From Ectothiorhodospira haloalkaliphila ATCC 51935 (GTDB lineage: Bacteria; Pseudomonadota; Gammaproteobacteria; Ectothiorhodospirales; Ectothiorhodospiraceae), in assembly GCF_000633935.1 (NCBI RefSeq), contig NZ_KK214998.1:1130010-1194009 (forward strand): a stretch of 64,000 nt of DNA, given 5' to 3'. Positions 1 to 64,000 of the stretch are shown here, piece by piece. The position numbers were made by a program, and so were the translations under genes. The first letter of the stretch is position 1; each line of letters opens with the position of its first letter. Under the pieces are notes generated by a model, which did not search any database, was not told the DNA's origin, and saw only the letters and a list, made by a program, of their open reading frames with translations.

Positions 1-1
1 C

Positions 2-394
2 GAGCGCGGCTTCGTCCGGTTCCCGGAGGGCGGCGGCCTGCTGAGGTCGCTGAACGATGTGCAAACGCAGCAGGCGGGCCTGGGTCTGCACTGGCGCGCC
101 GACGACGCGCATCAGGGCTTTTTCAGCCTGGCTCAGCCGCTGCGCGTGGAATCCGGACAGGCAGCATTCGACATTCCGGTGGGCCGCACCCTGGAAGGAT
201 CAGTCATCCGGGAACGCCGGCAAGTCCCCCTCACCCCCACCGGCCGGCAGACCGATATCGAACTGGGCTACGCCTTTTCACCCTCCCCCACCCGGCGCCT
301 GGAGTTCAATGTGCTGCATGTGCTGGAGCCGGACCATGTGCGCACTGCCCCTGCCGACACGGCGGTGCTGACACGGTACGGGCGGCGGTTCTGA
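2..394 (+). CDS. C-terminal end of an autotransporter-like serine protease (partial)
   Basis: An open frame enters from the left edge and ends at 394, giving about 130 residues. The run FSLAQPLRVESG followed by GRTLEGSVIRERR and a closing LGYAF...RYGRRF resembles the C-terminal region of S8-family (subtilisin-like) proteins with an outer-membrane-anchored tail. The last residue is Phe, as is usual for outer-membrane beta-barrel proteins. The catalytic part would lie upstream of this window, so the enzyme assignment is inferred from tail similarity only. It could also be another large surface protein with the same tail. Confidence 0.5.
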   Translation, partial: ERGFVRFPEGGGLLRSLNDVQTQQAGLGLHWRADDAHQGFFSLAQPLRVESGQAAFDIPVGRTLEGSVIRERRQVPLTPTGRQTDIELGYAFSPSPTRRLEFNVLHVLEPDHVRTAPADTAVLTRYGRRF

Positions 395-416
395 GTCGGT
401 GCCAACTACGGCAGGT

Positions 417-556
417 GTCAGGCTCAGATCGTCTCCACATCAAAAGCCACGATCTGCCGCCTTTCGCGGGAGAATTCCACACCGATCAGGTGAATGGGCT
501 TGCCGGTGGCGCGGTATTTATCGGCGTAGCCTCTGGCCTTGATCTGTTCCAGGGCA
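417..556 (-). pseudogene. C-terminal fragment of an AAA-ATPase/PD-(D/E)XK gene
   Basis: Reverse-strand reading gives the tail IGVEFSRERRQIVAFDVE and a stop, nearly identical to the last ~45 residues of the two complete ATPase genes at 4904-6472 and 6637-8199. Homology stops abruptly near 556, where HigB-like sequence begins on the opposite strand. Together with the 5' fragment at 1040-1099 this is what remains of one ATPase copy whose middle is missing. Confidence 0.85.
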
Positions 557-759
557 AAGCCCTTTACGAGAAGGGATCAACGAAAGGGGTGCAGCAAAAC
601 CACGTCAAGAAACTGCGTCGCATTCTGGCCAACCTGGATGAAGCCAAAGAGTCGCAGGATATGGACTTACCAGGGTACAAGCTGCATGAACTGAAAGGTG
701 ATCGAGAAGGGTTCTGGTCAGTACACCTTGGTTCTTTCACGTTAAACAGCAAGAGGTAA
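557..759 (+). pseudogene. HigB/RelE-type toxin remnant fused to an ATPase fragment
   Basis: The forward frame contains KALYEKGSTKGVQQ and later LPGYKLHELKGDREGFWSV, the core of the HigB (proteic killer, RelE superfamily) mRNA interferases. The usual start is gone: the frame runs backwards into antisense ATPase sequence, so the first residues were replaced. After WSV the family normally continues with a strand ending in a catalytic-region motif of the NWRITF type. Here it ends in unrelated LGSFTLNSKR. Both ends are therefore altered and the toxin is probably inactive. The intact antitoxin gene follows after 7 bases. Confidence 0.75.
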
Positions 760-766
760 CATCATC

Positions 767-1048
767 ATGGCCCTGTTCAACCCACCACATCCCGGCGAAA
801 TTTTGAGAGAGGACGTCATCGAGGCCTTGGGCTTGACCGTAAGCGACGCCGCCAAGCGACTGGGGCTGACCCGAGTACAGCTTTCGCGCGTACTCAATGA
901 GCGTGCCGGCATTAGCCCCGACCTGGCCGTGCGTCTTGAGCGCGCCGGCATCAGTACCGCGAGACAGTGGATGGCTCTGCAGTCGTCTTATAAACTGTGG
1001 CAAGCCGAGCAACGCTCGCAACCTGATGTCGAACGCCTAAAGGTCTGA
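767..1048 (+). CDS. higA: HigA-family antitoxin (HTH-XRE)
   Basis: This 93-residue protein begins NPPHPGEILREDVIEALGLT, the signature opening of HigA antitoxins. It carries a Cro/C1-type helix-turn-helix at about residues 24-60 (VSDAAKRLGLTRVQLSRVLNE). HigA proteins bind and neutralise HigB and repress the operon. It lies 7 bases after the damaged toxin, the standard toxin-first order. Its last codons and stop (1040-1048) coincide with the start of an ATPase fragment, so the extreme C-terminus may have been trimmed. With a defective toxin it may now act only as an orphan regulator. Confidence 0.88.
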   Translation: MALFNPPHPGEILREDVIEALGLTVSDAAKRLGLTRVQLSRVLNERAGISPDLAVRLERAGISTARQWMALQSSYKLWQAEQRSQPDVERLKV

Positions 1049-1099
1049 ATCCCGATGGGGAGTCTGAGGCGCTGATGGTTCGCCATGCCTGGGCCTCCG
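1040..1099 (-). pseudogene. N-terminal fragment of the AAA-ATPase gene
   Basis: On the reverse strand, 1040-1075 matches the first codons of the ATPase genes (the LRLPIGIQT segment). The bases up to about 1099 match their upstream leader (gcctccggg). It is collinear with the C-terminal fragment at 417-556, so higBA sits where the ATPase interior should be. Confidence 0.75.
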
Positions 1100-1219
1100 G
1101 GGACAAGTATCATGCCGATGGCAGTCTATCATGGTCCCGGAGGTGGACCACTTCAGTGCTGTGCTTGGGTGGGAGCAGCCTGTGCCTGTCGTCGCCCTCC
1201 TGCTTCGTGGCATTTAAGG

Positions 1220-2606
1220 GAGTTAAAGTCAGATCTGGTGTATGGGGAAGGAAGGGTGGCGTATCCTGTTGATTGATCACGACCAAGATCTCAATCAACA
1301 AAAACGGATACGCCATGACCAAGTCTACCCTTCAAGCTGTTTCACAACCAGAACCTCAGGCCACGGATCCGCTGCACGAGCTGCTGCGCCAGGGTGCCCG
1401 CGACCTGATCACCCAGGCGGTCGAGGCCGAGCTGGCCACCTTCCTGGCGCAGTATGCCGAGAAGCGCCTCGAGGATGGGCGTCAGGCCGTGGTTCGCAAC
1501 GGTCACCTGCCTGAACGCACGGTTCAGACCGGGATCGGTGATGTCAGCGTCAAAGTGCCCAAGGTGCCCAAGGTGCGTGACCGCAGCGGGGGTGGCGCCT
1601 GCTTCAACAGCAGTCTGCTGCCACCCTACCTGAGACGGGCTCGCAGTGTTGAGGAGTTGATCCCCTGGCTCTACCTGAAGGGGGTCTCCACCGGGGACTA
1701 CCAGGAGGCCCTGGGGGCGTTGCTTGGCGAGAAGGCCAAGGGGCTCTCGGCCAACACAGTGTCACGGCTCAAGAAGCAGTGGGAGGACGAGCACACCACG
1801 TGGCGGCAGATGGACCTGTCAGACCGTCGCTACGTCTACTGGTGGGCAGACGGCATCTACAGCAAGGTGCGCATGGATAACCGTTTGTGCCTGCTGGTGA
1901 TCATCGGAGTCACCGAGCACGGTCGCAAGGAGCTGGTGGCTGTCGAGGATGGGTTCCGCGAGTCGGCAGATAGCTGGGAGGCGCTGCTCACCCACCTGCG
2001 GGAACGCGGCCTCACCACCGGTCCCAAGTTGGCTGTGGGTGACGGTGCCATGGGGTTCTGGGCGGCGCTGAGCAAGGTTTATCCACAGACGGACCATCAG
2101 CGTTGCTGGGTTCACAAGACGGCGAATGTGCTCAACAAGCTGCCCAAGTCGGTGCAGCCCAAGGTCAAGTCTGACCTCCAGGAAATCTGGATGGCGCAGA
2201 CCCGGGAAGGGGCTCACAAGGCCTTTGACCGCACCCTGAAGCGCTTCGAGGCCAAGTACCCCAAGGCGATGGCATGCCTGAACAAGGACCGGGATGAACT
2301 GCTGGCGTTTTACGATTACCCGGCGGAGCATTGGGTGCACATCCGCACCACCAACCCGGTTGAATCGACCTTCTCTACGGTTCGCCTGCGGACCAAGCGC
2401 AGCCGGAACTGTGGATCCCGGGCGACGACCCTGGCGATGGTATTCAAGCTGCTTCAGAGCGCCCAGAAGCGCTGGAGACGCATCAAGCATTTCCAGAAGC
2501 TGGAACTGGTCGTCAACAACGTCAAGTTCCAGGACGGGGAGCAAGTAATCGATCAGTCAGACAGGAAGGCCGCCTGACCGTCGTACACCAGATTTGACAA
2601 TAACTC
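1220..2606 (+). mobile_element. Complete IS256-family insertion sequence
   Basis: A 1387-bp element with imperfect terminal inverted repeats. The left end starts GAGTTAAAGTCAGATCTGG and the right end, reversed, starts GAGTTATTGTCAAATCTGG; 20 of the first 23 bases match. Both sides carry the 9-bp direct repeat CATTTAAGG (1211-1219 and 2607-2615), a target duplication of the length usual for IS256. One transposase gene fills it. Intact ends, duplication and frame suggest a recent insertion. Confidence 0.93.
1315..2577 (+). CDS. IS256-family transposase (mutator type)
   Basis: About 420 residues from the ATG at 1315; a longer frame back to 1273 adds residues from the terminal region and is unlikely. 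The family's features are visible: [19 protein letters not shown] near residue 60, [14 protein letters not shown] with the first catalytic Asp, [14 protein letters not shown] with the second Asp, and the C-terminal [19 protein letters not shown] with the catalytic Glu. It is the only gene of the element and appears undamaged. Confidence 0.95.
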
Positions 2607-2670
2607 CATTTAAGGTGGAGACGAGCATAGCGCGACCGACCCTGGCCTTCTTTCGGAAGGGGGGCACCAA

Positions 2671-2703
2671 AAGGCGTGGAACTCTTCATGAATTCCACGC
2701 CTT
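2671..2703 (-). terminator. Hairpin terminator after the beta-barrel gene
   Basis: An 11-bp perfect stem (AAGGCGTGGAA / TTCCACGCCTT) with an 11-base loop, followed by TTTT when read on the reverse strand. It lies 56 bases past the stop of the gene at 2759-3415. Confidence 0.7.
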
Positions 2704-2758
2704 GAGAGTCCTTCCCCTATTTCCCTTTACACTTCAAACATAACGCGAACTGCTACCA

Positions 2759-3415
2759 TCATCTCCCAAACGCATACTGGTAGCCGAGAGTGAAAATCTT
2801 GGTATCATCGCCAACACCAATCGTTCCCCGAATGGAGTGTTGATCCTGCCACCAACCCGCCACACCAAGAGAAAGAATGGTTTCATCCCCGAAGTCATCA
2901 TAGCTCGAGCGGTAAACATTGGCATTTACCTCAAAGCTCTGACTTACCCAATGCCTGGCAAACGCACCAAACCCAATTCCATTTTCATCGGCTTTCCCAC
3001 AATCCCACGAAAAGCAAACCTCCGCCTCCGTGTTGAGGAGATCCAAGACCGCACCTACGTCTGTCCTATCTCCAACGGCTTGCACCAAGCCCACACCAAT
3101 CCCTACATCCCGCACACTGATCTCCGTGCGAGATCCTTTGCTACTTTGGTAAGAATAGCCTAGGCGCAGAAAAACGTTATCAGTCGCCTGAAAACTGGCA
3201 CCAAGCCCTACCCCGGCAACGCCATCGTGAACCTCCCACCCATAATACGTGGGCATATAAAGATCATCATCAAAGCTTGTGTAAACATACGCCACGTCGA
3301 GCGTACTGTAACTGAAATTGGAGGCACTCGCACAAACCGGCGCAAGCAGCAAGGATGCAGCAAACACACTAGAGGCAGCAACCTTGGAAGACACAACGCG
3401 ACCATTCAATGGCAC
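2759..3415 (-). CDS. Putative outer-membrane beta-barrel protein
   Basis: About 218 residues starting at a GTG (3415) that lies 8 bases after an AGGAG ribosome site; a longer frame to 3442 lacks such a site. A signal peptide is clear (VVSSKVAASSVFAASLLLAP, then ASA). The mature part is a series of alternating aromatic strands (TLDVAYVYTSF, VFLRLGYSYQSS, KIFTLGYQYAFGR), typical of small porin-like or OmpW-type barrels. It ends YAFGR rather than in a terminal Phe. It has two Cys in VCFSWDCG. No close family is recognised. It is less GC-rich than its neighbours and preceded by a TGTAGG-type palindrome 331 bases upstream. Confidence 0.72.
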   Translation of the reverse strand: MPLNGRVVSSKVAASSVFAASLLLAPVCASASNFSYSTLDVAYVYTSFDDDLYMPTYYGWEVHDGVAGVGLGASFQATDNVFLRLGYSYQSSKGSRTEISVRDVGIGVGLVQAVGDRTDVGAVLDLLNTEAEVCFSWDCGKADENGIGFGAFARHWVSQSFEVNANVYRSSYDDFGDETILSLGVAGWWQDQHSIRGTIGVGDDTKIFTLGYQYAFGR

Positions 3416-3931
3416 TATAAACTCTCCTGAGACTGCGTCCATCAGAGGACAATTATTTATTTTTATAAGCCCAAAAGCTCGTTTGAATCATACAGACTTA
3501 AACCAGAGATCAAAGCACGCAGGAATAAGCAATACCTGCTTTTTGCGCTCAGAATCCAGGCATCAGTCACGTATGCACTTTCAGAACCGCCTGCACCCAC
3601 TTATTACGGATGACACCAAGGACGACCATCGCAAAATAATGTGAAGCTTTAGGAGGCAGCCCTAAAAGCGGCAGATACGATATCACGTTGATTTTCCTGA
3701 AAACGACCGCTTGTCGGGTTTTTTGGTCAGCTAACGGTTTGACGATGTAGGGATTTTCCTACAACGGATCGCCAAGGCAATGGTTTTATCACGCCACCAC
3801 GCCAGACCGGTACGGCACTGCTGAACTCCATGTCCAGCTTGGGACGCTCCCTGTCCCCATCGGCAAAGATGGCCGAGTTAAAATCACTAATAACTGGGCA
3901 CCAGCCAACTCGGGCTCATGAGCTGCTCATG
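3416..3931. other. Intergenic region carrying a conserved palindrome
   Basis: About 516 bases with no convincing gene. It is AT-richer than the surroundings and includes an AT-rich stretch just upstream of the beta-barrel gene, where its promoter should lie. The palindrome at 3746-3763 is the only element shared with other loci. Forward frames over the lipoprotein end are shadows. Confidence 0.6.
3746..3763 (-). promoter_or_regulatory. TGTAGG-N6-CCTACA palindrome, copy 1
   Basis: Read towards the beta-barrel gene it is TGTAGGAAAATCCCTACA, a perfect 6+6 inverted repeat with an A-rich spacer. It lies 331 bases upstream of that gene's GTG. The architecture equals the GacA box (TGTAAG-N6-CTTACA) with one changed base per arm, which points to a LuxR/FixJ-type response regulator. 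That is inference. Confidence 0.6.
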
Positions 3932-4543
3932 TCATGGATATGCCTCCACGAGCGTGACTTCCGCCCCCGTCTTTTTCACTTCATCAACAACGCCTTCGAT
4001 CGTGCGAGGCAGGAACTGGCTGGAGTCGCCCAGGACGTTACGCGCCAAGGTCGCTCCCAGCAGAGCCGGGGTCACAGCACCAGACTTCTTGCTGAAGGCA
4101 ACATAAATATCAATATGATAACCGGCCTTATAGGGCTGAAGACACAAGAAGAAAGTGGTGTTTTCTCCGTACTGATTCATTGAGCGGTCATCAGCATTCA
4201 CCGTCATCACAGCCTGATCACACGAAGGCACACGAAAGGCCCCCCCAGACGCCGCAGCTAACGCACCCAAGTTGGAACCTTGGAACGGGTCGACCAACCT
4301 GAACCGTGCAGGCTCATCCGGCAACGGGGAAGGTGGAATTCGGTTATCTACCCGAACCTCACTCATGTGGTTTTGCAACCCCGTTACAATGGCATCACTA
4401 AGATCACGCGTGGTTATGGTATCGGTTGGCGTGACATGATAGATGGCATAACTTTCTTCTCGCTCCGTAGTAGGCGTCATGGAAGCACAACCCACCAGAA
4501 CCCCCAAAGATAAAGCCGCGGCAACAGGTACAAAAGGTCTCAT
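3932..4543 (-). CDS. Putative outer-membrane lipoprotein
   Basis: About 203 residues from the ATG at 4543, which follows AAAGGAAA. The N-terminus MRPFVPVAAALSLGVLVGC is a lipoprotein signal with lipobox LVGC, so Cys at about residue 19 should be lipidated. The mature protein has two further Cys (PSCDQ, FLCLQ) that may pair, and no transmembrane segment. No known family is recognised. It follows a TGTAGG palindrome 223 bases upstream and sits beside the beta-barrel gene on the same strand. This suggests an envelope pair under one regulator, although about 500 bases separate the two genes. Confidence 0.78.
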   Translation of the reverse strand: MRPFVPVAAALSLGVLVGCASMTPTTEREESYAIYHVTPTDTITTRDLSDAIVTGLQNHMSEVRVDNRIPPSPLPDEPARFRLVDPFQGSNLGALAAASGGAFRVPSCDQAVMTVNADDRSMNQYGENTTFFLCLQPYKAGYHIDIYVAFSKKSGAVTPALLGATLARNVLGDSSQFLPRTIEGVVDEVKKTGAEVTLVEAYP

Positions 4544-4766
4544 CAAAAAGTTTCCTTTGAATAATTTTCAGGGAAATCCAATCGCGTTACAAAAGCCCCC
4601 ATGTGAAGTCGACAGCATAGCTGTAGCGTTGACCTCAAATAGCCTGGCGCCCCCAGCGCCCGCCAACGCCGATCAACTCGCACGGAAACTGAGCCACAGA
4701 GTGTCATAGCGGCATCCCCCAAGGACACCGCTCATCTGAATTTTGGCGCACTTCAAGGAGTGTTTT

Positions 4767-4784
4767 TGTAGGGATTTTCCTACA
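4767..4784 (-). promoter_or_regulatory. TGTAGG-N6-CCTACA palindrome, copy 2
   Basis: Identical to copy 1 (TGTAGGAAAATCCCTACA read towards the gene), 223 bases upstream of the lipoprotein start at 4543. Identity over all 18 bases between two otherwise different leaders argues for function. Confidence 0.62.
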
Positions 4785-4847
4785 ATCTGACCTCTTCGCC
4801 CCCCCACTCAAGCTGGAACCAGCGGATCGGGCGTTCGACCAACGGGT

Positions 4848-4898
4848 ACAAGCTGCATGAACTGAAAGGCGATCGAGAAGGGTTCTGGTCAGTACAGT
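4848..4898 (+). pseudogene. HigB-type toxin scrap
   Basis: About 50 bases encode GYKLHELKGDREGFWSV, matching 673-724 of the first higB remnant with one or two differences. Immediately after it the 3' end of the ATPase gene begins. The same two sequences are joined in the opposite order near 556. Confidence 0.7.
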
Positions 4899-4903
4899 CA
4901 GGC

Positions 4904-6472
4904 TCAGATCCTCTCCACATCAAAAGCCACGATCTGCCGCTGTTCGCGGGAGAATTCCACACCGATCAGGTGAATGGGCTTGCCGGTGGCGCGGCATTTA
5001 TCGGCATAGCCTCTGGCCTTGATCTGTTCCAGGGCCTTGCCTTCGGGCAGTTGCTCCACCACCTTGAACTCGAACAGGTAGATATGCCCGGCAAAGTCCA
5101 CAGCCATGTCCACCTTGCCGTGGTGGCTGGAGTCTTCCACCGTGACCTGGACCCCCAGGGCCGCAAAATGGCTGTAAAACACACTGGCATAATGCCCTTC
5201 GTATTGGGCGATGGGGTTGTTGCGGTACCAATCGTGGGGCAGACCGGCGTACAGGGCTTTCATGTGGGCCTCAAGGCCTGCCATGTCAGCGGCCTTCAGC
5301 AGGCGGGGCAAGCGGATGACCACGTCATCGAAGACGGCATGAGTCACACCCAGCGCCGGTAGCAGAGCCTCGTTGAGGCTGATCTCCACCTCCTGGTTGG
5401 GCAGGCCCAGTTTGTAGAGTGGCCGGTTCGGGACTTCTTCGTGGATGTCCTTCAAGGTGAGGTAGCCGGTCTGGAACAGCAGGGCATCGGTGGAGATATC
5501 CTCCACATCGAAGCGGCTGAGCAGTGCCGGTCGGCTGTGCCAGGCGGTGAGCGCAGGAGTGAAGACGCCGCGTTCCTTGAGGATATCCACCAGAAAGGTG
5601 GGGGTCGCGCTCTCGAACCAGTAAGGTCCGAACTGACGATTTTGCAAGAGCAGCAGCACATCGAAAGGGTTATAGACGGAGGTCACCTCCTGCCCACCCC
5701 AGCGGTAACCGTTGTACCACTGCCGGATGGCATCGCGATCCAGGCCAGGCAGCTCGGGGGCAAACACCGTATCCAGATCATCATCGGTGTAGCCGCAGAG
5801 GGTGGTGAACTCGGGTAGCAGGGTGATGTCTCGCAGGTTGTTCAGCCCCGAGAACAGACTGACCTTGCTGAACTTGGATACGCCCGTGAGCAGCACCAGG
5901 TGCAGGTGCGGATCGGCATCCTTGAGCACGCTGTAGAGGTTCTTCAGGCCTTCGCGCAGCTCACGGGCGCGCTCGGGGTCGCGAATGTTGTCCAGGATGG
6001 GCTTGTCGTATTCATCGATCAGCAGCACCGCCGGCTTGCCCGTTTCCTGGTAAGCGAGTTCCAGCAGGTCCGAAAATTCACCGGGAATATCCGCCTTGGG
6101 CGTGGCAGCCAGCGTGAAACGCTCCCGATGCCTGCGCAGCTGATGGCGAATGCGCTCATCCAGCTCATCTCGGCTGCGCATCACGCCGCTGCCAAAACTC
6201 AGGCGGATCACCGGATGGACGGTCTGCCAGTCCCAGCGGTCGTGGATGTAAAGCCCCTCAAAGAGTGACCGACGGCCCTCGAACAGGCAGCGCAGGGTAT
6301 CCAGCAGCAGGCTCTTGCCAAAGCGTCGAGGGCGGGAGAGGAAGTAGTACTTGTTCTGATGGACCAGACGCTCAATGACGGGGGTCTTGTCCACGTAGTA
6401 GTAGCCCCCCTCGCGGATCTCGGAGAAGGTTTGAATCCCGATGGGGAGTCTGAGGCGCTGATCAGTAGCCAT
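4904..6472 (-). CDS. AAA-ATPase-like / PD-(D/E)XK nuclease (DUF1703), copy A
   Basis: A 522-residue protein of the AAA-ATPase_like plus DUF1703 architecture. Residues 1-45 carry the family start (GGYYYVDKT). RPRRFGKSLLLDTLR near residue 48 is the P-loop and AVLLIDEYDKPIL near residue 145 the Walker B segment. The C-terminal nuclease-like fold shows HGKVDMAVDFAGHIYLFEFK, fitting the D...E-x-K core. The cellular role of this family is not established; it is common in large paralogous sets in bacteria rich in mobile elements. It is the first of two tandem copies about 1.73 kb apart, nearly identical at both ends and divergent between residues ~300 and 420. Confidence 0.88.
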   Translation of the reverse strand: MATDQRLRLPIGIQTFSEIREGGYYYVDKTPVIERLVHQNKYYFLSRPRRFGKSLLLDTLRCLFEGRRSLFEGLYIHDRWDWQTVHPVIRLSFGSGVMRSRDELDERIRHQLRRHRERFTLAATPKADIPGEFSDLLELAYQETGKPAVLLIDEYDKPILDNIRDPERARELREGLKNLYSVLKDADPHLHLVLLTGVSKFSKVSLFSGLNNLRDITLLPEFTTLCGYTDDDLDTVFAPELPGLDRDAIRQWYNGYRWGGQEVTSVYNPFDVLLLLQNRQFGPYWFESATPTFLVDILKERGVFTPALTAWHSRPALLSRFDVEDISTDALLFQTGYLTLKDIHEEVPNRPLYKLGLPNQEVEISLNEALLPALGVTHAVFDDVVIRLPRLLKAADMAGLEAHMKALYAGLPHDWYRNNPIAQYEGHYASVFYSHFAALGVQVTVEDSSHHGKVDMAVDFAGHIYLFEFKVVEQLPEGKALEQIKARGYADKCRATGKPIHLIGVEFSREQRQIVAFDVERI

Positions 6473-6636
6473 GCAGGCCTCCAGAGTGAAGCGTCGTACG
6501 GGCGGGAGTTTATCACAGCCGCCGGGAAGGGCCGCTAATGCTCATGCTTCACGGCGGGTGCCCCCCCCGATCATGAAAGATACGATCCAGGTCCCTCATG
6601 GGGTGGGTACCTGGCCAGCCAGCTTGCATAGGGAGT

Positions 6637-8199
6637 TCAGATCGTCTCCACATCAAAAGCCACGATCTGCCGCCTTTCGCGGGAGAATTCCACACCGATC
6701 AGGTGAATGGGCTTGCCAGTGGCGCGGTATTTGTCGGCGTAGCCTTTGGCCTGGATCTGCGCCAGGGCCTTGCCTTCGGGCAGTTGCTCCACCACCTTGA
6801 ATTCGAACAGGTAGATGTGCCCGGCAAAGTCCACCGCCATGTCCACCTTGCCATGGTGGCTGGAATCTTCCACCGTGATCTGCCCCCCCAGGGCCGCAAA
6901 GTGACTGTAAAACACACTGGCATAATGCCCTTCGTATTGGGCGATGGGGTTGTTGCGGTACCAGTCGTGAGGCAGGCCCGCATAGAGGGCCTTGAGGTGG
7001 CTTTCCAGCCCGGCCAGGTCATGGTTGCGCAGGTGGGTAAACAGGGTTCTGCGCTCCCGAGGTGCGTTTTCCAGGCCCAGCGAGGGCAGCAGGGCAAGGT
7101 TGAGACTGGTTTCCACTTCCTGGTTGGGAAAGCCCAGGGTGTACTGGCGGTACCCCAGCATGGGTTCTTCCAATGTCTTGATGGTCAGGTAGCCGGCCTG
7201 GAACAGCAGGGCGTCGGTACTGATGTTGTCCACGTCGAACTGGCTGAGCAGTTCGTATTCCGTTTCCCAATGGTCCAGAGACGGCGTGTAGATACCCCGT
7301 TGCCTGAGCATATCCACCAGAAAGGTGGGAGTCGCGCTCTCGAACCAGTAGGGGCCGAATTGGCGATTCTGGAGCAACAGCAGGACGTCGAAGGGGTTAT
7401 AAACGGAGGTCACCTCCTGCCCACCCCAGCGGTAACCGTTGTACCACTGCCGGATGGCATCGCGATCCAGGCCAGGCAGCTCGGGGGCAAACACCGTATC
7501 GAGATCTTCATCGGTGTAGCCGCAAAGGGTGGTGTAGTCGGGTAACAGGGTGATGTCGCGCAGGTTGTTCAGCCCCGAGAACAGGCTGACCTTGCTGAAC
7601 TTGGAGACACCGGTGAGCAGCACCAGGTGCAGGTACGGATCGGCGTCCTTGAGCACGCTGTAGAGGTTCTTCAGGCCTTCGCGCAGCTCGCGGGCGCGCT
7701 CGGGATCCCGAATGTTGTCCAGGATGGGCTTGTCGTATTCGTCGATCAGCAGCACCACCGGCTTGCCCGTTTCCTGGTGAGCAAGTTCCAGCAGGTCCGA
7801 AAATTCACCGGGAATATCCGCCCTGGGCGTGGCAGCCAGCGTGAAACGCTCGCGTTGCCTGCGCAGCTGATGGCGAATGCGCTCGTCCAGCTCATCGCGG
7901 CTGCGCATCACGCCGCTGCCAAAACTCAGACGAATCACCGGATGGACGGTCTGCCAGTCCCAGCGGTCGTGGATGTAAAGCCCCTCAAAGAGTGACCGAC
8001 GGCCCTCGAACAGGCAGCGCAGGGTGTCCAGCAGCAGGCTCTTGCCGAAGCGTCGGGGGCGGGAGAGGAAGTAGTACTTGTTCTGGTGGACCAGGCGCTC
8101 GATGACGGGCGTCTTGTCCACGTAGTAATAGCCCCCCTCGCGGATCTCGGAGAAGGTCTGAATCCCGATGGGGAGTCTGAGGCGCTGATCAGTAGCCAT
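6637..8199 (-). CDS. AAA-ATPase-like / PD-(D/E)XK nuclease (DUF1703), copy B
   Basis: About 520 residues from the ATG at 8199, the same start context as copy A. A longer frame to 8370 only adds a remnant of an unrelated Rpn gene. P-loop (RPRRFGKSLLLD), Walker B (VVLLIDEYDKPIL) and the nuclease motif (GKVDMAVDF...FEFK) are intact. Copies A and B agree closely through residue ~300 and again from ~420 to the end. Between these points (around 7040-7300 here) they differ much more, which suggests a specificity region or past gene conversion. The 3' flank (GGCCAGCCAGCTT) recurs at 9220, marking a third lost copy. Confidence 0.88.
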   Translation of the reverse strand: MATDQRLRLPIGIQTFSEIREGGYYYVDKTPVIERLVHQNKYYFLSRPRRFGKSLLLDTLRCLFEGRRSLFEGLYIHDRWDWQTVHPVIRLSFGSGVMRSRDELDERIRHQLRRQRERFTLAATPRADIPGEFSDLLELAHQETGKPVVLLIDEYDKPILDNIRDPERARELREGLKNLYSVLKDADPYLHLVLLTGVSKFSKVSLFSGLNNLRDITLLPDYTTLCGYTDEDLDTVFAPELPGLDRDAIRQWYNGYRWGGQEVTSVYNPFDVLLLLQNRQFGPYWFESATPTFLVDMLRQRGIYTPSLDHWETEYELLSQFDVDNISTDALLFQAGYLTIKTLEEPMLGYRQYTLGFPNQEVETSLNLALLPSLGLENAPRERRTLFTHLRNHDLAGLESHLKALYAGLPHDWYRNNPIAQYEGHYASVFYSHFAALGGQITVEDSSHHGKVDMAVDFAGHIYLFEFKVVEQLPEGKALAQIQAKGYADKYRATGKPIHLIGVEFSRERRQIVAFDVETI

Positions 8200-8289
8200 G
8201 CAGGCCTCCGGGAGTGAAGCGTCATGCTCGTGAGAGTTTATCACAGCCGCCGGGAAGGATTTGCACCTCCAATCTCTCGCCAGCTTATC

Positions 8290-8400
8290 CTGGCGCACTG
8301 CCTGTTCCTTTCCCCCCCGGGCCTCCACGTGAATGATCACCCAGGTCTCGCTGCCATCCCGTGCATACACCTGGATCAGCTTGCCGGCACGGCGTCGACC
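8290..8400 (-). pseudogene. Rpn-type nuclease fragment
   Basis: Reverse-strand sequence encodes IQVYARDGSETWVIIHVEA, matching residues ~77-95 of the complete Rpn-like gene at 13348-14337. Neither end of the gene is present. It lies directly upstream of ATPase copy B and extends that frame artificially. Confidence 0.75.
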
Positions 8401-8464
8401 ACTATTTCATGTCACCGTTTGCCTCTGGAAGGCACGGTTCAAGAGTGCCCCTTTTCCCATCATT

Positions 8465-8498
8465 CCTCTTGGCGTACGAACACCTCTTGGCGTACTAT
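8465..8498 (+). promoter_or_regulatory. Promoter/operator of the relE-nadS pair with 13-bp direct repeats
   Basis: CCTCTTGGCGTAC occurs twice (8465-8477 and 8483-8495), 18 bases apart. TTGGCG (8469-8474) and TACTAT (8493-8498) are spaced 18 bases as a -35/-10 pair, so the repeats cover the promoter. This is the layout expected for autoregulation by the antitoxin. Binding by the antitoxin is inference. Confidence 0.5.
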
Positions 8499-8536
8499 GT
8501 ACACGCACCAAGACGCCGGCCAAGGTAACCATTTCC

Positions 8537-8875
8537 GTGAGCCATGCTGTTGAATTCATTGAAACCCCGACCTTCACCCGGCAGATCCAGACGATGGCCA
8601 CGGATGATGAGCTCAAGGAACTTCAGCGTATCCTCATCGCCCAACCGGACAAAGGTGATCTGATTCAGGGGACCGGTGGACTTCGCAAGATCCGCATGGC
8701 GCTGGGGCATCAAGGTAAGCGCGGCGGCGCTCGGGTCATCTATTTTCTAGCCACCGCAGAGGTCATCTACCTGATACTGGCCTACCCCAAGAGCATCAAA
8801 GACAGCCTGACGCCCTCCGAAAAGGCCGCACTGAAAACACTGACCCACCATTTGAAAGGGGAAGTTTCCAAATGA
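8537..8875 (+). CDS. RelE/HigB-type toxin
   Basis: About 112 residues from a GTG at 8537; the frame extends upstream to 8333 but covers the promoter and Rpn remnant there. It opens VEFIETPTFTRQI and contains QGTGGLRKIRMALGHQGKRGGARVIYF, the conserved core of the RelE-like toxins paired with NadS-type antitoxins. These cleave mRNA on the ribosome. The C-terminal LILAYPKSIKDSLTPSEKAALKTL is also typical. The stop overlaps the antitoxin start by four bases, indicating translational coupling. No damage is visible. Confidence 0.87.
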   Translation: MSHAVEFIETPTFTRQIQTMATDDELKELQRILIAQPDKGDLIQGTGGLRKIRMALGHQGKRGGARVIYFLATAEVIYLILAYPKSIKDSLTPSEKAALKTLTHHLKGEVSK

Positions 8876-9156
8876 GCATCTTCGACGAACTCCAGACATC
8901 GTTGCAGGAAGCGGTCGATATCAAGCAGGGCAAGGCTAAGGCAAGCCGCGCCACCCGCCATGAGATAGCGGATGTCAAGGCGATCCGCGCCCAGTTGCAC
9001 GTTTCCCAAGTAGAGTTTGCCCAGGCCATGGGGACAAGTGTCGATACGGTCAAGAGCTGGGAGGCCAAGCGCCGCAACCCCACCGGCCTAGCCGCAAAGG
9101 TACTGGCCACCATCCAGGACAACCCAGCTTTCTACAACGAGCTTGCCTCCCACTGA
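8872..9156 (+). CDS. nadS: NadS-family HTH antitoxin
   Basis: This 94-residue protein starts MSIFDELQTSLQEAVDIKQG and carries an XRE helix-turn-helix at about residues 40-75 (IRAQLHVSQVEFAQAMGTSVDTVKSWE). The motif KSWEAKRRNPTG is diagnostic of this antitoxin group. It overlaps the toxin by ATGA. It should bind the toxin and the repeated operator at 8465-8495. A second, broken toxin/antitoxin junction nearly identical to this one lies at 13182-13241. Confidence 0.9.
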   Translation: MSIFDELQTSLQEAVDIKQGKAKASRATRHEIADVKAIRAQLHVSQVEFAQAMGTSVDTVKSWEAKRRNPTGLAAKVLATIQDNPAFYNELASH

Positions 9157-9252
9157 CCCACCGATCCGAAGAAGAAGGGGGCCATTGCCAAGCGGCAGTA
9201 GCCCTCACCGCGAATAGGGTGGGTTCCCGGCCAGCCAGCTTCCATAGGGAGC

Positions 9253-9463
9253 TCAGATCGTCTCCACATCAAACGCCACGATCTGCCGCCTTTCGCGGGA
9301 GAACTCCACGCCGATCAGGTTCGATGTGCTCGCCTCAGTATCCACGTAAACCGAGCCACCGCCCAGACAGAACCCAATAAAGGTATCCGCACTCGCCGAA
9401 GCAGGCAGTGCGATTGCGGCAGCGAGAAGAGCCGACTTGCAAATGGTTTTTCTTGAACTTCAT
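9253..9463 (-). pseudogene. Signal-peptide gene fused to an ATPase tail, with a frameshift
   Basis: An ATG at 9463 follows AAGGAAAGTGAG. After a run of five A (9447-9451 on this strand) the frame must shift by one base to read KTICKSALLAAAIALPASASA, an excellent signal peptide. It continues DTFIGFCLGGGSVYVDTEAST and then without interruption LIGVEFSRERRQIVAFDV to the ATPase stop at 9253. The junction at about 9318 is in frame. With four A instead of five the product would be a 69-residue exported chimera. Either a sequencing or replication slip or a decayed gene is possible. Confidence 0.6.
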
Positions 9464-9906
9464 CTCACTTTCCTTTTGGCTTTTTTATTTTTTTCCATGG
9501 GAGCAGTCAACAGCAAAAGGAAAAACGGGGCCAGAAGATACGCCACCAGGCGGTCATGCAGGAATCAACACATCCCGCCATAGACTCCACTTCGAAGCCA
9601 AGGGCCGCCCCACACGGGGGTATCCGAGACCTGCCACCAGGGATGCCCAATCCCTTGCCCAGGCCGTGAGCGGGGGGGGGTGAAGACGCCGCGATCCTTG
9701 GGAATCTCCACCAGAAAGGTGGGTGCGGCACACCTGAGTGGACGCCATGATAAACTCCTGCCAACAAAAGCCTGCTGCTGGACACCCTGCGCCGCCTTTT
9801 CGGAGCTCGCGAGACCCTGTTTCACCGGCACACCGATTCATTTGATCGGGTTGGACTTCTCCAGCCAGCAACGGCAAATCGTGGCATTTGAGGTGGAGAC
9901 AACCCA
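9464..9906. pseudogene. Debris of further ATPase copies
   Basis: No intact gene is seen. At about 9680-9725 the reverse strand matches the middle of the ATPase genes (the TFLVEIPKDRGVFTP region). At about 9766-9805 the forward strand encodes KSLLLDTLRRLFG, the end of the P-loop segment. At about 9828-9910 it encodes TPIHLIGLDFSSQQRQIVAF, the ATPase C-terminus, in a different frame. The two forward pieces are a deletion derivative of a diverged ATPase gene. The remaining ~200 bases (9464-9680) show nothing recognisable. Confidence 0.65.
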
Positions 9907-10575
9907 ATGAGACTCACCATCTTCCAGCGATATTGGATACAGGGATTCATGAAAGGAAATCTCATCGCTTATACCGGAATAATATTGAAATACACAAGAG
10001 AGCACTCAGTCACTGATACAGATGTCGCAGAACTGATCATGATGCCTTTATCCTTTGTCAATTCAGTAAAAAGCGCATACGACAGCGGCATCACCGATCC
10101 TGAGGACATCGTCGACCAAATGGATCTTGACGCAGAGGATCTTGCAGAGTGGAAAAAAGCTTCGGAGCGTCGCGGCATTGAAGCCTACATCGAATCAACT
10201 CATAAAGATAAATTTGGCAAACTGCCTGAGTGGGTACTGGAAAAAATCAGGACCGCCCCGGAAGAAGAGCTGCAAAAATGGCTCGATGGATCAACGGATC
10301 ACAGACAACTGGAAGAAATATTTCTGGGGCGTGACCTGTGCGAACAGGTACTCCAATTACCCCCAGACATTTGGGACTCCGATGCCTTCCTCAAGGGAAT
10401 GAGAAGGACGCTACGCATACAGCTCCAGGAAAAGTTCAATGACATGCCGCTCTGGGCTGACGAAGCCTTACATCAAAAGGACCATGACCAACTCGTCCAA
10501 TTGAGTCGCGACATATTACGTTCCAGCACTCTGGAAGAGCTGCTGCTGAGAGAGGACAAAATGGAGCGGCAGTAG
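9907..10575 (+). CDS. Hypothetical protein with two DUF4351-like segments
   Basis: A 222-residue protein, rich in charged residues, without signal or membrane segments. Two segments resemble the DUF4351-type tail of Rpn proteins: KFGKLPEWVLEKIRTAPEEELQKWLD (about residues 100-125) and KFNDMPLWADEALHQKDHDQL (about residues 178-198), each followed by a helical LEEIFL or LEELLL. In the complete Rpn gene of this window the same element reads KFGELPDWADERLAAATDAQLDDW. It therefore looks like a stand-alone pair of these tails, perhaps the remains of a larger protein. Its start overlaps the stop of the ATPase remnant. It is less GC-rich than its neighbours. Confidence 0.6.
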   Translation: MRLTIFQRYWIQGFMKGNLIAYTGIILKYTREHSVTDTDVAELIMMPLSFVNSVKSAYDSGITDPEDIVDQMDLDAEDLAEWKKASERRGIEAYIESTHKDKFGKLPEWVLEKIRTAPEEELQKWLDGSTDHRQLEEIFLGRDLCEQVLQLPPDIWDSDAFLKGMRRTLRIQLQEKFNDMPLWADEALHQKDHDQLVQLSRDILRSSTLEELLLREDKMERQ

Positions 10576-10579
10576 CCGG

Positions 10580-10921
10580 TCGCAGGTAGGGATAGATCCG
10601 GTGGCCCTCGCCCGGTCGACTGGTACGCGGCCTCGGATACACGGCGTGCAGGCCCATCTGGCGCATCAGCCGCTGGACTCGCTTGCGGTTTACCGGGTGG
10701 CCCAAGCGGTTGAGATAGGCCCTCATCCGCCGTGAACCATAGAACGGCCTTCGCAGGTATTCATCGTCAATCAGGCGCATCAGCTCCAGGTCGCTATCCT
10801 GGGCCGGCTTGGGCCGGTAGTACACCGAGGAACGACTGATGTCGAGCAACTGACACTGTCGCCGGACGCTGACATCAACCGCCCGTGGCTCCACCAAGGC
10901 CTGTCGCTGGGCCCGGCTCAA
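10580..10921 (-). pseudogene. IS3-family transposase orfB, 5' part only
   Basis: The frame gives RQCQLLDISRSSVYYRPK and YGSRRMRAYLNRLGHPVNRKRV, the N-terminal helix-turn-helix-like region of IS3 orfB. The homology ends at HRIYPYL, before the DDE catalytic core. A TTTTTTA run near the end of orfA is a plausible -1 frameshift site, as expected for orfAB expression. No active transposase can be produced. Confidence 0.85.
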
Positions 10922-11205
10922 CGACCGAGCCTGCGCGATAAAAAATCCCGTTCCACCGTCAGCTTGCCGATCTCACGGTACAGGGTGTCGATCTCCTCCT
11001 GGGTCTTCTGGGCCGCCTTGCCCCCGCCCTTGCCCTCGAAGATCCCCGTCGCCTTGTCCAGCAACTCACGCCGCCACTGACTCACCATGGTCGGATGGAT
11101 CTCGAAGCGGGCTGCCAGCTCCGAGGTGGTCTGCTCCCCTTTGAGGGCCTCAAGGGCCACCTTGGCCTTGAAGTCAGCGCTGTATTGCTTGCGTTTCCTG
11201 CTCAT
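10918..11205 (-). CDS. IS3-family transposase orfA
   Basis: This 95-residue protein starts MSRKRKQYSADFKAKVALEA and has the helix-turn-helix QTTSELAARFEIHPTMVSQW. A C-terminal leucine-zipper-like helix (EEIDTLYREIGKLTVERDFL) follows. This is the standard OrfA of IS3-family elements, which binds the terminal repeats. It is complete, but its partner orfB is truncated. It overlaps orfB by four bases. Confidence 0.92.
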   Translation of the reverse strand: MSRKRKQYSADFKAKVALEALKGEQTTSELAARFEIHPTMVSQWRRELLDKATGIFEGKGGGKAAQKTQEEIDTLYREIGKLTVERDFLSRRLGR

Positions 11206-11341
11206 GATCAGATTCTCCTGTCGGAATGATCAGAGCTTAACCCCTGGTCCGAATTTTGGGGTCCACCTCAAAGGGGACCGCCGCCGTTTTCTGCTATTCT
11301 TCCCTGCCACGTAACTGGTCAACCTTCACGACTCACCCTCC

Positions 11342-12481
11342 GTGACCCGCCTTCTTTTCGTCTGCAACTGTCCTGCCTTCTTCGTTTCCCACCGGCTGCC
11401 CATTGCCGAGGCCTGTATAGCTGCGGGTTACGATGTTCATGTGGCCACGGCAACCACCGATGCTGGTGCCTTAGCTGCCATCACCCGCGTTGGTGCACAG
11501 CATCATGGGTTACTGCTGGATCGCTCGGGCACTCACCCCTTGCATGAGGCGCGCACATTTGCGCAGATCTTCAGACTCATTCACCAACTGCGGCCGAAGA
11601 TCCTGCACCTGGTCACCATCAAACCGGTGATTTACGGTGGGTTGGCGGCCAGAGTGCTGGGTACACCCTGCGGGGTGGCGGCCATCAGCGGGATGGGGCA
11701 TCTCTTCATCAACGAGGACCGAGGCATACCTCGCCGCCTGCTGGAATGGGCCTATCGCAGCGCACTGAAACACCCCAATGGCCGCGTGATCGTTCAAAAC
11801 CCCACGGATCGAGATGCACTCCGCAAATTGCACTCCATGCCCGAAGAACACAACCTGCTGATACCCGGCTCCGGCGTGGACCTGAAAACTTTCACCCAGG
11901 CCCCTCTTCCCACCGACGCCCCCCAAATCGTCGTCATGCCGGCGCGGATGCTGTGGACCAAGGGCGTGGGTGAATTCGTCGCAGCGGCCCGAGAACTGCG
12001 TCGGCAGGGGGTGAGTGCCCGATTTGTGCTCGTCGGCCCCCATGACCCCCATAATCCGGCCGGTATACCACTGGAACAACTGGAATGCTGGAGAGAAAAC
12101 GCGGATGTGGAGTGGTGGGGACACCGCCAGGACATGCCCGACGTTCTGGCAAAAGCCACCCTCGTGGTGCTGCCTTCCTATCGAGAAGGGCTGCCCAAAT
12201 GCCTTATCGAGGCGGCCGCCGTGGGGCGGCCCATCATCACCACCGACACACCCGGCTGCAGGGATACAGTCAATCCCGGTGAGACCGGGGTGCTGGTACC
12301 CCCAAGAGATGCCGGGGCACTTGCCCGGGCCATGGGGCAATTGCTCTCACAGCCGGATAAGCTGCGCTCCATGGGCAGGCAGGCGCGCATCAAGGCCGAA
12401 AGGGAATTCGGGCTACCCCGGGTTGTGAAGGCGCATCTGGAAATCTATGAGCAGCTCATGGCTGCTACCGGTGAATCATAA
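11342..12481 (+). CDS. Glycosyltransferase family 4
   Basis: A 379-residue GT-B glycosyltransferase from GTG 11342. The N-terminal half opens LLFVCNCPAFFVSHRLPIAE and has the HLVTIKPVIYGGLAARV segment, as in PglA-type and capsule enzymes that extend undecaprenyl-linked sugars. The C-terminal half has the nucleotide-sugar site with E-x7-E (REGLPKCLIEAA) and TDTPGCRD. It would act at the inner face of the cytoplasmic membrane. It stands alone among IS debris, away from the glycan genes at 22-35 kb, though it could serve the same pathway. Donor and acceptor are unknown. Confidence 0.9.
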   Translation: MTRLLFVCNCPAFFVSHRLPIAEACIAAGYDVHVATATTDAGALAAITRVGAQHHGLLLDRSGTHPLHEARTFAQIFRLIHQLRPKILHLVTIKPVIYGGLAARVLGTPCGVAAISGMGHLFINEDRGIPRRLLEWAYRSALKHPNGRVIVQNPTDRDALRKLHSMPEEHNLLIPGSGVDLKTFTQAPLPTDAPQIVVMPARMLWTKGVGEFVAAARELRRQGVSARFVLVGPHDPHNPAGIPLEQLECWRENADVEWWGHRQDMPDVLAKATLVVLPSYREGLPKCLIEAAAVGRPIITTDTPGCRDTVNPGETGVLVPPRDAGALARAMGQLLSQPDKLRSMGRQARIKAEREFGLPRVVKAHLEIYEQLMAATGES

Positions 12482-12508
12482 GAGCCCGGCCATCCCTGTC
12501 TACGCGGT

Positions 12509-12823
12509 TCACTCATCCTCGCAGCGGATCAGCATGGCGCGATCCATCTTCTCCAGCACCATTGCGGGCCCCGGGGACTGAGTCCACTGGCCCGTGGTGG
12601 CCAGGATCTCGTAGTTGCCATCACACTGCTCGTTCGCCGCAGCCAGGCAGTCACTCATGGACTGGTCAAAGCGCGAGCAATCCACCACATGCCCCTGACG
12701 CCCATCGCCCAGGCTAATGGGCGTGACCTGGGTTCCGGCACAACCGGCGAGCAACATCAGCGAAAGCGCCCCCAACAATGGCAGGCGAACCACCGGCGAA
12801 AAATAAGGCTTGCGAATCATCAT
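12509..12823 (-). CDS. Small putative lipoprotein
   Basis: A 104-residue protein with the N-terminus VRLPLLGALSLMLLAGC, a lipoprotein signal with lipobox LAGC at about residue 28. The mature part is about 75 residues with four Cys (DCSRF, SDCLAA, EQCDG, IRCED), which could form two disulfides in the periplasm. Two ATG codons are adjacent at the start. No family is recognised; the Cys spacing recalls small outer-membrane lipoproteins of unknown role. The DUF6447 gene lies 27 bases upstream on the same strand, so they may be co-transcribed. Confidence 0.75.
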   Translation of the reverse strand: MMIRKPYFSPVVRLPLLGALSLMLLAGCAGTQVTPISLGDGRQGHVVDCSRFDQSMSDCLAAANEQCDGNYEILATTGQWTQSPGPAMVLEKMDRAMLIRCEDE

Positions 12824-12850
12824 TTTTTAACCCTTTGCCAACGCGGCGGA

Positions 12851-13063
12851 TTACTGTGGGACCTTGGGCAACTCGGCTTCCAGCGCCCGAGCATAGGCGG
12901 CCCGAGCCGTCTGGGCGATGGCCAGTTGCTGCTTGAGCCGCTGGATCTCTTGATCCGTCACCCGCAGGTTGGCGATCTGGGACTTCGCGTTCTCAGACAG
13001 GGCTGAAACGTCGTATTCTCTGCCGTCAATGGTGATGTTGCCCGTTGGGGTTGCTTCTGCCAT
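12851..13063 (-). CDS. DUF6447 family protein, copy 1
   Basis: A 70-residue protein that is ~80% identical to the one at 16491-16703. It has a short beta-like N-terminus (NITIDGREYDVSALSE) and a long helix (QEIQRLKQQLAIAQTARAAYARALEAEL) that is probably a coiled coil. No signal peptide. I recognise it as the DUF6447 type. Its function is unknown. The other copy is directly downstream of a sapC gene, so the family is probably a partner of SapC or of the secretion system. Confidence 0.8.
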   Translation of the reverse strand: MAEATPTGNITIDGREYDVSALSENAKSQIANLRVTDQEIQRLKQQLAIAQTARAAYARALEAELPKVPQ

Positions 13064-13181
13064 GGGGAACTTGCTCTCAAGTCGGATTAACCCCGAATTC
13101 TATTACATCCACGAAGGCAAACCCAAAGCCCACGACTCCTGGCCGCCCCTTGGTGACCACTTCACACCGAGGCTATGTACC

Positions 13182-13241
13182 AGTTGAAAGGGGAAGTTTC
13201 CGAATGAGCATCTTCAACCAACTCCAGACATCGTTGCAGCT
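13182..13241 (+). pseudogene. Broken copy of the relE-nadS junction
   Basis: Sixty bases are nearly identical to 8853-8912: the last codons of the toxin (LKGEVSE), the overlapping start of the antitoxin (MSIFNQLQTSLQ) and nothing more. What follows to 13347 matches neither gene. Read on the reverse strand it includes a short frame FGPLKLETYAEVIKDALEAL whose origin I do not recognise. Confidence 0.8.
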
Positions 13242-13347
13242 TCGGCCCTGCGTTCAAGGCCTCGAGCGCATCCTTGATGACCTCGGCGTAGGTCTCAAGC
13301 TTCAGCGGCCCAAACTGCTCAGGGGGAGAGACGAAGGAAAGACAGAA

Positions 13348-14337
13348 TCAGTGCTTGCCCAGCAGGGACTCCAGGCTGTCTGCCTCCATAATCCGCAACA
13401 CCCAATCATCAAGCTGGGCATCCGTGGCAGCGGCCAGGCGTTCGTCTGCCCAGTCAGGCAACTCTCCAAATTTCAGGGCTAATTGCTTGCGCAGGGTGCC
13501 TTCCACACCCTGATGGCGACCTCGCTCAAGCCCCCGCTCAAGCCCCTGCTGAAGCGCTTTCTCTCGCTCAACGCGTTCAATCGTGTTAACGTAAGGCATT
13601 TTCTTCTCCTCCTGTAGGGCGTAGACCGCCTGCACAAACTCCGGTTCCAGCTCTCTGGGCAGCTGGATCATCCAGTCGATGATCCTGAACAGCTGCACGA
13701 TCTGCTCGCGGCTATAGCCCCGTTCGTACAGCAGCCGAACCAGGGCGATCTTGACCTCCTTGCGCGTGGCACCATCCTTGACACGCTTGGCCTTGATCTG
13801 CGCCATCACCACCAGGGCAAAGACATTGTCGCTGACCTCCAGATCCGCCCAGCGCTCTTCCCAGTCAATCAACTTGGCCATGGGAAACGTGAACGACAGC
13901 TTGCAGCCCCAGCGCTCATACTGGAAGGCCGAGGGCCGAAAGCTCTCGCGGGTGTCCGCCAGCACCGCCAGACTCACCACATCCACCCCGTACCGATCCC
14001 GCAAGCGGTACTGGTAAGTGTACATCCGCTGCGCAAATCCTTCCTCCGGCTCGCCCTGGACCTCCACATGAATAAGCACCCAGGTCTCGCTGCCATCCCG
14101 GGCATACACCTGGATCAGCTTGTCCGCATGGCGTCGACCCGTGTTGGCATCCGCCGTGATCTGCTGCAGTTCCTTGTCCATGGGGTTGTAACCCCGGGGC
14201 CAGTCCACCTCTCCGTGGATTGCCGGGAACAGCAACTGCGTGAATTCCTGGAAGTAGTAATCCAGGGCCTCCTTCCAGGGGCTGTCGTGGTCCGTGGGCC
14301 TGTCGGCATCTTGCCTGTCGGCATCTTGTTCGGTCAT
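13348..14337 (-). CDS. Rpn-like PD-(D/E)XK nuclease with DUF4351-type tail
   Basis: About 329 residues from the ATG at 14337, which follows AAAGGAGTGCAC; a longer frame overlaps the neighbouring pseudogene and is rejected. The nuclease-like core is ADKLIQVYARDGSETW then VLIHVEVQGE near residues 75-95, the D...E-x-Q pattern of Rpn family recombination-promoting nucleases. A low-complexity LQQGLERGLERG linker follows. The tail KFGELPDWADERLAAATDAQLDDW is DUF4351-like. Rpn proteins are linked to RecA-independent recombination of short stretches. The gene appears intact, while two relatives in the window are broken. Confidence 0.85.
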   Translation of the reverse strand: MTEQDADRQDADRPTDHDSPWKEALDYYFQEFTQLLFPAIHGEVDWPRGYNPMDKELQQITADANTGRRHADKLIQVYARDGSETWVLIHVEVQGEPEEGFAQRMYTYQYRLRDRYGVDVVSLAVLADTRESFRPSAFQYERWGCKLSFTFPMAKLIDWEERWADLEVSDNVFALVVMAQIKAKRVKDGATRKEVKIALVRLLYERGYSREQIVQLFRIIDWMIQLPRELEPEFVQAVYALQEEKKMPYVNTIERVEREKALQQGLERGLERGRHQGVEGTLRKQLALKFGELPDWADERLAAATDAQLDDWVLRIMEADSLESLLGKH

Positions 14338-14380
14338 GTGCACTCCTTTAGCAGCCTTTCGCTTTACCACGCCATATCCC

Positions 14381-15179
14381 GCTTGTTTCAAGTGGCCCTG
14401 CAGGATGGCCGCACTGCCTTCATCTACACCCTGATCGAGCACAAATCCTGGCCCGACATGGGGGCGCCCTTGCAACTGATGGGCTATCGCCACCGCATCT
14501 GGACCCGCTACGCCCAGGACAAACCGGAACGCCTGCGCGCGCTGCCACCCATCATCACCCTGCTGGTCTACCATGGCCGGACATCCTGGGATGTGCCCAC
14601 CCGGCTGATCGACTGCATTGATGCCGACGAGGATCTGCTTGAACTGCAACGCGATGGACGCTACACAGTCAAAGACCTCACAGGCAGTGCGCCAGTCTAC
14701 GAGGACTTCTCCGATCACCCTCTGCTGCGGGCAGGACTGGCGGCCCTGGCATGGGCCTTCGTCAAGCACTTTCAACCCGAGCAACTGGCCCGGTTACTGC
14801 AGGATTTACCCGATGAACACCCCCTCACCCGGCAGATATTGATTTACATCGTCCGGGTCCACACAATGACCGAAGATGAATTCAAGCAAGGGGTGGCCAT
14901 GGCCAAACCCCATCTCGAGGAGGCACTCACCATGTCGCTGGCTCAGGAATGGATGGATCGCGGCGAAGCCAAGGGCGTGCAGAAAGGCGAGGCCCAGATG
15001 CTCATCTGGCTATTGGAACAAAAATTTGGGTCACAAGCTCCCAAGGCCTATCAGGACTCTATCGAAAAGGCTGACGAACCCCATGTTGTTTCCCACCCCA
15101 GATCAAGGCTTGGTCGGCCCGTCTGCTCACCACCGACCGCATAGAGGACGTCTTCAAGGACACACCGCCCATGCATTGA
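14381..15179 (+). pseudogene. Rpn family nuclease, N-terminally truncated and frameshifted
   Basis: The forward frame begins abruptly with LFQVALQDGRTAFIYTLIEH, which corresponds to about residue 50 of Rpn (transposase_31) proteins. It continues LLVYHGRTSWDVP and VRVHTMTEDEF. Near 15080-15105 the reading frame must change from one phase to another to continue into WSARLLTTDRIEDVFKD and the stop at 15177-15179. The gene thus lacks its start and has one frameshift. Its missing 5' part abuts the divergent complete Rpn-like gene at 14337. Confidence 0.85.
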
Positions 15180-15621
15180 GCTGTGCCCGTTCTGGCAAAG
15201 ACCTGCTGGCATGGATGACACCTCGGGGGTCCCCCGACACGGGCGTCAGACCGCCATGGCTCAGGGATCCATCCCCCCTCAATCGCTCAAGAGCCACCAC
15301 AGACGTCCATTTCCTCATGGCAACCGATGCCCGCCGAAATCCACAAAAACCATCACGGGCGGTCTCAGCGGCCTGGAAAGGCGTCTGATCAAGCGTTTCC
15401 CGAAGCCAGATTGGAACCGCAAGTCAATGGGACGACGCAGGTCAATAACGCTACAAAGACCTCTTGGCTCACCCAGCACCGTGAGACGATCATACCCAGG
15501 GAATAGACAGGATCGCTCAGACTGCCACCAGCGGGTGATCACGGGACAGGGAGCCCACCCACTGGAAAACTGAGCAACCCGAGCCGCCACCCAGAAGGCA
15601 GAAACAGTTGGAGGATCCAGG
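15180..15621. other. Non-coding stretch
   Basis: About 440 bases with only short overlapping frames lacking ribosome sites. Nothing recognisable except GGAGGATCCAGG just before the next gene, its ribosome site. Confidence 0.5.
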
Positions 15622-16383
15622 ATGCCAAGGTTCAAGGTCGAAGGGAAAGGCAAGGAAACTGGGAGAAAACGCAGCCGGACTTACAAGGCACGTGATGCCG
15701 ATCAGGCTAAAGCGCTGGCAGCGGCTGACGGTACCGAGGTGGAATCCATTGTAGAACTGCCACCCGAACCCCCAAGCGAGGCGCAGATTGAATATGCGCG
15801 TGACCTGGGAATTCTGATCCCAAATGACGTCTCAGGCATCGATCTGAGCCACCTCATCTCCAATAAAGTGGAGGGGGATCCGCCTGCTTCGCCACAGGAA
15901 CGCGCCATGGCTGAGGAACTGGGTCTCGAGGTCTCCCCATACATCGGTCAACGACGACTGTTCGCCAACATCAGCAGTGTCATGACCAACACCGATCGCC
16001 GCGAGGACATGGTCGGCTGGTATCTGTTCTGCCTGACCCTGGCACGCCCACACCGGGACCCCTCCAAACGGTTCACCACGCCACGCCATCCAGCCATTGT
16101 CTCCATAGCTGAAACCCTCGCGACGGATGATCAGTTGGTCACATCGATCCGTAACGAGCTGCGGAACAAGTCCATGAGGGATTACGAGCCGAACCAGAGT
16201 TACGCTTATAAACGAAGCATGGCCGCCTTGGAAAATTTCACATCCCGAAAGCCCGCAGATACCCCGCCCAGGCGCCAGAAAGGCCAGAAGAAAGAGAACA
16301 AGAGTGGGGAGAAAGCGTCCGGGATTGGTTGCCTGATCGTGGCCGCCATCATCATCTACCTGATCTTCCTGGCATTCTTCTGA
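15622..16383 (+). CDS. Hypothetical protein with C-terminal membrane anchor
   Basis: A 253-residue protein that begins with a basic segment (RFKVEGKGKETGRKRSRTY). A middle domain of about 150 residues follows (SEAQIEYARDLGI, DMVGWYLFCLTLARPH). Then comes a basic linker (PPRRQKGQKKENKSGEK) and one hydrophobic segment GCLIVAAIIIYLIFLAFF at the very end. This is a tail-anchored topology with the bulk in the cytoplasm. ATG is preceded by GGAGGATCCAGG. The repeated motif QIEYARDLGI / ERAMAEELGL is reminiscent of small SHOCT or BRCT-like helical repeats, but I do not recognise the family. Confidence 0.65.
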   Translation: MPRFKVEGKGKETGRKRSRTYKARDADQAKALAAADGTEVESIVELPPEPPSEAQIEYARDLGILIPNDVSGIDLSHLISNKVEGDPPASPQERAMAEELGLEVSPYIGQRRLFANISSVMTNTDRREDMVGWYLFCLTLARPHRDPSKRFTTPRHPAIVSIAETLATDDQLVTSIRNELRNKSMRDYEPNQSYAYKRSMAALENFTSRKPADTPPRRQKGQKKENKSGEKASGIGCLIVAAIIIYLIFLAFF

Positions 16384-16490
16384 GCCAGGAACCGGTGTCG
16401 GCCCACAAAAAGCCCTCCCCCTGGCCGGGGAACGAGCGCCAGATCTCACCCCAGCCACATCCCGGCAGCCACCGCCCTCCCCTTCATCCC

Positions 16491-16703
16491 TCACTGCTCC
16501 GTCTTAGGCAACTCCGCTTCCAGTGCCCGCGCATACGCCGCACGCGCCGTCTGGGCAATGGCCAACTGCTGGTTCAGACGCTGGATCTCCTGGTCCGTGA
16601 TCCGCAGGTTGGCGATCTGGGATCGGCCGTTCTCGGAAAGGCTGTTCACATCGTACTGCTGACCGTCGATGGTGATCGTGCCGGGATTCGTGGCTTCTGC
16701 CAT
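16491..16703 (-). CDS. DUF6447 family protein, copy 2
   Basis: A 70-residue protein with the same layout as copy 1: TITIDGQQYDVNSLSE then the long helix QEIQRLNQQLAIAQTARAAY. It starts after AGGAGTTTCCCC and lies 33 bases downstream of sapC on the same strand, so the two are almost certainly one operon. The role is unknown. By context it belongs with SapC and the surface-protein system. Confidence 0.85.
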   Translation of the reverse strand: MAEATNPGTITIDGQQYDVNSLSENGRSQIANLRITDQEIQRLNQQLAIAQTARAAYARALEAELPKTEQ

Positions 16704-16736
16704 GGGGAAACTCCTGATGAGGGCTGAGTGGATGGA

Positions 16737-17531
16737 TCAGTGGTCGAAACGGAACGACAACTCATCACCCTGACCAAAGAGATCATCGGAGGAGAGATCC
16801 GCAAGGGGATCTTTCGCCTTTTTGGCCTGGGCATCCTTGGCCAACCACTCGGCACGCTTGACCAGTTCTGGCACCTGATGCGTGGAGAATAACTGTGCAT
16901 GAGCCAGGGCCATGGGCGCCCCGCGCAGCTTGGCGTATTGTTCGGGATCCAGCGCATTGAGGGCCTGCTCACTGATTCGGTGCAGTCCGTTCACCTTGAG
17001 CGGCTCCTGACCTTCGGAGCGTTTGATCTGCAAGGGCCAGGGCTCGATGACACCAACCTCGTTCAATACCTGAGTCGCTGCCAGCGTGGCCTGGCGGTTC
17101 TGCTCGCATTGCTTGAGGAAATCCAGCGACTGAGCGGCATGCTCGGCAAGCTGACCCTGGGCATCAAATAGCGGATCAGCGGCAGGATCATCAGTAACAT
17201 GTTCCTGGGCGATGCAGAACACCTTATCCCCCTGAGGATTGTCGGCCAGACGGAATGGATAACCACGAAATGCAGCAGGCACATAGGTGCCCAACCAATC
17301 ACCAGAAGGTGCCAGGTAAAGATTGCGTTGGCCATCCAGGCTCAACAAAACCACCGGCTGATAACCCTGCTCCAGCGCGATGAAGCCCAGTGTGTAGTGA
17401 GGCAACAGCTTGGGCAGTTCGGCCAAAAGCACGGGAGCCACTTGTTCAGCCTGGGCAAAGTGATACTTGTCTCGGCGCCGATATCGACCCTGGGCGTGGT
17501 CACTTCGGGAAATGGCTTGCCATTGGGTCAT
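16737..17531 (-). CDS. SapC family protein, copy 1
   Basis: A 264-residue protein of the SapC family. The N-terminal part has LPHYTLGFIALEQ and PVVLLSLDGQRNLYLAPSG. The middle has GTYVPAAFRGYPFRLA and the end has VNGLHRISEQALNAL with LFSTHQVPELVKRAEWL. SapC was named from the Campylobacter fetus S-layer locus, where the S-layer proteins leave by a type I system; the biochemical role is unsettled. There is no signal peptide, so it is probably cytoplasmic. The start follows GAGGAGTTTCC. Its leader is duplicated 2 kb away (see the 105-bp repeat). A divergent second SapC lies at 41034. Confidence 0.9.
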   Translation of the reverse strand: MTQWQAISRSDHAQGRYRRRDKYHFAQAEQVAPVLLAELPKLLPHYTLGFIALEQGYQPVVLLSLDGQRNLYLAPSGDWLGTYVPAAFRGYPFRLADNPQGDKVFCIAQEHVTDDPAADPLFDAQGQLAEHAAQSLDFLKQCEQNRQATLAATQVLNEVGVIEPWPLQIKRSEGQEPLKVNGLHRISEQALNALDPEQYAKLRGAPMALAHAQLFSTHQVPELVKRAEWLAKDAQAKKAKDPLADLSSDDLFGQGDELSFRFDH

Positions 17532-17541
17532 GGAAACTCCT

Positions 17542-17646
17542 CATTGGGGAAACTGATAGAAGGATGATAACAGACGATGAAGGGCGAGGTCGGCACCCGG
17601 CCAGATGGGCGAGAGAAAAGCCCATTCAAACGGTTACAGTGCCCCA
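17542..17646. repeat. 105-bp direct repeat, left copy (sapC leader)
   Basis: 102 of 105 bases are identical to 19556-19660, the same orientation, 2014 bases apart. This copy is the upstream region of sapC and starts 11 bases before its ATG. Between the copies lie a Y1 transposase gene and IS66 debris. Confidence 0.95.
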
Positions 17647-17836
17647 GCGCGTTCCGGCCGCCTCCCTCAACTATTGCAGTCGGATTCATTCTTGGGCGTG
17701 GGCGTCTGGACAAGCCATCAAGCCACAGCACCCCATATCCGCCCTATCCCACCTTGGCCTTTCTCCCTCCCTGCGCTAGTCTGGTCGGACACCCGGCCAA
17801 GGAACCTGACCGGGAACCACCGTCCAGGAGGGACCC

Positions 17837-18790
17837 ATGCCACGCCCCCGTAGCCAACAGATATCCATCACCGACACCCCCTACTACCACGTCGTCTCCC
17901 GCTGTGTGCGGCGCACCTTCCTGTGTGGGCAGGATCAGACCACCGGCAAGAGCTATGAGCACCGCCGGCAATGGATCGAGGATCGCATTCGGCTACTGGC
18001 CTCCCTATTCGCCGTGGACATCGCCGCCTACGCGGTCATGTCGAACCATTATCATGTGGTGGTCAAGCTGGACCCCGCGCAGGCCGAGCAGTGGTCCGAT
18101 GACGAGGTGCTGCGGCGCTGGAGTTGCCTGTTCAAGGGGCCACTGCTGGTCCAGCGGTATCTGGCCGGGGACCCGCAGGAAAGCTACGAGCTGGCCCAGG
18201 TGGCGGAGTTCACCCAATGCTACCGGCAACGACTGGCAGACCTGAGCTGGTTCATGAAGTGCCTGAACGAACCCATCGCCCGGCAGGCCAATCAGGAGGA
18301 CGGCTGTACCGGGCACTTCTGGGAGGCGCGGTTCAAGTCCCAGGCCTTGCGCACCGAGGCCGCGCTGCTCAGTTGCATGGCCTACGTGGATCTCAACCCG
18401 GTGCGAGCCGGGATGGCGGCCACCCCAGAAACTTCGGAACACACCAGCATCCGGGAACGCATAGCGCCCCGATTCGACCTGGCCCAGGCCGTGCGTGAAC
18501 AGATGCAGAAGGAGTCCCTGCTGAGGTTCGATGGGCCGGTGAAGCCGCTGCTGCCGTTTGAAGGGGCATTCGCTGACCGGGAACAGCCCGGCATCCCGTT
18601 CGCGTTTGAGGATTACCTGGCCCTGGTGGATTTCACCGGGCGGGCCATCGACCCAAGAAAGAAGGGTGCCATTGCCAGCACCCAGCCGTCGATCCTGCAG
18701 CGCCTGGGGTTCACCCCGGATCAGTGGCTGAACCAGAGCACGCGGTTTGAGGCGTTGTACCGGCCACAGCGACGACGATCAGCGGCCTGA
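17837..18790 (+). CDS. REP-associated/IS200-like Y1 transposase
   Basis: A 317-residue HUH-type transposase. AYAVMSNHYHVVVKL contains the His-x-His metal site, and WFMKCLNEPIARQANQEDGCTGHFWEARFKS contains the segment with the catalytic Tyr region. A C-terminal ALLSCMAYVDLNPVRAGMA is typical. These proteins nick single-stranded DNA and are thought to spread REP palindromes. The length exceeds classical IS200 (~150) and fits the REP-associated type. The start ATG follows AGGAGGGACCC. It lies between the two 105-bp repeats. A REP-like hairpin occurs at 50383, but none beside this gene. Confidence 0.88.
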   Translation: MPRPRSQQISITDTPYYHVVSRCVRRTFLCGQDQTTGKSYEHRRQWIEDRIRLLASLFAVDIAAYAVMSNHYHVVVKLDPAQAEQWSDDEVLRRWSCLFKGPLLVQRYLAGDPQESYELAQVAEFTQCYRQRLADLSWFMKCLNEPIARQANQEDGCTGHFWEARFKSQALRTEAALLSCMAYVDLNPVRAGMAATPETSEHTSIRERIAPRFDLAQAVREQMQKESLLRFDGPVKPLLPFEGAFADREQPGIPFAFEDYLALVDFTGRAIDPRKKGAIASTQPSILQRLGFTPDQWLNQSTRFEALYRPQRRRSAA

Positions 18791-19011
18791 GGGCCTCCCC
18801 CTGACCAGCCTATACCCCTGCGGCGGTGATGCCGAGATGATGCTGTGTGTGCTGTTCAGCGGATGGGATTGAGATCGGGGAGAATCGGGGTCTGCAGGTG
18901 GTTCAGGCCCTGGGCGCCGGCTCGGACCAGGGGGGGGTGAACCGTTGTCATAATCGCCATCAGGCGAATCACCCAGCGAAAGACTCAAGAGTGCCTGTCC
19001 CCACCCCTTCC
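18791..19011. other. Spacer between Y1 transposase and IS66 debris
   Basis: About 220 bases, no gene and no clear repeat. The IS66 fragment starts abruptly at its right side. Confidence 0.5.
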
Positions 19012-19170
19012 TCACGTGAAGGCATAGAGGGCACCCGAGAACGGGCTGTGCCCCAACTCCTGCTCCACCAGCAGCGCCAGGCCGTTGGCCTGCTTGCGAA
19101 AGTCGATCGGCGTCCGATACAGGTAGATCTCCGGCAGGTCATACGATGGGCGCAGGTACCGCTTGCGCAT
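19012..19170 (-). pseudogene. IS66 tnpB (Orf2), 5' fragment
   Basis: LPEIYLYRTPIDFRKQANGL and LVEQELGHSPFSGALYAF are the first part of IS66 Orf2 proteins. The frame stops at once after YAFT, where the family continues for another ~60 residues. It overlaps the tnpA stop. Confidence 0.88.
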
Positions 19171-19475
19171 CACAGCTGCCTCAGAATCGCACCCAGCAAA
19201 TCCACGTTCCCGGCATGCAGGCCGGTGATCGACACACCGCCAGGCAAGGAGACCGTCAGGCCGTCCGCAGCTTCCAACCTGGTGACTGGAGCCACCCGGG
19301 CAAACCCGGAGGGTGCCGCTCCATCCGGCCCAGGCGAACCGGCCAGCTTCTTGCGCCAATAGACAAACCGGCCATAGGCCAGCGACTCCTGCTTGCAATA
19401 GGCCATCCCGGACAATCCGGACGACCGCCACTGCGTGATATGCTCCTGCCAAAGTTCAGCTCGTTCGCAGGCCAT
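19170..19475 (-). CDS. IS66-family accessory protein TnpA
   Basis: A 101-residue protein beginning RAELWQEHITQWRSSGLSG with QESLAYGRFVYWRKKL, the helix-turn-helix start of IS66 TnpA. The end VSLPGGVSITGLHAGNVDLL is the usual C-terminal strand pair. Complete in itself, but the rest of the element is lost. Confidence 0.88.
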   Translation of the reverse strand: MACERAELWQEHITQWRSSGLSGMAYCKQESLAYGRFVYWRKKLAGSPGPDGAAPSGFARVAPVTRLEAADGLTVSLPGGVSITGLHAGNVDLLGAILRQL

Positions 19476-19555
19476 GCTGATTCCTCCTGAGACTGTGGGG
19501 GATCAGTGTGGTCAATCTCAGGCCGGCAGGGTAGGTGCTGATTCTCGGGCGCTTA

Positions 19556-19660
19556 CATTGGGTAAACTGATAGAAGGATGATAACAGACGATGAAGGGTG
19601 AGGTCGGCACCCGGCCAGATGGTCGAGAGAAAAGCCCATTCAAACGGTTACAGTGCCCCA
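19556..19660. repeat. 105-bp direct repeat, right copy
   Basis: Matches 17542-17646 with three differences. Its left boundary is the end of the IS66 remnant; its right boundary leads into unrelated sequence. It has no gene attached, so it is a displaced copy of the sapC leader. Confidence 0.95.
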
Positions 19661-19935
19661 ACCCGAGGAAAGGATTACAGCAAGTCAACCTTGATGAGAC
19701 TGAAGGAACGATTGATCCGCTTGAAAGGCATCGATATCTGTTCGCCCTTGGATCTTCAAGAGTGCAGGAACAGATATCTGGGAAGAAAGGGTGATGGATC
19801 TTGAGGTTGGTGACTTAGGAATCAGGAATGAGTTGATTGGTTATTGTTGATTTATACAGCACCGATTTTGCCGCGCTGGGCTTCGTTATCCTTCTCGCTT
19901 TCTTCTCTGGTTCCTGGCTTCGGATGCACCCCAAA

Positions 19936-19970
19936 AGAAAAACCCCCGCTACCTCTCAGCAACGGGGGCT
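19936..19970 (-). terminator. Intrinsic terminator for the RTX/S-layer-like gene
   Basis: Read on the reverse strand: CCCCCG, a 14-base loop, CGGGGG, then TTTTTCTTTT. It lies about 170 bases downstream of the stop at 20139. Confidence 0.75.
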
Positions 19971-20080
19971 TAAATATCTTTTCCTCAACTCAACCTGATC
20001 TGATGCTCTACTGGCCTTCCTTTACATGATTTGTCATCGGTGGAATACCGTTCACGTAAAACATCTTCGTCGGGTCAAGC

Positions 20081-20104
20081 GCCGGGGGATTAAATTCTCC
20101 CGGC
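20081..20104 (-). terminator. Hairpin close to the gene end
   Basis: GCCGGGGGA and TTCTCCCGGC pair over nine positions (one G-T) around a short AT loop. There is no U-run on either strand, so it may be an mRNA 3' stabilising stem rather than a terminator. Confidence 0.45.
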
Positions 20105-20138
20105 ACCAGAGGATTTAGCTAGCCATACCGGCACAGAG

Positions 20139-22415
20139 TTACGCGAACGCCACCGTGCTCTCAACACCCGGGTCGGTCGCTTCCAGATCCGACAGATCCA
20201 CAACACCGACCAGTTTGACGATAATGTCCGCAGCGAGGAAATCATTATTAGAACCATCGGAGTTCTGAACAAGGTAGGTATCACCGCCAAATTCAAAGTA
20301 CGAGACGTCGCCATCCGCGCCACTAACGGAAACGGCTGCATTGACAAAATCTTCAAACTTGACGTCAACCCCAGGTGCAAGACCCAGATCGTCTTCAGTG
20401 ATTTCGAAGACGCCAGTAACGTTTGTACCAAAGTCAATCACATCACCATCACTAAAGTCAGTGATCGTCGTGAATTTCCCAAGATCTGTAGAACCATCCG
20501 CAACAACGAAAGTGTCTTTACCCTCGCCGCCAGTCACCGTCGAAAACCCGGCTGTGATCATGTCATCACCAGACGAACCAGTGACCGTCACACCGTCACC
20601 CACCTCAATGTTCGCAGCGTAGTTACCGGCATCAATGGAAGAGCGGACGCTAATGCCGCTGACATCGACGGACTTCAAGGAGTCAATACCAGAGCCATCA
20701 AACAGTACAGCCTCATCTCCCGTGATAGTCAGGTTCTCGAGGGTGTCATTGCCGTCTGCGTCCTGACCCGTAATCGTCAGGGTAGATACAGAGTGAGTGG
20801 CTCGGTCACTGGTATTTTCTACTTCGACGTTCAGGTCCTGAACATTATCGACCTGGAAATCAAACGTGCTAGCAAGCTGGTCATCACCAATCACCTTCAG
20901 ACCAAAGGCCGTATCGTCAGATTGGGATGCACCGGCAACATTCAACTCCAGGGTTGCAGCAGCACTGTCGACCAAGGTCAGATCCGCATCTTGAGTGAGG
21001 CCATTAACAACGGCACCGGCCGCAGAATCAGTCAGGACCAACGCCTCATAACCAATCGTCGTCAATGAACCCCAATTGACTGATTGGTTGAGCCCGTCAA
21101 GATTAAGCACCTCGAAGTTCTTAACCTTCGCCAACAGATTGTCTGTCAGGCTGGCATTCGCCCCATCGACAATGATCATGTCGCGGCCAGCACCGCCATC
21201 GATGCTGATATCATCAGCGTCGATATTGATATTGGTGATATCCAAAACATCATCGCCTGAACCCAGCTTCACCGTCTGCTCTTCAACTCCATCAGGCAGA
21301 ACGACCGCCGTATTATCAACAGCGAACTCCAGATTTCCCGTGGCAGAGGATGCGTCGATGACACCAGCGATGAGAGGAGCCGCATCATCAATCTCGAGGT
21401 TACCGCCTCCGGAAATATTGATTACCTCAAGGTCGGCGCCAGTAACAACGATAGAATCGAAGGTGCTGTCGCCACCCACCAAGTCGATGTTTACAACCTC
21501 AGCATCGCCAAAGTTGGCTATCGTTAGATTGTTGATGTTTGCACGATCGAACACCATGTTCTGCTCGACAGCATCACCGACATTGGCGTAGAGGACGGTA
21601 AAGTCCTCACCTGAACCACGAATAACACCAACTGTGACGACATTTTCAATAGAATTGACAGTGAGCCCGTCTGTCGAGCGATCGTTCCAGATCTGCTCCA
21701 AGCCTTCGATATCAGTCATATTCACAACAGTAGGATTGACATTACCTACTGCGCGAATGAAAACGTTTTGAATATTCTCAAAAACATCCTCGAGGTTAAT
21801 GCTGTTGGTCAGGGTCGCATTCAGCGTGTTCGTGCCCCCATTACCATCCAACCGATCATTCGTATTCAGGGTCTGGGCACCCGCCAAATTCAACGGCGCA
21901 TTAAACACATCATCATTAGCCGTACCCGTCAGATCATCGGCATCTGCAGTGAGCGTGAAAGTCTGCCCAGGCACTTCCGGATCTTCTGGATCCACCGGAT
22001 CCACCGCATCCACGTCAGCCTTCACGCCCGCCAGTGCAGCAGCTGCATCTGCGGGTTGCTCACCAGCGTTATCGTCGGAGATCTGCTGAACAGCAGCCAC
22101 AGCAACCGGAGCGCGCACACCATTCAGCGCGAAGGCTTCGTCGTCCACCAGGCTACCCTGGGACGTCAGGGCGGCGTTCAGGAAGGTGGAAGCGAATTCA
22201 TCGCTGCTCACCCGGCCGCCGTCCAGTTCCCCCACCCACCAGTCAATGCGGGCATCGGCGTTGGTGAATTCGGCTTCTCCCCGGTCCAGGCCCAGAAGGT
22301 TGCTGTAGGCAGACTCAACCAGCTCCTCACTGCTCAGACCTTCGGTTGCGCTGCTGAACAGGGCATTCAGGTAAGCAGGGTTTTCAAGTACTTCCAAAGC
22401 TTCTTCACGCGTCAT
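20139..22415 (-). CDS. RTX/S-layer-like secreted protein with N-terminal DUF4214-like module
   Basis: A 758-residue acidic protein without a Sec signal. Residues ~1-100 are the DUF4214-like module (VESAYSNLLGL, FTNADARIDWWVGELDGG, DEFASTFLNAAL) shared with three other proteins in the window. Residues ~140-600 are beta-repeat sequence as in RsaA-type S-layer proteins. Glycine/Asp calcium-binding RTX-like turns occur at GGAGRDMI, GSSGDDMI and GGEGKDTF. The C-terminus (YFEFGGDTYLVQNSDGSNND, then DIIVKLVGVVDL) is of the type I secretion kind and ends STVAFA. AGGAG lies 10 bases before the ATG. It is followed by a terminator. It is a likely substrate of the T1SS at 27-32 kb and the best candidate for a major surface protein. 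Confidence 0.82.
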   Translation of the reverse strand: MTREEALEVLENPAYLNALFSSATEGLSSEELVESAYSNLLGLDRGEAEFTNADARIDWWVGELDGGRVSSDEFASTFLNAALTSQGSLVDDEAFALNGVRAPVAVAAVQQISDDNAGEQPADAAAALAGVKADVDAVDPVDPEDPEVPGQTFTLTADADDLTGTANDDVFNAPLNLAGAQTLNTNDRLDGNGGTNTLNATLTNSINLEDVFENIQNVFIRAVGNVNPTVVNMTDIEGLEQIWNDRSTDGLTVNSIENVVTVGVIRGSGEDFTVLYANVGDAVEQNMVFDRANINNLTIANFGDAEVVNIDLVGGDSTFDSIVVTGADLEVINISGGGNLEIDDAAPLIAGVIDASSATGNLEFAVDNTAVVLPDGVEEQTVKLGSGDDVLDITNINIDADDISIDGGAGRDMIIVDGANASLTDNLLAKVKNFEVLNLDGLNQSVNWGSLTTIGYEALVLTDSAAGAVVNGLTQDADLTLVDSAAATLELNVAGASQSDDTAFGLKVIGDDQLASTFDFQVDNVQDLNVEVENTSDRATHSVSTLTITGQDADGNDTLENLTITGDEAVLFDGSGIDSLKSVDVSGISVRSSIDAGNYAANIEVGDGVTVTGSSGDDMITAGFSTVTGGEGKDTFVVADGSTDLGKFTTITDFSDGDVIDFGTNVTGVFEITEDDLGLAPGVDVKFEDFVNAAVSVSGADGDVSYFEFGGDTYLVQNSDGSNNDFLAADIIVKLVGVVDLSDLEATDPGVESTVAFA

Positions 22416-22794
22416 AATTTCGCGACTCCTAAGATTATAAAGAGGGTTTGCTCACTGAAGGTTCAGCCAGATGGAGCGGGCCATACAGCACCCCCACACA
22501 GCCGATTACTCCATTTTTTTGAACGTTATCCCGATCAGTTTTCGGACCGTCTGTACGGCAGCCCGCGCATGCCTACTCCACCAGGATACCCGCCATGGAT
22601 TATCCTAATGTGACAGTACCGCAGTGCCAAGCCCACCGTTACTTTAGGCTCTTGCGTGTTGCTTCGCAAGACTGCCTTCTCCCATCTGACTATTGGTCAC
22701 CCCACCACACCGAAGCAGACAAGCCCCAGAGCGCACCTGTCACGGCGCGTGAAGGAACCACCTTAGCCCCTTGTTTTGCAGCAACGAGTATAGT
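22416..22794. other. Leader of the RTX/S-layer-like gene and end of the glycan operon
   Basis: About 380 bases without a gene. A TATAAT-like box (22434-22439, reverse strand) lies just upstream of the ribosome site. A hairpin CTTGCG-N8-CGCAAG at 22651-22670 lies about 125 bases past the end of the glycosyltransferase operon. The TGTAGG palindrome seen at other loci is absent here. Confidence 0.5.
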
Positions 22795-24027
22795 TCATTG
22801 CCAAGGCAAGGGTCTAGCAGCTCCGGACCACTCATGTCCAGTAGTTAGCCGCTTATCCGCTGCCTCAGCCCACAGTGTGATGGCCATCTCGCCTCTAAGC
22901 AAACCATAGTCCAACACCTCCCGAGCATACGCCCAGCTGCACTCTCGCATGCACTGCACCCGGCCCGGGTCGGCACCGAGGGCGACGATGGCGTCGGCCA
23001 TGGCGGACACCTCCCATTCCACCAGACATCCACCCCCGGAATCCTCCACCATGCGCTCCTGCAGCGGGATGCCCCGCGAGGCGAGCACCGCAAGGCCCGC
23101 CCCCATGCACTCGGCCAGCTTGGTGGGCGATGCCTCCCGATAGATGGGCAGCGGCGGGATGAGTGACAGCCCCACCTGATAGCGTGCCAGAAGCACCGGC
23201 ATGTCCGACCGCGGCACCGGGGAGATGAAACGAAGCCTGCCGGCCTGTTCCAGGGCGGTGACGCCGGGTACGCATCGCAATGGGGCCAACTCATCCGACC
23301 GACCGCCAATGAAATCGAAGCGCACATGGGCCCCGCGCGACACCGCCTCCACAATGGCCGCCAGCACCTGGTCCAGGCGACGATCCGGATCGTGGGTGCC
23401 CATATAGACGAACCGCATGGGGCCGGGATCGGCCGGCCACACTTGCGCCGCCCTTTCCGCGGCAGGCACCAGCAACGGCACCACAATGCCCGGCAATCCG
23501 GCGGGAAAGTACCCCCGCAGGCGCTCCAGCCCCAAGGGTGAGACCGCCATCAGGCCATCCACCCGCCGGGATGCCAGACGCATGAGCCATCGGGCCAGGG
23601 TGCGCTTGCTCCAGGGGTGGCTGGCGTGTTCGTGGGGGAAGGTCTGCTGAAACACCAGTCGTGCGGGAGCGCGACGCACCAGGGCTGCCGCCAGTAGCTG
23701 AATGGGGTCGTTGCGGGCCAGCAGGGCCACCTTCAGACCACGACGCCGGGCCCGGGCCTGAAGACGTCGCACCCGCCACCAGGCCAGCGGCAGATTGATG
23801 AAACGCCCCACGCCCCGGCGCGGCCTGAGCCAGGGCAGGCACACGGCATGACCATATCTATGGGGTCGCAGGCCGGCTTCCCCCCGGGCGCACAGCATCC
23901 AGACCCGGCACCCCACGGCGGGCAACTCGGCCGCCAGCATGCCATCAATGAAGGATTCAGCAGGAGGATCCGCCTTGTCCAGCAGGCAGATCAGGACCCG
24001 GGGCGCGTGCTCGGGCAGATCCTTCAT
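22795..24027 (-). CDS. Glycosyltransferase family 4 (last gene of T1SS-glycan operon)
   Basis: About 410 residues from ATG 24027, whose first bases overlap the stop of the preceding gene (ATGA). A GT-B enzyme: RVLICLLDKADPPAESFIDG at the start, VFQQTFPHEHASHPWSKRTL in the middle. In the donor domain MRFVYMGTHDPDRRLD leads to the E-x7-E motif in YREASPTKLAECMGAGLAVL. It probably adds one sugar to a lipid-linked glycan at the cytoplasmic face. Sugar and acceptor cannot be read from the sequence. Confidence 0.88.
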   Translation of the reverse strand: MKDLPEHAPRVLICLLDKADPPAESFIDGMLAAELPAVGCRVWMLCARGEAGLRPHRYGHAVCLPWLRPRRGVGRFINLPLAWWRVRRLQARARRRGLKVALLARNDPIQLLAAALVRRAPARLVFQQTFPHEHASHPWSKRTLARWLMRLASRRVDGLMAVSPLGLERLRGYFPAGLPGIVVPLLVPAAERAAQVWPADPGPMRFVYMGTHDPDRRLDQVLAAIVEAVSRGAHVRFDFIGGRSDELAPLRCVPGVTALEQAGRLRFISPVPRSDMPVLLARYQVGLSLIPPLPIYREASPTKLAECMGAGLAVLASRGIPLQERMVEDSGGGCLVEWEVSAMADAIVALGADPGRVQCMRECSWAYAREVLDYGLLRGEMAITLWAEAADKRLTTGHEWSGAARPLPWQ

Positions 24028-24767
24028 CGACGCCATCCCCCGCCTTGCCACAGGCACAATGCCATGACCGCCATGGCCTTCCCCTGCTCCCTCCAGCTCA
24101 TCACCGAGCGGTGGGCTCGATAGAAGCGCCAGTTGCCGCGCAGCCGGGAGCGCCAGTGAGAAAGACGCTCGCCCTCATGATGATTGAGATGCGCCCGGCG
24201 CCGATCCGACACCTGAACCCCCTGCCCCTGTGCCACGAAGCGCCATCCCAGGGCGCGATCCTCGGCGGCGGGCAGGCTGGCATCGAAGCCGCCCAGACTC
24301 AGGAAGGTATCCCTGTGCACCACAAGATTACTGCCCACAACGCCAGGATTCCGGTAGAGCAGCACCCGCTCATCCCGCCCCACCTGAAAGTGTTTGTCCA
24401 GCGGTTGCGGCCCTTCCACACGCAGGGGACAGAGATGCAATGTGGCCTGCGGATGCTGCCTGATCTCCCGGGCCAGATCGGCCAGGTAGTTGTCACTCCA
24501 ATGGTCGTCATCGTCGAGGAAGGCGAGCCAGGGGTGAGCCGCCACGGCGGCACCTAGGTTGCGGGCCTGTGAGGCCCCACAACGCACCGGCGCACGCAGG
24601 CACTCAACGCCCGGTGGCGCCGTCACGGGCTCGAGGCCGTTATCCACCAGCACCACCTGATCGGGCGCCCGCTGCTGCCGTGCCAGGCGGGACAGACACA
24701 GGGCGACCCGCTCATGGCGGTCGCAGGTGGGGATGATCACGGAAATGCGGGGTTCGGCTGAGGGCAT
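24024..24767 (-). CDS. Glycosyltransferase family 2
   Basis: About 247 residues from ATG 24767; the frame extends to 24899 but overlaps the preceding gene. ISVIIPTCDRHERVALCL opens the GT-A fold, VVLVDNG follows, and WLAFLDDDDHWSDNYLADL holds the metal-binding Asp cluster. GFDASLPAAEDRALGWRF is the acceptor-side ED motif. It starts 4 bases after the pyruvyltransferase stop and overlaps the next gene. Probably a chain-building enzyme of the same surface glycan. Confidence 0.88.
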   Translation of the reverse strand: MPSAEPRISVIIPTCDRHERVALCLSRLARQQRAPDQVVLVDNGLEPVTAPPGVECLRAPVRCGASQARNLGAAVAAHPWLAFLDDDDHWSDNYLADLAREIRQHPQATLHLCPLRVEGPQPLDKHFQVGRDERVLLYRNPGVVGSNLVVHRDTFLSLGGFDASLPAAEDRALGWRFVAQGQGVQVSDRRRAHLNHHEGERLSHWRSRLRGNWRFYRAHRSVMSWREQGKAMAVMALCLWQGGGWRR

Positions 24768-24771
24768 GGAC

Positions 24772-25947
24772 TCAGGGCCTGGCCATGGCGTTCCAGGGCG
24801 TGGGCATGGGGCGAGGCTGATACGGTGGCATCGGATTCTCCTGGGCCTGGGCGAGCCGCTCCATGGCGACACGGGCAGTGAAATGCTCGCAGGACACATG
24901 ATAATGGGCGTGGCCCAGCAGATCCCGGTTCAGACCCTCGGCCTTGCGACTGTAACCCAGGGAGACGGTGGGCACACCCAGCGAAAAACCGGCAATGGTC
25001 AGATGGGTGCGGGCCGCCATGAGGACATCACAGCGGGCCACCGCCCCCTTGTACTGGGCAGCCCGCAGCGTGTCCGGCACCTCGTGAACCCGTCGGCGCT
25101 GATCCTCGTTCAGGCCGGCCATGGAGAGCAGCCGCCGCATCAGCGCCGCATCACCTTCCACTCCAGGGCGCACGGGCGTCACATGGGGAATGAGCAGCAG
25201 ATGGGTGCCCGGGTCCTCCAGCAGGCATCGGATCAGGGCCACCACCTCCCCCTCGGCCCCCGGCCCTGGCGCCAGGGGGCTGAAGTTCAGCGCCACCCGC
25301 CGTCCGGCCCCATCGGTCAGGGCCTGTGGCCAGAACGGATCGGGGGACTCGGGGCGGAGCATGAAGGCCGGGTCGTCCATGGCGTGAACATTGACCAGCC
25401 CCAAATGATGCCGCAGTTCGTGCAGGGTGAGGGATTCCCGCGCGCCGATGAACCGATAGCGCCCCAGCCCCCGGGCCAGTGCCCTTTCATAGGCCGGCCG
25501 GGCACTGAATGGCCCGACGGACCCGCCCCAGAGCACCACGGGGATGCCCATGCGCACGGCGCACTGGTCCAGGCCGACGATGCCACTGGGCAGACCGTAA
25601 TCCAGGGTGTAGTTGTCGCCCCCCACGGCCAGCACCAGGTCACACTCACGCAGCCATTGCCGCCAACGCCGGGGAATCGGCGCCGGCCAGAGCAGGCGCT
25701 GCACCCCGGGTAGGGGCAGGCGGTGCCAGCGATGCACCAGACGCTCCAGCAGGGGCGGCTCACGGGGCACCACCTGCACGGGGCAGGCCGCGTCGGCCAG
25801 CACCCGGGCATCGTACTCCGGGGTATGGGTGGGCAGGAGCACGCTGGCACCCGGGCAGGTGCGGCCCAGGTGATCCAGGGTGGTTCTCACCAGGGCCTCG
25901 CAGCCCCGGTTGAGGCAACTGTGATGACCGCTGAACAGGATTTTCAT
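24772..25947 (-). CDS. Polysaccharide pyruvyltransferase family protein
   Basis: A 391-residue protein of the CsaB/WcaK superfamily. MKILFSGHHSCLNRGCEALV opens it, and CDLVLAVGGDNYTLDYG is the family's glycine/Asp segment. VVLWGGSVGPF and MAARTHLTIAGFSLGVPTVSLGYSRK near the end hold the conserved RxH signature. These enzymes transfer pyruvate from phosphoenolpyruvate to a sugar to give a ketal. In Gram-positive bacteria pyruvylated wall polymer anchors S-layer proteins. Here it sits in an apparent operon with a T1SS, which makes a similar anchoring role attractive but unproven. ATGA overlap with the flippase gene. Confidence 0.88.
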   Translation of the reverse strand: MKILFSGHHSCLNRGCEALVRTTLDHLGRTCPGASVLLPTHTPEYDARVLADAACPVQVVPREPPLLERLVHRWHRLPLPGVQRLLWPAPIPRRWRQWLRECDLVLAVGGDNYTLDYGLPSGIVGLDQCAVRMGIPVVLWGGSVGPFSARPAYERALARGLGRYRFIGARESLTLHELRHHLGLVNVHAMDDPAFMLRPESPDPFWPQALTDGAGRRVALNFSPLAPGPGAEGEVVALIRCLLEDPGTHLLLIPHVTPVRPGVEGDAALMRRLLSMAGLNEDQRRRVHEVPDTLRAAQYKGAVARCDVLMAARTHLTIAGFSLGVPTVSLGYSRKAEGLNRDLLGHAHYHVSCEHFTARVAMERLAQAQENPMPPYQPRPMPTPWNAMARP

Positions 25948-27206
25948 GGGTTGGCGTGCCTTTTGGGCATACGTTTGTTCAAGGGCCGCAAGGCCGCCCA
26001 CAGGGCCAGGCCATAGGTGGTGGCCAGCAGGGCCTCGGTGAGCAGGGTGGCCACCACCGCCCCCTGCACGCCCATGACGGGGATGAGCCACAGGTTGGCG
26101 CCGATATTCACACCGGCGCAGAGCAACTGCGCCCACACCTTGAATCGCACCCCCCGCTCCGTGACCAGGAACACGCCCAGGGCCATGGCAGTGAAATGAA
26201 ACAACGCGGCCAGGGCCAGCAGGCGCAGGGCCCGTGCCGCCTCTGCATAGTCCGGCCCATACAGAGTGGTCACCAGTGGTTCGGCGGCCAGATGCAGCCC
26301 CAGGGCCAGGGGCACACCGAAGGCCAGGCACCCGGCCAATGCCAGGGGAACGCGCCGCAACACCGATGCGCCACCGGCCTCTTCCCACCAACCGAAGACC
26401 CGAGGCAGCCAGTAGCTCTGAAAGAATGCCGAGGGCAGCAGGTAGGCCCCGGCCAGGAACACGAAGGCCGCCTTGTACTGCCCTGCCGCCTCCAGCCCCG
26501 CCAGGAGCGACAGCATGATGATGTCCGACTGGTAGTACACCGTATAGAGCACGGCGCTCAGGGCAAAGGGTGCCCCCTCGGCCAGGGCGCCACGCAGGCG
26601 GGGCCGTGGCAAGGCACCTGCCTGACTGGCCGCCGTGCGACGCACGAAGGCCGTCGCCAGCAGCAGGGCAACCGCCACACTGATCCACTCGCCCACGGCG
26701 AAGGCAACAAGATAGCCACTGAACCCCCAGGCTCCTGCCAGGGCGGCCAGCACGGCGGCAAGACGCACGCCGGGCTGCAGCAACTGCCAGCCGGCCAGGG
26801 CCAGGTCACGGCGGTGGGCCTGCAAGACACCCTTGGTGGGTTCCTGCAGTGCCAGGGCCGGCAGGGCGGCCGCCATCAACAGGAACCAGAGCGGTTCCAC
26901 CGCAAACAGCACGGGGCCCAGCCCCACGAACAGGGCGGCCATGCCCAGCGCCGCAAGCAGGATCAGCGGGATACCGACACGCAGCAAGCCGGCACCTTCG
27001 CCGCTGCAATCGCGCACCTGTCGCCGCAGCACCAGCTTGCCCAGCCCCATGGACAGTAACGGCGCCAACAGGGCAAAGGCGGCCAGACACGTGGCATAAA
27101 AACCGAAGGCGGCGGCCCCGAAGCTGCGCGCCACCAGCACCGTGGCCGCCAATGCCATGAGTGCCGCCAGGCCACTGGCAACCAGCAGGACCAGGGGGCG
27201 TATCAT
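25944..27206 (-). CDS. Wzx-type lipid-linked oligosaccharide flippase
   Basis: A 420-residue, very hydrophobic protein with about 12-14 transmembrane segments (PLVLLVASGLAALMALAATV at the start, VATLLTEALLATTYGLALW near the end). The pattern fits the MOP-superfamily polysaccharide transporters that turn undecaprenyl-linked units to the periplasmic side. It starts 28 bases after tolC and overlaps the pyruvyltransferase gene. No Wzy polymerase or ligase is seen in the window. Confidence 0.86.
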   Translation of the reverse strand: MIRPLVLLVASGLAALMALAATVLVARSFGAAAFGFYATCLAAFALLAPLLSMGLGKLVLRRQVRDCSGEGAGLLRVGIPLILLAALGMAALFVGLGPVLFAVEPLWFLLMAAALPALALQEPTKGVLQAHRRDLALAGWQLLQPGVRLAAVLAALAGAWGFSGYLVAFAVGEWISVAVALLLATAFVRRTAASQAGALPRPRLRGALAEGAPFALSAVLYTVYYQSDIIMLSLLAGLEAAGQYKAAFVFLAGAYLLPSAFFQSYWLPRVFGWWEEAGGASVLRRVPLALAGCLAFGVPLALGLHLAAEPLVTTLYGPDYAEAARALRLLALAALFHFTAMALGVFLVTERGVRFKVWAQLLCAGVNIGANLWLIPVMGVQGAVVATLLTEALLATTYGLALWAALRPLNKRMPKRHANP

Positions 27207-27234
27207 GGATCAGCGCCCAAGGGCGAAAACCGGC

Positions 27235-28623
27235 TTAACGGGCAGCGCTCCCACCCGCGTGGGTGAGCATATCGTTGAGGGCCACGATGTCACCCTCGTA
27301 CAAGGCACCGGCGGCACGGCGCAGCTCGATGAAATGGATCAGATACTCATGACGCGCCTGGGCCAGGTCGCGACGGGCGGCAAACAGATCCCGCTGGGTA
27401 TCCAGCACATCGGAGAGCGGGCGCAGGCCCGCACCAAAACCGGCATCCACGGCCTCCACGCTGCGCTCGTTGGAGCGCACAGCCTGCTCCAGGGCGGCGA
27501 TCTCGCTGCGGCTGCTGAGCACGGAGCGCCAGGCGGCGCGTACATCGGCCCGTACACCACGGCGGGTGGCCTCCAGGGCGGTGCGTTCCCGATCACGCGT
27601 GTGCACCGCGCCACGGCTGCGTGCAGTCACGCCGCCGCCCGTGTACAACGGCACATCCATTTGCAGGCCAATGGCGGCATCCTCGTATTTACGGCCAAAG
27701 GCAGTGCCGTCCAGGTCGTCGAGATAGCTGTAGCTGGCCACCAGGTCCACGCTGGGATACCGGCCGGCGCGGGCGCCGCGGATGTCCGCCTCGGCAGCCT
27801 CCACGCGCTGGCGCGCGGCGCGGATGTGGGGGTTGGCCGCCAGGGCCTGCTCCACCCAGGCATCCAGGTTGTCGGGATCGGGCGTGGGCAGCGTGGCATC
27901 CTCGCGCAGGGCGGCAAGGCGCTGGTGGGGCACGTTGGTGATCTCGGTGAGGCGCTCCAGGGCCACATCCAGTTCACCTTCGGCGCGGATCAGGGCCGCC
28001 TGGGCGCTGTCGCGGCGGGCCCGCACTTCTTCCACATCCACCCGGGCCACCATGCGCTCCTCGAAGAGGCCGCTGACCCGCTCCTCATTGGCCTGGATGG
28101 CACGCAACTCCTGTTGTGCCAGCTCCACGCCCGATTGTGCGCCCAACACCTGCAGGTAGGCCTCGGTGACTCGGGCCACCAGTTCCTGGCGGGCCACTTC
28201 CAGCTCTGCCTCGCCCCGGCTCACCTCCCTGTCGCCACGGGCCAGGCCATGCCAGGCGGGCAGGTCCACCAGGGGCTGGCGCAGGTCCACGCCGTAGCGG
28301 CGCATGGTGAAATCCCGGGTGGTTTCCTGCTCTCCCGCCATGCCCGACTGGGTCTGGTCGCGGCGGGTGCGGCGAATATCGCCACTGAGGGTCACGTGGG
28401 GCATCAGCCGGGACAGGTCTTCGCGGCGCCGCTCGCGCAGGTGTTCCAGCTCGAAGTGCTGGCCACGCAGGGTGGGGTCGGCATGACGGGCCTGATCGAA
28501 CACGGCGAGCAGGTTTTCCGCCGGGGCGGGCTCATCCGGGCCATTGGCGCTCACCGGGGAGGCCCCCAGCGCCACCAAAGCGACCAGGAGGGTGAGCGGC
28601 AGGGCGCGGCGGGCGAATGACAT
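27235..28623 (-). CDS. TolC-family outer-membrane channel of the T1SS
   Basis: A 462-residue protein with signal peptide (LPLTLLVALVALGASPVSA). Two TolC repeats follow: AVFDQARHADPTLRGQHFEL near residue 45 and EQALAANPHIRAARQRVEAAEADIRGARAG near residue 250. LGAQSGVELAQQELRAIQAN marks a periplasmic helix. It should form the outer-membrane exit duct together with the HlyD adaptor and ABC transporter, whose genes precede it with gaps of 2-3 bases. This tight spacing marks it as dedicated to the system. Confidence 0.93.
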   Translation of the reverse strand: MSFARRALPLTLLVALVALGASPVSANGPDEPAPAENLLAVFDQARHADPTLRGQHFELEHLRERRREDLSRLMPHVTLSGDIRRTRRDQTQSGMAGEQETTRDFTMRRYGVDLRQPLVDLPAWHGLARGDREVSRGEAELEVARQELVARVTEAYLQVLGAQSGVELAQQELRAIQANEERVSGLFEERMVARVDVEEVRARRDSAQAALIRAEGELDVALERLTEITNVPHQRLAALREDATLPTPDPDNLDAWVEQALAANPHIRAARQRVEAAEADIRGARAGRYPSVDLVASYSYLDDLDGTAFGRKYEDAAIGLQMDVPLYTGGGVTARSRGAVHTRDRERTALEATRRGVRADVRAAWRSVLSSRSEIAALEQAVRSNERSVEAVDAGFGAGLRPLSDVLDTQRDLFAARRDLAQARHEYLIHFIELRRAAGALYEGDIVALNDMLTHAGGSAAR

Positions 28624-28625
28624 GA

Positions 28626-29999
28626 TCAGTTCTCCGTAAAGGCCCGGGCCAGGGCGTCGGTGAGCGGCTTGAGCAGATAGGCCATGGGGGTGCGCTCACC
28701 GGTCTTGATCATCACGTCGGCGGGCATGCCGGGGCGCAGGCTCACGGCACCCAGCTGACGCATTTCCTCCTCGCCCACCACGATGCGCGACAGGAAGTAG
28801 GACTCGCCGGTCTGCTCATCCTTCAGGCTGTCGGCGGAGACGAAGATCACCTCGCCCTCCACCACCGGAGTGGTGCGGAAGGAGAAGGCCGTGAAACGCA
28901 CATCGGCGGGCTGGCCCAGGGTGACGCTGTCGATGTCCTGGGGCCGCACGCGGGCCTCCACCACCAAGGGCTCGTCGCCGGGCACCAGGTCGAGAATGGG
29001 CTCGCCGGGGCCGATCACGGCCCATTCGGCGTGAAAGCGCATGTTCACCACTTCGCCATCCACGGGGGCGCGGATCTGCTTGCGGCGCAGGGTGTCTTCC
29101 AGGGCCTGGAGTTCCTCTTCCAGGGCGTCGATCTGGGTGTTGGTCTCGCGCAGGGCGGCGGCCACCTCGCGGGAGAGCTCCCGGCGCAGCTGAATGATCT
29201 GCAGCTCGGCCTCGCCGATCTCGATGCGGGCACCGGCGATGGAGGCCTGCAGTTCGCCGGCCTCGCCTTCCGCCTCGGCCAGCTGGCGCTCCAGGGGGCG
29301 CAGTTCGGCGGCGGGCAGCAGTTCCCGTTCGGCCAGGCGGCCGCGGCTTTCCAGTTCGTCCTCCAGGGAGGCGATGGTCCGCAACCGGGACTGGCGCTGG
29401 GACTCCATGCCCTCGATGCGCTCCTGGAGCTGGTCGATGCGCTGGCGCAGCACGGAGACCTCGCCGTCCAGGGCCTCGCGGCGGGCCTTGAACTCCCGCT
29501 CCTCGGTGGCCATCACGCGGGTGGCGCGCCCCTCCCCCTCGGCGCCGGCGGTGAGCTCTTCGGGGAAGTCGATGCGCTCCTCCCCTTCCAGCTCCGCTTC
29601 CAGGCGGGCGCGGCGGGCCAGTTCGGCCAGGTAGCGGTTGTAGTTCACCAGGTAGCTGGAGCGGGCCTGGGTCTCGTCCAGCTGGATGAGCAGGTCGCCG
29701 CGCTCCACGGTGTCGCCGTCGCGCACGTGCAGGGTGCGGATGATGCCGCCCTCCAGGTGCTGCACGGTCTTGCGGTAGGTGTCCACGGTCACCGTGCCCT
29801 GGGCCACCACGGCGCTGTCGATGGGGGCCAGGCTGGCCCAGCCACCCACGAAGCCGAAGGCGATGAGGATCACGATCAGCCCGAACAGCCGGGGGAAGCG
29901 GTCGTTGCTCGGGGGGACGGGGTTGCCGGACGGGCCCTTGAGGTCCTGTTCACGGGCCAGCGCCTGGCTGGCGGGGGTGTCTTGATCCTTCTCGTTCAT
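28626..29999 (-). CDS. HlyD-family T1SS periplasmic adaptor
   Basis: A 457-residue protein with one N-terminal membrane segment (LFGLIVILIAFGFVGGWASL, about residues 38-57). A lipoyl-like half-motif follows (TVQHLEGGIIRTLHVRDGD), then a long coiled coil (~120-310) rich in Glu, Arg and Leu. The second lipoyl half is RRKQIRAPVDGEVVNM. The end SLRPGMPADVMIKTGERT plus YLLKPLTDALARAF is the T1SS-adaptor signature. It bridges the ABC protein in the inner membrane and TolC. Confidence 0.94.
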   Translation of the reverse strand: MNEKDQDTPASQALAREQDLKGPSGNPVPPSNDRFPRLFGLIVILIAFGFVGGWASLAPIDSAVVAQGTVTVDTYRKTVQHLEGGIIRTLHVRDGDTVERGDLLIQLDETQARSSYLVNYNRYLAELARRARLEAELEGEERIDFPEELTAGAEGEGRATRVMATEEREFKARREALDGEVSVLRQRIDQLQERIEGMESQRQSRLRTIASLEDELESRGRLAERELLPAAELRPLERQLAEAEGEAGELQASIAGARIEIGEAELQIIQLRRELSREVAAALRETNTQIDALEEELQALEDTLRRKQIRAPVDGEVVNMRFHAEWAVIGPGEPILDLVPGDEPLVVEARVRPQDIDSVTLGQPADVRFTAFSFRTTPVVEGEVIFVSADSLKDEQTGESYFLSRIVVGEEEMRQLGAVSLRPGMPADVMIKTGERTPMAYLLKPLTDALARAFTEN

Positions 30000-30002
30000 G
30001 AT

Positions 30003-31748
30003 TTATGACTGACTCGCTGGGTTGCTGCCGCCCGGGCCGGTGAGGCCGCTGGGACGGGTAAAGCGCCCGAGGACTTCCTGGCGCGGGCCCAGGGCGGCGG
30101 GCTGGCCATCCTTGAGCACCAGGATCTGGTCCACGGCGGAGAGGACGGAGGGGCGGTGGGCGATGATCACCACAGTGCAGCCTTCCTCGCGCAGTTGCTG
30201 GATGGTGTGCGTGAGGGCCTGCTCACCGGCCTCGTCCAGGTTGGAGTTGGGCTCGTCCAGGACGATGAACCGGGGGTTGCCGTACACGGCCCGGGCCAGA
30301 CCCACCCGCTGACGCTGGCCGGCGGAGAGGGCCCCGCCCTGGATGCCGATGGCGGTGTCGTAGCCCTCGGGCAGGCGCAGGATCATCTCATGCAGGCCGG
30401 TCTTGCGGGCGGCCTCGACCACCTTGTCCGAGTCCACTTCGCCGAAACGGGCGATGTTTTCGGCAATGGTGCCGGCAAAGAGTTCGATGTCCTGGGGCAA
30501 ATAGCCGATGTGGGGGCCCAGTTGTTCGCGGTCCCAGTTGTGGATGTCGGCGCCGTCGATGCGCACCTCGCCGGCATAGGTGGGCCACACCCCCACCAGG
30601 GCGCGGGCCAGGCTGGACTTGCCGGCGGCGCTGGGGCCGATCACGCCCAGGGCCTGACCGGGCTTGAGGTCCAGCTTCACGCCCCGCAGGGAGGGGGTGC
30701 GCATGCCCGGGGGCACCACCACGATGTTCTCCACGGTGACATTGCCCTGGGGCGTGGGCAGTTTCATGTGCTCGCTGGGGGCGGGGGTGGATTCCAGCAC
30801 CTTGTTGAGCCGGTCCCAGGCGCCGCGGGCGCCGATGAAGCCGCGCCAGGCGTGCATGGCCTGGTCGATGGGGGCCAGGGCGCGGGCCATGATGATGGAG
30901 GCGGCGATCATCACCCCGGGGGTGATGACGTTCTGCACCGCCAGATAGGCACCGGTGGCCAGGATGCCCACCTGCAGGATCATGCGCAGGGATTTGGAGG
31001 CGGCGGTGAGGTTGGCAGAGCGGTCGCTGGCGATGGCCTGCAGGCTGAGCACGCTCTGGTGCATCTTCTGCCAGCGCTGGCGCAGGCGGCCGGTCATGCC
31101 CATGGCCTCGAGCACCTCGGCGTTGCGCAGGTTGGAGCTGGCGTAGTCCGATTCCTTGATGTACTCGCTGTTGGCGGCCCCCAGGGGCTCGCGGGTGATC
31201 ACCTCGTTGGCATAGGCCATGGCGAACAGGATGATGGCGCCGATGAGGGTGAGCGTGCCCAGCAGCGGGTGGAACAGGAAGATGATGAGGATGAAGATGG
31301 GCGTCCACGGGGCATCGAAGAAGGCGAACACCCCCTGGCCGGTCATGAACTGGCGTAGGGTGACCATGTCCTTGAGCGGCTGGGTGGAGCCGCTATCGGG
31401 GCTGCGCAGGGCGCGGAAAAAGGTGGCATCGAACAGGCGCTTGTCCAGCAGGGCATCCAGCCGGGTGCCGGCACGCACCAGCACCCGGTTGCGGGACCAG
31501 TCCAGCAGGCCCATGACGATGAGCAGGCCGATGGCCACCACCAAAAGCATGACCAGGGTGGGGATGCTGCCGCTGGAGAGCACGCGGTCGAACATCTGCA
31601 GCATGAAGATGGGCGGCACCAGCATGAGGATGTTGATGAAGAAGCTGAACACGGCCACGGACACGAAGGCCTGCTTCAGGTGACTCATGCTCTGGCGCAG
31701 CTCGCCCTTCTTGGCCTGGGCGCCGGCGGTGTTGGGAGTCTGGGACAT
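30003..31748 (-). CDS. Type I secretion ABC transporter/permease (PrtD family)
   Basis: A 581-residue fusion of a membrane domain (~1-320, FSFFINILMLVPPIFMLQMF) and an ATPase domain. Walker A is GVIGPSAAGKSSLARAL near residue 370, the signature LSAGQRQRVGLARAV, Walker B FIVLDEPNSNLD and the switch His in IIAHRPS. No N-terminal C39-like domain is present, so it is the PrtD/AprD type. That type moves substrates with C-terminal uncleaved signals, such as RTX proteins and S-layer proteins of the RsaA kind. First gene of an apparent seven-gene operon (ABC, HlyD, TolC, flippase, pyruvyltransferase, two glycosyltransferases). Confidence 0.95.
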   Translation of the reverse strand: MSQTPNTAGAQAKKGELRQSMSHLKQAFVSVAVFSFFINILMLVPPIFMLQMFDRVLSSGSIPTLVMLLVVAIGLLIVMGLLDWSRNRVLVRAGTRLDALLDKRLFDATFFRALRSPDSGSTQPLKDMVTLRQFMTGQGVFAFFDAPWTPIFILIIFLFHPLLGTLTLIGAIILFAMAYANEVITREPLGAANSEYIKESDYASSNLRNAEVLEAMGMTGRLRQRWQKMHQSVLSLQAIASDRSANLTAASKSLRMILQVGILATGAYLAVQNVITPGVMIAASIIMARALAPIDQAMHAWRGFIGARGAWDRLNKVLESTPAPSEHMKLPTPQGNVTVENIVVVPPGMRTPSLRGVKLDLKPGQALGVIGPSAAGKSSLARALVGVWPTYAGEVRIDGADIHNWDREQLGPHIGYLPQDIELFAGTIAENIARFGEVDSDKVVEAARKTGLHEMILRLPEGYDTAIGIQGGALSAGQRQRVGLARAVYGNPRFIVLDEPNSNLDEAGEQALTHTIQQLREEGCTVVIIAHRPSVLSAVDQILVLKDGQPAALGPRQEVLGRFTRPSGLTGPGGSNPASQS

Positions 31749-31858
31749 GGGTGTGGATGGATTTCCTTCCGGGGAGTGGGGTGATGCGAAGGCGGTATGC
31801 TAACAGGAGGTGTGTGGCTAACCAAGGGGCCGACTCGTGGCCCGGCAGAGAGGACAGG

Positions 31859-32209
31859 ATGGGATTGTGGATGACATTGATCTGGGGTTCGGGGGCCGTG
31901 CTCGTGATCGCCGGCACCCTGCTGCCTGCCCGGCTCGTACCCGCCTGGCTGCCCGATGACAAGCTCCTGCACAGGCTGGCCTATGGGGCACTGGCCCTGC
32001 CGCCGGCCCTGTTTTTGCCGCTGCCCTGGGTGGCGCCCGCCCTGTTGGCAATCCTCCTGCTGGGGTGGTGCCTGGAATGGGCCCAGCAGTGGTGGGTGCC
32101 CGGACGGCGCTATTGTCGTGGCGACCTGCGGGCCAATCTTCTGGGGGTGGCGAGCGGCGCCCTGCTCGGCCTGGCTCTCAGGCCCCTCATCGGCTGGCTG
32201 ACCGGATGA
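31859..32209 (+). CDS. VanZ-like small membrane protein
   Basis: About 116 residues from ATG 31859 (after AGGACAGG). Four hydrophobic segments are seen (LIWGSGAVLVIAGTLLP, LAYGALALPPALFLPL, PALLAILLLGWCLEWAQQW, LLGVASGALLGLALRPLIG). The DDKLLHRLAYGALA and ...EWAQ...R..CRGDLRANLLG motifs match the VanZ-like family. Its function is not established. It diverges from the T1SS operon and its end overlaps the end of the FrhB-like gene by 23 bases. Confidence 0.82.
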   Translation: MGLWMTLIWGSGAVLVIAGTLLPARLVPAWLPDDKLLHRLAYGALALPPALFLPLPWVAPALLAILLLGWCLEWAQQWWVPGRRYCRGDLRANLLGVASGALLGLALRPLIGWLTG

Positions 32210-33551
32210 GGCACCTGAGGCGGGAGAGCAGGCGGCGCCACAGGGGGCGTCGCAGGCGTTCATAACGCGCCACGTGGGCGGCCAGATACCGCTGCAAGAA
32301 TGCCGGATCATCGCGGCGCAGCGCCTCCGCATGCCCTCGATGACTCAGGATGGCCAGCCGCTGGCGCTGACGGTACAACCGGGCCCGGGGAGTGCGCAGG
32401 GGCCCGGCCGGGGCCACGCGCTTGGGTGGATGCCAGCGACCTCGGCGCTCGGCCCGCCACAAGCGATAGGCCAGCCCCTGGCGTCGGTGCCGATAATTGG
32501 CCGCCTGGGACTGCTGGACCTGCTCGGCAGAGACGGCCTCCAGCCAGATCTCTCCCCGCCCGGCGGCCTGCCGCAACTGCGACCACAGATCCGCCCGACG
32601 CACCACCAGCAGATTGGTGCCGCGCCCGTCCTCCACATAGGGTGACAACCAGGCGTCGCCACAGGCCACGTCAGCCAGTTCGGCGGCAATATCATCGCAA
32701 TAGTCGCAGGCCTTGGGCTTGAACAACCCCAGGCCCCAGTCACTGCCGAACAGATCACCCGCGTTGGCAACCACGTCGCGCCCCTGGGTATCCCATGCCT
32801 TCACGGCATACTGGCTGGCAAGTCGTGCAGGGCGCTTGTGGCGAAAGTCGATGGCCGCCAGATGGCCCGGCGGCACGCCCATTTGCCAGGCCAGATGTTC
32901 GGCAAAGGCCGCCGTCTTCAGATGGCCGCAGAACAATCCCACCGTCAGGGCCACGCGCTTTGCCATGCCCGGATCCTGCGCCGCCAGCAGGCGCAACCCC
33001 TTGATGAAGCAGGGCACCCCCACAAAGGCATAACGCCCGGGCTGCTGCCGAACCCGGGCCAGCACCTCGGACCACTGCACCGGATAGTAGCGGGAGCCCG
33101 CCCCCTGGCGGATCTCTTCGGGGGTGCGTGACAGGCGGTAATGAAAATGCGGCCCGGCCCCGCCGGGAACAGACACCACGTGAACCACGCCGTCGATCTC
33201 GCCCGCCTCGACCAGGGAGGCCAGAAGCCAGGTGGCCAGCCCCCCGGAACTGGACGCCAGACGGGACGCATCCCGGCTCACCGCCGCCGCGCACAGGCCA
33301 TGATAATGACCCACCGCCGGGTGGTGGCCAGGGGCATCGGCAAAAAGGCGTTCGCCCAGGCGGTCCTCGTCTTCCTCACTGAAGAAGGGGCATACCGCTT
33401 CCGGATGGCATCCGGGCTCGGGGGCCGCGTGCGCCACGGGCCGATGGCGGCCGTCCCGCAGGCGCACCATGGACAAGCCCGCACCGGGCAGGGCGGCACA
33501 GGTGCCGCAGCCGACACAGTAGCCCCCCTGCACCACCCGCCGCAGGGGCAT
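32187..33551 (-). CDS. Coenzyme F420 hydrogenase/dehydrogenase beta-subunit (FrhB)-type protein
   Basis: A 454-residue protein with an N-terminal iron-sulfur motif CVGCGTCAALPG; the first Cys is at about residue 12. RLASSSGGLATWLL and FVGVPCFIKGLRLLAAQDP are classical FrhB-family segments. FKPKACDYCDD and ADVACGDAWLS carry further Cys. A basic C-terminal tail follows. FrhB-like proteins are common in glycan clusters next to pyruvyltransferases, where their role is unknown but probably a flavin/Fe-S redox step on a sugar. It follows the dehydratase gene after 2 bases. Confidence 0.85.
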   Translation of the reverse strand: MPLRRVVQGGYCVGCGTCAALPGAGLSMVRLRDGRHRPVAHAAPEPGCHPEAVCPFFSEEDEDRLGERLFADAPGHHPAVGHYHGLCAAAVSRDASRLASSSGGLATWLLASLVEAGEIDGVVHVVSVPGGAGPHFHYRLSRTPEEIRQGAGSRYYPVQWSEVLARVRQQPGRYAFVGVPCFIKGLRLLAAQDPGMAKRVALTVGLFCGHLKTAAFAEHLAWQMGVPPGHLAAIDFRHKRPARLASQYAVKAWDTQGRDVVANAGDLFGSDWGLGLFKPKACDYCDDIAAELADVACGDAWLSPYVEDGRGTNLLVVRRADLWSQLRQAAGRGEIWLEAVSAEQVQQSQAANYRHRRQGLAYRLWRAERRGRWHPPKRVAPAGPLRTPRARLYRQRQRLAILSHRGHAEALRRDDPAFLQRYLAAHVARYERLRRPLWRRLLSRLRCLIRSASR

Positions 33552-33553
33552 GC

Positions 33554-35452
33554 TCAGCCGCCCACGATCTTGAGGTTGTCCGCCGGTTGCGCCCGCGGCC
33601 GATCCGGCCTTGTGTGCACGGGGGCTTCAGTGAACTCGGGCACCACCTGCTTGAGCAGGCCACGCACCGCCTGGGTGTCCTGGCGTTCACAAGCCTGCCC
33701 CATCGCCACCAGACACCCCTGGAGCACGTCCCGATCGGCATTGCGTGCCTGGGCCTGGAGGATCTTGCTGTGGACGGTGCCGGTGAGGTTCTCCTGGGCA
33801 TGAAAGAGCTCCTCATGGAGCTTTTCACCCGGGCGCAGGCCGATGTAGCGGATCGGGATGTCCCGCTCCGGCTCCAGGCCGTACAACCGGATCATCTGCC
33901 GGGCCAGATCGACGATGCGGATGGGCTCGCCCATGTCCAGCACGAATACCTCGCCGCCCTGCCCCATGGCCGCCGACTGCAGGATGAGGCTCACCGCCTC
34001 GGGGATGGTCATGAAAAAACGGGTGACCTCCGGGTGGGTGACGGTCACCGGCCCTCCGGCTTCGATCTGCCGACGAAACAGGGGCACCACGGAGCCGGCG
34101 GAGTCGAGCACATTGCCAAAGCGGGTGATGATGAAGTTGGTGTCGGCACTGCCCTGGCGGGCCTGACAGTAGATTTCCGCCGCCCGCTTGCTGGCCCCCA
34201 TGACGTTGCCGGGGTTGACGGCCTTGTCGGTGGACACCAGCAGGAACTTCTCCACCCCGAACTCCACGGCCAGATCCGCCACGGTGCAGGTGCCCAGCAG
34301 GTTGGTGCGCACGCCCTCCACCACGTTCTGCTCCACCAGATGCACATGCTTGTAGGCCGCGGCGTGGAGCACGAGCTGGGGGCGCCATTCGCTGAACAGG
34401 TCACGCATGCGGGCGGCATCGCGCACGTCGCCCAGGCGGGAAATGACCCGTTCGGGGGGCGCCAGCTGGCGCAGTTGTTCGTCAATGCTGTAAACGCCGA
34501 ACTCGCTGTGATCCAGGGCGATCAGTCGCTCGGGACCGTGGGCCAGCACCTGTCGGCACAGTTCGGAGCCGATGGACCCGGCGGCACCGGTGACCAGCAC
34601 CCGGCGCCCCTGGATGAAACGATCCAGCAGCCCCGTATCGGCCCCCACGGGCTGCCGGCCCAGCAGATCCTCGATGCGAATATCGCGCAACTGGGCCACC
34701 CCGGCGGGGGTGCCGGCCAGTTCCGCCAGGGTGGGCAGGGTCACGCAGTCCACCTTGAGACGGGTGCAGGTCTGGGTGACGCGACGCATGAGGTCGGCAG
34801 GGGCGGTGGGCATGGCAATCAGCACCAGGTCCACCTCCAGGCGGTCGATGGTGTCCTCCAGGCGTGTGACGGGGCCCAGCACGCGCACGCCATGCAGCTC
34901 GCTGCCCTTCTTGTCGGGGGCGTCATCCAGAAGGCCCACGGGGAGATAGGTATCGTCCTTGAGCAGGTCGCGCACCACCATCTCGCCGCCCCGCCCTGCC
35001 CCGATCACCAGGGTGCGGCGACCCTGCCGGGGTACCGGATGCAGGTGGTGGTCCCTCAGCCAGCGATGGGTGAGTCGCGGCGCGGTGAGGCCCACGAGCA
35101 GGAACACCGGGTAAAGCACCAGGGCCGCGCGGGGCACCCCCTGCAGGTGCAGCAGAAAGGCCAGCGTGGCGATCAGCAGGGTGCCCACGGCCACCGCCTT
35201 GAGGATGCGCACCACATCCGGCAGGGAGGTGAACCGCCACAGGCTGCGATACACGCCAAAGGCCCACAGGCAACCGGCCTGCACCGGCAGGGCCAGCAGG
35301 AGCAGCGTGCCCAGGCTGGGATAGTTGAGGGTGTGCAGGCTCTGGAAGTTGGCATGGGCCAGATAGCCCAGTAACAGGGCCAGGGCCACCCAGCCCAGGT
35401 CGTGGGCAAAGGCGGCGGCGCGACGAAGGAACTGTCGCCACGGGGTGGGCAT
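33554..35452 (-). CDS. PglF/WbpM/CapD-type nucleoside-diphosphate-sugar 4,6-dehydratase
   Basis: About 632 residues from ATG 35452; the open frame extends to 35680 but that part crosses the leader. Four N-terminal membrane segments come first (WVALALLLGYLAHANF and others). Next is a CoA-binding-like domain (RRTLVIGAGRGGEMVVRDLL), then the catalytic Rossmann domain: VLVTGAAGSIGSELCRQVL, LHAAAYKHVHLVE, and STDKAVNPGNVMGASKRAAE with Met in the place of the usual Tyr of YxxxK, as in this subfamily. These make UDP-4-keto-6-deoxy-sugars from UDP-GlcNAc, the first step to amino sugars such as bacillosamine or QuiNAc. It feeds the glycan operon. Confidence 0.92.
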   Translation of the reverse strand: MPTPWRQFLRRAAAFAHDLGWVALALLLGYLAHANFQSLHTLNYPSLGTLLLLALPVQAGCLWAFGVYRSLWRFTSLPDVVRILKAVAVGTLLIATLAFLLHLQGVPRAALVLYPVFLLVGLTAPRLTHRWLRDHHLHPVPRQGRRTLVIGAGRGGEMVVRDLLKDDTYLPVGLLDDAPDKKGSELHGVRVLGPVTRLEDTIDRLEVDLVLIAMPTAPADLMRRVTQTCTRLKVDCVTLPTLAELAGTPAGVAQLRDIRIEDLLGRQPVGADTGLLDRFIQGRRVLVTGAAGSIGSELCRQVLAHGPERLIALDHSEFGVYSIDEQLRQLAPPERVISRLGDVRDAARMRDLFSEWRPQLVLHAAAYKHVHLVEQNVVEGVRTNLLGTCTVADLAVEFGVEKFLLVSTDKAVNPGNVMGASKRAAEIYCQARQGSADTNFIITRFGNVLDSAGSVVPLFRRQIEAGGPVTVTHPEVTRFFMTIPEAVSLILQSAAMGQGGEVFVLDMGEPIRIVDLARQMIRLYGLEPERDIPIRYIGLRPGEKLHEELFHAQENLTGTVHSKILQAQARNADRDVLQGCLVAMGQACERQDTQAVRGLLKQVVPEFTEAPVHTRPDRPRAQPADNLKIVGG

Positions 35453-35815
35453 GGGCAGCGTCAAGGGAGTGCCTGCTTGTGGAATTGGTACGCGGGGATG
35501 ATAACCGCTCGGGGGGGCAGGAGGTACCGTTCGACGGGTGTGTGGTGAGGGTCGCTGCAAAAACACACGGGAGCAAAGACGGCGTGTAGGAAAATCCTTA
35601 CATCGCACCCTGTCAGAGATCAAGGTTTTCAGGAAATCTGAACCTTGATTGGTCATTCGCGATGCGATATGAGCCTTCAAACCGTGACTTGCATCACATA
35701 TCTGGATGCCCTAGCTTTTACTTCCACCGCGATCCGTTTTGACCTTTTCTTTCACGAAGAAGCAATAACAAAGGTGAACGCAAGCGGCTTTTCTGGATCT
35801 TTTGCACACGCCTGA
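35453..35815. other. Divergent leader between dehydratase and interrupted surface gene
   Basis: About 360 bases shared by two diverging genes, containing the third palindrome (35585-35602). The dehydratase frame continues through part of it, but without a better start. An AATGGAG stretch lies near the ATG at 35816. Confidence 0.55.
35585..35602 (+). promoter_or_regulatory. TGTAGG-N6-CCTACA palindrome, copy 3
   Basis: TGTAGGAAAATCCTTACA, one base off the perfect inverted repeat, with the A-rich side first as read towards the surface-protein gene. Its last base is 213 bases before the ATG at 35816. Confidence 0.58.
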
Positions 35816-36575
35816 ATGGAGATGGACATGACACGAGATGAAGCGCTGGATTTCATCAACCAATTGTTTGTGGCAAGCGGTCGCAGCACCGCCGATGACC
35901 CCAGGGACATCGTCAAGGCGGCCTACGAGCAGCTGCTGGGCTATGCCGATGCCGATGCCATGGAAAATGCGGATGATCGCATTGGCTACTGGATGAACCG
36001 CCTGGACGGCGACCTCACGCCGGAAACCTTTGCTGGCACCTTCCTGCGTCAGGCCAGCGAGAGCCCGGGGCGGTTTGTGCCGGAGACTGATTTCCAGGCC
36101 AACCAGGGAGCCACGCAGGCCGCCCAGCAGGCTGCTGAAGTGGTGTCGGCCGCCACGGGTGGTGTTGTGCCGGAAGATCCGGAAGAAGCGGCCGCGTTGC
36201 TGACGCAGGTGAGTGAGTCGGCGTCTGAGCGGGCGCAGCAGGTTCGGGAGGAACTGGAGCAGGAAGCGCCTGGTGAGCCGGGGGATGAGGATGGTGAGGA
36301 TGTTGATGATGGGGAGGAGGAGACTGAGGCTTCGCCTCCAACTGGAGGTGGTGGTGGGACGACGACGCCTCCGGCTGAGCCAACTTTCGGGGTCGCTAAC
36401 GATACGGTTGCCGGTAAGTTCGTTATTGAAACGAGCCTGGACTCTGTTCACTTGTCATTTGACGACGATCACCAAAAATACATCCTCGATCCTGAAACGG
36501 GTGGAATTGACGAGTTCGTTTTCGAAAACCTGAAACAAGACAACTCTATTGTGGTGCCCGATAATGTAACTTTAA

Positions 36576-38270
36576 CCTGAATCCGTGGCCAACCTCGCCC
36601 GCCCGACCGGAAATCGGCCCTGGCACGGGGGCGACCCCGCGAGCGATGCTGTGACCGGTGGCCAACCAGCGTTCAGGTTACCTGAAGGCGTTCATCCATG
36701 AAATTCAAGCCTTTCCAAGCAGCAGTTGGGGGTGATTCCCAGGGCCGGAGCCACAGGTATCCGCACCGCCTGTGCCCCAGGCTGTGTGCAAGGGTTCAGG
36801 ATGTGAGCCGGCGTTTCCCGCTATCCGGAAGCGCAAGCCTGGAGCTGTGTGAACACTCGCTTGAAGGCCGCAAAGCCGGGGCAGTGAGCGCCAAAGCGCA
36901 ACCAGACCTGACGGGCGTGGTGAACCAGCTGAGCAGGCAGGCTGATCAACTCCTGGAACACAGTGCGGATGCGGCGGCGCTTGGCGGGATGGCGCACGGG
37001 CGAGTCATCGCCGATCAGCCCCTGCAGGCCAATCCAGCGCAGGACGTTGTACACGAAAGTGCCCGCTGCCATGACCAGGGTGTTGGTGTCGAACTTGCCG
37101 GAGGGCAGGCGCTCCAGGTCCATGTCGGTCTTGAACTCGGAATGGAATTGCTCGCAGGTGGCATGGCCGCGATACAGGGCGATGGTGTCGTCATCGGAAA
37201 ACTCCAAGGAGGTCCACCAGCCCTCGACCTCCAGGTCGGGGAACACCAATGCCTGGCCCTTGCGGTCAATGGTGCGCTCCACCACGCGCATGACGCGTCG
37301 GAAGGTGTACTCCCGCCCTTGCCAGCTGCGGGTTTCGTTGACGCTGAAGGTGGCGATCCGCTTACCCTCGCGGGGCGTTTCCCACTTGACCTTGCTTGCC
37401 TCCAGGCCATCCGCATGCGCCATCCAGTCCGCGGCCGACGCCTGTCGGGGGTTCCACTTGATGACGAAGTCGATGCCTTCGGCCTGCGCGCGCACTCGGT
37501 TTTCCAGGGCATCATGGGCACTGTCCAGGCGCATCAGAATGGGGCGTTCAGTGAGGCTGCGCGCCGCTGGCAGCACGCGATCCAGCACGAACCCGAAGCC
37601 GTTCTGGCTGTTCTCGGATCCAGGCTTGAGCTCGGTGGCGAGACACCAGCCCTCTTCACCCAGATAGGCCGGCATCACGCCGTAGCCGTCAAAGCCCCGA
37701 TAGGTGTAGCCCACGCCTTCCTTGTGGGTGCCCGAGTTGTCCTGGGCAAACAGGTCCAGATCCAGCGCCACGTGGCCACAGGACAACGGCGTCACCGGCA
37801 CCTTCGCCTGCTGGAGGAAGGTCAGGTTGGCTCGATCCAGGGCGCGGGCATAATCCATGGCCGAGGCATCCATGCGCTGACGCAAGCGCGCTGCCGACAG
37901 GCCGCGCTTCAAGCCCATGCAGGACAGAAAGAACGGATCCTTGCGCACCCCTTCGGCGGCTTCAAAGTCGCTTTTGCCCAGGGTAAGCAGCCCCAGGTAG
38001 GTGCTGAGCACCTGACCATGGTCGGTGCCCCGGTAAGATCCCATCGACTTCACCGCCTGATCCAGGCGGGATGCCGCAATCGCCTCGCCAATCAGTGCCA
38101 GCCCCGCATGGGCGGTGAGAATCCGGCGCGGCGACTGCTCAAGGCGAGGTTTTTTGAGGGGCATCTGGGTTCACCCAACTGGTGCAACGGGAAGCCCCGA
38201 TTTTCTCATTTATCTTATTGTTTTTGAAGGTTAATCATGAAATTTGGCGAGATTTCGTCACGGATTCAGG
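36576..38270. mobile_element. IS1380-family insertion sequence
   Basis: A 1695-bp element with 12-bp perfect terminal inverted repeats (CCTGAATCCGTG) and a 5-bp target duplication TTTAA at 36571-36575 and 38271-38275. One transposase gene on the reverse strand. The length is normal for the family. It is inserted in the middle of a surface-protein gene. Confidence 0.95.
36821..38164 (-). CDS. IS1380-family DDE transposase
   Basis: A 447-residue protein. HVALDLDLFAQDNSGTHKEG holds the first catalytic Asp and IGYLG-like YAYLGEEG segments are replaced by GYGVMPAYLGEEG. RPILMRLDSAHDA has the second Asp, and GHATCEQFHSEFKTDMDLERLP has the Glu in the family pattern EQFHSE-K. The C-terminal FVYNVLRWIGLQGL is also typical. 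It looks intact and is oriented against the gene it interrupts. Confidence 0.93.
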   Translation of the reverse strand: MPLKKPRLEQSPRRILTAHAGLALIGEAIAASRLDQAVKSMGSYRGTDHGQVLSTYLGLLTLGKSDFEAAEGVRKDPFFLSCMGLKRGLSAARLRQRMDASAMDYARALDRANLTFLQQAKVPVTPLSCGHVALDLDLFAQDNSGTHKEGVGYTYRGFDGYGVMPAYLGEEGWCLATELKPGSENSQNGFGFVLDRVLPAARSLTERPILMRLDSAHDALENRVRAQAEGIDFVIKWNPRQASAADWMAHADGLEASKVKWETPREGKRIATFSVNETRSWQGREYTFRRVMRVVERTIDRKGQALVFPDLEVEGWWTSLEFSDDDTIALYRGHATCEQFHSEFKTDMDLERLPSGKFDTNTLVMAAGTFVYNVLRWIGLQGLIGDDSPVRHPAKRRRIRTVFQELISLPAQLVHHARQVWLRFGAHCPGFAAFKRVFTQLQACASG

Positions 38271-40975
38271 TTTAAGCATCCATGCGGACACCCTCAAGAA
38301 GCTGACTGGTGAGGGCGTCACCCTTAAGGGTGATGGCCGAGTCGAAGTTCGTCTTGACGAAAACTCGCTTGAAGACTTCAGCAATAATGACGTTGATGTT
38401 GAACTGTCTAAGATCGAAGCTGACTCGGTAAGTTTTAAAGTCGACCTTGAAAGCGACATCACGTTTACCGGCAAATTAGGTGATGCGGCAGTTACCTTGT
38501 CGGGCAAAGGCACTTTTGAGCTTGACGGCAACGCCACCTTGGGCGACGACGCTAGCTTCGAAGTCGGCGACGAAGCGACACTCACGCTCACTCTCGAACA
38601 GGCCGAAAAGGTTGAGATCACGGGCGAAGGCAACGTCGTGGTTGAAGTGCCTGCCGATCCGGGTACCGCTGATCTGGATATTCAGCTTTCTGGCGGTGAC
38701 CTTAAGTTTAATTTCCTGGATGATGGCACGCTGACACTCGAGTCAACAAGCAACCTGACCTTGGGTGAAGGGAGCCTCACCGTAAGTGGCGGCACACTCG
38801 ACGTCTCGAACATCGCTGACTCTGGTGAGTTCTCCGGGGTTGAAAACGTCACCATCAGCTCCGGCCTGGCGCTGAGCGTAACTCAGCTTACTTCTATCAG
38901 CAGCGTTAAGACTGAAACTGGTGGTAGCCTGACGCCTGTTGTGAAAACAGAAGAAGATGCTAATGCTTTAGCAGAGGCTCTTACAGGAAAATTCGCTCCC
39001 GGCTCGCAGCCGCAGTTGACAATAGTAACACTCAACGCTGATGGATCGATTAATGATGCACTCAATAAATCTATCGTTGACATTGTCAATGCGGCAGGCA
39101 CCAAAGTAGTAGTGCAAGACGCTGACGGTAACACCAATGAATCGATCACATTACCTCCGGCATTTTATCAGTCTGGTGAATCCAAATATTTGCCTGCGAT
39201 ACCTCCTGAGCCTGCGGAACTGATTATTGATTTGGGCGGATTAGAGCTGTCCAACGGAATTGATCTCTCGAATGGTTCCACCTTTTCCCTGAAGGTGGGT
39301 AGCTCTAACGCCGTTTCACTGGCTGAAAATTACCAGAGCCAGGATGCCTTTCTGGGTGCAATCCAGTCTATTGAAGGAATTGAATCTGCCACAGTAGAAG
39401 GTGATAAACTGATTATCTCTTCGACAGAAAAAGGCGAGTCAGCTCAACTCAGTTTGACTTACTTTTCGGTGAAAGAGCCTGGCGAAGAGACAACTATCAA
39501 TCTTGCCGAGAACGTCGATGTTGCTACGGGCGTAGATGCATTAACTAGCTTCTCGATAATGAGTTCGCCTGGTATAACTGGCATCGATCTGGAGGCCGGT
39601 TATTTTGTGTTAAAGAATCCGAGCGATGCCTACGTTGAAGGTAACGTTGACGATCAACTAAAAGCGGGGTTTGAAGCTCCAAACGAGGAGAAATATGGAG
39701 CGAATCAAATCACACTAAATATTGATCAATTCAATAACGATGTAAGCCTGCAAGTGTTTGGAATGACGCTTGGGGGTGATATGCAACGGTCTGACACGCT
39801 CAAGCTTCACGGCCTTGGCGACTTGGGGGAGAAATCTGCAGAGGAGGCTTTGCTGGATGTTATATCTACTATCGAGGTGGCGCATGGTCAAAGTCAATAT
39901 GCGAATATCTTTCAGGATAAGAGCTTCTTGTCTGTGAAGCTAGCATTCGAAGCTGGGGGCTCGATTGAATTGATAGATCTGGTCGCCCTGGATGTAAAGG
40001 TCGGCGGGACCATTGAGCAAGACGAGCAGAGCATTGACAAGACTGTGGAGCATGCTGTTAATGAAGCATTGGGTACTTCGATTTTATCCTATGACTACAA
40101 AGAAGTAGAAAACGATGCACGTCTGACGCTTATTCAATTATTGGGTGATAATCTGGACGTTTTGGAGTACAAGGCAGATTATCCAGATTCGATCGAAGAC
40201 CCAATTATTCTCGGGGAGGTCTATCAGCAATCGTCGGAGGGGGCATATCCTGCGCTATTGCATATCGATTTGAAGGGGTTGGATTTAGAGGATGGATTAG
40301 ATCTATCTGGGCAATCTACCTTCAGCCTAAAGGTGGGAGGTGATGTAGTAAGGGTTCTGAATGAGAAATATGAGGACACAAACCAGTTCCTTACAGCAAT
40401 CACGAATATTGAAGGAGTGGAGTCGGCTTGGGTTGACAATGGTGGTTTAGTTGTATCTTCGGATGGTCGTGGTAGCGATGCGAGGCTCGAACTAGTGTCG
40501 TTTGAGGTTGTTGAGCTTGATGATGAAACTACCGTGGATTTAGCAGACGGCGTTGAACCTGCTAGCGGTGAAGATGGTGAGCCGGCTACACCTTGGTCTG
40601 CCACCTTCACGCTGGACGAAGAAGGGGCCAAGGGAAGCTACAACTTTGCGATAACTATCAAAGAAAAAGATGGGGACAGTGTTTTTAATTTTTGCACCAG
40701 CAACCCTCTCCCAGATAGCAACTATAGTGTTAGCGAGCAGCCTTATAAAGTACTTGAGCACCTCATTGCCGCCTTTGATTATGAAAATGGGATTGATGGA
40801 GCAGGCCTATTCAATGTTACCTCATCAGCGGAAACTAATTTCACCATTACTGCTCAAGAGGAAAATATACAATACGAGGTGGCGTTGGAGGTGATTCATG
40901 TGCCGGAAGCCAATGGCTAAGCTTATAATCAACTAGCAGTTAACCTCACTTAACTCGGCAATTGCTTGACCTTTT

Positions 40976-41007
40976 GAGCCCCCGGCCTACGCTTGGGGCT
41001 CTTTTTT
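40976..41007 (+). terminator. Intrinsic terminator of the interrupted surface gene
   Basis: GAGCCCC, a 12-base loop, GGGGCTC, then TTTTTT. It lies 56 bases past the stop at 40920 and 27 bases before sapC copy 2. Confidence 0.9.
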
Positions 41008-41033
41008 CGCCATGACTTCTGGATCCCGATGCC

Positions 41034-41813
41034 ATGTCTCGAATACTCCCCCTCAGCCCCAAGCTCGCCCATCAACGTTGGCAGCGCTTCACCGATTACC
41101 GCCACGCCGAAAAACTGACCACGGTGCCCGTCGTTGCCCCTGAAAGTGCTCAGGCAGCCGCTGACATGCCGCTGGTGTTCGTTAAACAGGGCGAGCAGTT
41201 CGTGCTTTCTGCCCTGCTCGGGCTTGCCAGGGAAACCAATCATTGCCTGAATGAGCAGCATGGCTGGGAAGCAGGCTACGTGCCCGCCTGGCTTCGCACG
41301 CCACCCTTTCGCATCATTGTTCCACCCGGCGGCAAGCCCAGTCAGCGTGCCTTGGGCATCGACCAACAAAGCCCCTGGCTGGATGCTGCGGGCGACCAGG
41401 GTTTTGAAGAGACCCTGCTGGACGACCAGCAGCAGCTCACCCCGGCAGTGAAGGAGGTATTCGAATTCCTCACCAAGCTGGAGAAGCATGTGGTGAAAAC
41501 CCAGCAGGCGGTGGACGCCCTGGCCAGCCATAAGCTGCTCACACCGTGGAAGCTCGACCCAGTGGCTGGAACGGCGGTGCCCCACCTCTACCGCATCGAT
41601 GAGAACGCTTTCCACGCCCTGCCCGACGATGTTTTCAACACCCTACGCCGCAAGGGCGCGGTGGCCATTGCCTACACCCAGATGATCAGCACCCACCAGT
41701 TGCCGGCCCTCAAGCAACGCGCCCAGAAGACCACGGTGCCCAAGAACATCGATCTGGATGCGCTGTTCGGAGAAGGTGGGGATGGGTTGAGTTTTGATTT
41801 CGACCGTTCATAA
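41034..41813 (+). CDS. SapC family protein, copy 2
   Basis: A 259-residue protein without signal peptide. The SapC pattern is clear: PLVFVKQGEQFVLSALLGL, GWEAGYVPAWLRTPPFRIIV, LYRIDENAFHAL, MISTHQLPALKQRA. The end is DLDALFGEGGDGLSFDF, similar to DDLFGQGDELSF of copy 1 although overall identity is low. It lies between two surface-protein genes. No DUF6447 gene follows here. The ribosome site is weak. It sits directly after a strong terminator, so it may need its own promoter or terminator read-through. Confidence 0.85.
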   Translation: MSRILPLSPKLAHQRWQRFTDYRHAEKLTTVPVVAPESAQAAADMPLVFVKQGEQFVLSALLGLARETNHCLNEQHGWEAGYVPAWLRTPPFRIIVPPGGKPSQRALGIDQQSPWLDAAGDQGFEETLLDDQQQLTPAVKEVFEFLTKLEKHVVKTQQAVDALASHKLLTPWKLDPVAGTAVPHLYRIDENAFHALPDDVFNTLRRKGAVAIAYTQMISTHQLPALKQRAQKTTVPKNIDLDALFGEGGDGLSFDFDRS

Positions 41814-41885
41814 GGGCCGAGAGCTGTATTGTTCACACCCCACACTTCTCTAGAGCTTGCGATCCGACTTCCATCACCAATGACA

Positions 41886-41913
41886 GCGGGCAAGGCCCAA
41901 AGACCTTGCCCGC
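41886..41913. terminator. Hairpin between convergent sapC and anchor-L gene
   Basis: A 10-bp perfect stem GCGGGCAAGG/CCTTGCCCGC with an 8-base loop, centred between two converging genes. No long U-run, but position and strength suggest a bidirectional terminator. Confidence 0.6.
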
Positions 41914-41921
41914 TTGGCTTC

Positions 41922-44729
41922 CTAAGCTACCAGCCAGTCCTCACCTTCATCTCCATTTCCAACGACCTGGATATTGTGGGTGCTCGGGCCTTGATTACTG
42001 GACTCAAGCCCCGATTCCGTATAGAGGGGCGCCCCCTCATACAGCCCGTTCGCCACACCATCAACTGAGTCCCGAATCATTTCGATTAACATAGCATGCT
42101 GAAGGTCCGCTTCAGCGAATTCTTGAGCCCATTGCGAGGTGGTTGAAAGCACAAACGGCACAAGTTGCTGATTCACTTCAAAGTAGGCATCAGGCACATA
42201 TCGCCCCTGATGCGTATCAGCCTTATCCAAGAATGCGGCAACGAAGTTATCGGTATCGAGGGCCTCAGAATCCAGTTCGGATACCCACCAACCCACCCGC
42301 TGTTCAGCATTCGTGAAATCCCCGTCAAGCGATAGGAAAACCGAATAAGCCTCACGAACAAGGGCTTCATGGTCGTTGACGATATCCGAGAGCACTACTG
42401 TAAAGACATCATTGAGCAAGGCAATTGAATCTTCCCGGGGCAACTCCATATCGAGAGGCTCTTCATCTGCTCCATTCTCGGCATCAACAACTTCCTCGAT
42501 GATGGCGCCACCGCCACCACCTCCTGATGAGCCAGTTGGGCCATGATCTGACTCTGAATCGAACTCCTGCCCAGAGGCATGATATCTGACTTGGGTTCCG
42601 CCATCATCCGTAGCTGAGGCAGAAAATCCAGAAAGGTCATACTCACCTTCAAGCCTGATCGTCAAGTCCCTCTGATTATCACCGGTGGTATCAATACGCA
42701 AAATTGCAGACCCTTCCTCAACCAACATGTCGTCATTGGTGAACGAAACATTCTTCACTTCAACCGCATCCTCTTCCGAAAAGCCAACAATCGTATCACC
42801 ATTAAGCTGTTCGACCGTTCCTCTAATAACATTCTCGCCACCAGCGGTTAGGTCATAGATATCTGGCATCACACTACCCGTCATCACATCATTACCCAAC
42901 CCTGCTTCAAATAGTGTTGCAGTAGCCGGGCCCGCAGCACTCATGATGCTACCCGCCGAGTCTCCTGCAGCCTGAGTAACATACATCCCGCTTGCACTCG
43001 TGGCAGATGTGGTCATATTGCTCACAAAAAGGCCGGAGTCAAGAACCTCGTCCCCGGTATCCGCAACACCTATACGAACATCATACTCACCGCCGTGACT
43101 CAATGGCACCATTATGGATATCCGGGGACTAATACCGTTGTACTCAATGGCATACTGATTTTCCATATTGTCCAACAAAGTCCCACTTTCGACATTATTG
43201 CCGATGACACTCATCGGTCTCGCCGGATCGCCATCGAATAATGCGTAATTTTCGTCATTCACGATCACCGCGGCGATATCAACGTAGCTCGTATCAATAT
43301 AGTCTGGATATTCTTCCGAACCAAAAATAAGATCGAAACGCAGCGAGGTTATAGCCGGATCAACCACATTAAACGAAAACTCCAAAATCGACGCGTCGTA
43401 TGTTTTACCCGCGCCTGGGAAAGCCGCTTTTACGATCTGGTCAAATTGTGCATCACCCGGAGTATCGGATATGCCGGTATAATTATCCATTGTATTCGCC
43501 AGGGGCGGCATCCCACCTCCACTGGTTAGCAACACTCCGGGATTACCCATTCTCACGGCCCCGCCGAAATCGAATGGCGAAAAGAACGATACGGCCTCAT
43601 CAGCCCCAATATAGTTCACCGACTGGTAATCTACTTCGATGCCATCGACTTGACCACTCAACGCCTCCAATAAATCATGCGGCGCATGCACGTCTGCCGA
43701 GTAGGCTTTAAAAGGGTTGGCAAATTCTCCTACGTGAATTTTAGCTGCTGCCTGAGCCAACTCCTGATAATCCGGGGAGTTCGGAGGCATGAACATCAGA
43801 TCTTGTGCTGCACTCCATTCGAAGTCCACAAACTCGCTTTCCATTAACGCTTCGGCCTTGGCCTTGTCGTTACGATTTTCAACAATATTCCCAACCAAGT
43901 TTATAAAGGAATAGGCTGTACCGTAATTGGGCAAAAACTCCGCCAACTGCAAAAGCCGCGGATCCCCCGGATTTAGATCCCTGGCCACCTCATTCTGTAA
44001 AGCGTTTATTGTGGCAAGGTTCAACCATAGAGACGTGTGCAGGTCGCTCAATTTTTCTAGATCTGCCAACTGAGCTTCGAACTCGGCGTGATTTCCATCT
44101 TCTGACCAATAGCCCTCCGGCAAAAACTCTCTGAAGGTATTAGCGTAGTCAGTGATCACACCAAGTATCACACCTTCCGAATGCGATAGCAGCAGAGAGT
44201 TGACATGATCCTGAGCACTGAGAGATGCTGACCAAGCGCTAGCGACGCTAGTTGCAAATGCAACACCCGCAACTTTTAAGGCCGGCAAAGTCAGAATACC
44301 AGAAGGCGGAAATATTACTACCGCACCGGCAGCGGCGAATGACAGGGCAGCAGCAGCTAGTGCTAAATTCACGTCGATTTTCACTTGCTGCTGCAGGTCG
44401 TTTTTTAGCTCTATGTTATGATTATTAAGATCATCAATAACACGATCAACAATGGTATAAGTCTGAGGAGAGTGAATACCCCTGTAGTCATGCTCCTGCA
44501 ACAACGCCACGGTTCTACTCGCAGTCATCAGGTCAGAAACGAGATGATAATCCAACCCATGCACAACGGCCCCTGTATCAGGGTCCTTAACATAAAAGTT
44601 GTCAGCATACCAGTCCATATATTGCAGGTCCCATGACAAAGCACCCGGCATAACGGGAATTTTGTAGGACGCTGCATCCGTATGGATAATTGCGGTCTGA
44701 TGGTTATTAGGCAGGCCCTGATTAAACAT
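41922..44729 (-). CDS. Choice-of-anchor-L surface protein with C-terminal DUF4214-like module
   Basis: A 935-residue acidic protein, start after AAGGGAGATGTAA. Residues ~1-400 are of unknown type and contain one hydrophobic helix pair (ALAAAALSFAAAGAVVIFPP). Residues ~400-590 are a choice-of-anchor-L domain (FDQIVKAAFPGAGKTYDASI, FDLIFGSEEYPDYIDTSYVD, RIGVADTGDEVLDSGLFVSN). A Gly-rich linker precedes the DUF4214-like module (VREAYSVFLSLDG, FTNAEQRVGWWVSELD, FVAAFLDKA), here at the C-terminus. It ends EGEDWLVA, an acidic run plus hydrophobic end as in type I secretion signals. No Sec signal. Likely another T1SS substrate. It is AT-richer than neighbouring core genes. Confidence 0.82.
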   Translation of the reverse strand: MFNQGLPNNHQTAIIHTDAASYKIPVMPGALSWDLQYMDWYADNFYVKDPDTGAVVHGLDYHLVSDLMTASRTVALLQEHDYRGIHSPQTYTIVDRVIDDLNNHNIELKNDLQQQVKIDVNLALAAAALSFAAAGAVVIFPPSGILTLPALKVAGVAFATSVASAWSASLSAQDHVNSLLLSHSEGVILGVITDYANTFREFLPEGYWSEDGNHAEFEAQLADLEKLSDLHTSLWLNLATINALQNEVARDLNPGDPRLLQLAEFLPNYGTAYSFINLVGNIVENRNDKAKAEALMESEFVDFEWSAAQDLMFMPPNSPDYQELAQAAAKIHVGEFANPFKAYSADVHAPHDLLEALSGQVDGIEVDYQSVNYIGADEAVSFFSPFDFGGAVRMGNPGVLLTSGGGMPPLANTMDNYTGISDTPGDAQFDQIVKAAFPGAGKTYDASILEFSFNVVDPAITSLRFDLIFGSEEYPDYIDTSYVDIAAVIVNDENYALFDGDPARPMSVIGNNVESGTLLDNMENQYAIEYNGISPRISIMVPLSHGGEYDVRIGVADTGDEVLDSGLFVSNMTTSATSASGMYVTQAAGDSAGSIMSAAGPATATLFEAGLGNDVMTGSVMPDIYDLTAGGENVIRGTVEQLNGDTIVGFSEEDAVEVKNVSFTNDDMLVEEGSAILRIDTTGDNQRDLTIRLEGEYDLSGFSASATDDGGTQVRYHASGQEFDSESDHGPTGSSGGGGGGAIIEEVVDAENGADEEPLDMELPREDSIALLNDVFTVVLSDIVNDHEALVREAYSVFLSLDGDFTNAEQRVGWWVSELDSEALDTDNFVAAFLDKADTHQGRYVPDAYFEVNQQLVPFVLSTTSQWAQEFAEADLQHAMLIEMIRDSVDGVANGLYEGAPLYTESGLESSNQGPSTHNIQVVGNGDEGEDWLVA

Positions 44730-45266
44730 TTACATCTCCCTTTGATTATTTTTGTGACAAAAAGCAACAGCCAGACGAACCCAGCAAATATAAAGCCAGA
44801 AAAAAATAACCAGAAAAAATACAAAAACTTACAGGTGAAACGGCACAACAAGGCATGGCATTGAAAAAAATACCGACACTTAACCACGTAAACTCAGGCG
44901 GTTTTGGGTTGACTTCGGGCGACCGGTCTAGGTTGGCAGGGCTCTGCTAGGCAGCTTTGGGAGGGGTTAAGTGTAAAATGCATCGACAGCGCAGCACGTT
45001 TGACAGGCGCAAATTTCCTGGAGCCCTGACCAATCACGCCCGCCCGTCCGGAAATCCGCTTTGGCTGAGTGATGTAGGAAAAACCCTACATGCAAACTTG
45101 AAATTGGTCACAGTTCTAGGGCATTTGAGCACTGAAACATCATATCCACCACTGCTAGCCTGGGTCGGCGCGCTTGCTCAGCGTTGATCTTTAATCTGAA
45201 CGTGCGGGCGCGTCTGGGCCACTGTGAGCGTGGTGTTGAGAACAAAGTAACCAGGGAGACGCAACG
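44730..45266. other. Divergent leader between two tagged surface genes
   Basis: About 540 bases with no gene. The left 150 bases are AT-rich, probably the promoter of the anchor-L gene. The fourth palindrome lies at 45073-45090, oriented towards the right-hand gene. The ribosome site CAGGGAGACG precedes 45267. Confidence 0.6.
45073..45090 (+). promoter_or_regulatory. TGTAGG-N6-CCTACA palindrome, copy 4
   Basis: TGTAGGAAAAACCCTACA, perfect arms, A-rich side first towards the gene at 45267, 176 bases before its ATG. It is 344 bases from the anchor-L gene start on the other strand and could serve both. Confidence 0.62.
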
Positions 45267-46412
45267 ATGTTTCAGGAACAGGCATTGAATGATTTGAACC
45301 AAACCTTCGTGGGGGCTGGTCTTGCAGAGGGTGGCCTGAGGGCTGTGGTGGAGAGGGCCTACGAGCAGTTGCTTGGCTACGACGATGCGTCGTCCATGGC
45401 GAATGCCGAGGCCCGCATCGGCTACTGGCTGGACCGACTCAATGATGATCTGTCAGTGGATGAACTGGCGGGCACGTTCGTGCAGCAAGCCCACGAGGGG
45501 CAGGGGCGATTTGTGCCCAGCGAGGATCATGCAGGAAATCAGGCGGCCGCCGAGTGGGTGGCTACCCGGGCCGAGGGTCTGGCGGGTGAGGTGCCGGCGC
45601 AGGCTGAGGCCGCGTTGGCCTGGGTGAGCATGTTGACGCAGGGGGCCGTGGAAGCTCGCACCGAGGCGTTGGCGGATCTGCCCGACGAGGCGGCGCCGGC
45701 ACCTGTGGAACCGGGTGTGCCGGACGATTCGCCTTCGGGGGAGTTGCCACAGCCTCCGAGCCTGGATGACCCGGAAGGTTTCGGGCGATGGTATGGAGAG
45801 GTTCTGGAGACCTTGATCGATCGCGATGACCGTTTTTTTGTTGAAGATGGAATTGAGGACGTGGCAGGGGTCAGCCTGAGCGCCTGGGGGGGTGTACCCA
45901 GCTTCCCCGATGAACTGATCTTTCCTCGACCAACTGCTGCCAATGAGCCCACGGCGTACACGCTGGCGTTCAATGACTACCAGGGGCTTTTCTCTGGCGC
46001 CTCGATCACGATCGAATGGGATGGACAAACCTATGAGGCCAGCGGGAATTCGGCCACGGAGTTGGTAGATCAACTGGCCCCCGGACTGGAGCAGCCGGGC
46101 ATGGTTTACGTGGAAACCTTCTCCAACATGCCGTATCTGGTTCAGATCGATTTTCTGGCCCATGAGGCACCGGATATCACAGCCGCACTCACTTTGGGTG
46201 ACGGACGTGAATTCCGCATTGATGACTCCCCCGAGTTCTCGTTCGGAGAATTGCATAATGACGATCTGCGGGAGATGGAGGCTGCTGCCCGCGAGGCAGG
46301 CTGGATGCTGCCCATGGCGTCGGACTGGGAGGATGCCCCCGGGGAGATGGCTGGGGAGAGCATTGAGTTGATGGGGGTATCTGATTCGGGCGAGGAGCTT
46401 GCTGTCGCCTGA
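45267..46412 (+). CDS. Secreted protein with N-terminal DUF4214-like module
   Basis: A 381-residue acidic protein, start after AGGGAGACGCAACG. Residues ~20-95 are the module in its clearest form: VERAYEQLLGYDDASS, NAEARIGYWLDRLNDDL, ELAGTFVQQAHEG, GRFVP. It is closest to the module of the interrupted gene at 35816. A Pro/Glu linker follows, then an unrecognised domain (SLSAWGGVPSFPDELIF, SITIEWDGQTYEASG). The end SGEELAVA is acidic plus hydrophobic, like WLVA and VAFA of two other tagged proteins. No Sec signal. Probably exported by the same T1SS. Confidence 0.78.
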   Translation: MFQEQALNDLNQTFVGAGLAEGGLRAVVERAYEQLLGYDDASSMANAEARIGYWLDRLNDDLSVDELAGTFVQQAHEGQGRFVPSEDHAGNQAAAEWVATRAEGLAGEVPAQAEAALAWVSMLTQGAVEARTEALADLPDEAAPAPVEPGVPDDSPSGELPQPPSLDDPEGFGRWYGEVLETLIDRDDRFFVEDGIEDVAGVSLSAWGGVPSFPDELIFPRPTAANEPTAYTLAFNDYQGLFSGASITIEWDGQTYEASGNSATELVDQLAPGLEQPGMVYVETFSNMPYLVQIDFLAHEAPDITAALTLGDGREFRIDDSPEFSFGELHNDDLREMEAAAREAGWMLPMASDWEDAPGEMAGESIELMGVSDSGEELAVA

Positions 46413-46460
46413 TGAGCCAAATGGGACGGATGACGCGCCTACCTTTCCACTAAGTCAATG

Positions 46461-46487
46461 AAAAAAGCGGGCGCCTCAGGCGCCCGC
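46461..46487 (-). terminator. Terminator of the torF-glnK-amtB operon
   Basis: Read on the reverse strand: GCGGGCGCC, 3-base loop, GGCGCCCGC, then TTTTTT. It lies 28 bases beyond the amtB stop. Confidence 0.9.
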
Positions 46488-46515
46488 AATCACTTCCACT
46501 CCCTGCAGAGGAGAC

Positions 46516-47769
46516 TTACTTACGGCCCGGGGTGAACTCCGGATAGGCCTCGAGGCCACACTCGGCGATGTCCACGCCCCGCATTTCGTCCTCTTCGCTG
46601 ATGCGGATGCCCATGGTGTACTTGAGGATCAGCCACACCAGCAGGCTGGCGGTGAAGACGAAGGCAAAGATGGAGAGCACACCTACCAGCTGAGCCACGA
46701 AGCTGGCGTCCGGGTTGGAGAGCAGCACCGCAAACACACCCCAGATGCCGGCCGTACCGTGGGCGGAGATGGCGCCTGCCGGGTCGTCGATCTTCACCTT
46801 GTCCAGCAGGATGATGGAGAAGACCACCAGCACGCCGCCGATGAAGCCGATCATGACCGCCAGCATGGGATGGGGCATGAGCGGTTCGGCGGTGATGGCC
46901 ACCAGGCCTGCCAGGGCACCGTTGAGGCCCATGGTGAGATCGGTCTTGCCGAACAGCAGTCGGGAGGTGATCAGCGCGGCAACCACACCACCGGCAGCGG
47001 AGAGGTTGGTGTTGGTGAACACCCGTGCCACGGCGTTGGCGGATTCCACATCCGACACCTTGAGCTCGGAACCACCGTTGAAGCCGAACCAGCCCATCCA
47101 GAGGATGAAGATACCCAGGGTGGCCAGCGGCATGTTGGCACCCGGCAGGGCGTTGACCTGCCCCTTGGGACCGTACTTGCCCTTACGAGCGCCGAGCAGC
47201 AGCACACCGGCCAGGGCGGCCACGGCACCGGTCATGTGGACGATGCCGGAACCGGCGTAGTCCAGGTAGCCCAGCTGATCCAGGAAGCCTTCGCCCCAGC
47301 TCCAGAAGCCCTGGATGGGGTAGATGAAGCCGGTGAGGATCACACAGAAGGCCAGGAAGGCCCAGAGCTTCATGCGCTCGGCCACGGCACCGGAGACGAT
47401 GGACATGGCCGTGGCCACGAAGACCACCTGGAAGAAGAAGTCGGACAGGTTGGAGTAGTAGATCTCCCCGCCGCTGGCGATGACCTCTTCAGCCGTGTTG
47501 TCCACGGCGCTGAGCACGGGCCAGAAGCTGGGAATCAGGGCGTTGATGCCGCCGCCGTACATGATGTTGTAGCCGATGATCATGTACATGATGCAGGCGA
47601 TGGAGTACAGCGCGATGTTCTTGGTGAGAATCTCCACGGTGCTCTTGGAGCGGACCAGGCCCGCCTCGAGCATCGTGAAGCCCGCGGCCATCCACATGAC
47701 CAGGGCACCGGATACGAGGAAATAGAACGTATCCAGCCCGTATGCGACTTCTATGACTTGGTTTTCCAC
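46516..47769 (-). CDS. amtB: Ammonium transporter AmtB
   Basis: A 417-residue protein with eleven expected membrane helices. The pore His residues are in AGSGIVHMTGAVAALAG and ISAHGTAGIWGVFA. The N-terminal AGFTMLEAGLVRSKSTVEIL and NGALAGLVAITA are highly conserved family segments. It conducts ammonium and is plugged by GlnK, whose gene precedes it by 39 bases. No long signal peptide. Expression should follow nitrogen limitation through the sigma-54 promoter upstream of the first gene. Confidence 0.97.
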   Translation of the reverse strand: MENQVIEVAYGLDTFYFLVSGALVMWMAAGFTMLEAGLVRSKSTVEILTKNIALYSIACIMYMIIGYNIMYGGGINALIPSFWPVLSAVDNTAEEVIASGGEIYYSNLSDFFFQVVFVATAMSIVSGAVAERMKLWAFLAFCVILTGFIYPIQGFWSWGEGFLDQLGYLDYAGSGIVHMTGAVAALAGVLLLGARKGKYGPKGQVNALPGANMPLATLGIFILWMGWFGFNGGSELKVSDVESANAVARVFTNTNLSAAGGVVAALITSRLLFGKTDLTMGLNGALAGLVAITAEPLMPHPMLAVMIGFIGGVLVVFSIILLDKVKIDDPAGAISAHGTAGIWGVFAVLLSNPDASFVAQLVGVLSIFAFVFTASLLVWLILKYTMGIRISEEDEMRGVDIAECGLEAYPEFTPGRK

Positions 47770-47808
47770 AATGAATCCCCCGCCAAGTGAGTGTTATTCG
47801 ATGATGAT

Positions 47809-48890
<1,082 letters not shown>

Positions 48891-48956
48891 TGAGGTTGTC
48901 CTCTCGCAGGTCGTTGTTGCTGTCTGTGGTGTAAAAGTCACTGCCGGGAGGGGTTT

Positions 48957-48972
48957 AGCATTTGGCGTGCCA
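48957..48972 (-). promoter_or_regulatory. Sigma-54 promoter of porin-glnK-amtB
   Basis: On the reverse strand TGGCACGCCAAATGCT, one base from the consensus TGGCACG-N4-TTGC; GG and GC are correctly placed. Transcription would start near 48946, about 55 bases before the porin ATG. Confidence 0.85.
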
Positions 48973-49014
48973 GGTTGGGATTTTCTTTTTTATCAGTGGG
49001 TTGGGGATTGGCGG

Positions 49015-49029
49015 GCACATTCAGGTGCG
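49015..49029 (-). promoter_or_regulatory. NtrC box, promoter-proximal
   Basis: GCAC-N7-GTGC (GCACATTTCAGGTGC), centred about 76 bases upstream of the expected sigma-54 start. Confidence 0.7.
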
Positions 49030-49067
49030 GGGGATGCCCTGTTTTGGGGGGATCGGGGCGCTGTCTT

Positions 49068-49084
49068 GCACTGTTGTGGTGCAG
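49068..49084 (-). promoter_or_regulatory. NtrC box, distal and strong
   Basis: TGCACTGTTGTGGTGCA, very close to the NtrC consensus, about 130 bases upstream of the expected start and 54 bases (five turns) from the proximal box. Confidence 0.82.
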
Positions 49085-49161
49085 CAATGAGAAGGGGCTT
49101 CGTTCGGCCGGCGGAAGGCGTAAAATAGATACAACACACGTACACGGCACGGAGGTGCACC

Positions 49162-49449
49162 ATGATCGACAACAAGAGCCTGGATGAAATGGTCCGCAAA
49201 CTGAGCGGGATGATGCCCGAGTCCGTGCAGCATGTTCAGGCGGACATCGAGAAGAACCTCAAGGCCGGCCTGTCGGGCGCCTTCCACCGGATGGATCTGG
49301 TCACCCGGGAGGAATTCGAGGTCCAGGCCGCGCTGCTGGAGCGCACCCGCGAGCGCCTCTCGGCCATGGAAGCCCGGGTGAAGGCCCTGGAGAAGGAGTT
49401 CCTGGTCCCCCGCGCCCAGGGAGACGACAACCCGGCGGGGGATTTGTAA
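49162..49449 (+). CDS. ubiK: UbiK accessory factor (BMFP family)
   Basis: A 95-residue helical protein: LDEMVRKLSGMMPES at the start, RMDLVTREEFEVQAALLERT in the middle and ARVKALEKEFL at the end. The C-terminal trimeric coiled coil is typical. UbiK assists the late, aerobic ubiquinone synthesis complex. It diverges from the porin-glnK-amtB operon, a gene arrangement seen in many gammaproteobacteria. Confidence 0.9.
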   Translation: MIDNKSLDEMVRKLSGMMPESVQHVQADIEKNLKAGLSGAFHRMDLVTREEFEVQAALLERTRERLSAMEARVKALEKEFLVPRAQGDDNPAGDL

Positions 49450-49557
49450 AGCAGAACCCGGGCCGGGGTGGGTTCCTGGAGGCGGGTGTCTGCCGCCGCC
49501 AACCACCCAAGCAGAACCGGGCAGGGGGTGGTGTTCTGGAGGCGGGTGTTCGCCGCA
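49448..49557. repeat. Imperfect ~48-bp direct repeat after ubiK
   Basis: Two similar blocks starting at 49448 and 49509 (each aagcagaacc...ctggaggcgggtgt) lie just past the ubiK stop. A partly complementary block (cccctgcccggttcggaacc) is at 49617-49636. The intergenic stretch to 49648 has no gene. Confidence 0.6.
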
Positions 49558-49648
49558 GGGATGCGGCGATCAAGCCTACAGGGACGTATTCACGGCGTCC
49601 CGCCGCAAGAACTCCGCCCCCTGCCCGGTTCGGAACCCCGCCACCAAC

Positions 49649-50242
49649 CTACCGATTCAACAACTTCTCAATCTCCGCAAAACTCTGCACCGGCCCCTCC
49701 GAGGTGATCTCCACCCCCAGTTGCCGGCCGATCTGCGTCAGGGAGAACAATCCGCGCAACAACTCACGGCGCCGCTCGTCATACTCCACCACCAGGGCGT
49801 GCTGACGCCCCGCATCGCGCAGGGTGACCACCACATCCCCCACCCGGGCCGTGACCACATCGTAATGGTCCATCACGCTCAACTCGCCCCGGGGCGTCAT
49901 CACATGCTGCACCAGCAGAGCATTGTGGGAGATGCGCTCGTTCGAGACGGCCTTGACCGGCTTCTCACCCATGATGTCCCGGGCGGTGACCACACCACGC
50001 ACACCCTCCTCGCGATCCACCACAATGAGCAACCGCACCCCGGCATGAATCATCTTCTGCAGCGCCGCGTCCATGGGCATTTCGGGCGGCGCGGTCACCG
50101 CCTCCACGCGGCGGAAATCGGTCATCACATCCCCGGCCGGATCCTCCATGGTCACCCGCGAGGGCAGACCCTGGCCAAAACGATGGACAGTCACATGTTC
50201 AGACAGCGTATGGGACGGAATCAGTGCGTAGCGTGCAGCCAT
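49649..50242 (-). CDS. CBS-domain protein
   Basis: About 197 residues from ATG 50242 after AAAGGAGACTGCC. Two CBS-type motifs occupy residues ~40-165: DAALQKMIHAGVRLLIVVDRE...GVVTARDIMGEKP, and VGDVVVTLRDAGRQHALVVEYD...LLRGLFSLTQIGRQLG. CBS pairs bind adenine nucleotides and act as energy sensors; with no other domain the partner is unknown. A stand-alone monocistronic gene downstream of trpC. Confidence 0.85.
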   Translation of the reverse strand: MAARYALIPSHTLSEHVTVHRFGQGLPSRVTMEDPAGDVMTDFRRVEAVTAPPEMPMDAALQKMIHAGVRLLIVVDREEGVRGVVTARDIMGEKPVKAVSNERISHNALLVQHVMTPRGELSVMDHYDVVTARVGDVVVTLRDAGRQHALVVEYDERRRELLRGLFSLTQIGRQLGVEITSEGPVQSFAEIEKLLNR

Positions 50243-50280
50243 GGCAGTCTCCTTTGGTATCGGGCTTTTGTTTATTCTCA

Positions 50281-50301
50281 CCACGCCCTGTTGGGGCGTG
50301 G
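50281..50301. terminator. Hairpin between trpC and CBS gene
   Basis: CCACGCCC and GGGCGTGG pair around a 5-base loop. No U-run follows on either strand, so termination of the trp operon here is uncertain. Confidence 0.4.
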
Positions 50302-50382
50302 GGTGCCTCGATGGTCAGGTTACGCCTGCCGATGGCGGTTGTCGATTCCCTGATTGGGCGCTGGGTTATGGGGCTTCGTCTT

Positions 50383-50405
50383 TCGCGGGCAGGCCCGCTC
50401 CCACG
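50383..50405. repeat. REP-like palindrome
   Basis: TCGCGGGCAGGCCCGCTCCC resembles the core of REP sequences known in pseudomonads (GCGGG...CCCGCTCCCAC). Only this copy was seen in the window. It lies 11 bases beyond the trpC stop. Confidence 0.5.
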
Positions 50406-50415
50406 GTGCCCGGGA

Positions 50416-51225
50416 TCAAGCCTGGGGGAAGCCCATCAGGGTGGCAAGTTCCTGGCCCGGGTCCGGCGCCTTCATGAAGGCTTCGCCGATCAGGAAGGCG
50501 TGCACGCCGGCGGCGCGCATTCGCTCCACGTCCTCGCGGCGGTGAATGCCGCTCTCGGTGACCAGCAGACGGTCCGCAGGCACACGATCCACCATGTCCA
50601 GGGTGGTCTCCAGACGGGTTTCGAAGGTTCTGAGGCTGCGATTGTTGATGCCGATCAGCGTGGCATCCAGATTGAGGGCCCGCTCCAGTTCCTCGGCGTC
50701 GTGCACTTCCACCAGGGCGTTCATGCCCAGCTCGTGGATCAGTTGCAGCAGATCCTTGAGGTTCGCATCCCCCAGGGCCGAGACGATGAGCAGCACGCAG
50801 TCGGCCCCCATCACCCGGGCCTCGTGGACCTGATAAGGGTCGATGATGAAATCCTTGCGCAGCACCGGCAGACTGCAGGCAGCGCGGGCATCCTCCAGAT
50901 AGGCCTCGTGCCCCTGGAAGAAATCGTGATCGGTGAGCACCGACAGGCACGCTGCCCCGCCCTGCTCATAACTTCGGGCAATGGCTGCTGGATCAAAATC
51001 CTCTCGCAACACCCCCTTGCTGGGGCTGGCCTTCTTCACCTCGGCGATCACCGCCGGATCACCAGCCTGGATGCGATCCCGCAGTGCCTGCAGGAAGGGG
51101 CGCACGGCGGGGGCGGCGTCCGTGAAACGGATCAGGTCCGCCATCGGGGTGTGTCGGCTGCGTTCGGCCACCTCCTCGCGCTTGCGGGCGAGGATCTTCT
51201 TCAGGATATCCGGTGCGTCGCTCAC
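50416..51225 (-). CDS. trpC: Indole-3-glycerol phosphate synthase TrpC
   Basis: A 269-residue TIM-barrel enzyme converting CdRP to indole-3-glycerol phosphate. Catalytic landmarks are [45 protein letters not shown] and [12 protein letters not shown]. Stand-alone TrpC, not fused to TrpF. Its start overlaps the trpD stop by four bases. Confidence 0.97.
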
Positions 51226-52241
51226 TGGATGGCCCCCGACAGCGATATCAGTTCGTCCATCTTGGCAGCAGCGCCACCATTGTCGATGACCTGGGCAGCC
51301 CGCTGGATACCCGCGTCCAGCGTTTCGGCCAGGCCAGCCACGTAGATGGCGGCACCCGCGTTGAGCAGGGTGATGTCCCTCGCTGGCCCGGGGCGACCCT
51401 CGAACACGCCCCGGATCAACGCCAGACTCTCCTCGGCGCTGTCCACCCGCACGGCGTCCAGGGGCGTACGTTCCATACCGAATTCCTCGGGAGCGATGAT
51501 GCGGGTGGTGACCTCGCCATCGCGCAATTCCGCCACCCGGGTGGGGGCGCCGATGCTGATCTCGTCCAGACCGTCCTCGGCATGCACCACCATCACGTGC
51601 CGGCTGCCCAGCAGCTTGAGCACCTGGGCCAGGGGCTCCAGCCAGTGGGTGCTGAACACCCCCAGCACCTGGTTGGGGGCGCCGGCCGGGTTGGTGAGCG
51701 GGCCCAGCACATTGAACAGGGTGCGCACCCCCATCTCGCGGCGCGGCCCCACGGCGTGCTTCATGGCGCCATGGTGCCGGGGGGCGAACAAAAAGCCCAC
51801 GCCCACCTGGTTGATGCAGCGGGCCACCTGCTCCGGGTCCAGGTCCAGGTTGACGCCAGCGCTTTCCAGCACGTCGGCGCTGCCGGAACGGCTGGAGACG
51901 GAGCGGTTGCCGTGCTTGGCCACCCGACCTCCAGCGGCCGCCACCACGAAGGCGGCGGCGGTGGAGATGTTGAAGGTGCCGGAGGCATCGCCGCCGGTGC
52001 CGCAGGTGTCCACCAGGTGCTCGGCATCCACGTCCACCCGGGTGGCCAGTTCACGCATGACGGAGGCGGCAGCGGCGACTTCGTCCACCGTCTCGCCCTT
52101 CATGCGCAGCCCCACCAGGAACCCGCCGATCTGGGCTGGCGTGGCCTCGCCGGTCATGATATGACGCATGACGGTGATCATTTCCTGCCCGGAGAGATCC
52201 CGGTGTTCGGTTACGGCCCGGATGGCCTCCTGCATGTTCAT
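51222..52241 (-). CDS. trpD: Anthranilate phosphoribosyltransferase TrpD
   Basis: A 339-residue enzyme joining anthranilate and [22 protein letters not shown] and [18 protein letters not shown] are the substrate-binding signatures, with [20 protein letters not shown] later. Coupled to trpG and trpC by four-base overlaps. Confidence 0.97.
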
Positions 52242-52891
52242 GGTGTCGCCCGCCCCCTGTCATGGTGTTTGGCGGGATTTTCACGGCCCCCGGGCGACCG
52301 GTCAACCACCAAAGGCGTGCGCAGGAAGTTCTGCAGCAGTTCGTGCCCCTGGCGGGTGAGGATGGATTCCGGGTGGAATTGCACGCCTTCCACCGCCAGT
52401 TCCCGGTGGCGCACGCCCATGATTTCGTCCAGTTGACCATCCTGAGTTTCGGTCCAGGCAGTCACTTCCAGGCAGTCGGGCAGGCGTGTCTTGTCGATCA
52501 CCAGGGAATGATATCGGGTGGCCTCCAGGGGGTTCTCCAACCCATGAAACACGCCCATATCCTTGTGATGCACCATGGAGGTCTTGCCGTGCATGATCTC
52601 CCGGGCATGGATGATATGCCCGCCAAAGGCCTGACCGATGCTCTGATGCCCCAGACACACCCCCAGCAGCGGCACCCGGCCGGCGAACCGGCGGATCACT
52701 TCCAGGGAGATGCCGGCCTGGTCGGGGGTGCAGGGGCCGGGGGAGATGACGATGCGCTCCGGGGCCATGGCCTCGATCTCGTCCACGGTGATGGCATCGT
52801 TGCGACGCACGTCCACGTCGGCCCCCAGTTCACCCAGATACTGCACCAGGTTGTAGGTGAAGGAGTCGTAATTATCGATCATCAACAGCAT
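52238..52891 (-). CDS. trpG: Anthranilate synthase glutamine amidotransferase TrpG
   Basis: A 217-residue class I amidotransferase. [18 protein letters not shown] at the start, the nucleophile Cys in [17 protein letters not shown], and [11 protein letters not shown] with the catalytic His/Glu. It supplies ammonia to TrpE. A C-terminal extension of about 20 residues is unusual but harmless-looking. It could also serve PabB. TrpE lies 8.6 kb away in this window. Confidence 0.95.
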
Positions 52892-52960
52892 GGTCTGGGC
52901 GGGCTCCCGCGGCGGTGTGGTCGTGTGATTCAGGGAGCATCGTGGATCCCTGGTTCCGGG

Positions 52961-54037
52961 TCAAGCCGGCGATTCCCCGCCGACGATCCGGTGGATCAGC
53001 GCCATCTTCTCCATGGCCTTCGGGGAGAGCACGAAGGGATAGGCAGAGCTGTGTCCCATGCTGCGGTTGAGGCTGTTGAGGGCATAGGTCAGCGGCAGCC
53101 AGTGATCCATGAGGGGGGCGAAGTCCCGCTGCTCGTAGGGATCGAAATCGGGGGCGGCGCGCAGATCGCAGCCCTGCTCCACCCGCGGACCCACCTCCAG
53201 GCCCCAGGCGTGGGCCGTTTCCAGGGTGTCGACGATGTGCAGGTAATGGGCCCAGGTCTCGGCCCAGTCCTCCCAGGGGTGACTGCTGGCATAGCTGCTG
53301 ATGAAGTGCTGCCCCCAGTCCGACGGCGGCCCCTGCTGGTAATGCCGCTGCAGGGCCTGGGCATAATTCTCCCGTTCATCCCCGAAGTGGGCGCGGAAGA
53401 TCTCCAGCCAGGGTGAATCCCTGATGAGACGCTCCCAGTAATAGTGGCCCGACTCGTGCCGAAAATGCCCAAGAATGGTGCGATAGGGTTCGGCCATCTG
53501 CTCCCGCAGGCGCTCGCGGGTGGCTGGGTCGGCCTCGGCGATGTTGATGGTGATCAGGCCCTGGGCGTGCCCGGTCATGACGCGCTCGGTTTCGTAGAAC
53601 TGGGGCTCCACATCGGCCATGAAGGCAAAGGCCAGCCCCAGTGGGTCGCGGGTACGGGGCACAACGGGCAGTTTCAGGCGCAACAGGCTGTAGACCAGGC
53701 GGCGCTTCTCCGTCTCCAGGCGATACCACAACTTTTTGTTGCCCGGCACGCTCAGGTCCGGAATCACCTGGTTGAGACGGCAGGCGGCGCAGAACCGCTC
53801 ATCCTCTTCGGCGGGCACCATCCAGTTGCACACCGCATCGCGGGCGTAGTGGTTACACATGCGATAGCGCCCCTGGGATACCGCGCCCACCGGTCGCCAC
53901 AACCCGCCCTCCTCCGGCTCCAGGGCCGCCACTTCCAGGGTATCGGGCAGGAATCCCAGGGTGTGGCCACAGCGGGTGCAACTGGTGTTTTCAAAATAGA
54001 TCAATTGGCCGCAAGAGCCACAGTTAAACAGTCTCAT
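52961..54037 (-). CDS. Zinc-ribbon metallopeptidase (Peptidase_Mx type)
   Basis: A 358-residue protein. An N-terminal zinc ribbon (CGSCGQLIYFENTSCTRCG) occupies residues ~6-25, and another Cys cluster CAACRLNQ lies near residue 85. The protease motif ILGHFRHESGHYYWERL has HExxH near residue 195, and AHFGDERENYAQAL follows. WEDWAETWAHYLHI is the conserved downstream segment with the third ligand. Family members are predicted zinc peptidases of unknown substrate. It lies between the trehalose genes and trpG, on the same strand. Confidence 0.85.
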   Translation of the reverse strand: MRLFNCGSCGQLIYFENTSCTRCGHTLGFLPDTLEVAALEPEEGGLWRPVGAVSQGRYRMCNHYARDAVCNWMVPAEEDERFCAACRLNQVIPDLSVPGNKKLWYRLETEKRRLVYSLLRLKLPVVPRTRDPLGLAFAFMADVEPQFYETERVMTGHAQGLITINIAEADPATRERLREQMAEPYRTILGHFRHESGHYYWERLIRDSPWLEIFRAHFGDERENYAQALQRHYQQGPPSDWGQHFISSYASSHPWEDWAETWAHYLHIVDTLETAHAWGLEVGPRVEQGCDLRAAPDFDPYEQRDFAPLMDHWLPLTYALNSLNRSMGHSSAYPFVLSPKAMEKMALIHRIVGGESPA

Positions 54038-54098
54038 GGAATTGTCAGTGACCTTCTGAGGGGCTCTCGATCATTGAGCATAGCGGATAGCATACGCC

Positions 54099-55922
54099 CT
54101 ATGGAGCGGAGTGGCCGAATCCTGCCCTGGCCAGGTTGATGGCGCTGGAAATCACCCCCACGTGACTGAAGGCCTGGGGGAAGTTGCCCAGGAAGGCGCC
54201 GCTGGCGGGGTCGATCTGCTCCGGGAGCAGGCCGAGGGGGTTGGCGCGGTCACACAGGGAATCGAACAGCGCCATGGCCTCGTCCTGGCGCCCCTGACCC
54301 AGCAGGTTGTCCACCAGCCAGAAGCTGCACAGCAGGAAGGCCCCCTCGTGACCGCTCAGACCGTCGGGTGACTCTTCCGGCAAGTAGCGGTAGAGCAGGC
54401 CATTGCCGGCCCCCAGGTGCTTCACCACGGCCTCGGTGGTGGCCACCATCTTCGGATGATCCGCGGGGATCACGCCCCGCAGGGGCAGGGCCAGCAGGCT
54501 GGCGTCCAGACCTCCGCCACCCAGGTGCTCGGTGAGGGATTCCAGGTCAGGGTCCCAGGCGCTTTCCAGGATGGCCTCGCGGATCACCTGGGCCTCGGCG
54601 CGCCATTGCTCCACATCCCCGGGCATGTGATGGACCTCGGCCAGGCGAGCCCCCCGGTCCAGTGCAACGGCACACAGGGCGGCCGAATAGGTGAAGGGGC
54701 GGCCCGCAGTACGCACTTCCCAGATGCCGTGATCCGGGTTGCGCCATTCCCGGCCGGCGGCCTCCACCAGGCGCCGAAGCTGTTCCCAGAGCCTGGCGTC
54801 CAGCGGGCCACCCCACTGCACCCAGCGGTAGGCGCAATCCAGGATCTCGCCGAACACGTCGTGCTGACGCTGCTCCGCTGCGCCGTTGCCCCAGCGCACG
54901 GGTCGTGCGCCGCGATAGCCGCTCAGGTCCGGGTCTTCCCTTTCCGGGGGCGGCACGTGACCATCCACGTCATACAGCACGCGGGGCCAGCCGGCCCGGT
55001 CCACCGCATCTAGTACCCAGCCGATGAAACCTTCGGCCTCATGCTGCAGGCCAATGCGACCCATGGCATAGACCGAGAAGGCGGCATCGCGGATCCAGGC
55101 ATAGCGATAATCCCAGTTGCGGGGGCCGCCCAGGGCTTCGGGCAGGGAGGAGGTGGGCGCGGCAACCATGGCGCCGGTGGCGGTGTAGTCCATGAGTTTG
55201 AGGGTGATGGCGGAGCGCCTCACCATCGCCTCCCGCGGACCCTGATAATCGAAATGGGTCATCCAGCGGCGCCAGACCTCCACGGTGGCCTCGAGGGTTT
55301 CCTCGGGGCGATGCAGGTGGAAGCGGTGGGCATGGGGCCCCCAGGAAAGCACCAGGTGATGGGTGTCCCCTGCGCGCAGATCAAAGCTCTGATCCAGCCC
55401 TTCCACGGCAAGGCTTGAGGCAACGTGCAGTTCCAGGTCGGGGTGGCGGGCGGGCCGCAGGGTCAGGCCGCCGCCATGGGGGTCGCAGCGGGCGCCCCCC
55501 CGAGGGTGAATGCTCACGCGCAGGCGCACCCTTCCACTGACCACCCGGATATGACGCAGCAACTCACCGCGCCCCGCCGGGGTATCTTCCGACAGATCGG
55601 CCCCGGCCCGCAGGGTAAGTGCGTCGGTCACCTCCACGGTACCGTCGGGACCGCTCATGCGGGTGACCAGCACGCCGGTGTCGGGCTGGTAGTACTGGCA
55701 GGCGCTCAGCAAGGGTTCGGGGGCCACACTGAAGGCGCCCCCCTTTTCATGATCCAGCAGACCGCAGAACAGGGGATCGCTGTCGAAGCGGGGCACGCAC
55801 AACCAGGAGATGGCGCCGTCCCGCCCCACCAGGGCGGCGGTGGTGCCATCGCCAATGAGGCCATGGTCCTCGATGGGGAGGAAGTGGCCGCGGCGGGTGA
55901 TGGGTTTTTCCTGATGGGTCAT
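54099..55922 (-). CDS. Glycoside hydrolase family 15 (glucoamylase/trehalase-like)
   Basis: A 607-residue protein without signal peptide. The N-terminal beta domain opens FLPIEDHGLIGDGTTAALVG and GAISWLCVPRFDSDPLF. The (alpha/alpha)6 barrel has GGPRNWDYRYAWIRDAAFS with the catalytic acid region, and YLPEESPDGLSGHEGAFLLC with the second Glu. The family includes cytoplasmic glucoamylases and trehalases. As the last gene of treY-treZ-GH15 it could trim glycogen or recycle trehalose; the sequence alone does not decide. Confidence 0.9.
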   Translation of the reverse strand: MTHQEKPITRRGHFLPIEDHGLIGDGTTAALVGRDGAISWLCVPRFDSDPLFCGLLDHEKGGAFSVAPEPLLSACQYYQPDTGVLVTRMSGPDGTVEVTDALTLRAGADLSEDTPAGRGELLRHIRVVSGRVRLRVSIHPRGGARCDPHGGGLTLRPARHPDLELHVASSLAVEGLDQSFDLRAGDTHHLVLSWGPHAHRFHLHRPEETLEATVEVWRRWMTHFDYQGPREAMVRRSAITLKLMDYTATGAMVAAPTSSLPEALGGPRNWDYRYAWIRDAAFSVYAMGRIGLQHEAEGFIGWVLDAVDRAGWPRVLYDVDGHVPPPEREDPDLSGYRGARPVRWGNGAAEQRQHDVFGEILDCAYRWVQWGGPLDARLWEQLRRLVEAAGREWRNPDHGIWEVRTAGRPFTYSAALCAVALDRGARLAEVHHMPGDVEQWRAEAQVIREAILESAWDPDLESLTEHLGGGGLDASLLALPLRGVIPADHPKMVATTEAVVKHLGAGNGLLYRYLPEESPDGLSGHEGAFLLCSFWLVDNLLGQGRQDEAMALFDSLCDRANPLGLLPEQIDPASGAFLGNFPQAFSHVGVISSAINLARAGFGHSAP

Positions 55923-55937
55923 GGTCTGTTCTGGTTG

Positions 55938-57743
55938 TCATGGTGTATGAAGCCCCTCTCCCGCTGGCGGGGGAGGGGTTGGGGTGAGGGTGGGCAAGGA
56001 GAGAAGGGAGCAGTCGGGTGCTTCCAGGATCACCACCGACTCGGCCGGCAGCTGGACGCCGCCGGCCTCCAGGCTCACTCCGGGTGCCGAGGCAAGCAGG
56101 ATCTCGCCGGGTTGCTGCGTCAACGGTACCCGTTGCCCCGAGGGTGCCAGGTTGCAGGCCACCACGATACCGGGGCGTGACATCACCCACCAGCGGGCCT
56201 GTTCGTCGCCCCGGGCGGTCACCCGGTCCAGGCGGTCATCGGCAAAGGCGGGATGATGTCGGCGCAGGTGGATCAGGTTCCTGTGCCATTGCAACAGTTC
56301 CCGGTGCGGCTCACGGTCCAACTCATCCCACTCCAGGCGGGAGCGCTGGAAGGTCTCCGGCGCCTGGGGATCGGGCACCTGCTCCGGGTCCCAGCCGAAG
56401 GCGGCGAACTCCCGGCGGCGCCCTTCCCGCACGGCCTCGGCCAGCTCCGGCTCCTGGTGATCGGTGAAGTACAGAAACGGCGTGCCCGCCCCCCATTCTT
56501 CCCCCTGGAACAGCATGGGCACGAAGGGTGCGGTGAGCACGATGGCGGCGCCCACCTGGAGCAGGCCGGTGGATAGCAATCGGCTGCTGCGATCCCCCAC
56601 CGCGCGGTTGCCGATCTGATCATGGTTCTGCAGGCAGCCCACGAAACAGTGGCCCGGCAGATCGGCGGCGCTGCGGCCGTGATGGCGGCGTCGATAGCGG
56701 GAATAATCCCCGGCATAGCAGAACCCCCGGGTGACGGCCCGGCTCAGGTGCGCCAGGTCGCCGAAGTCTTCGTAGTAGCCCTGGCGTTCCCCGGTGAGGG
56801 CGGCATGCAGGGCGTGGTGGAAGTCCTCGTTCCATTGGGCGTCCAGCCCGTAACCGCCCACGGCCCGGGGACGGAGGATGCGCGGGTCGTTCAGGTCACT
56901 CTCGGCGATCAGGGTGAGATGGCGGCCCAGGCGGGCCTGCAGGCGTTCCACCTCCTCGGCGAGGGTTTCCAGAAAATGCGTGGCGGAGGTATCGATGATG
57001 GCATGTACCGCGTCGATGCGCAGACCGTCGATGTGGTAATGCTCCAGCCAGTGCAGGGCGTTGTCCAGGAAGAACCGGCGCACCTGAGGGCTGTCGGCCC
57101 GGTCCAGGTTGACGGCCTGCCCCCAGGGGGTTTGATAGGCATCGGTGAAGTAGGGCCCGAAGTGGCCCAGGTAGTTGCCGCTGGGCCCCAGGTGGTTGTA
57201 GACCACGTCCAGCAGCACCGCCAGGCCCTTGCCATGACAGGCATCCACCAGACGCTTGAGCCCCTCGGGACCGCCGTAGGGCGCGTGGGGGGCGAACAGG
57301 GCCACGCCGTCATAGCCCCAGCCGTGACGACCCGGGAAGGCGGCCACGGGCATGAGTTCCACATGGGTGATGCCCAGGTCCCGCAGATGATCCAGCCGCG
57401 GGATGATGGCCTCGAAGGTGCCCTCGGGGGTGTAGGTCCCCACGTGGATCTCCTGGATCACGGCACTGGCCAGGGGCGGCGCCTGCCAGGCCGTGTCGTG
57501 CCAGGTGAAGCGGTCGTGGTCCAGCCAGCGGGAGGGCCCATGCACGCCCTGGGGCTGCCAGGGGGAGCGGGGGTCCGGGAAAGGCCCTTCGCCGTCCACG
57601 AGAAAGGCGTAGTCGGTACCATGGGTCAGTGGCCCGCCGCCGCACCACCAGCCGTCACCCAGGGGCTTCAGGGGGCGGCGTTCACCCTGGCAGTCCAGAT
57701 CGACCTGATGGGCGTGGGGTGCCCAGACACGGGGAATATTCAT
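55938..57743 (-). CDS. treZ: Malto-oligosyltrehalose trehalohydrolase TreZ
   Basis: About 601 residues (GH13). An N-terminal CBM48-like part (RVWAPHAHQVDLDCQGE) is followed by the barrel: VELMPVAAFPGRHGWGYDGV, VLLDVVYNHLGPSGNYL, GLRIDAVHAIIDTS with the nucleophile Asp, LIAESDLNDPR with the acid Glu. It releases trehalose from maltooligosyl-trehalose. ATG 57743 was chosen; a TTG four codons upstream is better placed after AAGG. Follows treY by about 20 bases. Confidence 0.95.
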   Translation of the reverse strand: MNIPRVWAPHAHQVDLDCQGERRPLKPLGDGWWCGGGPLTHGTDYAFLVDGEGPFPDPRSPWQPQGVHGPSRWLDHDRFTWHDTAWQAPPLASAVIQEIHVGTYTPEGTFEAIIPRLDHLRDLGITHVELMPVAAFPGRHGWGYDGVALFAPHAPYGGPEGLKRLVDACHGKGLAVLLDVVYNHLGPSGNYLGHFGPYFTDAYQTPWGQAVNLDRADSPQVRRFFLDNALHWLEHYHIDGLRIDAVHAIIDTSATHFLETLAEEVERLQARLGRHLTLIAESDLNDPRILRPRAVGGYGLDAQWNEDFHHALHAALTGERQGYYEDFGDLAHLSRAVTRGFCYAGDYSRYRRRHHGRSAADLPGHCFVGCLQNHDQIGNRAVGDRSSRLLSTGLLQVGAAIVLTAPFVPMLFQGEEWGAGTPFLYFTDHQEPELAEAVREGRRREFAAFGWDPEQVPDPQAPETFQRSRLEWDELDREPHRELLQWHRNLIHLRRHHPAFADDRLDRVTARGDEQARWWVMSRPGIVVACNLAPSGQRVPLTQQPGEILLASAPGVSLEAGGVQLPAESVVILEAPDCSLLSLPTLTPTPPPPAGEGLHTP

Positions 57744-57764
57744 TTGGGTTGTCAACCAGTTGCC

Positions 57765-60503
57765 TTAGCTGGAATCTCGATTCTGCCCGGGTGCCGGGGG
57801 CGGCGCCGACGCGAGCAGCGCCACCGGATAGCGACCCAACAGGTCTGCCATGAGGTGCTCTCCGCCTTCCAGGTTCTCCCCGGTGAACCAGTGGTGCCAG
57901 TCTCCCGGGGGCAGGGTCAGCCGGGTGTCGGACCACTCCACGCCGAGATCCAGGCCCAGTCGCGGCACGATGACCACCACACCCTCTGCCTGATCGGACC
58001 CGGTCGGATCCGGCCCGCGCTGGTAGGCGACCACATGATCCTGCCGGCTCCCCCTGGCCTGCAGGGGGCGATACCCGGCCCGCTCATCGAACCAGTGCGG
58101 ATACAGCGCCCGCAGGGCCAGGGTCCGGTGGATCACCCACAGCTTGGGCAGGCCTGCTTCCATGTCTTCAAGAATGCGTTCGGGCGTGGGGCCGGCTTCG
58201 CACACCTCAAGCCATGTCTGCCGCTCGGCAAAATCCACCGGGCGCCGGTTGTCCGGATCCACCAGGCTCAGATCCCACAGCTCCGTGCCCTGGTAGATGT
58301 CGGGCACGCCGGGGGCGGTGAGCTTGATGAGGGTCTGGGCCAGACTGTTCACCCGGCCCGGTTCGATCAGGAGAGCCGCGAAGGCCTGCAGTTGTTGCAG
58401 GAATGTGTCATCGCCCAGCGTGGCCTCGACGAAGTGCTGCACAGCCCGTTCGTATTCCGGGTTGTTGCGGGTCCAGGAGGTGTGCACCTTGGCCTCCCGG
58501 GCAGCCTTCTCCATGAAGCCCTGCAGACGGGGCAACAGCGCCTCCACGGCCTCGTCATCCGCTACGCCGGGCCACACCCCCACCAGGGCCTGATAGTAGA
58601 GGTACTCCATGGCAGGATCCGGCCCCTCAGGCGAGCGATGCCGTGCGTTGTGGGCCCAAAAACCCCGGACCGCCTCGGTCCAGGCCTCGGGCACCTGGGA
58701 GAGCAGGCACAGCCGGGCGCGCACATCCTCGCTGCGTTTGGTGTCGTGGGTGGAGGTGGACAGCATGGCCTGTGGATGGCGGCGATGGGCCTCGGTGCAG
58801 GCCCCGTGAAAGTCTTCGGGTGACAGACCGAATTGCCCCGGGTCGCCGCCCACCTCGTTCAGGGCGATCAGCCGGTGATAGCGATAGAACACCGTATCCT
58901 CCACCCCCTTGGCCATGGCCGGGCCGGTGAGTTGCTGGAAACGCAGCGCCAGTTCCGTCTCCCGGTGCCCTTCGCGCGCCAGGGTGAGCAGGGCCTCGAG
59001 GAACTCCAGAAGCTCCGGATCCAGGTCGGGACGGCGCGCCTTCACCCGGGACAGGGCCTGATGGATGTGGGCCCGATCCGTGGGGTGCACGGGCTCGCCA
59101 GCACGCAAATAGCTGCGATACACGGGGAAGCAGCTGGCGGCCTCCAGCAACACCTGCTGGAGCTGGTGTCGGGTGTAGTCCCGGTGACGGCGCTGCCCTT
59201 CGCAGATACTGACGAACAGGGAGGTGAGCCGGTTCAGTTCGCTGCCCAGCAGATCCTGCAGCACCTGACGCTTGGCCTGGTAGACCTGATCGTCGAAGCA
59301 GGCGCTCTCGCCGGTGAGGTCTTCCCAGAGGGCCGTGAGCGGGCCTTCACCCTCCGGGTCCACGAACAGCCCTTGCACGCGGTTGAGGAAGTCATAGCCG
59401 GTGGTGCCGGCGATGGGCCAGTCCTCGGGCAGCTGTTCGCCGGGCTCGAGGATCTTTTCCGCCACCACCCAGGCGCCGGGGCAAGCCCGGGCCAGGCGCT
59501 GGAAGTACTGGGCCGGGTCGCGCAGTCCGTCCGGGTGATCGATGCGCAGGCCCTGCACGCTGCCCTCCTGATACCAGCGCAGCGGCAGTTGATGAATGGC
59601 CTCGAAGACTTCCTGGTCCTCCACCCGCAGACCGGCCAGATCCTTGATGTCGAAGAAACGCCGGTAGCCCAGGTCCCGGTCGGCGGTGCGCCACCAGGCC
59701 AGGCGGTAGTTCTGGTGTTCGATGAGGGCGTCCAGGGCGTCCGGGTCCTGGTTTATGCGGTCCATCCGGGCCAGGATGGCCGCCCGGGCATCGGGTTCGT
59801 CGCGACAGGCGCCGGCCAGCAACTGATGGATCACCGCCTTGTCCCGGTGACGCCGCTCCCGCTGGCCGCCGGTGGCCGAGCCCGGGCGGGGCAGGCGGGC
59901 ACAGGATTCGGCCAGAAACCCCAGCAGTTCGCTGCCGCTGTCCTGGTGGGCGCCCCCGAGGATGCCCGCCAGGGACCAGGGATCCAGCGGGAAGCTGTGC
60001 TCGTGGTAATTCAGGGTGAAGTGGCCTGCCTGGAAACGGACTTCCAGTTCGCCGTTTTCCAGGATGCGGCCGTAGTGGTCCCCCAGCACCGGCAGCAGCA
60101 CCTTGTTGGGCCAGCGCTCTTCCGAGGCCTCCCAGTCCACATCGAAATACGGGGCATAGCGACTGGCGGGGCCGTTTTCCAGCACGTCCCACCACCAGGG
60201 GTTCCGGTCGCCGGCCACTGCCATGTGATTGGGGACGATGTCCAGGACCTGCCCCATGCCATGGACCTCGAGGGCCTGGCACAGGTGCTGGCGGGCGGGC
60301 TCGCCCCCCAGTTCCGCATTCACCCGGGAGGGGTCCACCACGTCGTAGCCGTGGGTGCTGCCGGGGCTGGCCTGCAAGCAGGGGGAGAGATACACATGGC
60401 TGATGCCCAGCCTGGACAGGTAGGGCACGAGGTCAGCCGCATCATCCAGGGTGAAATCCGGTCTCAGTTGCAGGCGATAGGTGGCAGCGGGGGTCGTGGC
60501 CAT
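57765..60503 (-). CDS. treY: Malto-oligosyltrehalose synthase TreY
   Basis: A 912-residue GH13 enzyme that isomerises the reducing end of maltodextrins to a trehalose unit. TYRLQLRPDFTLDDAADLVPYL at the start, DIVPNHMAVAGDRNPWWWDVL, GLRIDHPDGLRDPAQYF with the nucleophile, VVAEKILEPGEQLP with the acid, and STHDTKRSEDVRARL are all present. With TreZ it makes trehalose, a compatible solute fitting a salt-adapted organism. The debranching enzyme TreX/GlgX is not in the window. Confidence 0.95.
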   Translation of the reverse strand: MATTPAATYRLQLRPDFTLDDAADLVPYLSRLGISHVYLSPCLQASPGSTHGYDVVDPSRVNAELGGEPARQHLCQALEVHGMGQVLDIVPNHMAVAGDRNPWWWDVLENGPASRYAPYFDVDWEASEERWPNKVLLPVLGDHYGRILENGELEVRFQAGHFTLNYHEHSFPLDPWSLAGILGGAHQDSGSELLGFLAESCARLPRPGSATGGQRERRHRDKAVIHQLLAGACRDEPDARAAILARMDRINQDPDALDALIEHQNYRLAWWRTADRDLGYRRFFDIKDLAGLRVEDQEVFEAIHQLPLRWYQEGSVQGLRIDHPDGLRDPAQYFQRLARACPGAWVVAEKILEPGEQLPEDWPIAGTTGYDFLNRVQGLFVDPEGEGPLTALWEDLTGESACFDDQVYQAKRQVLQDLLGSELNRLTSLFVSICEGQRRHRDYTRHQLQQVLLEAASCFPVYRSYLRAGEPVHPTDRAHIHQALSRVKARRPDLDPELLEFLEALLTLAREGHRETELALRFQQLTGPAMAKGVEDTVFYRYHRLIALNEVGGDPGQFGLSPEDFHGACTEAHRRHPQAMLSTSTHDTKRSEDVRARLCLLSQVPEAWTEAVRGFWAHNARHRSPEGPDPAMEYLYYQALVGVWPGVADDEAVEALLPRLQGFMEKAAREAKVHTSWTRNNPEYERAVQHFVEATLGDDTFLQQLQAFAALLIEPGRVNSLAQTLIKLTAPGVPDIYQGTELWDLSLVDPDNRRPVDFAERQTWLEVCEAGPTPERILEDMEAGLPKLWVIHRTLALRALYPHWFDERAGYRPLQARGSRQDHVVAYQRGPDPTGSDQAEGVVVIVPRLGLDLGVEWSDTRLTLPPGDWHHWFTGENLEGGEHLMADLLGRYPVALLASAPPPAPGQNRDSS

Positions 60504-60625
60504 GGGGCGCCCGGGGTGACCTGTTCCAAGCCTCTAATATGCATGGCCAGCCCGCGCCTGGGAAGGGGCCTGAACAGCAGACCATTGGGAGGCCCCTGGT
60601 GTTTTCCCAGCTTTCGCCCTAAGCT

Positions 60626-60644
60626 TGTACAAGCTTATTGTACA
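60626..60644 (+). promoter_or_regulatory. Double TGTACA operator of the Phd/PIN pair
   Basis: TTGTACAA occurs twice; the TGTACA cores at 60626-60631 and 60639-60644 have centres 13 bases apart, 20 bases before the antitoxin ATG. TGTACA cores are the known recognition hexamer of YefM-type antitoxins. Use here is inference. Confidence 0.65.
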
Positions 60645-60663
60645 ATCACAGAGGCTTGCATCC

Positions 60664-60894
60664 ATGCACACCGTCAGTATCAGCGACCTCAGAGCCAACC
60701 TGCTGGCATACATGGAAAAGGCCAGCAAGGGGGAACACATCACCGTCACCACGAACGGTCGGGTGCTGGCGACCATCACCCCACCCATGGACAAAAGGGA
60801 ATCGGCCAAGAGGCGCCTTGATGAGCTGGCTGCCACCGCCAGGATTCATGATGTCACCAGCCCCACAGGCGCTGAATGGGATGTCATGCAGTGA
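60664..60894 (+). CDS. Phd/YefM-family antitoxin
   Basis: A 76-residue protein starting MHTVSISDLRANLLAYMEKA, then HITVTTNGRVLATITPP, the Phd/YefM DNA-binding fold. The C-terminal third (SAKRRLDELAATARIHDV) would wrap the toxin. It represses its own promoter together with the toxin. Followed by the PIN toxin with overlap GTGA. Confidence 0.9.
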   Translation: MHTVSISDLRANLLAYMEKASKGEHITVTTNGRVLATITPPMDKRESAKRRLDELAATARIHDVTSPTGAEWDVMQ

Positions 60895-61286
60895 TCCTTC
60901 TCGACACCTGCGCCATTGTGTGGGACGCCCTGGACCGGGACAGGTTGACCGACAACGCCAAGCATGCGATTGCAAGAGCGGACGAGAACCGGGCCTTGAT
61001 CATCTCCGACATTTCCATTTGGGAAATATCGATGCTCATCAAGCGCTCTCGCGTTGAAGTGGCCACCACGGCGGCAAACTTCGTCAACCTGTTTCTCGAT
61101 TCACGCAATGTCACCGTCATACCCATCTCACCGGAGATTGCCGAGTTGTCGGTGAACTTTGGGACGAACATCAACAACGATCCAGCCGACCGGATCATAG
61201 CCGCCACATCCATCATCCATAACGCCCAGCTAGTGACAGCCGACACAAACCTTCGCCAGAGTGGTCTCATCGACACTGTCTGGTGA
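60891..61286 (+). CDS. VapC-type PIN-domain toxin
   Basis: 131 residues from GTG 60891. ILLDTCAIVWDALD has the first metal-binding Asp and ISDISIWEISML the Glu. NINNDPADRIIAATSI has the Asp cluster and VTADTNLRQS the last. This is a complete PIN nuclease of the type II toxins that cleave RNA. Pairing with a Phd-type antitoxin is common in this subgroup. Confidence 0.92.
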   Translation: MILLDTCAIVWDALDRDRLTDNAKHAIARADENRALIISDISIWEISMLIKRSRVEVATTAANFVNLFLDSRNVTVIPISPEIAELSVNFGTNINNDPADRIIAATSIIHNAQLVTADTNLRQSGLIDTVW

Positions 61287-61505
61287 GTGCACCGGAAGGG
61301 GCCGCTTTGCGGCTGCGGTATCCGTTCAACAATCGGCCTCTGAGCGGGAGAGCTTCCTGCTCACCCGCCAGCTCAGGTAATACCTGACGCTGGCGCTGGG
61401 CCTGCTGCGTGGCCAGTGGGATCGGATTGATCTGGGGAGTTAGTCGCTGACTGGGGCGGCTACTTGGTCGCCTACTTGGTCGGCCACTTGGTCGGTCGGC
61501 GCCCG
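61287..61505. other. Short intergenic region with a 12-bp tandem repeat
   Basis: About 220 bases. Three units of about GGCTACTTGGTC at 61458-61493, two with one or two changes, lie 13 bases past the trpE stop. No gene and no clear terminator. Confidence 0.6.
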
Positions 61506-62984
<1,479 letters not shown>

Positions 62985-62997
62985 CGGGGCTTCGTCA

Positions 62998-63678
62998 TCA
63001 GGCGGTCCGGGCCATGAGGTCGGGCAGTTCGGTGAGGCTGTCGATCACCGCGTCGGGGCGCTGTTCGCGGATATCGCCGCCATGGTTGTAGCCATAGCTG
63101 ACACAGACGATGGCGAAGCCGGCGGCACGAGCGGCGGTCACGTCGCTGCGTGAATCCCCCACCATCAGGGCATCCTCCGGGTCCACGTCGAACTGCTCTG
63201 CGGCGAACAGCAGCGGGGCCGGGTCCGGCTTCTTCTGCGGCAGGGTGTCGCCGGCCACCACCACCTCGAAATAGCGGTCGATATCCATGGCCCGCAACAA
63301 GGGGGCCGTGAAGCGGGCGGGTTTGTTGGTGACGCAGCCGATGCGCACATCGTCCCGGGCCAGGGCCTCCAGGCCCTCCCGGACGCCGGGGTACAGGTGA
63401 CTGCGCTTGGCGTTGTTCTCCCGGTAGATCTCGGTGAATGCCGCCAGGGCACGTTCATAAAGCGCCGGCTCCGGCTCGCCATCCAGGTTGTTGGTGAGCG
63501 CCCGCTTGACCAGGCGCTCGACGCCGTTGCCCACCCAGTTGCGCACCTTGGCCTCGCCGCGCACCGGCATATCCAGGCGCTCCATCATGCGATCCACGCT
63601 GAAGGCCAGATCAGGCACGCTATCCACCAAGGTGCCGTCCAGGTCGATGAGAATCATTTTGGGGGCTTGAAGGGTCAT
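62998..63678 (-). CDS. gph: Phosphoglycolate phosphatase Gph
   Basis: A 226-residue HAD-family phosphatase. [15 protein letters not shown] has the nucleophile Asp, [10 protein letters not shown] is motif [16 protein letters not shown] has the motif III Lys and [16 protein letters not shown] is motif IV. It removes 2-phosphoglycolate, which inhibits the Calvin cycle and triose-phosphate isomerase. Next to rpe, as in many proteobacteria. Confidence 0.95.
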
Positions 63679-63686
63679 GGTCGCAC

Positions 63687-64000
63687 TCAGGCCTTGGCCA
63701 GTTCCGCGCGCATCTTGTTGATGATGCTGTCGTAATGATGGGGGTCTTCGCTGCGGGCGGCGCCGAAGATGGCCGATCCTGCCACAAAGGTGTCGGCGCC
63801 CGCGGCCTTGATCTCGGCGATGTTGTCGGTCTTGACGCCGCCGTCGATCTCCAGGCGGATGTCCAGACCGGATTCGTCGATGCGGCGGCGGGCCTCACGC
63901 AGCTTGTCCAGGGTGGCGGGGATGAAGCTCTGCCCCCCGAAACCGGGGTTCACGGACATCAGCAGGATCATGTCCACCTTGTCCATCACGTAGTCCAGGT
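63687..64000 (-). CDS. rpe: Ribulose-phosphate 3-epimerase Rpe (C-terminal part)
   Basis: The 3' half of the gene, running off the right edge. [17 protein letters not shown] and [20 protein letters not shown] hold the conserved phosphate- and metal-site residues of the TIM barrel. It interconverts ribulose-5- and xylulose-5-phosphate. Eight bases before gph, so the same operon. Confidence 0.95.

Follow-up and report, generated by a model that had tools for sequence, protein, structure and literature searches.

We found that two tandem genes of Ectothiorhodospira haloalkaliphila ATCC 51935, here called copies A and B, belong to a family in which two separate segments, blocks b1 and b2, vary inside a conserved frame. 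The two blocks, their re-pairing between copies and purifying selection within block types were shown in the two largest sets of copies, those of the genus Ectothiorhodospira and of HdN1. The explanation that we favour, at a probability of roughly 0.55, is a predicted family of ATP-gated nucleases whose frame carries b1 and b2 as exchangeable specificity cassettes. The two copies and their blocks are located as follows in the window, which is the whole 64,000-nucleotide stretch of DNA analysed.

4904..6472, minus strand: copy A (522 aa), with an AAA-ATPase_like domain at residues 10-207 and a PDDEXK_9 nuclease at 423-515
5240..5578, minus strand: block b2 of A, a winged helix with a helical linker at residues 299-411; its type is shared with other Ectothiorhodospira species
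6038..6169, minus strand: block b1 of A, a helix pair at residues 102-145 that follows ATPase strand 2 and precedes the Walker B strand
6637..8199, minus strand: copy B (520 aa), same architecture as A
6973..7305, minus strand: block b2 of B, of a type different from that of A
7765..7896, minus strand: block b1 of B, of the same type as that of A

A and B share the same ATG start. PF09820 matched A at 7.1e-68 (228.8 bits) and B at 1.5e-68 (231 bits), and PF08011 matched A at 9.8e-21 (74.2 bits) and B at 2.5e-20 (72.8 bits). All four matches exceeded the curated Pfam cut-offs (26.1 bits for PF09820 and 25.5 bits for PF08011), and the order of PF09820 followed by PF08011 is that of DUF1703; no other Pfam family matched A or B at E ≤0.001. 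The patterns for the RPRRFGKS Walker A, DEYD Walker B and PD-(D/E)XK motifs, following the definitions in the consulted part of PMC1913061, were present in all eight full copies of the genome. A and B are predicted ATPase/PD-(D/E)XK nucleases of the DUF1703 family, and the tandem ATPase/nuclease genes proposed in the first-pass annotation were confirmed by the two Pfam domains in each copy.

The identity between A and B was 97% in the N part, 55% in the middle and 93% in the C part. The first 289 compared codons showed a dS of 0.21 and a dN of 0.015, the middle 103 codons a dS of 0.84 and a dN of 0.49, and the last 113 codons a dS of 0.24 and a dN of 0.033, corresponding to a dN/dS of 0.57 in the middle and of 0.07 and 0.15 at the ends. 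A change-point fit placed the divergent block, with sharp borders, at A residues 299-411 (nucleotide divergence of 39% inside and 6% outside), with a log-likelihood ratio of 102.6, whereas the highest value among 100 shuffles was 9.2. The divergence along the alignment is therefore not even, and the earlier description of nearly identical ends around a strongly different middle holds.

The middle of A was 92-96% identical to copies of five other Ectothiorhodospira genomes, with a dN/dS of 0.03-0.10 and a dN of 0.02-0.04. In the tree of the N part, A and B were sisters (SH-aLRT 99); in the tree of the middle, an A+B clade was rejected (p 1e-11) and A grouped with copies from other species; in the tree of the C part, the support for A+B was only 89. 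Copies of Halomonas, Vreelandella, Halovibrio, Zobellella and Thiorhodovibrio fell within the middle types of A (support 97) and of B (support 94). Since dS also jumps in the middle, the A middle is conserved across species and the ends are mutually closest, these comparisons support gene conversion, which probably homogenised the ends of A and B around two old middle types. Conversion of the ends had been one suggestion of the first-pass annotation; its other suggestion, a recognition region under diversifying selection, stands as far as an exchangeable block is compatible with recognition, but selection within a type is purifying. Ongoing positive selection on the amino acids of a recognition core is unsupported and appears highly improbable: the A/B dN/dS of the middle does exceed that of the ends, but it remains below 1, dS is raised there as well, the A middle is strongly conserved across species and, in the two other arrays of the genome, the middle varies least.

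Remnants of lost copies flank the pair.

424..555, minus strand: 3′-terminal remnant of a lost copy, 96% to A (1.9e-58)
1040..1146, minus strand: remnant, 5′ end and leader of a lost copy
9253..9320, minus strand: 3′-terminal remnant of a lost copy, 91% to A and 96% to B
9659..9723, minus strand: remnant piece, gene bases 871-933 (residues ~291-311)
9765..9802, plus strand: remnant piece covering gene bases 156-193, which directly follow Walker A, in the orientation opposite to A and B
9823..9907, plus strand: remnant piece of a 3′ end, in the orientation opposite to A and B

The further footprints, at least four according to the first reading, are thus real, at 424-555, 1040-1146, 9253-9320 and 9659-9907. 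Positions 1040-1076 represent the 5′ end (97% to A and 100% to B), the interval of approximately 1040-1146 resembles the leader-bearing 5′ ends of copies in other genomes (83-88%), and 9659-9907 contains three scrambled family pieces on both strands, the third of which matched over 9823-9900. Repeated 3′ flanks were found for B and the remnant at 9253, which agree at 36 of 41 positions, the final two bases belonging to the stop codon, but the likeness between the flanks of A and of the remnant at 424-555 (noted earlier at 417) was weak.

Nine of ten Ectothiorhodospira genomes, including the source, contained matches to the family. The E. haloalkaliphila genome carries eight full copies in three arrays, six of them additional to A and B and unnoticed in the first reading. 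In the other two arrays, identity was highest in the middle (98-99% and 97-99%) and lowest in the ATPase part (85-94% and 74-85%). The change-point fit located the difference between C1 and C2 at residues 102-145 (47% nucleotide divergence, compared with 4.7% elsewhere) and that between D1 and D3 at residues 59-192 (33%, compared with 4.6% elsewhere). Block b1 (102-145) was defined from C1/C2 and block b2 (299-411) from A/B; the divergent segments of D1/D3, of D1/D2 (15-294) and of the A/B-type pairs of genomes G009 and G007 (75-405 and 91-424) extended beyond these blocks. Using thresholds of 70% and 75% for the block types, which were our own choice, we identified 11 b1 types and 6 b2 types in 18 combinations among 35 Ectothiorhodospira copies, with four four-gamete failures between b1 and b2 types. 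This comparison left out copies shorter than 480 aa (at least five), contig-edge copies and fragments (such as those at L050 and L060), L122 (a stop or ambiguous letter) and one duplicate. Random pairing would give 24.2 combinations (5-95% range, 22-27); the observed number is below this expectation, and therefore the re-pairing of b1 and b2 in this genus is not free. Among pairs differing in one block, the median dS was 1.80 for b1 compared with 0.33 for the frame, and 0.90 for b2 compared with 0.24 for the frame, block values to be read with dS above ~1 being near saturation. Since the block dS is several times that of the frame, these pairs point to exchange and not to amino-acid change alone. 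Within types, the median dN/dS was 0.04-0.18 in Ectothiorhodospira and HdN1 (for b2, 0.10 and 0.04, respectively).

HdN1, a distant gamma proteobacterium, provided an independent test set for the blocks, which had been fixed beforehand in Ectothiorhodospira. The mean identity among its 22 copies was 87-89% in the frame parts N1, N2 and C, 49% in b1 and 64% in b2; one example pair was identical at 99% in the frame, 21% in b1 and 100% in b2, and a second at 98%, 91% and 54%, respectively. Four b1 types and four b2 types were present in 11 of the 16 combinations, a count in line with random pairing (mean 12.1; 5-95% range, 10-14), and nine four-gamete failures were detected. The Mantel correlation between b1 and b2 was −0.02 (p 0.51), compared with 0.70-0.73 among the frame parts, and the block-frame correlations were 0.48 (b1-N2), 0.32 (b1-N1) and 0.32 (b2-C). 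With frames at least 90% identical, 30 pairs differed in b1 alone and 24 in b2 alone; the median dS of one-block pairs was 2.7 in the block, a near-saturated value, and 0.7 in the frame. The best matches of the HdN1 blocks outside HdN1 were 44-77% for b1 and 55-79% for b2, below the 80-85% of the frame. A Latescibacteria MAG (13 copies) showed no four-gamete failure, a correlation of 0.43 between b1 and b2 distances and a within-type dN/dS of 0.24; the sets from V. azerica (5 copies) and M. buryatense (6 copies) were small. The family is scattered across many bacterial groups. Among 80 copies from outside the genus, analysed in 20-residue windows, b1 and most of b2 were the most variable regions (31% in both b1 windows and 36-46% in all but one of the five b2 windows), while the window at 321-340, the central winged helix, was conserved (75%).

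A neutral mosaic might account for part of this pattern, if conversion homogenised similar stretches and left fast-evolving b1 and b2 segments that were too different to convert and had no recognition role. The position of b1 and most of b2 as the most variable regions of the family, the homogenised ends but not middles of A and B, and the conserved motifs flanking the blocks, which could act as recombination joints, all agree with it. However, resistance to conversion alone cannot re-pair b1 and b2, as required by the nine four-gamete failures in HdN1 and four in Ectothiorhodospira; moreover, the blocks pass from frame to frame and from species to species with their types conserved, and their low within-type dN/dS in both sets is unlike that of loose sequence. 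We therefore consider a neutral origin possible but doubtful, and prefer exchangeable cassettes.

The structure model of A (pLDDT 84; model numbering is A numbering minus 1) aligned over residues 5-367 with the archaeal ATPases 2fna (Z 16.2) and 2qen (Z 15.8); it also matched NLR/CED-4 proteins (Z ~13) and the archaeal Orc proteins 2v1u, 2qby and 1w5t (Z 9.6-12.3), and the isolated b2 model gave weak fold matches (Z up to 4.5). Foldseek detected one match at E ≤0.001 for the whole model (CED-4) and none for isolated b2, and a sequence search of the PDB gave no relatives at E ≤1. We take 2fna, 2qen, NLR and CED-4 to be STAND ATPases, and a P-loop domain followed by a winged helix, as in STAND NTPases, fits the 2fna/2qen fold of the model (Z ~16). 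A thus appears to resemble these proteins in its modelled ATPase and winged-helix fold, but A and B differ from them in the PD-(D/E)XK nuclease that follows; where a C-terminal repeat sensor would be expected, Pfam shows the nuclease alone, although a divergent sensor could escape Pfam. AAA+/STAND folds often act as rings, and the blocks could be assembly codes preventing hetero-oligomers, each copy assembling with itself alone. The modelled fold and the single-block differences within A/B and C1/C2 are in line with such codes, but C2 and C3, and likewise D2 and D3, are copies of one genome alike in both blocks, and we consider assembly codes quite improbable.

The Orc matches raise a further alternative, in which DNA would be read in two parts as by Orc1/Cdc6, with b1 at the initiator-specific motif and b2 as the winged helix, and cut by the nuclease. 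In Saccharolobus Orc1-2, specific DNA binding involves both the initiator-specific motif and the winged helix, and the motif residues G127/L128 precede the Walker B glutamate, E154, by 26-27 residues (consulted part of PMC9738581); in A, where this glutamate is also E154, b1 precedes it by 9-52 residues, a match by residue spacing. This alternative seems unlikely, as the central winged helix (321-340) is conserved and not variable, and isolated b2 matched only weakly. There is also no excess of positive charge in b1 or the winged helix, which resemble the frame in this respect, a weak argument (mean charge per 100 aa in 150 sequences: b1 −3.9, winged helix −5.8, frame N2 −5.5 and C −2.6).

The favoured arrangement of exchangeable cassettes has a functional analogue in HsdS of type I restriction systems, where a conserved frame holds two recognition parts whose exchange creates combinations; the b1/b2 family may work in a similar way. 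A and B are not HsdS members by Pfam, in which no HsdS or target recognition domain matched (E ≤0.001).

DUF1703 was described with the same two domains, an unusual Walker A with arginines and a small helical region between ATPase and nuclease, both activities being predictions (Knizewski et al. 2007, PMC1913061). The consulted part of that paper does not describe exchangeable blocks; in A and B, the interdomain region differs in that it contains a winged helix and forms one of the two shuffled blocks. In Cardinium cCpun, 25 DUF1703 paralogues (mean identity 39%; predicted signal peptide in 10 of 25) showed intragenic recombination by RDP4, and recombination was likewise reported for midge Rickettsia (Siozios et al. 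2019, PMC6387759). The consulted part of that study presents no apparent homogenisation and no defined blocks, in contrast to the homogenised frame and the two re-pairing blocks of the present copies. Our literature search, as far as the retrieved texts go, found recombination in the family in PMC6387759 alone, and neither a published account of two exchangeable blocks nor a tested function for any DUF1703 member.

The first-pass likeness to defence systems was not borne out: no PADLOC family, and hence no known anti-phage system modelled there, matched A or B at E ≤0.001, and the neighbouring genes were mixed. The neighbour set comprised 140 ORFs within 1.8 kb of copies, chosen by length and perhaps including some that are not genes; 133 were scanned, with seven from L069 and L070 left out. 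Among the 25 of 79 PADLOC families listed, none had more than two members; they included Csx1, PD-Lambda-2 and Cas12f-type models, the two members of the last being consistent with two OrfB_IS605 members in Pfam. Among the 25 of 114 Pfam families listed, none had more than three members, and polysaccharide, regulatory and toxin-antitoxin genes were included. From these raw counts we claim neither enrichment nor a defence-island context. When the 64 kb around the A/B array was compared with 12 other loci, the matches listed (at least 60 bases, up to 40 per locus) consisted only of copies, leaders and short pieces, the last including NadS, HigBA and an Rpn-like region. We regard action on incoming DNA or phages as the most probable, though putative, use of the family.

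In the mechanism that we propose, a conserved frame of ATPase core and nuclease carries b1 (102-145) and b2 (299-411) as exchangeable parts. Recombination between paralogues would tend to homogenise the frame within arrays and would bring conserved types of b1 and b2, both of long standing, into new pairings. By binding ATP, the ATPase and winged-helix module may gate the C-terminal nuclease, and b1 and b2 may jointly form the specificity surface that chooses the activating partner or trigger of each copy. Because re-pairing would mix specificities, the genome would hold a repertoire of nucleases with mixed specificities. More tentatively, such ATP-gated repertoires could be widespread in bacteria, with a bipartite, combinatorial specificity residing in cassettes of the AAA+ domain and winged-helix region that are re-paired among paralogues, perhaps as sensors of phages or mobile elements. 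If this is true, the repertoire would represent an unrecognised innate-immune-like gene family. Natural proteins alike except in b1 or in b2 constitute a ready-made block-swap experiment, and since pairs differing in b1 alone or b2 alone exist, the recognition by each block is directly testable. The family is also a clear example, from nature, of a bacterial gene family shaped by gene conversion and the re-pairing of cassettes.

The genome of 3.45 Mb that harbours the window encodes eight full copies of the DUF1703 family, all eight with the Walker A, Walker B and nuclease motif patterns. Two of these, copies A and B, are neighbours in the window (residue numbers below follow A):

4904-6472, minus strand: copy A, 522 residues, AAA-ATPase_like (PF09820) and PDDEXK_9 (PF08011), well over the Pfam cut-offs
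6637-8199, minus strand: copy B, 520 residues, AAA-ATPase_like (PF09820) and PDDEXK_9 (PF08011), well over the Pfam cut-offs

Neither A nor B matched a PADLOC model. The first-pass annotation described the two genes as nearly identical at their ends and strongly different between, and the alignment agreed, with identities of 97% in the N part, 55% in the middle and 93% in the C part. The divergent block, residues 299-411, has sharp edges, with a nucleotide divergence of 39% inside versus 6% outside, far exceeding 100 shuffles. Diversifying selection on the middle had been proposed as a cause. Amino-acid selection alone would leave the synonymous sites of the middle as similar as those of the ends; dS, however, jumps to 0.84 in the middle from 0.22 and 0.23 in the ends, and this explanation was therefore changed in favour of gene conversion, the alternative offered by the same annotation.

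The three segment trees conflict, which also supports gene conversion. A and B were sisters in the N-part tree (support 99), their pairing was rejected in the middle tree (p 1e-11), and it was supported at only 89 in the C-part tree. When A was forced to group with its middle relatives, the N part rejected the arrangement (p 0.0002), the C part did so with less force (p 0.02), and the middle did not reject it (p 0.66). The middle of A is 92-96% identical to those of five copies, one each in five other genomes of the genus (dS 0.35-0.69, dN 0.02-0.04), and the dS of its N part against these copies is 0.64-0.96. Gene conversion between two older genes whose middles differed explains this most simply. 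Parallel pairs of the A/B type occur in two other genomes: in G009 the C parts were homogenized (dS 0.10) and the N parts were not (dS 0.70), and in G007 neither end was homogenized (dS 0.47 and 0.51).

Two further arrays were found in the same genome, C1-C3 and D1-D3. In these, variation falls in the ATPase part and the middle is conserved at 97-99% identity, indicating that the middle is not variable in every array. C1 and C2 differ mainly at residues 102-145 (47% versus 4.7% divergence). The differences are more extended in array D, spanning 59-192 between D1 and D3 and 15-294 between D1 and D2. Because the differences within A/B and within arrays C and D lie at separate places, we defined two blocks, b1 (residues 102-145) and b2 (residues 299-411), within a conserved frame of N1, N2 and C. 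Nine Ectothiorhodospira genomes provided 35 full copies, in which 11 b1 types and 6 b2 types formed 18 combinations with four four-gamete failures. Individual b1 types recurred with more than one b2 type and in more than one genome. The 18 combinations are fewer than the 24.2 under random pairing, showing linkage between the blocks in this genus.

Further copy-bearing genomes were found via loci from the genome scan. One of them, gamma proteobacterium HdN1, has 22 full copies, and these were compared using the block limits already set. Mean identity was 87% in N1, 49% in b1, 88% in N2, 64% in b2 and 89% in C. The b1 and b2 distances were uncorrelated (r -0.02, Mantel p 0.51), the frame parts correlated with one another at 0.70-0.73, and a weaker correlation of each block with the frame parts remained (0.14-0.48). 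Four b1 and four b2 types formed 11 combinations, against 12.1 expected by random pairing, with nine four-gamete failures. Pairs whose frames were 90% identical or more, leaving aside those with intermediate values, comprised 30 that differed in b1 alone, 24 in b2 alone, 40 in both blocks and 12 in neither. Fitted edges recurred near residues 96 and 155 for b1 (25 of 30 pairs fitted) and near 299 and 397 for b2 (24 of 24). The frame tree requires no fewer than 7 changes of b1 type and 10 of b2 type, where 3 would suffice. Median dN/dS within types was 0.08 for b1 and 0.04 for b2. Thus, the protein carries two exchangeable cassettes, and the pattern recurs in a distant genome; this is a larger finding than the single variable core described at first.

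The b1 and b2 regions were also low in identity in a Latescibacteria MAG (13 copies), Vreelandella azerica (5) and Methylotuvimicrobium buryatense (6), where the copies are too few or the correlation too high for free re-pairing to show. Single cases were clear, such as one in M. buryatense (frame 90, b1 29, b2 88); the MAG gave no four-gamete failures and a within-type dN/dS of 0.24.

The footprints of lost copies named in the first-pass annotation are real. That at 1040 retains a leader found before copies in other genomes, and the pieces near 9659-9907 represent both strands in scrambled order. Immediately after them, a 222-residue ORF (9907-10575) had no match in Pfam or NCBIfam. A gutted copy has two toxin–antitoxin genes (555-1048) separating its 3' end from its 5' end:

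part of ORF 415-759: remains of a HigB toxin gene (Pfam HigB-like), fused with what is left of the copy's 3' end
767-1048: HigA antitoxin

A counterpart of this module, 95-97% identical, adjoins another copy in G005 (locus L049, 5037-5596). A RelE-like toxin and NadS antitoxin pair (8540-9156) adjoins B, and a Mutator-family transposase gene (1273-2577) lies between the gutted copy and A. A near-palindromic motif, GTAGGGATTTTCCTAC, occurs twice (3747-3762 and 4768-4783). Between copies of the two other arrays are a YoeB-type toxin gene (locus L012, 9726-10073) and a ParE-type toxin gene with an HTH gene (locus L013, 5613-6331). A YhgA-like/Rpn gene over the Pfam cut-off closes array C (L013, 10541-11503), and an Rpn-like gene lies close to the A/B array (13347-14988; TIGR01784 match under its cut-off). 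DNA fragments of the latter region adjoin copies in G001, G007 and G008 (87-96% identity) and in G009 (78%).

The PF09820 and PF08011 pair was described under the name DUF1703 in 2007 (PMC1913061), and a review table assigns PF09820 to proteins including RdrA of RADAR (PMC10952713). Matches were found in 9 of 10 genomes of the genus, counting the host genome, and in 1 of 37 listed genomes from other genera of the family (G013). Relatives were present in 60 of 72,556 plasmid records and 32 of 50,697 phage records, all 32 with organism names starting 'Bacteriophage'. In Cardinium, an expansion of DUF1703 to 25 paralogues with intragenic recombination has been reported; unlike here, homogenization is not apparent and defined blocks are not reported in the passages of that paper on the expansion (PMC6387759).

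In the structure predicted for A by AlphaFold (48 rows, pLDDT 84; model residues are numbered one lower than those of A), b1 falls on two paired helices lying between strand 2 and the Walker B strand. The b2 block is made up of helices, a winged-helix-type strand pair and more helices, followed by the nuclease. The best structural matches of model residues 5-367 were the archaeal ATPases 2fna (Z 16.2) and 2qen (Z 15.8), followed by NLR and CED-4 proteins and Orc proteins. The nuclease half (model 306-521, window 4904-5557) resembles the nuclease parts of Wolbachia CidB/CinB (Z 10.9-12.3, rmsd 2.6-3.3), the best match being CidB (Z 12.3, 2.6 Å, 140 residues). In isolation, b2 matched mostly winged-helix proteins, with Z no higher than 4.5. 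Plausibly, ATP binding in a STAND/Orc-like module gates the nuclease, and b1 and b2 would jointly set what is recognized. The position of b1 recalls that of a DNA-contacting motif in archaeal Orc1-2, as that motif is described in PMC9738581. Positive charge is not in excess in b1 or in the winged helix, so the ligand is at least as likely to be a protein partner or trigger as DNA.
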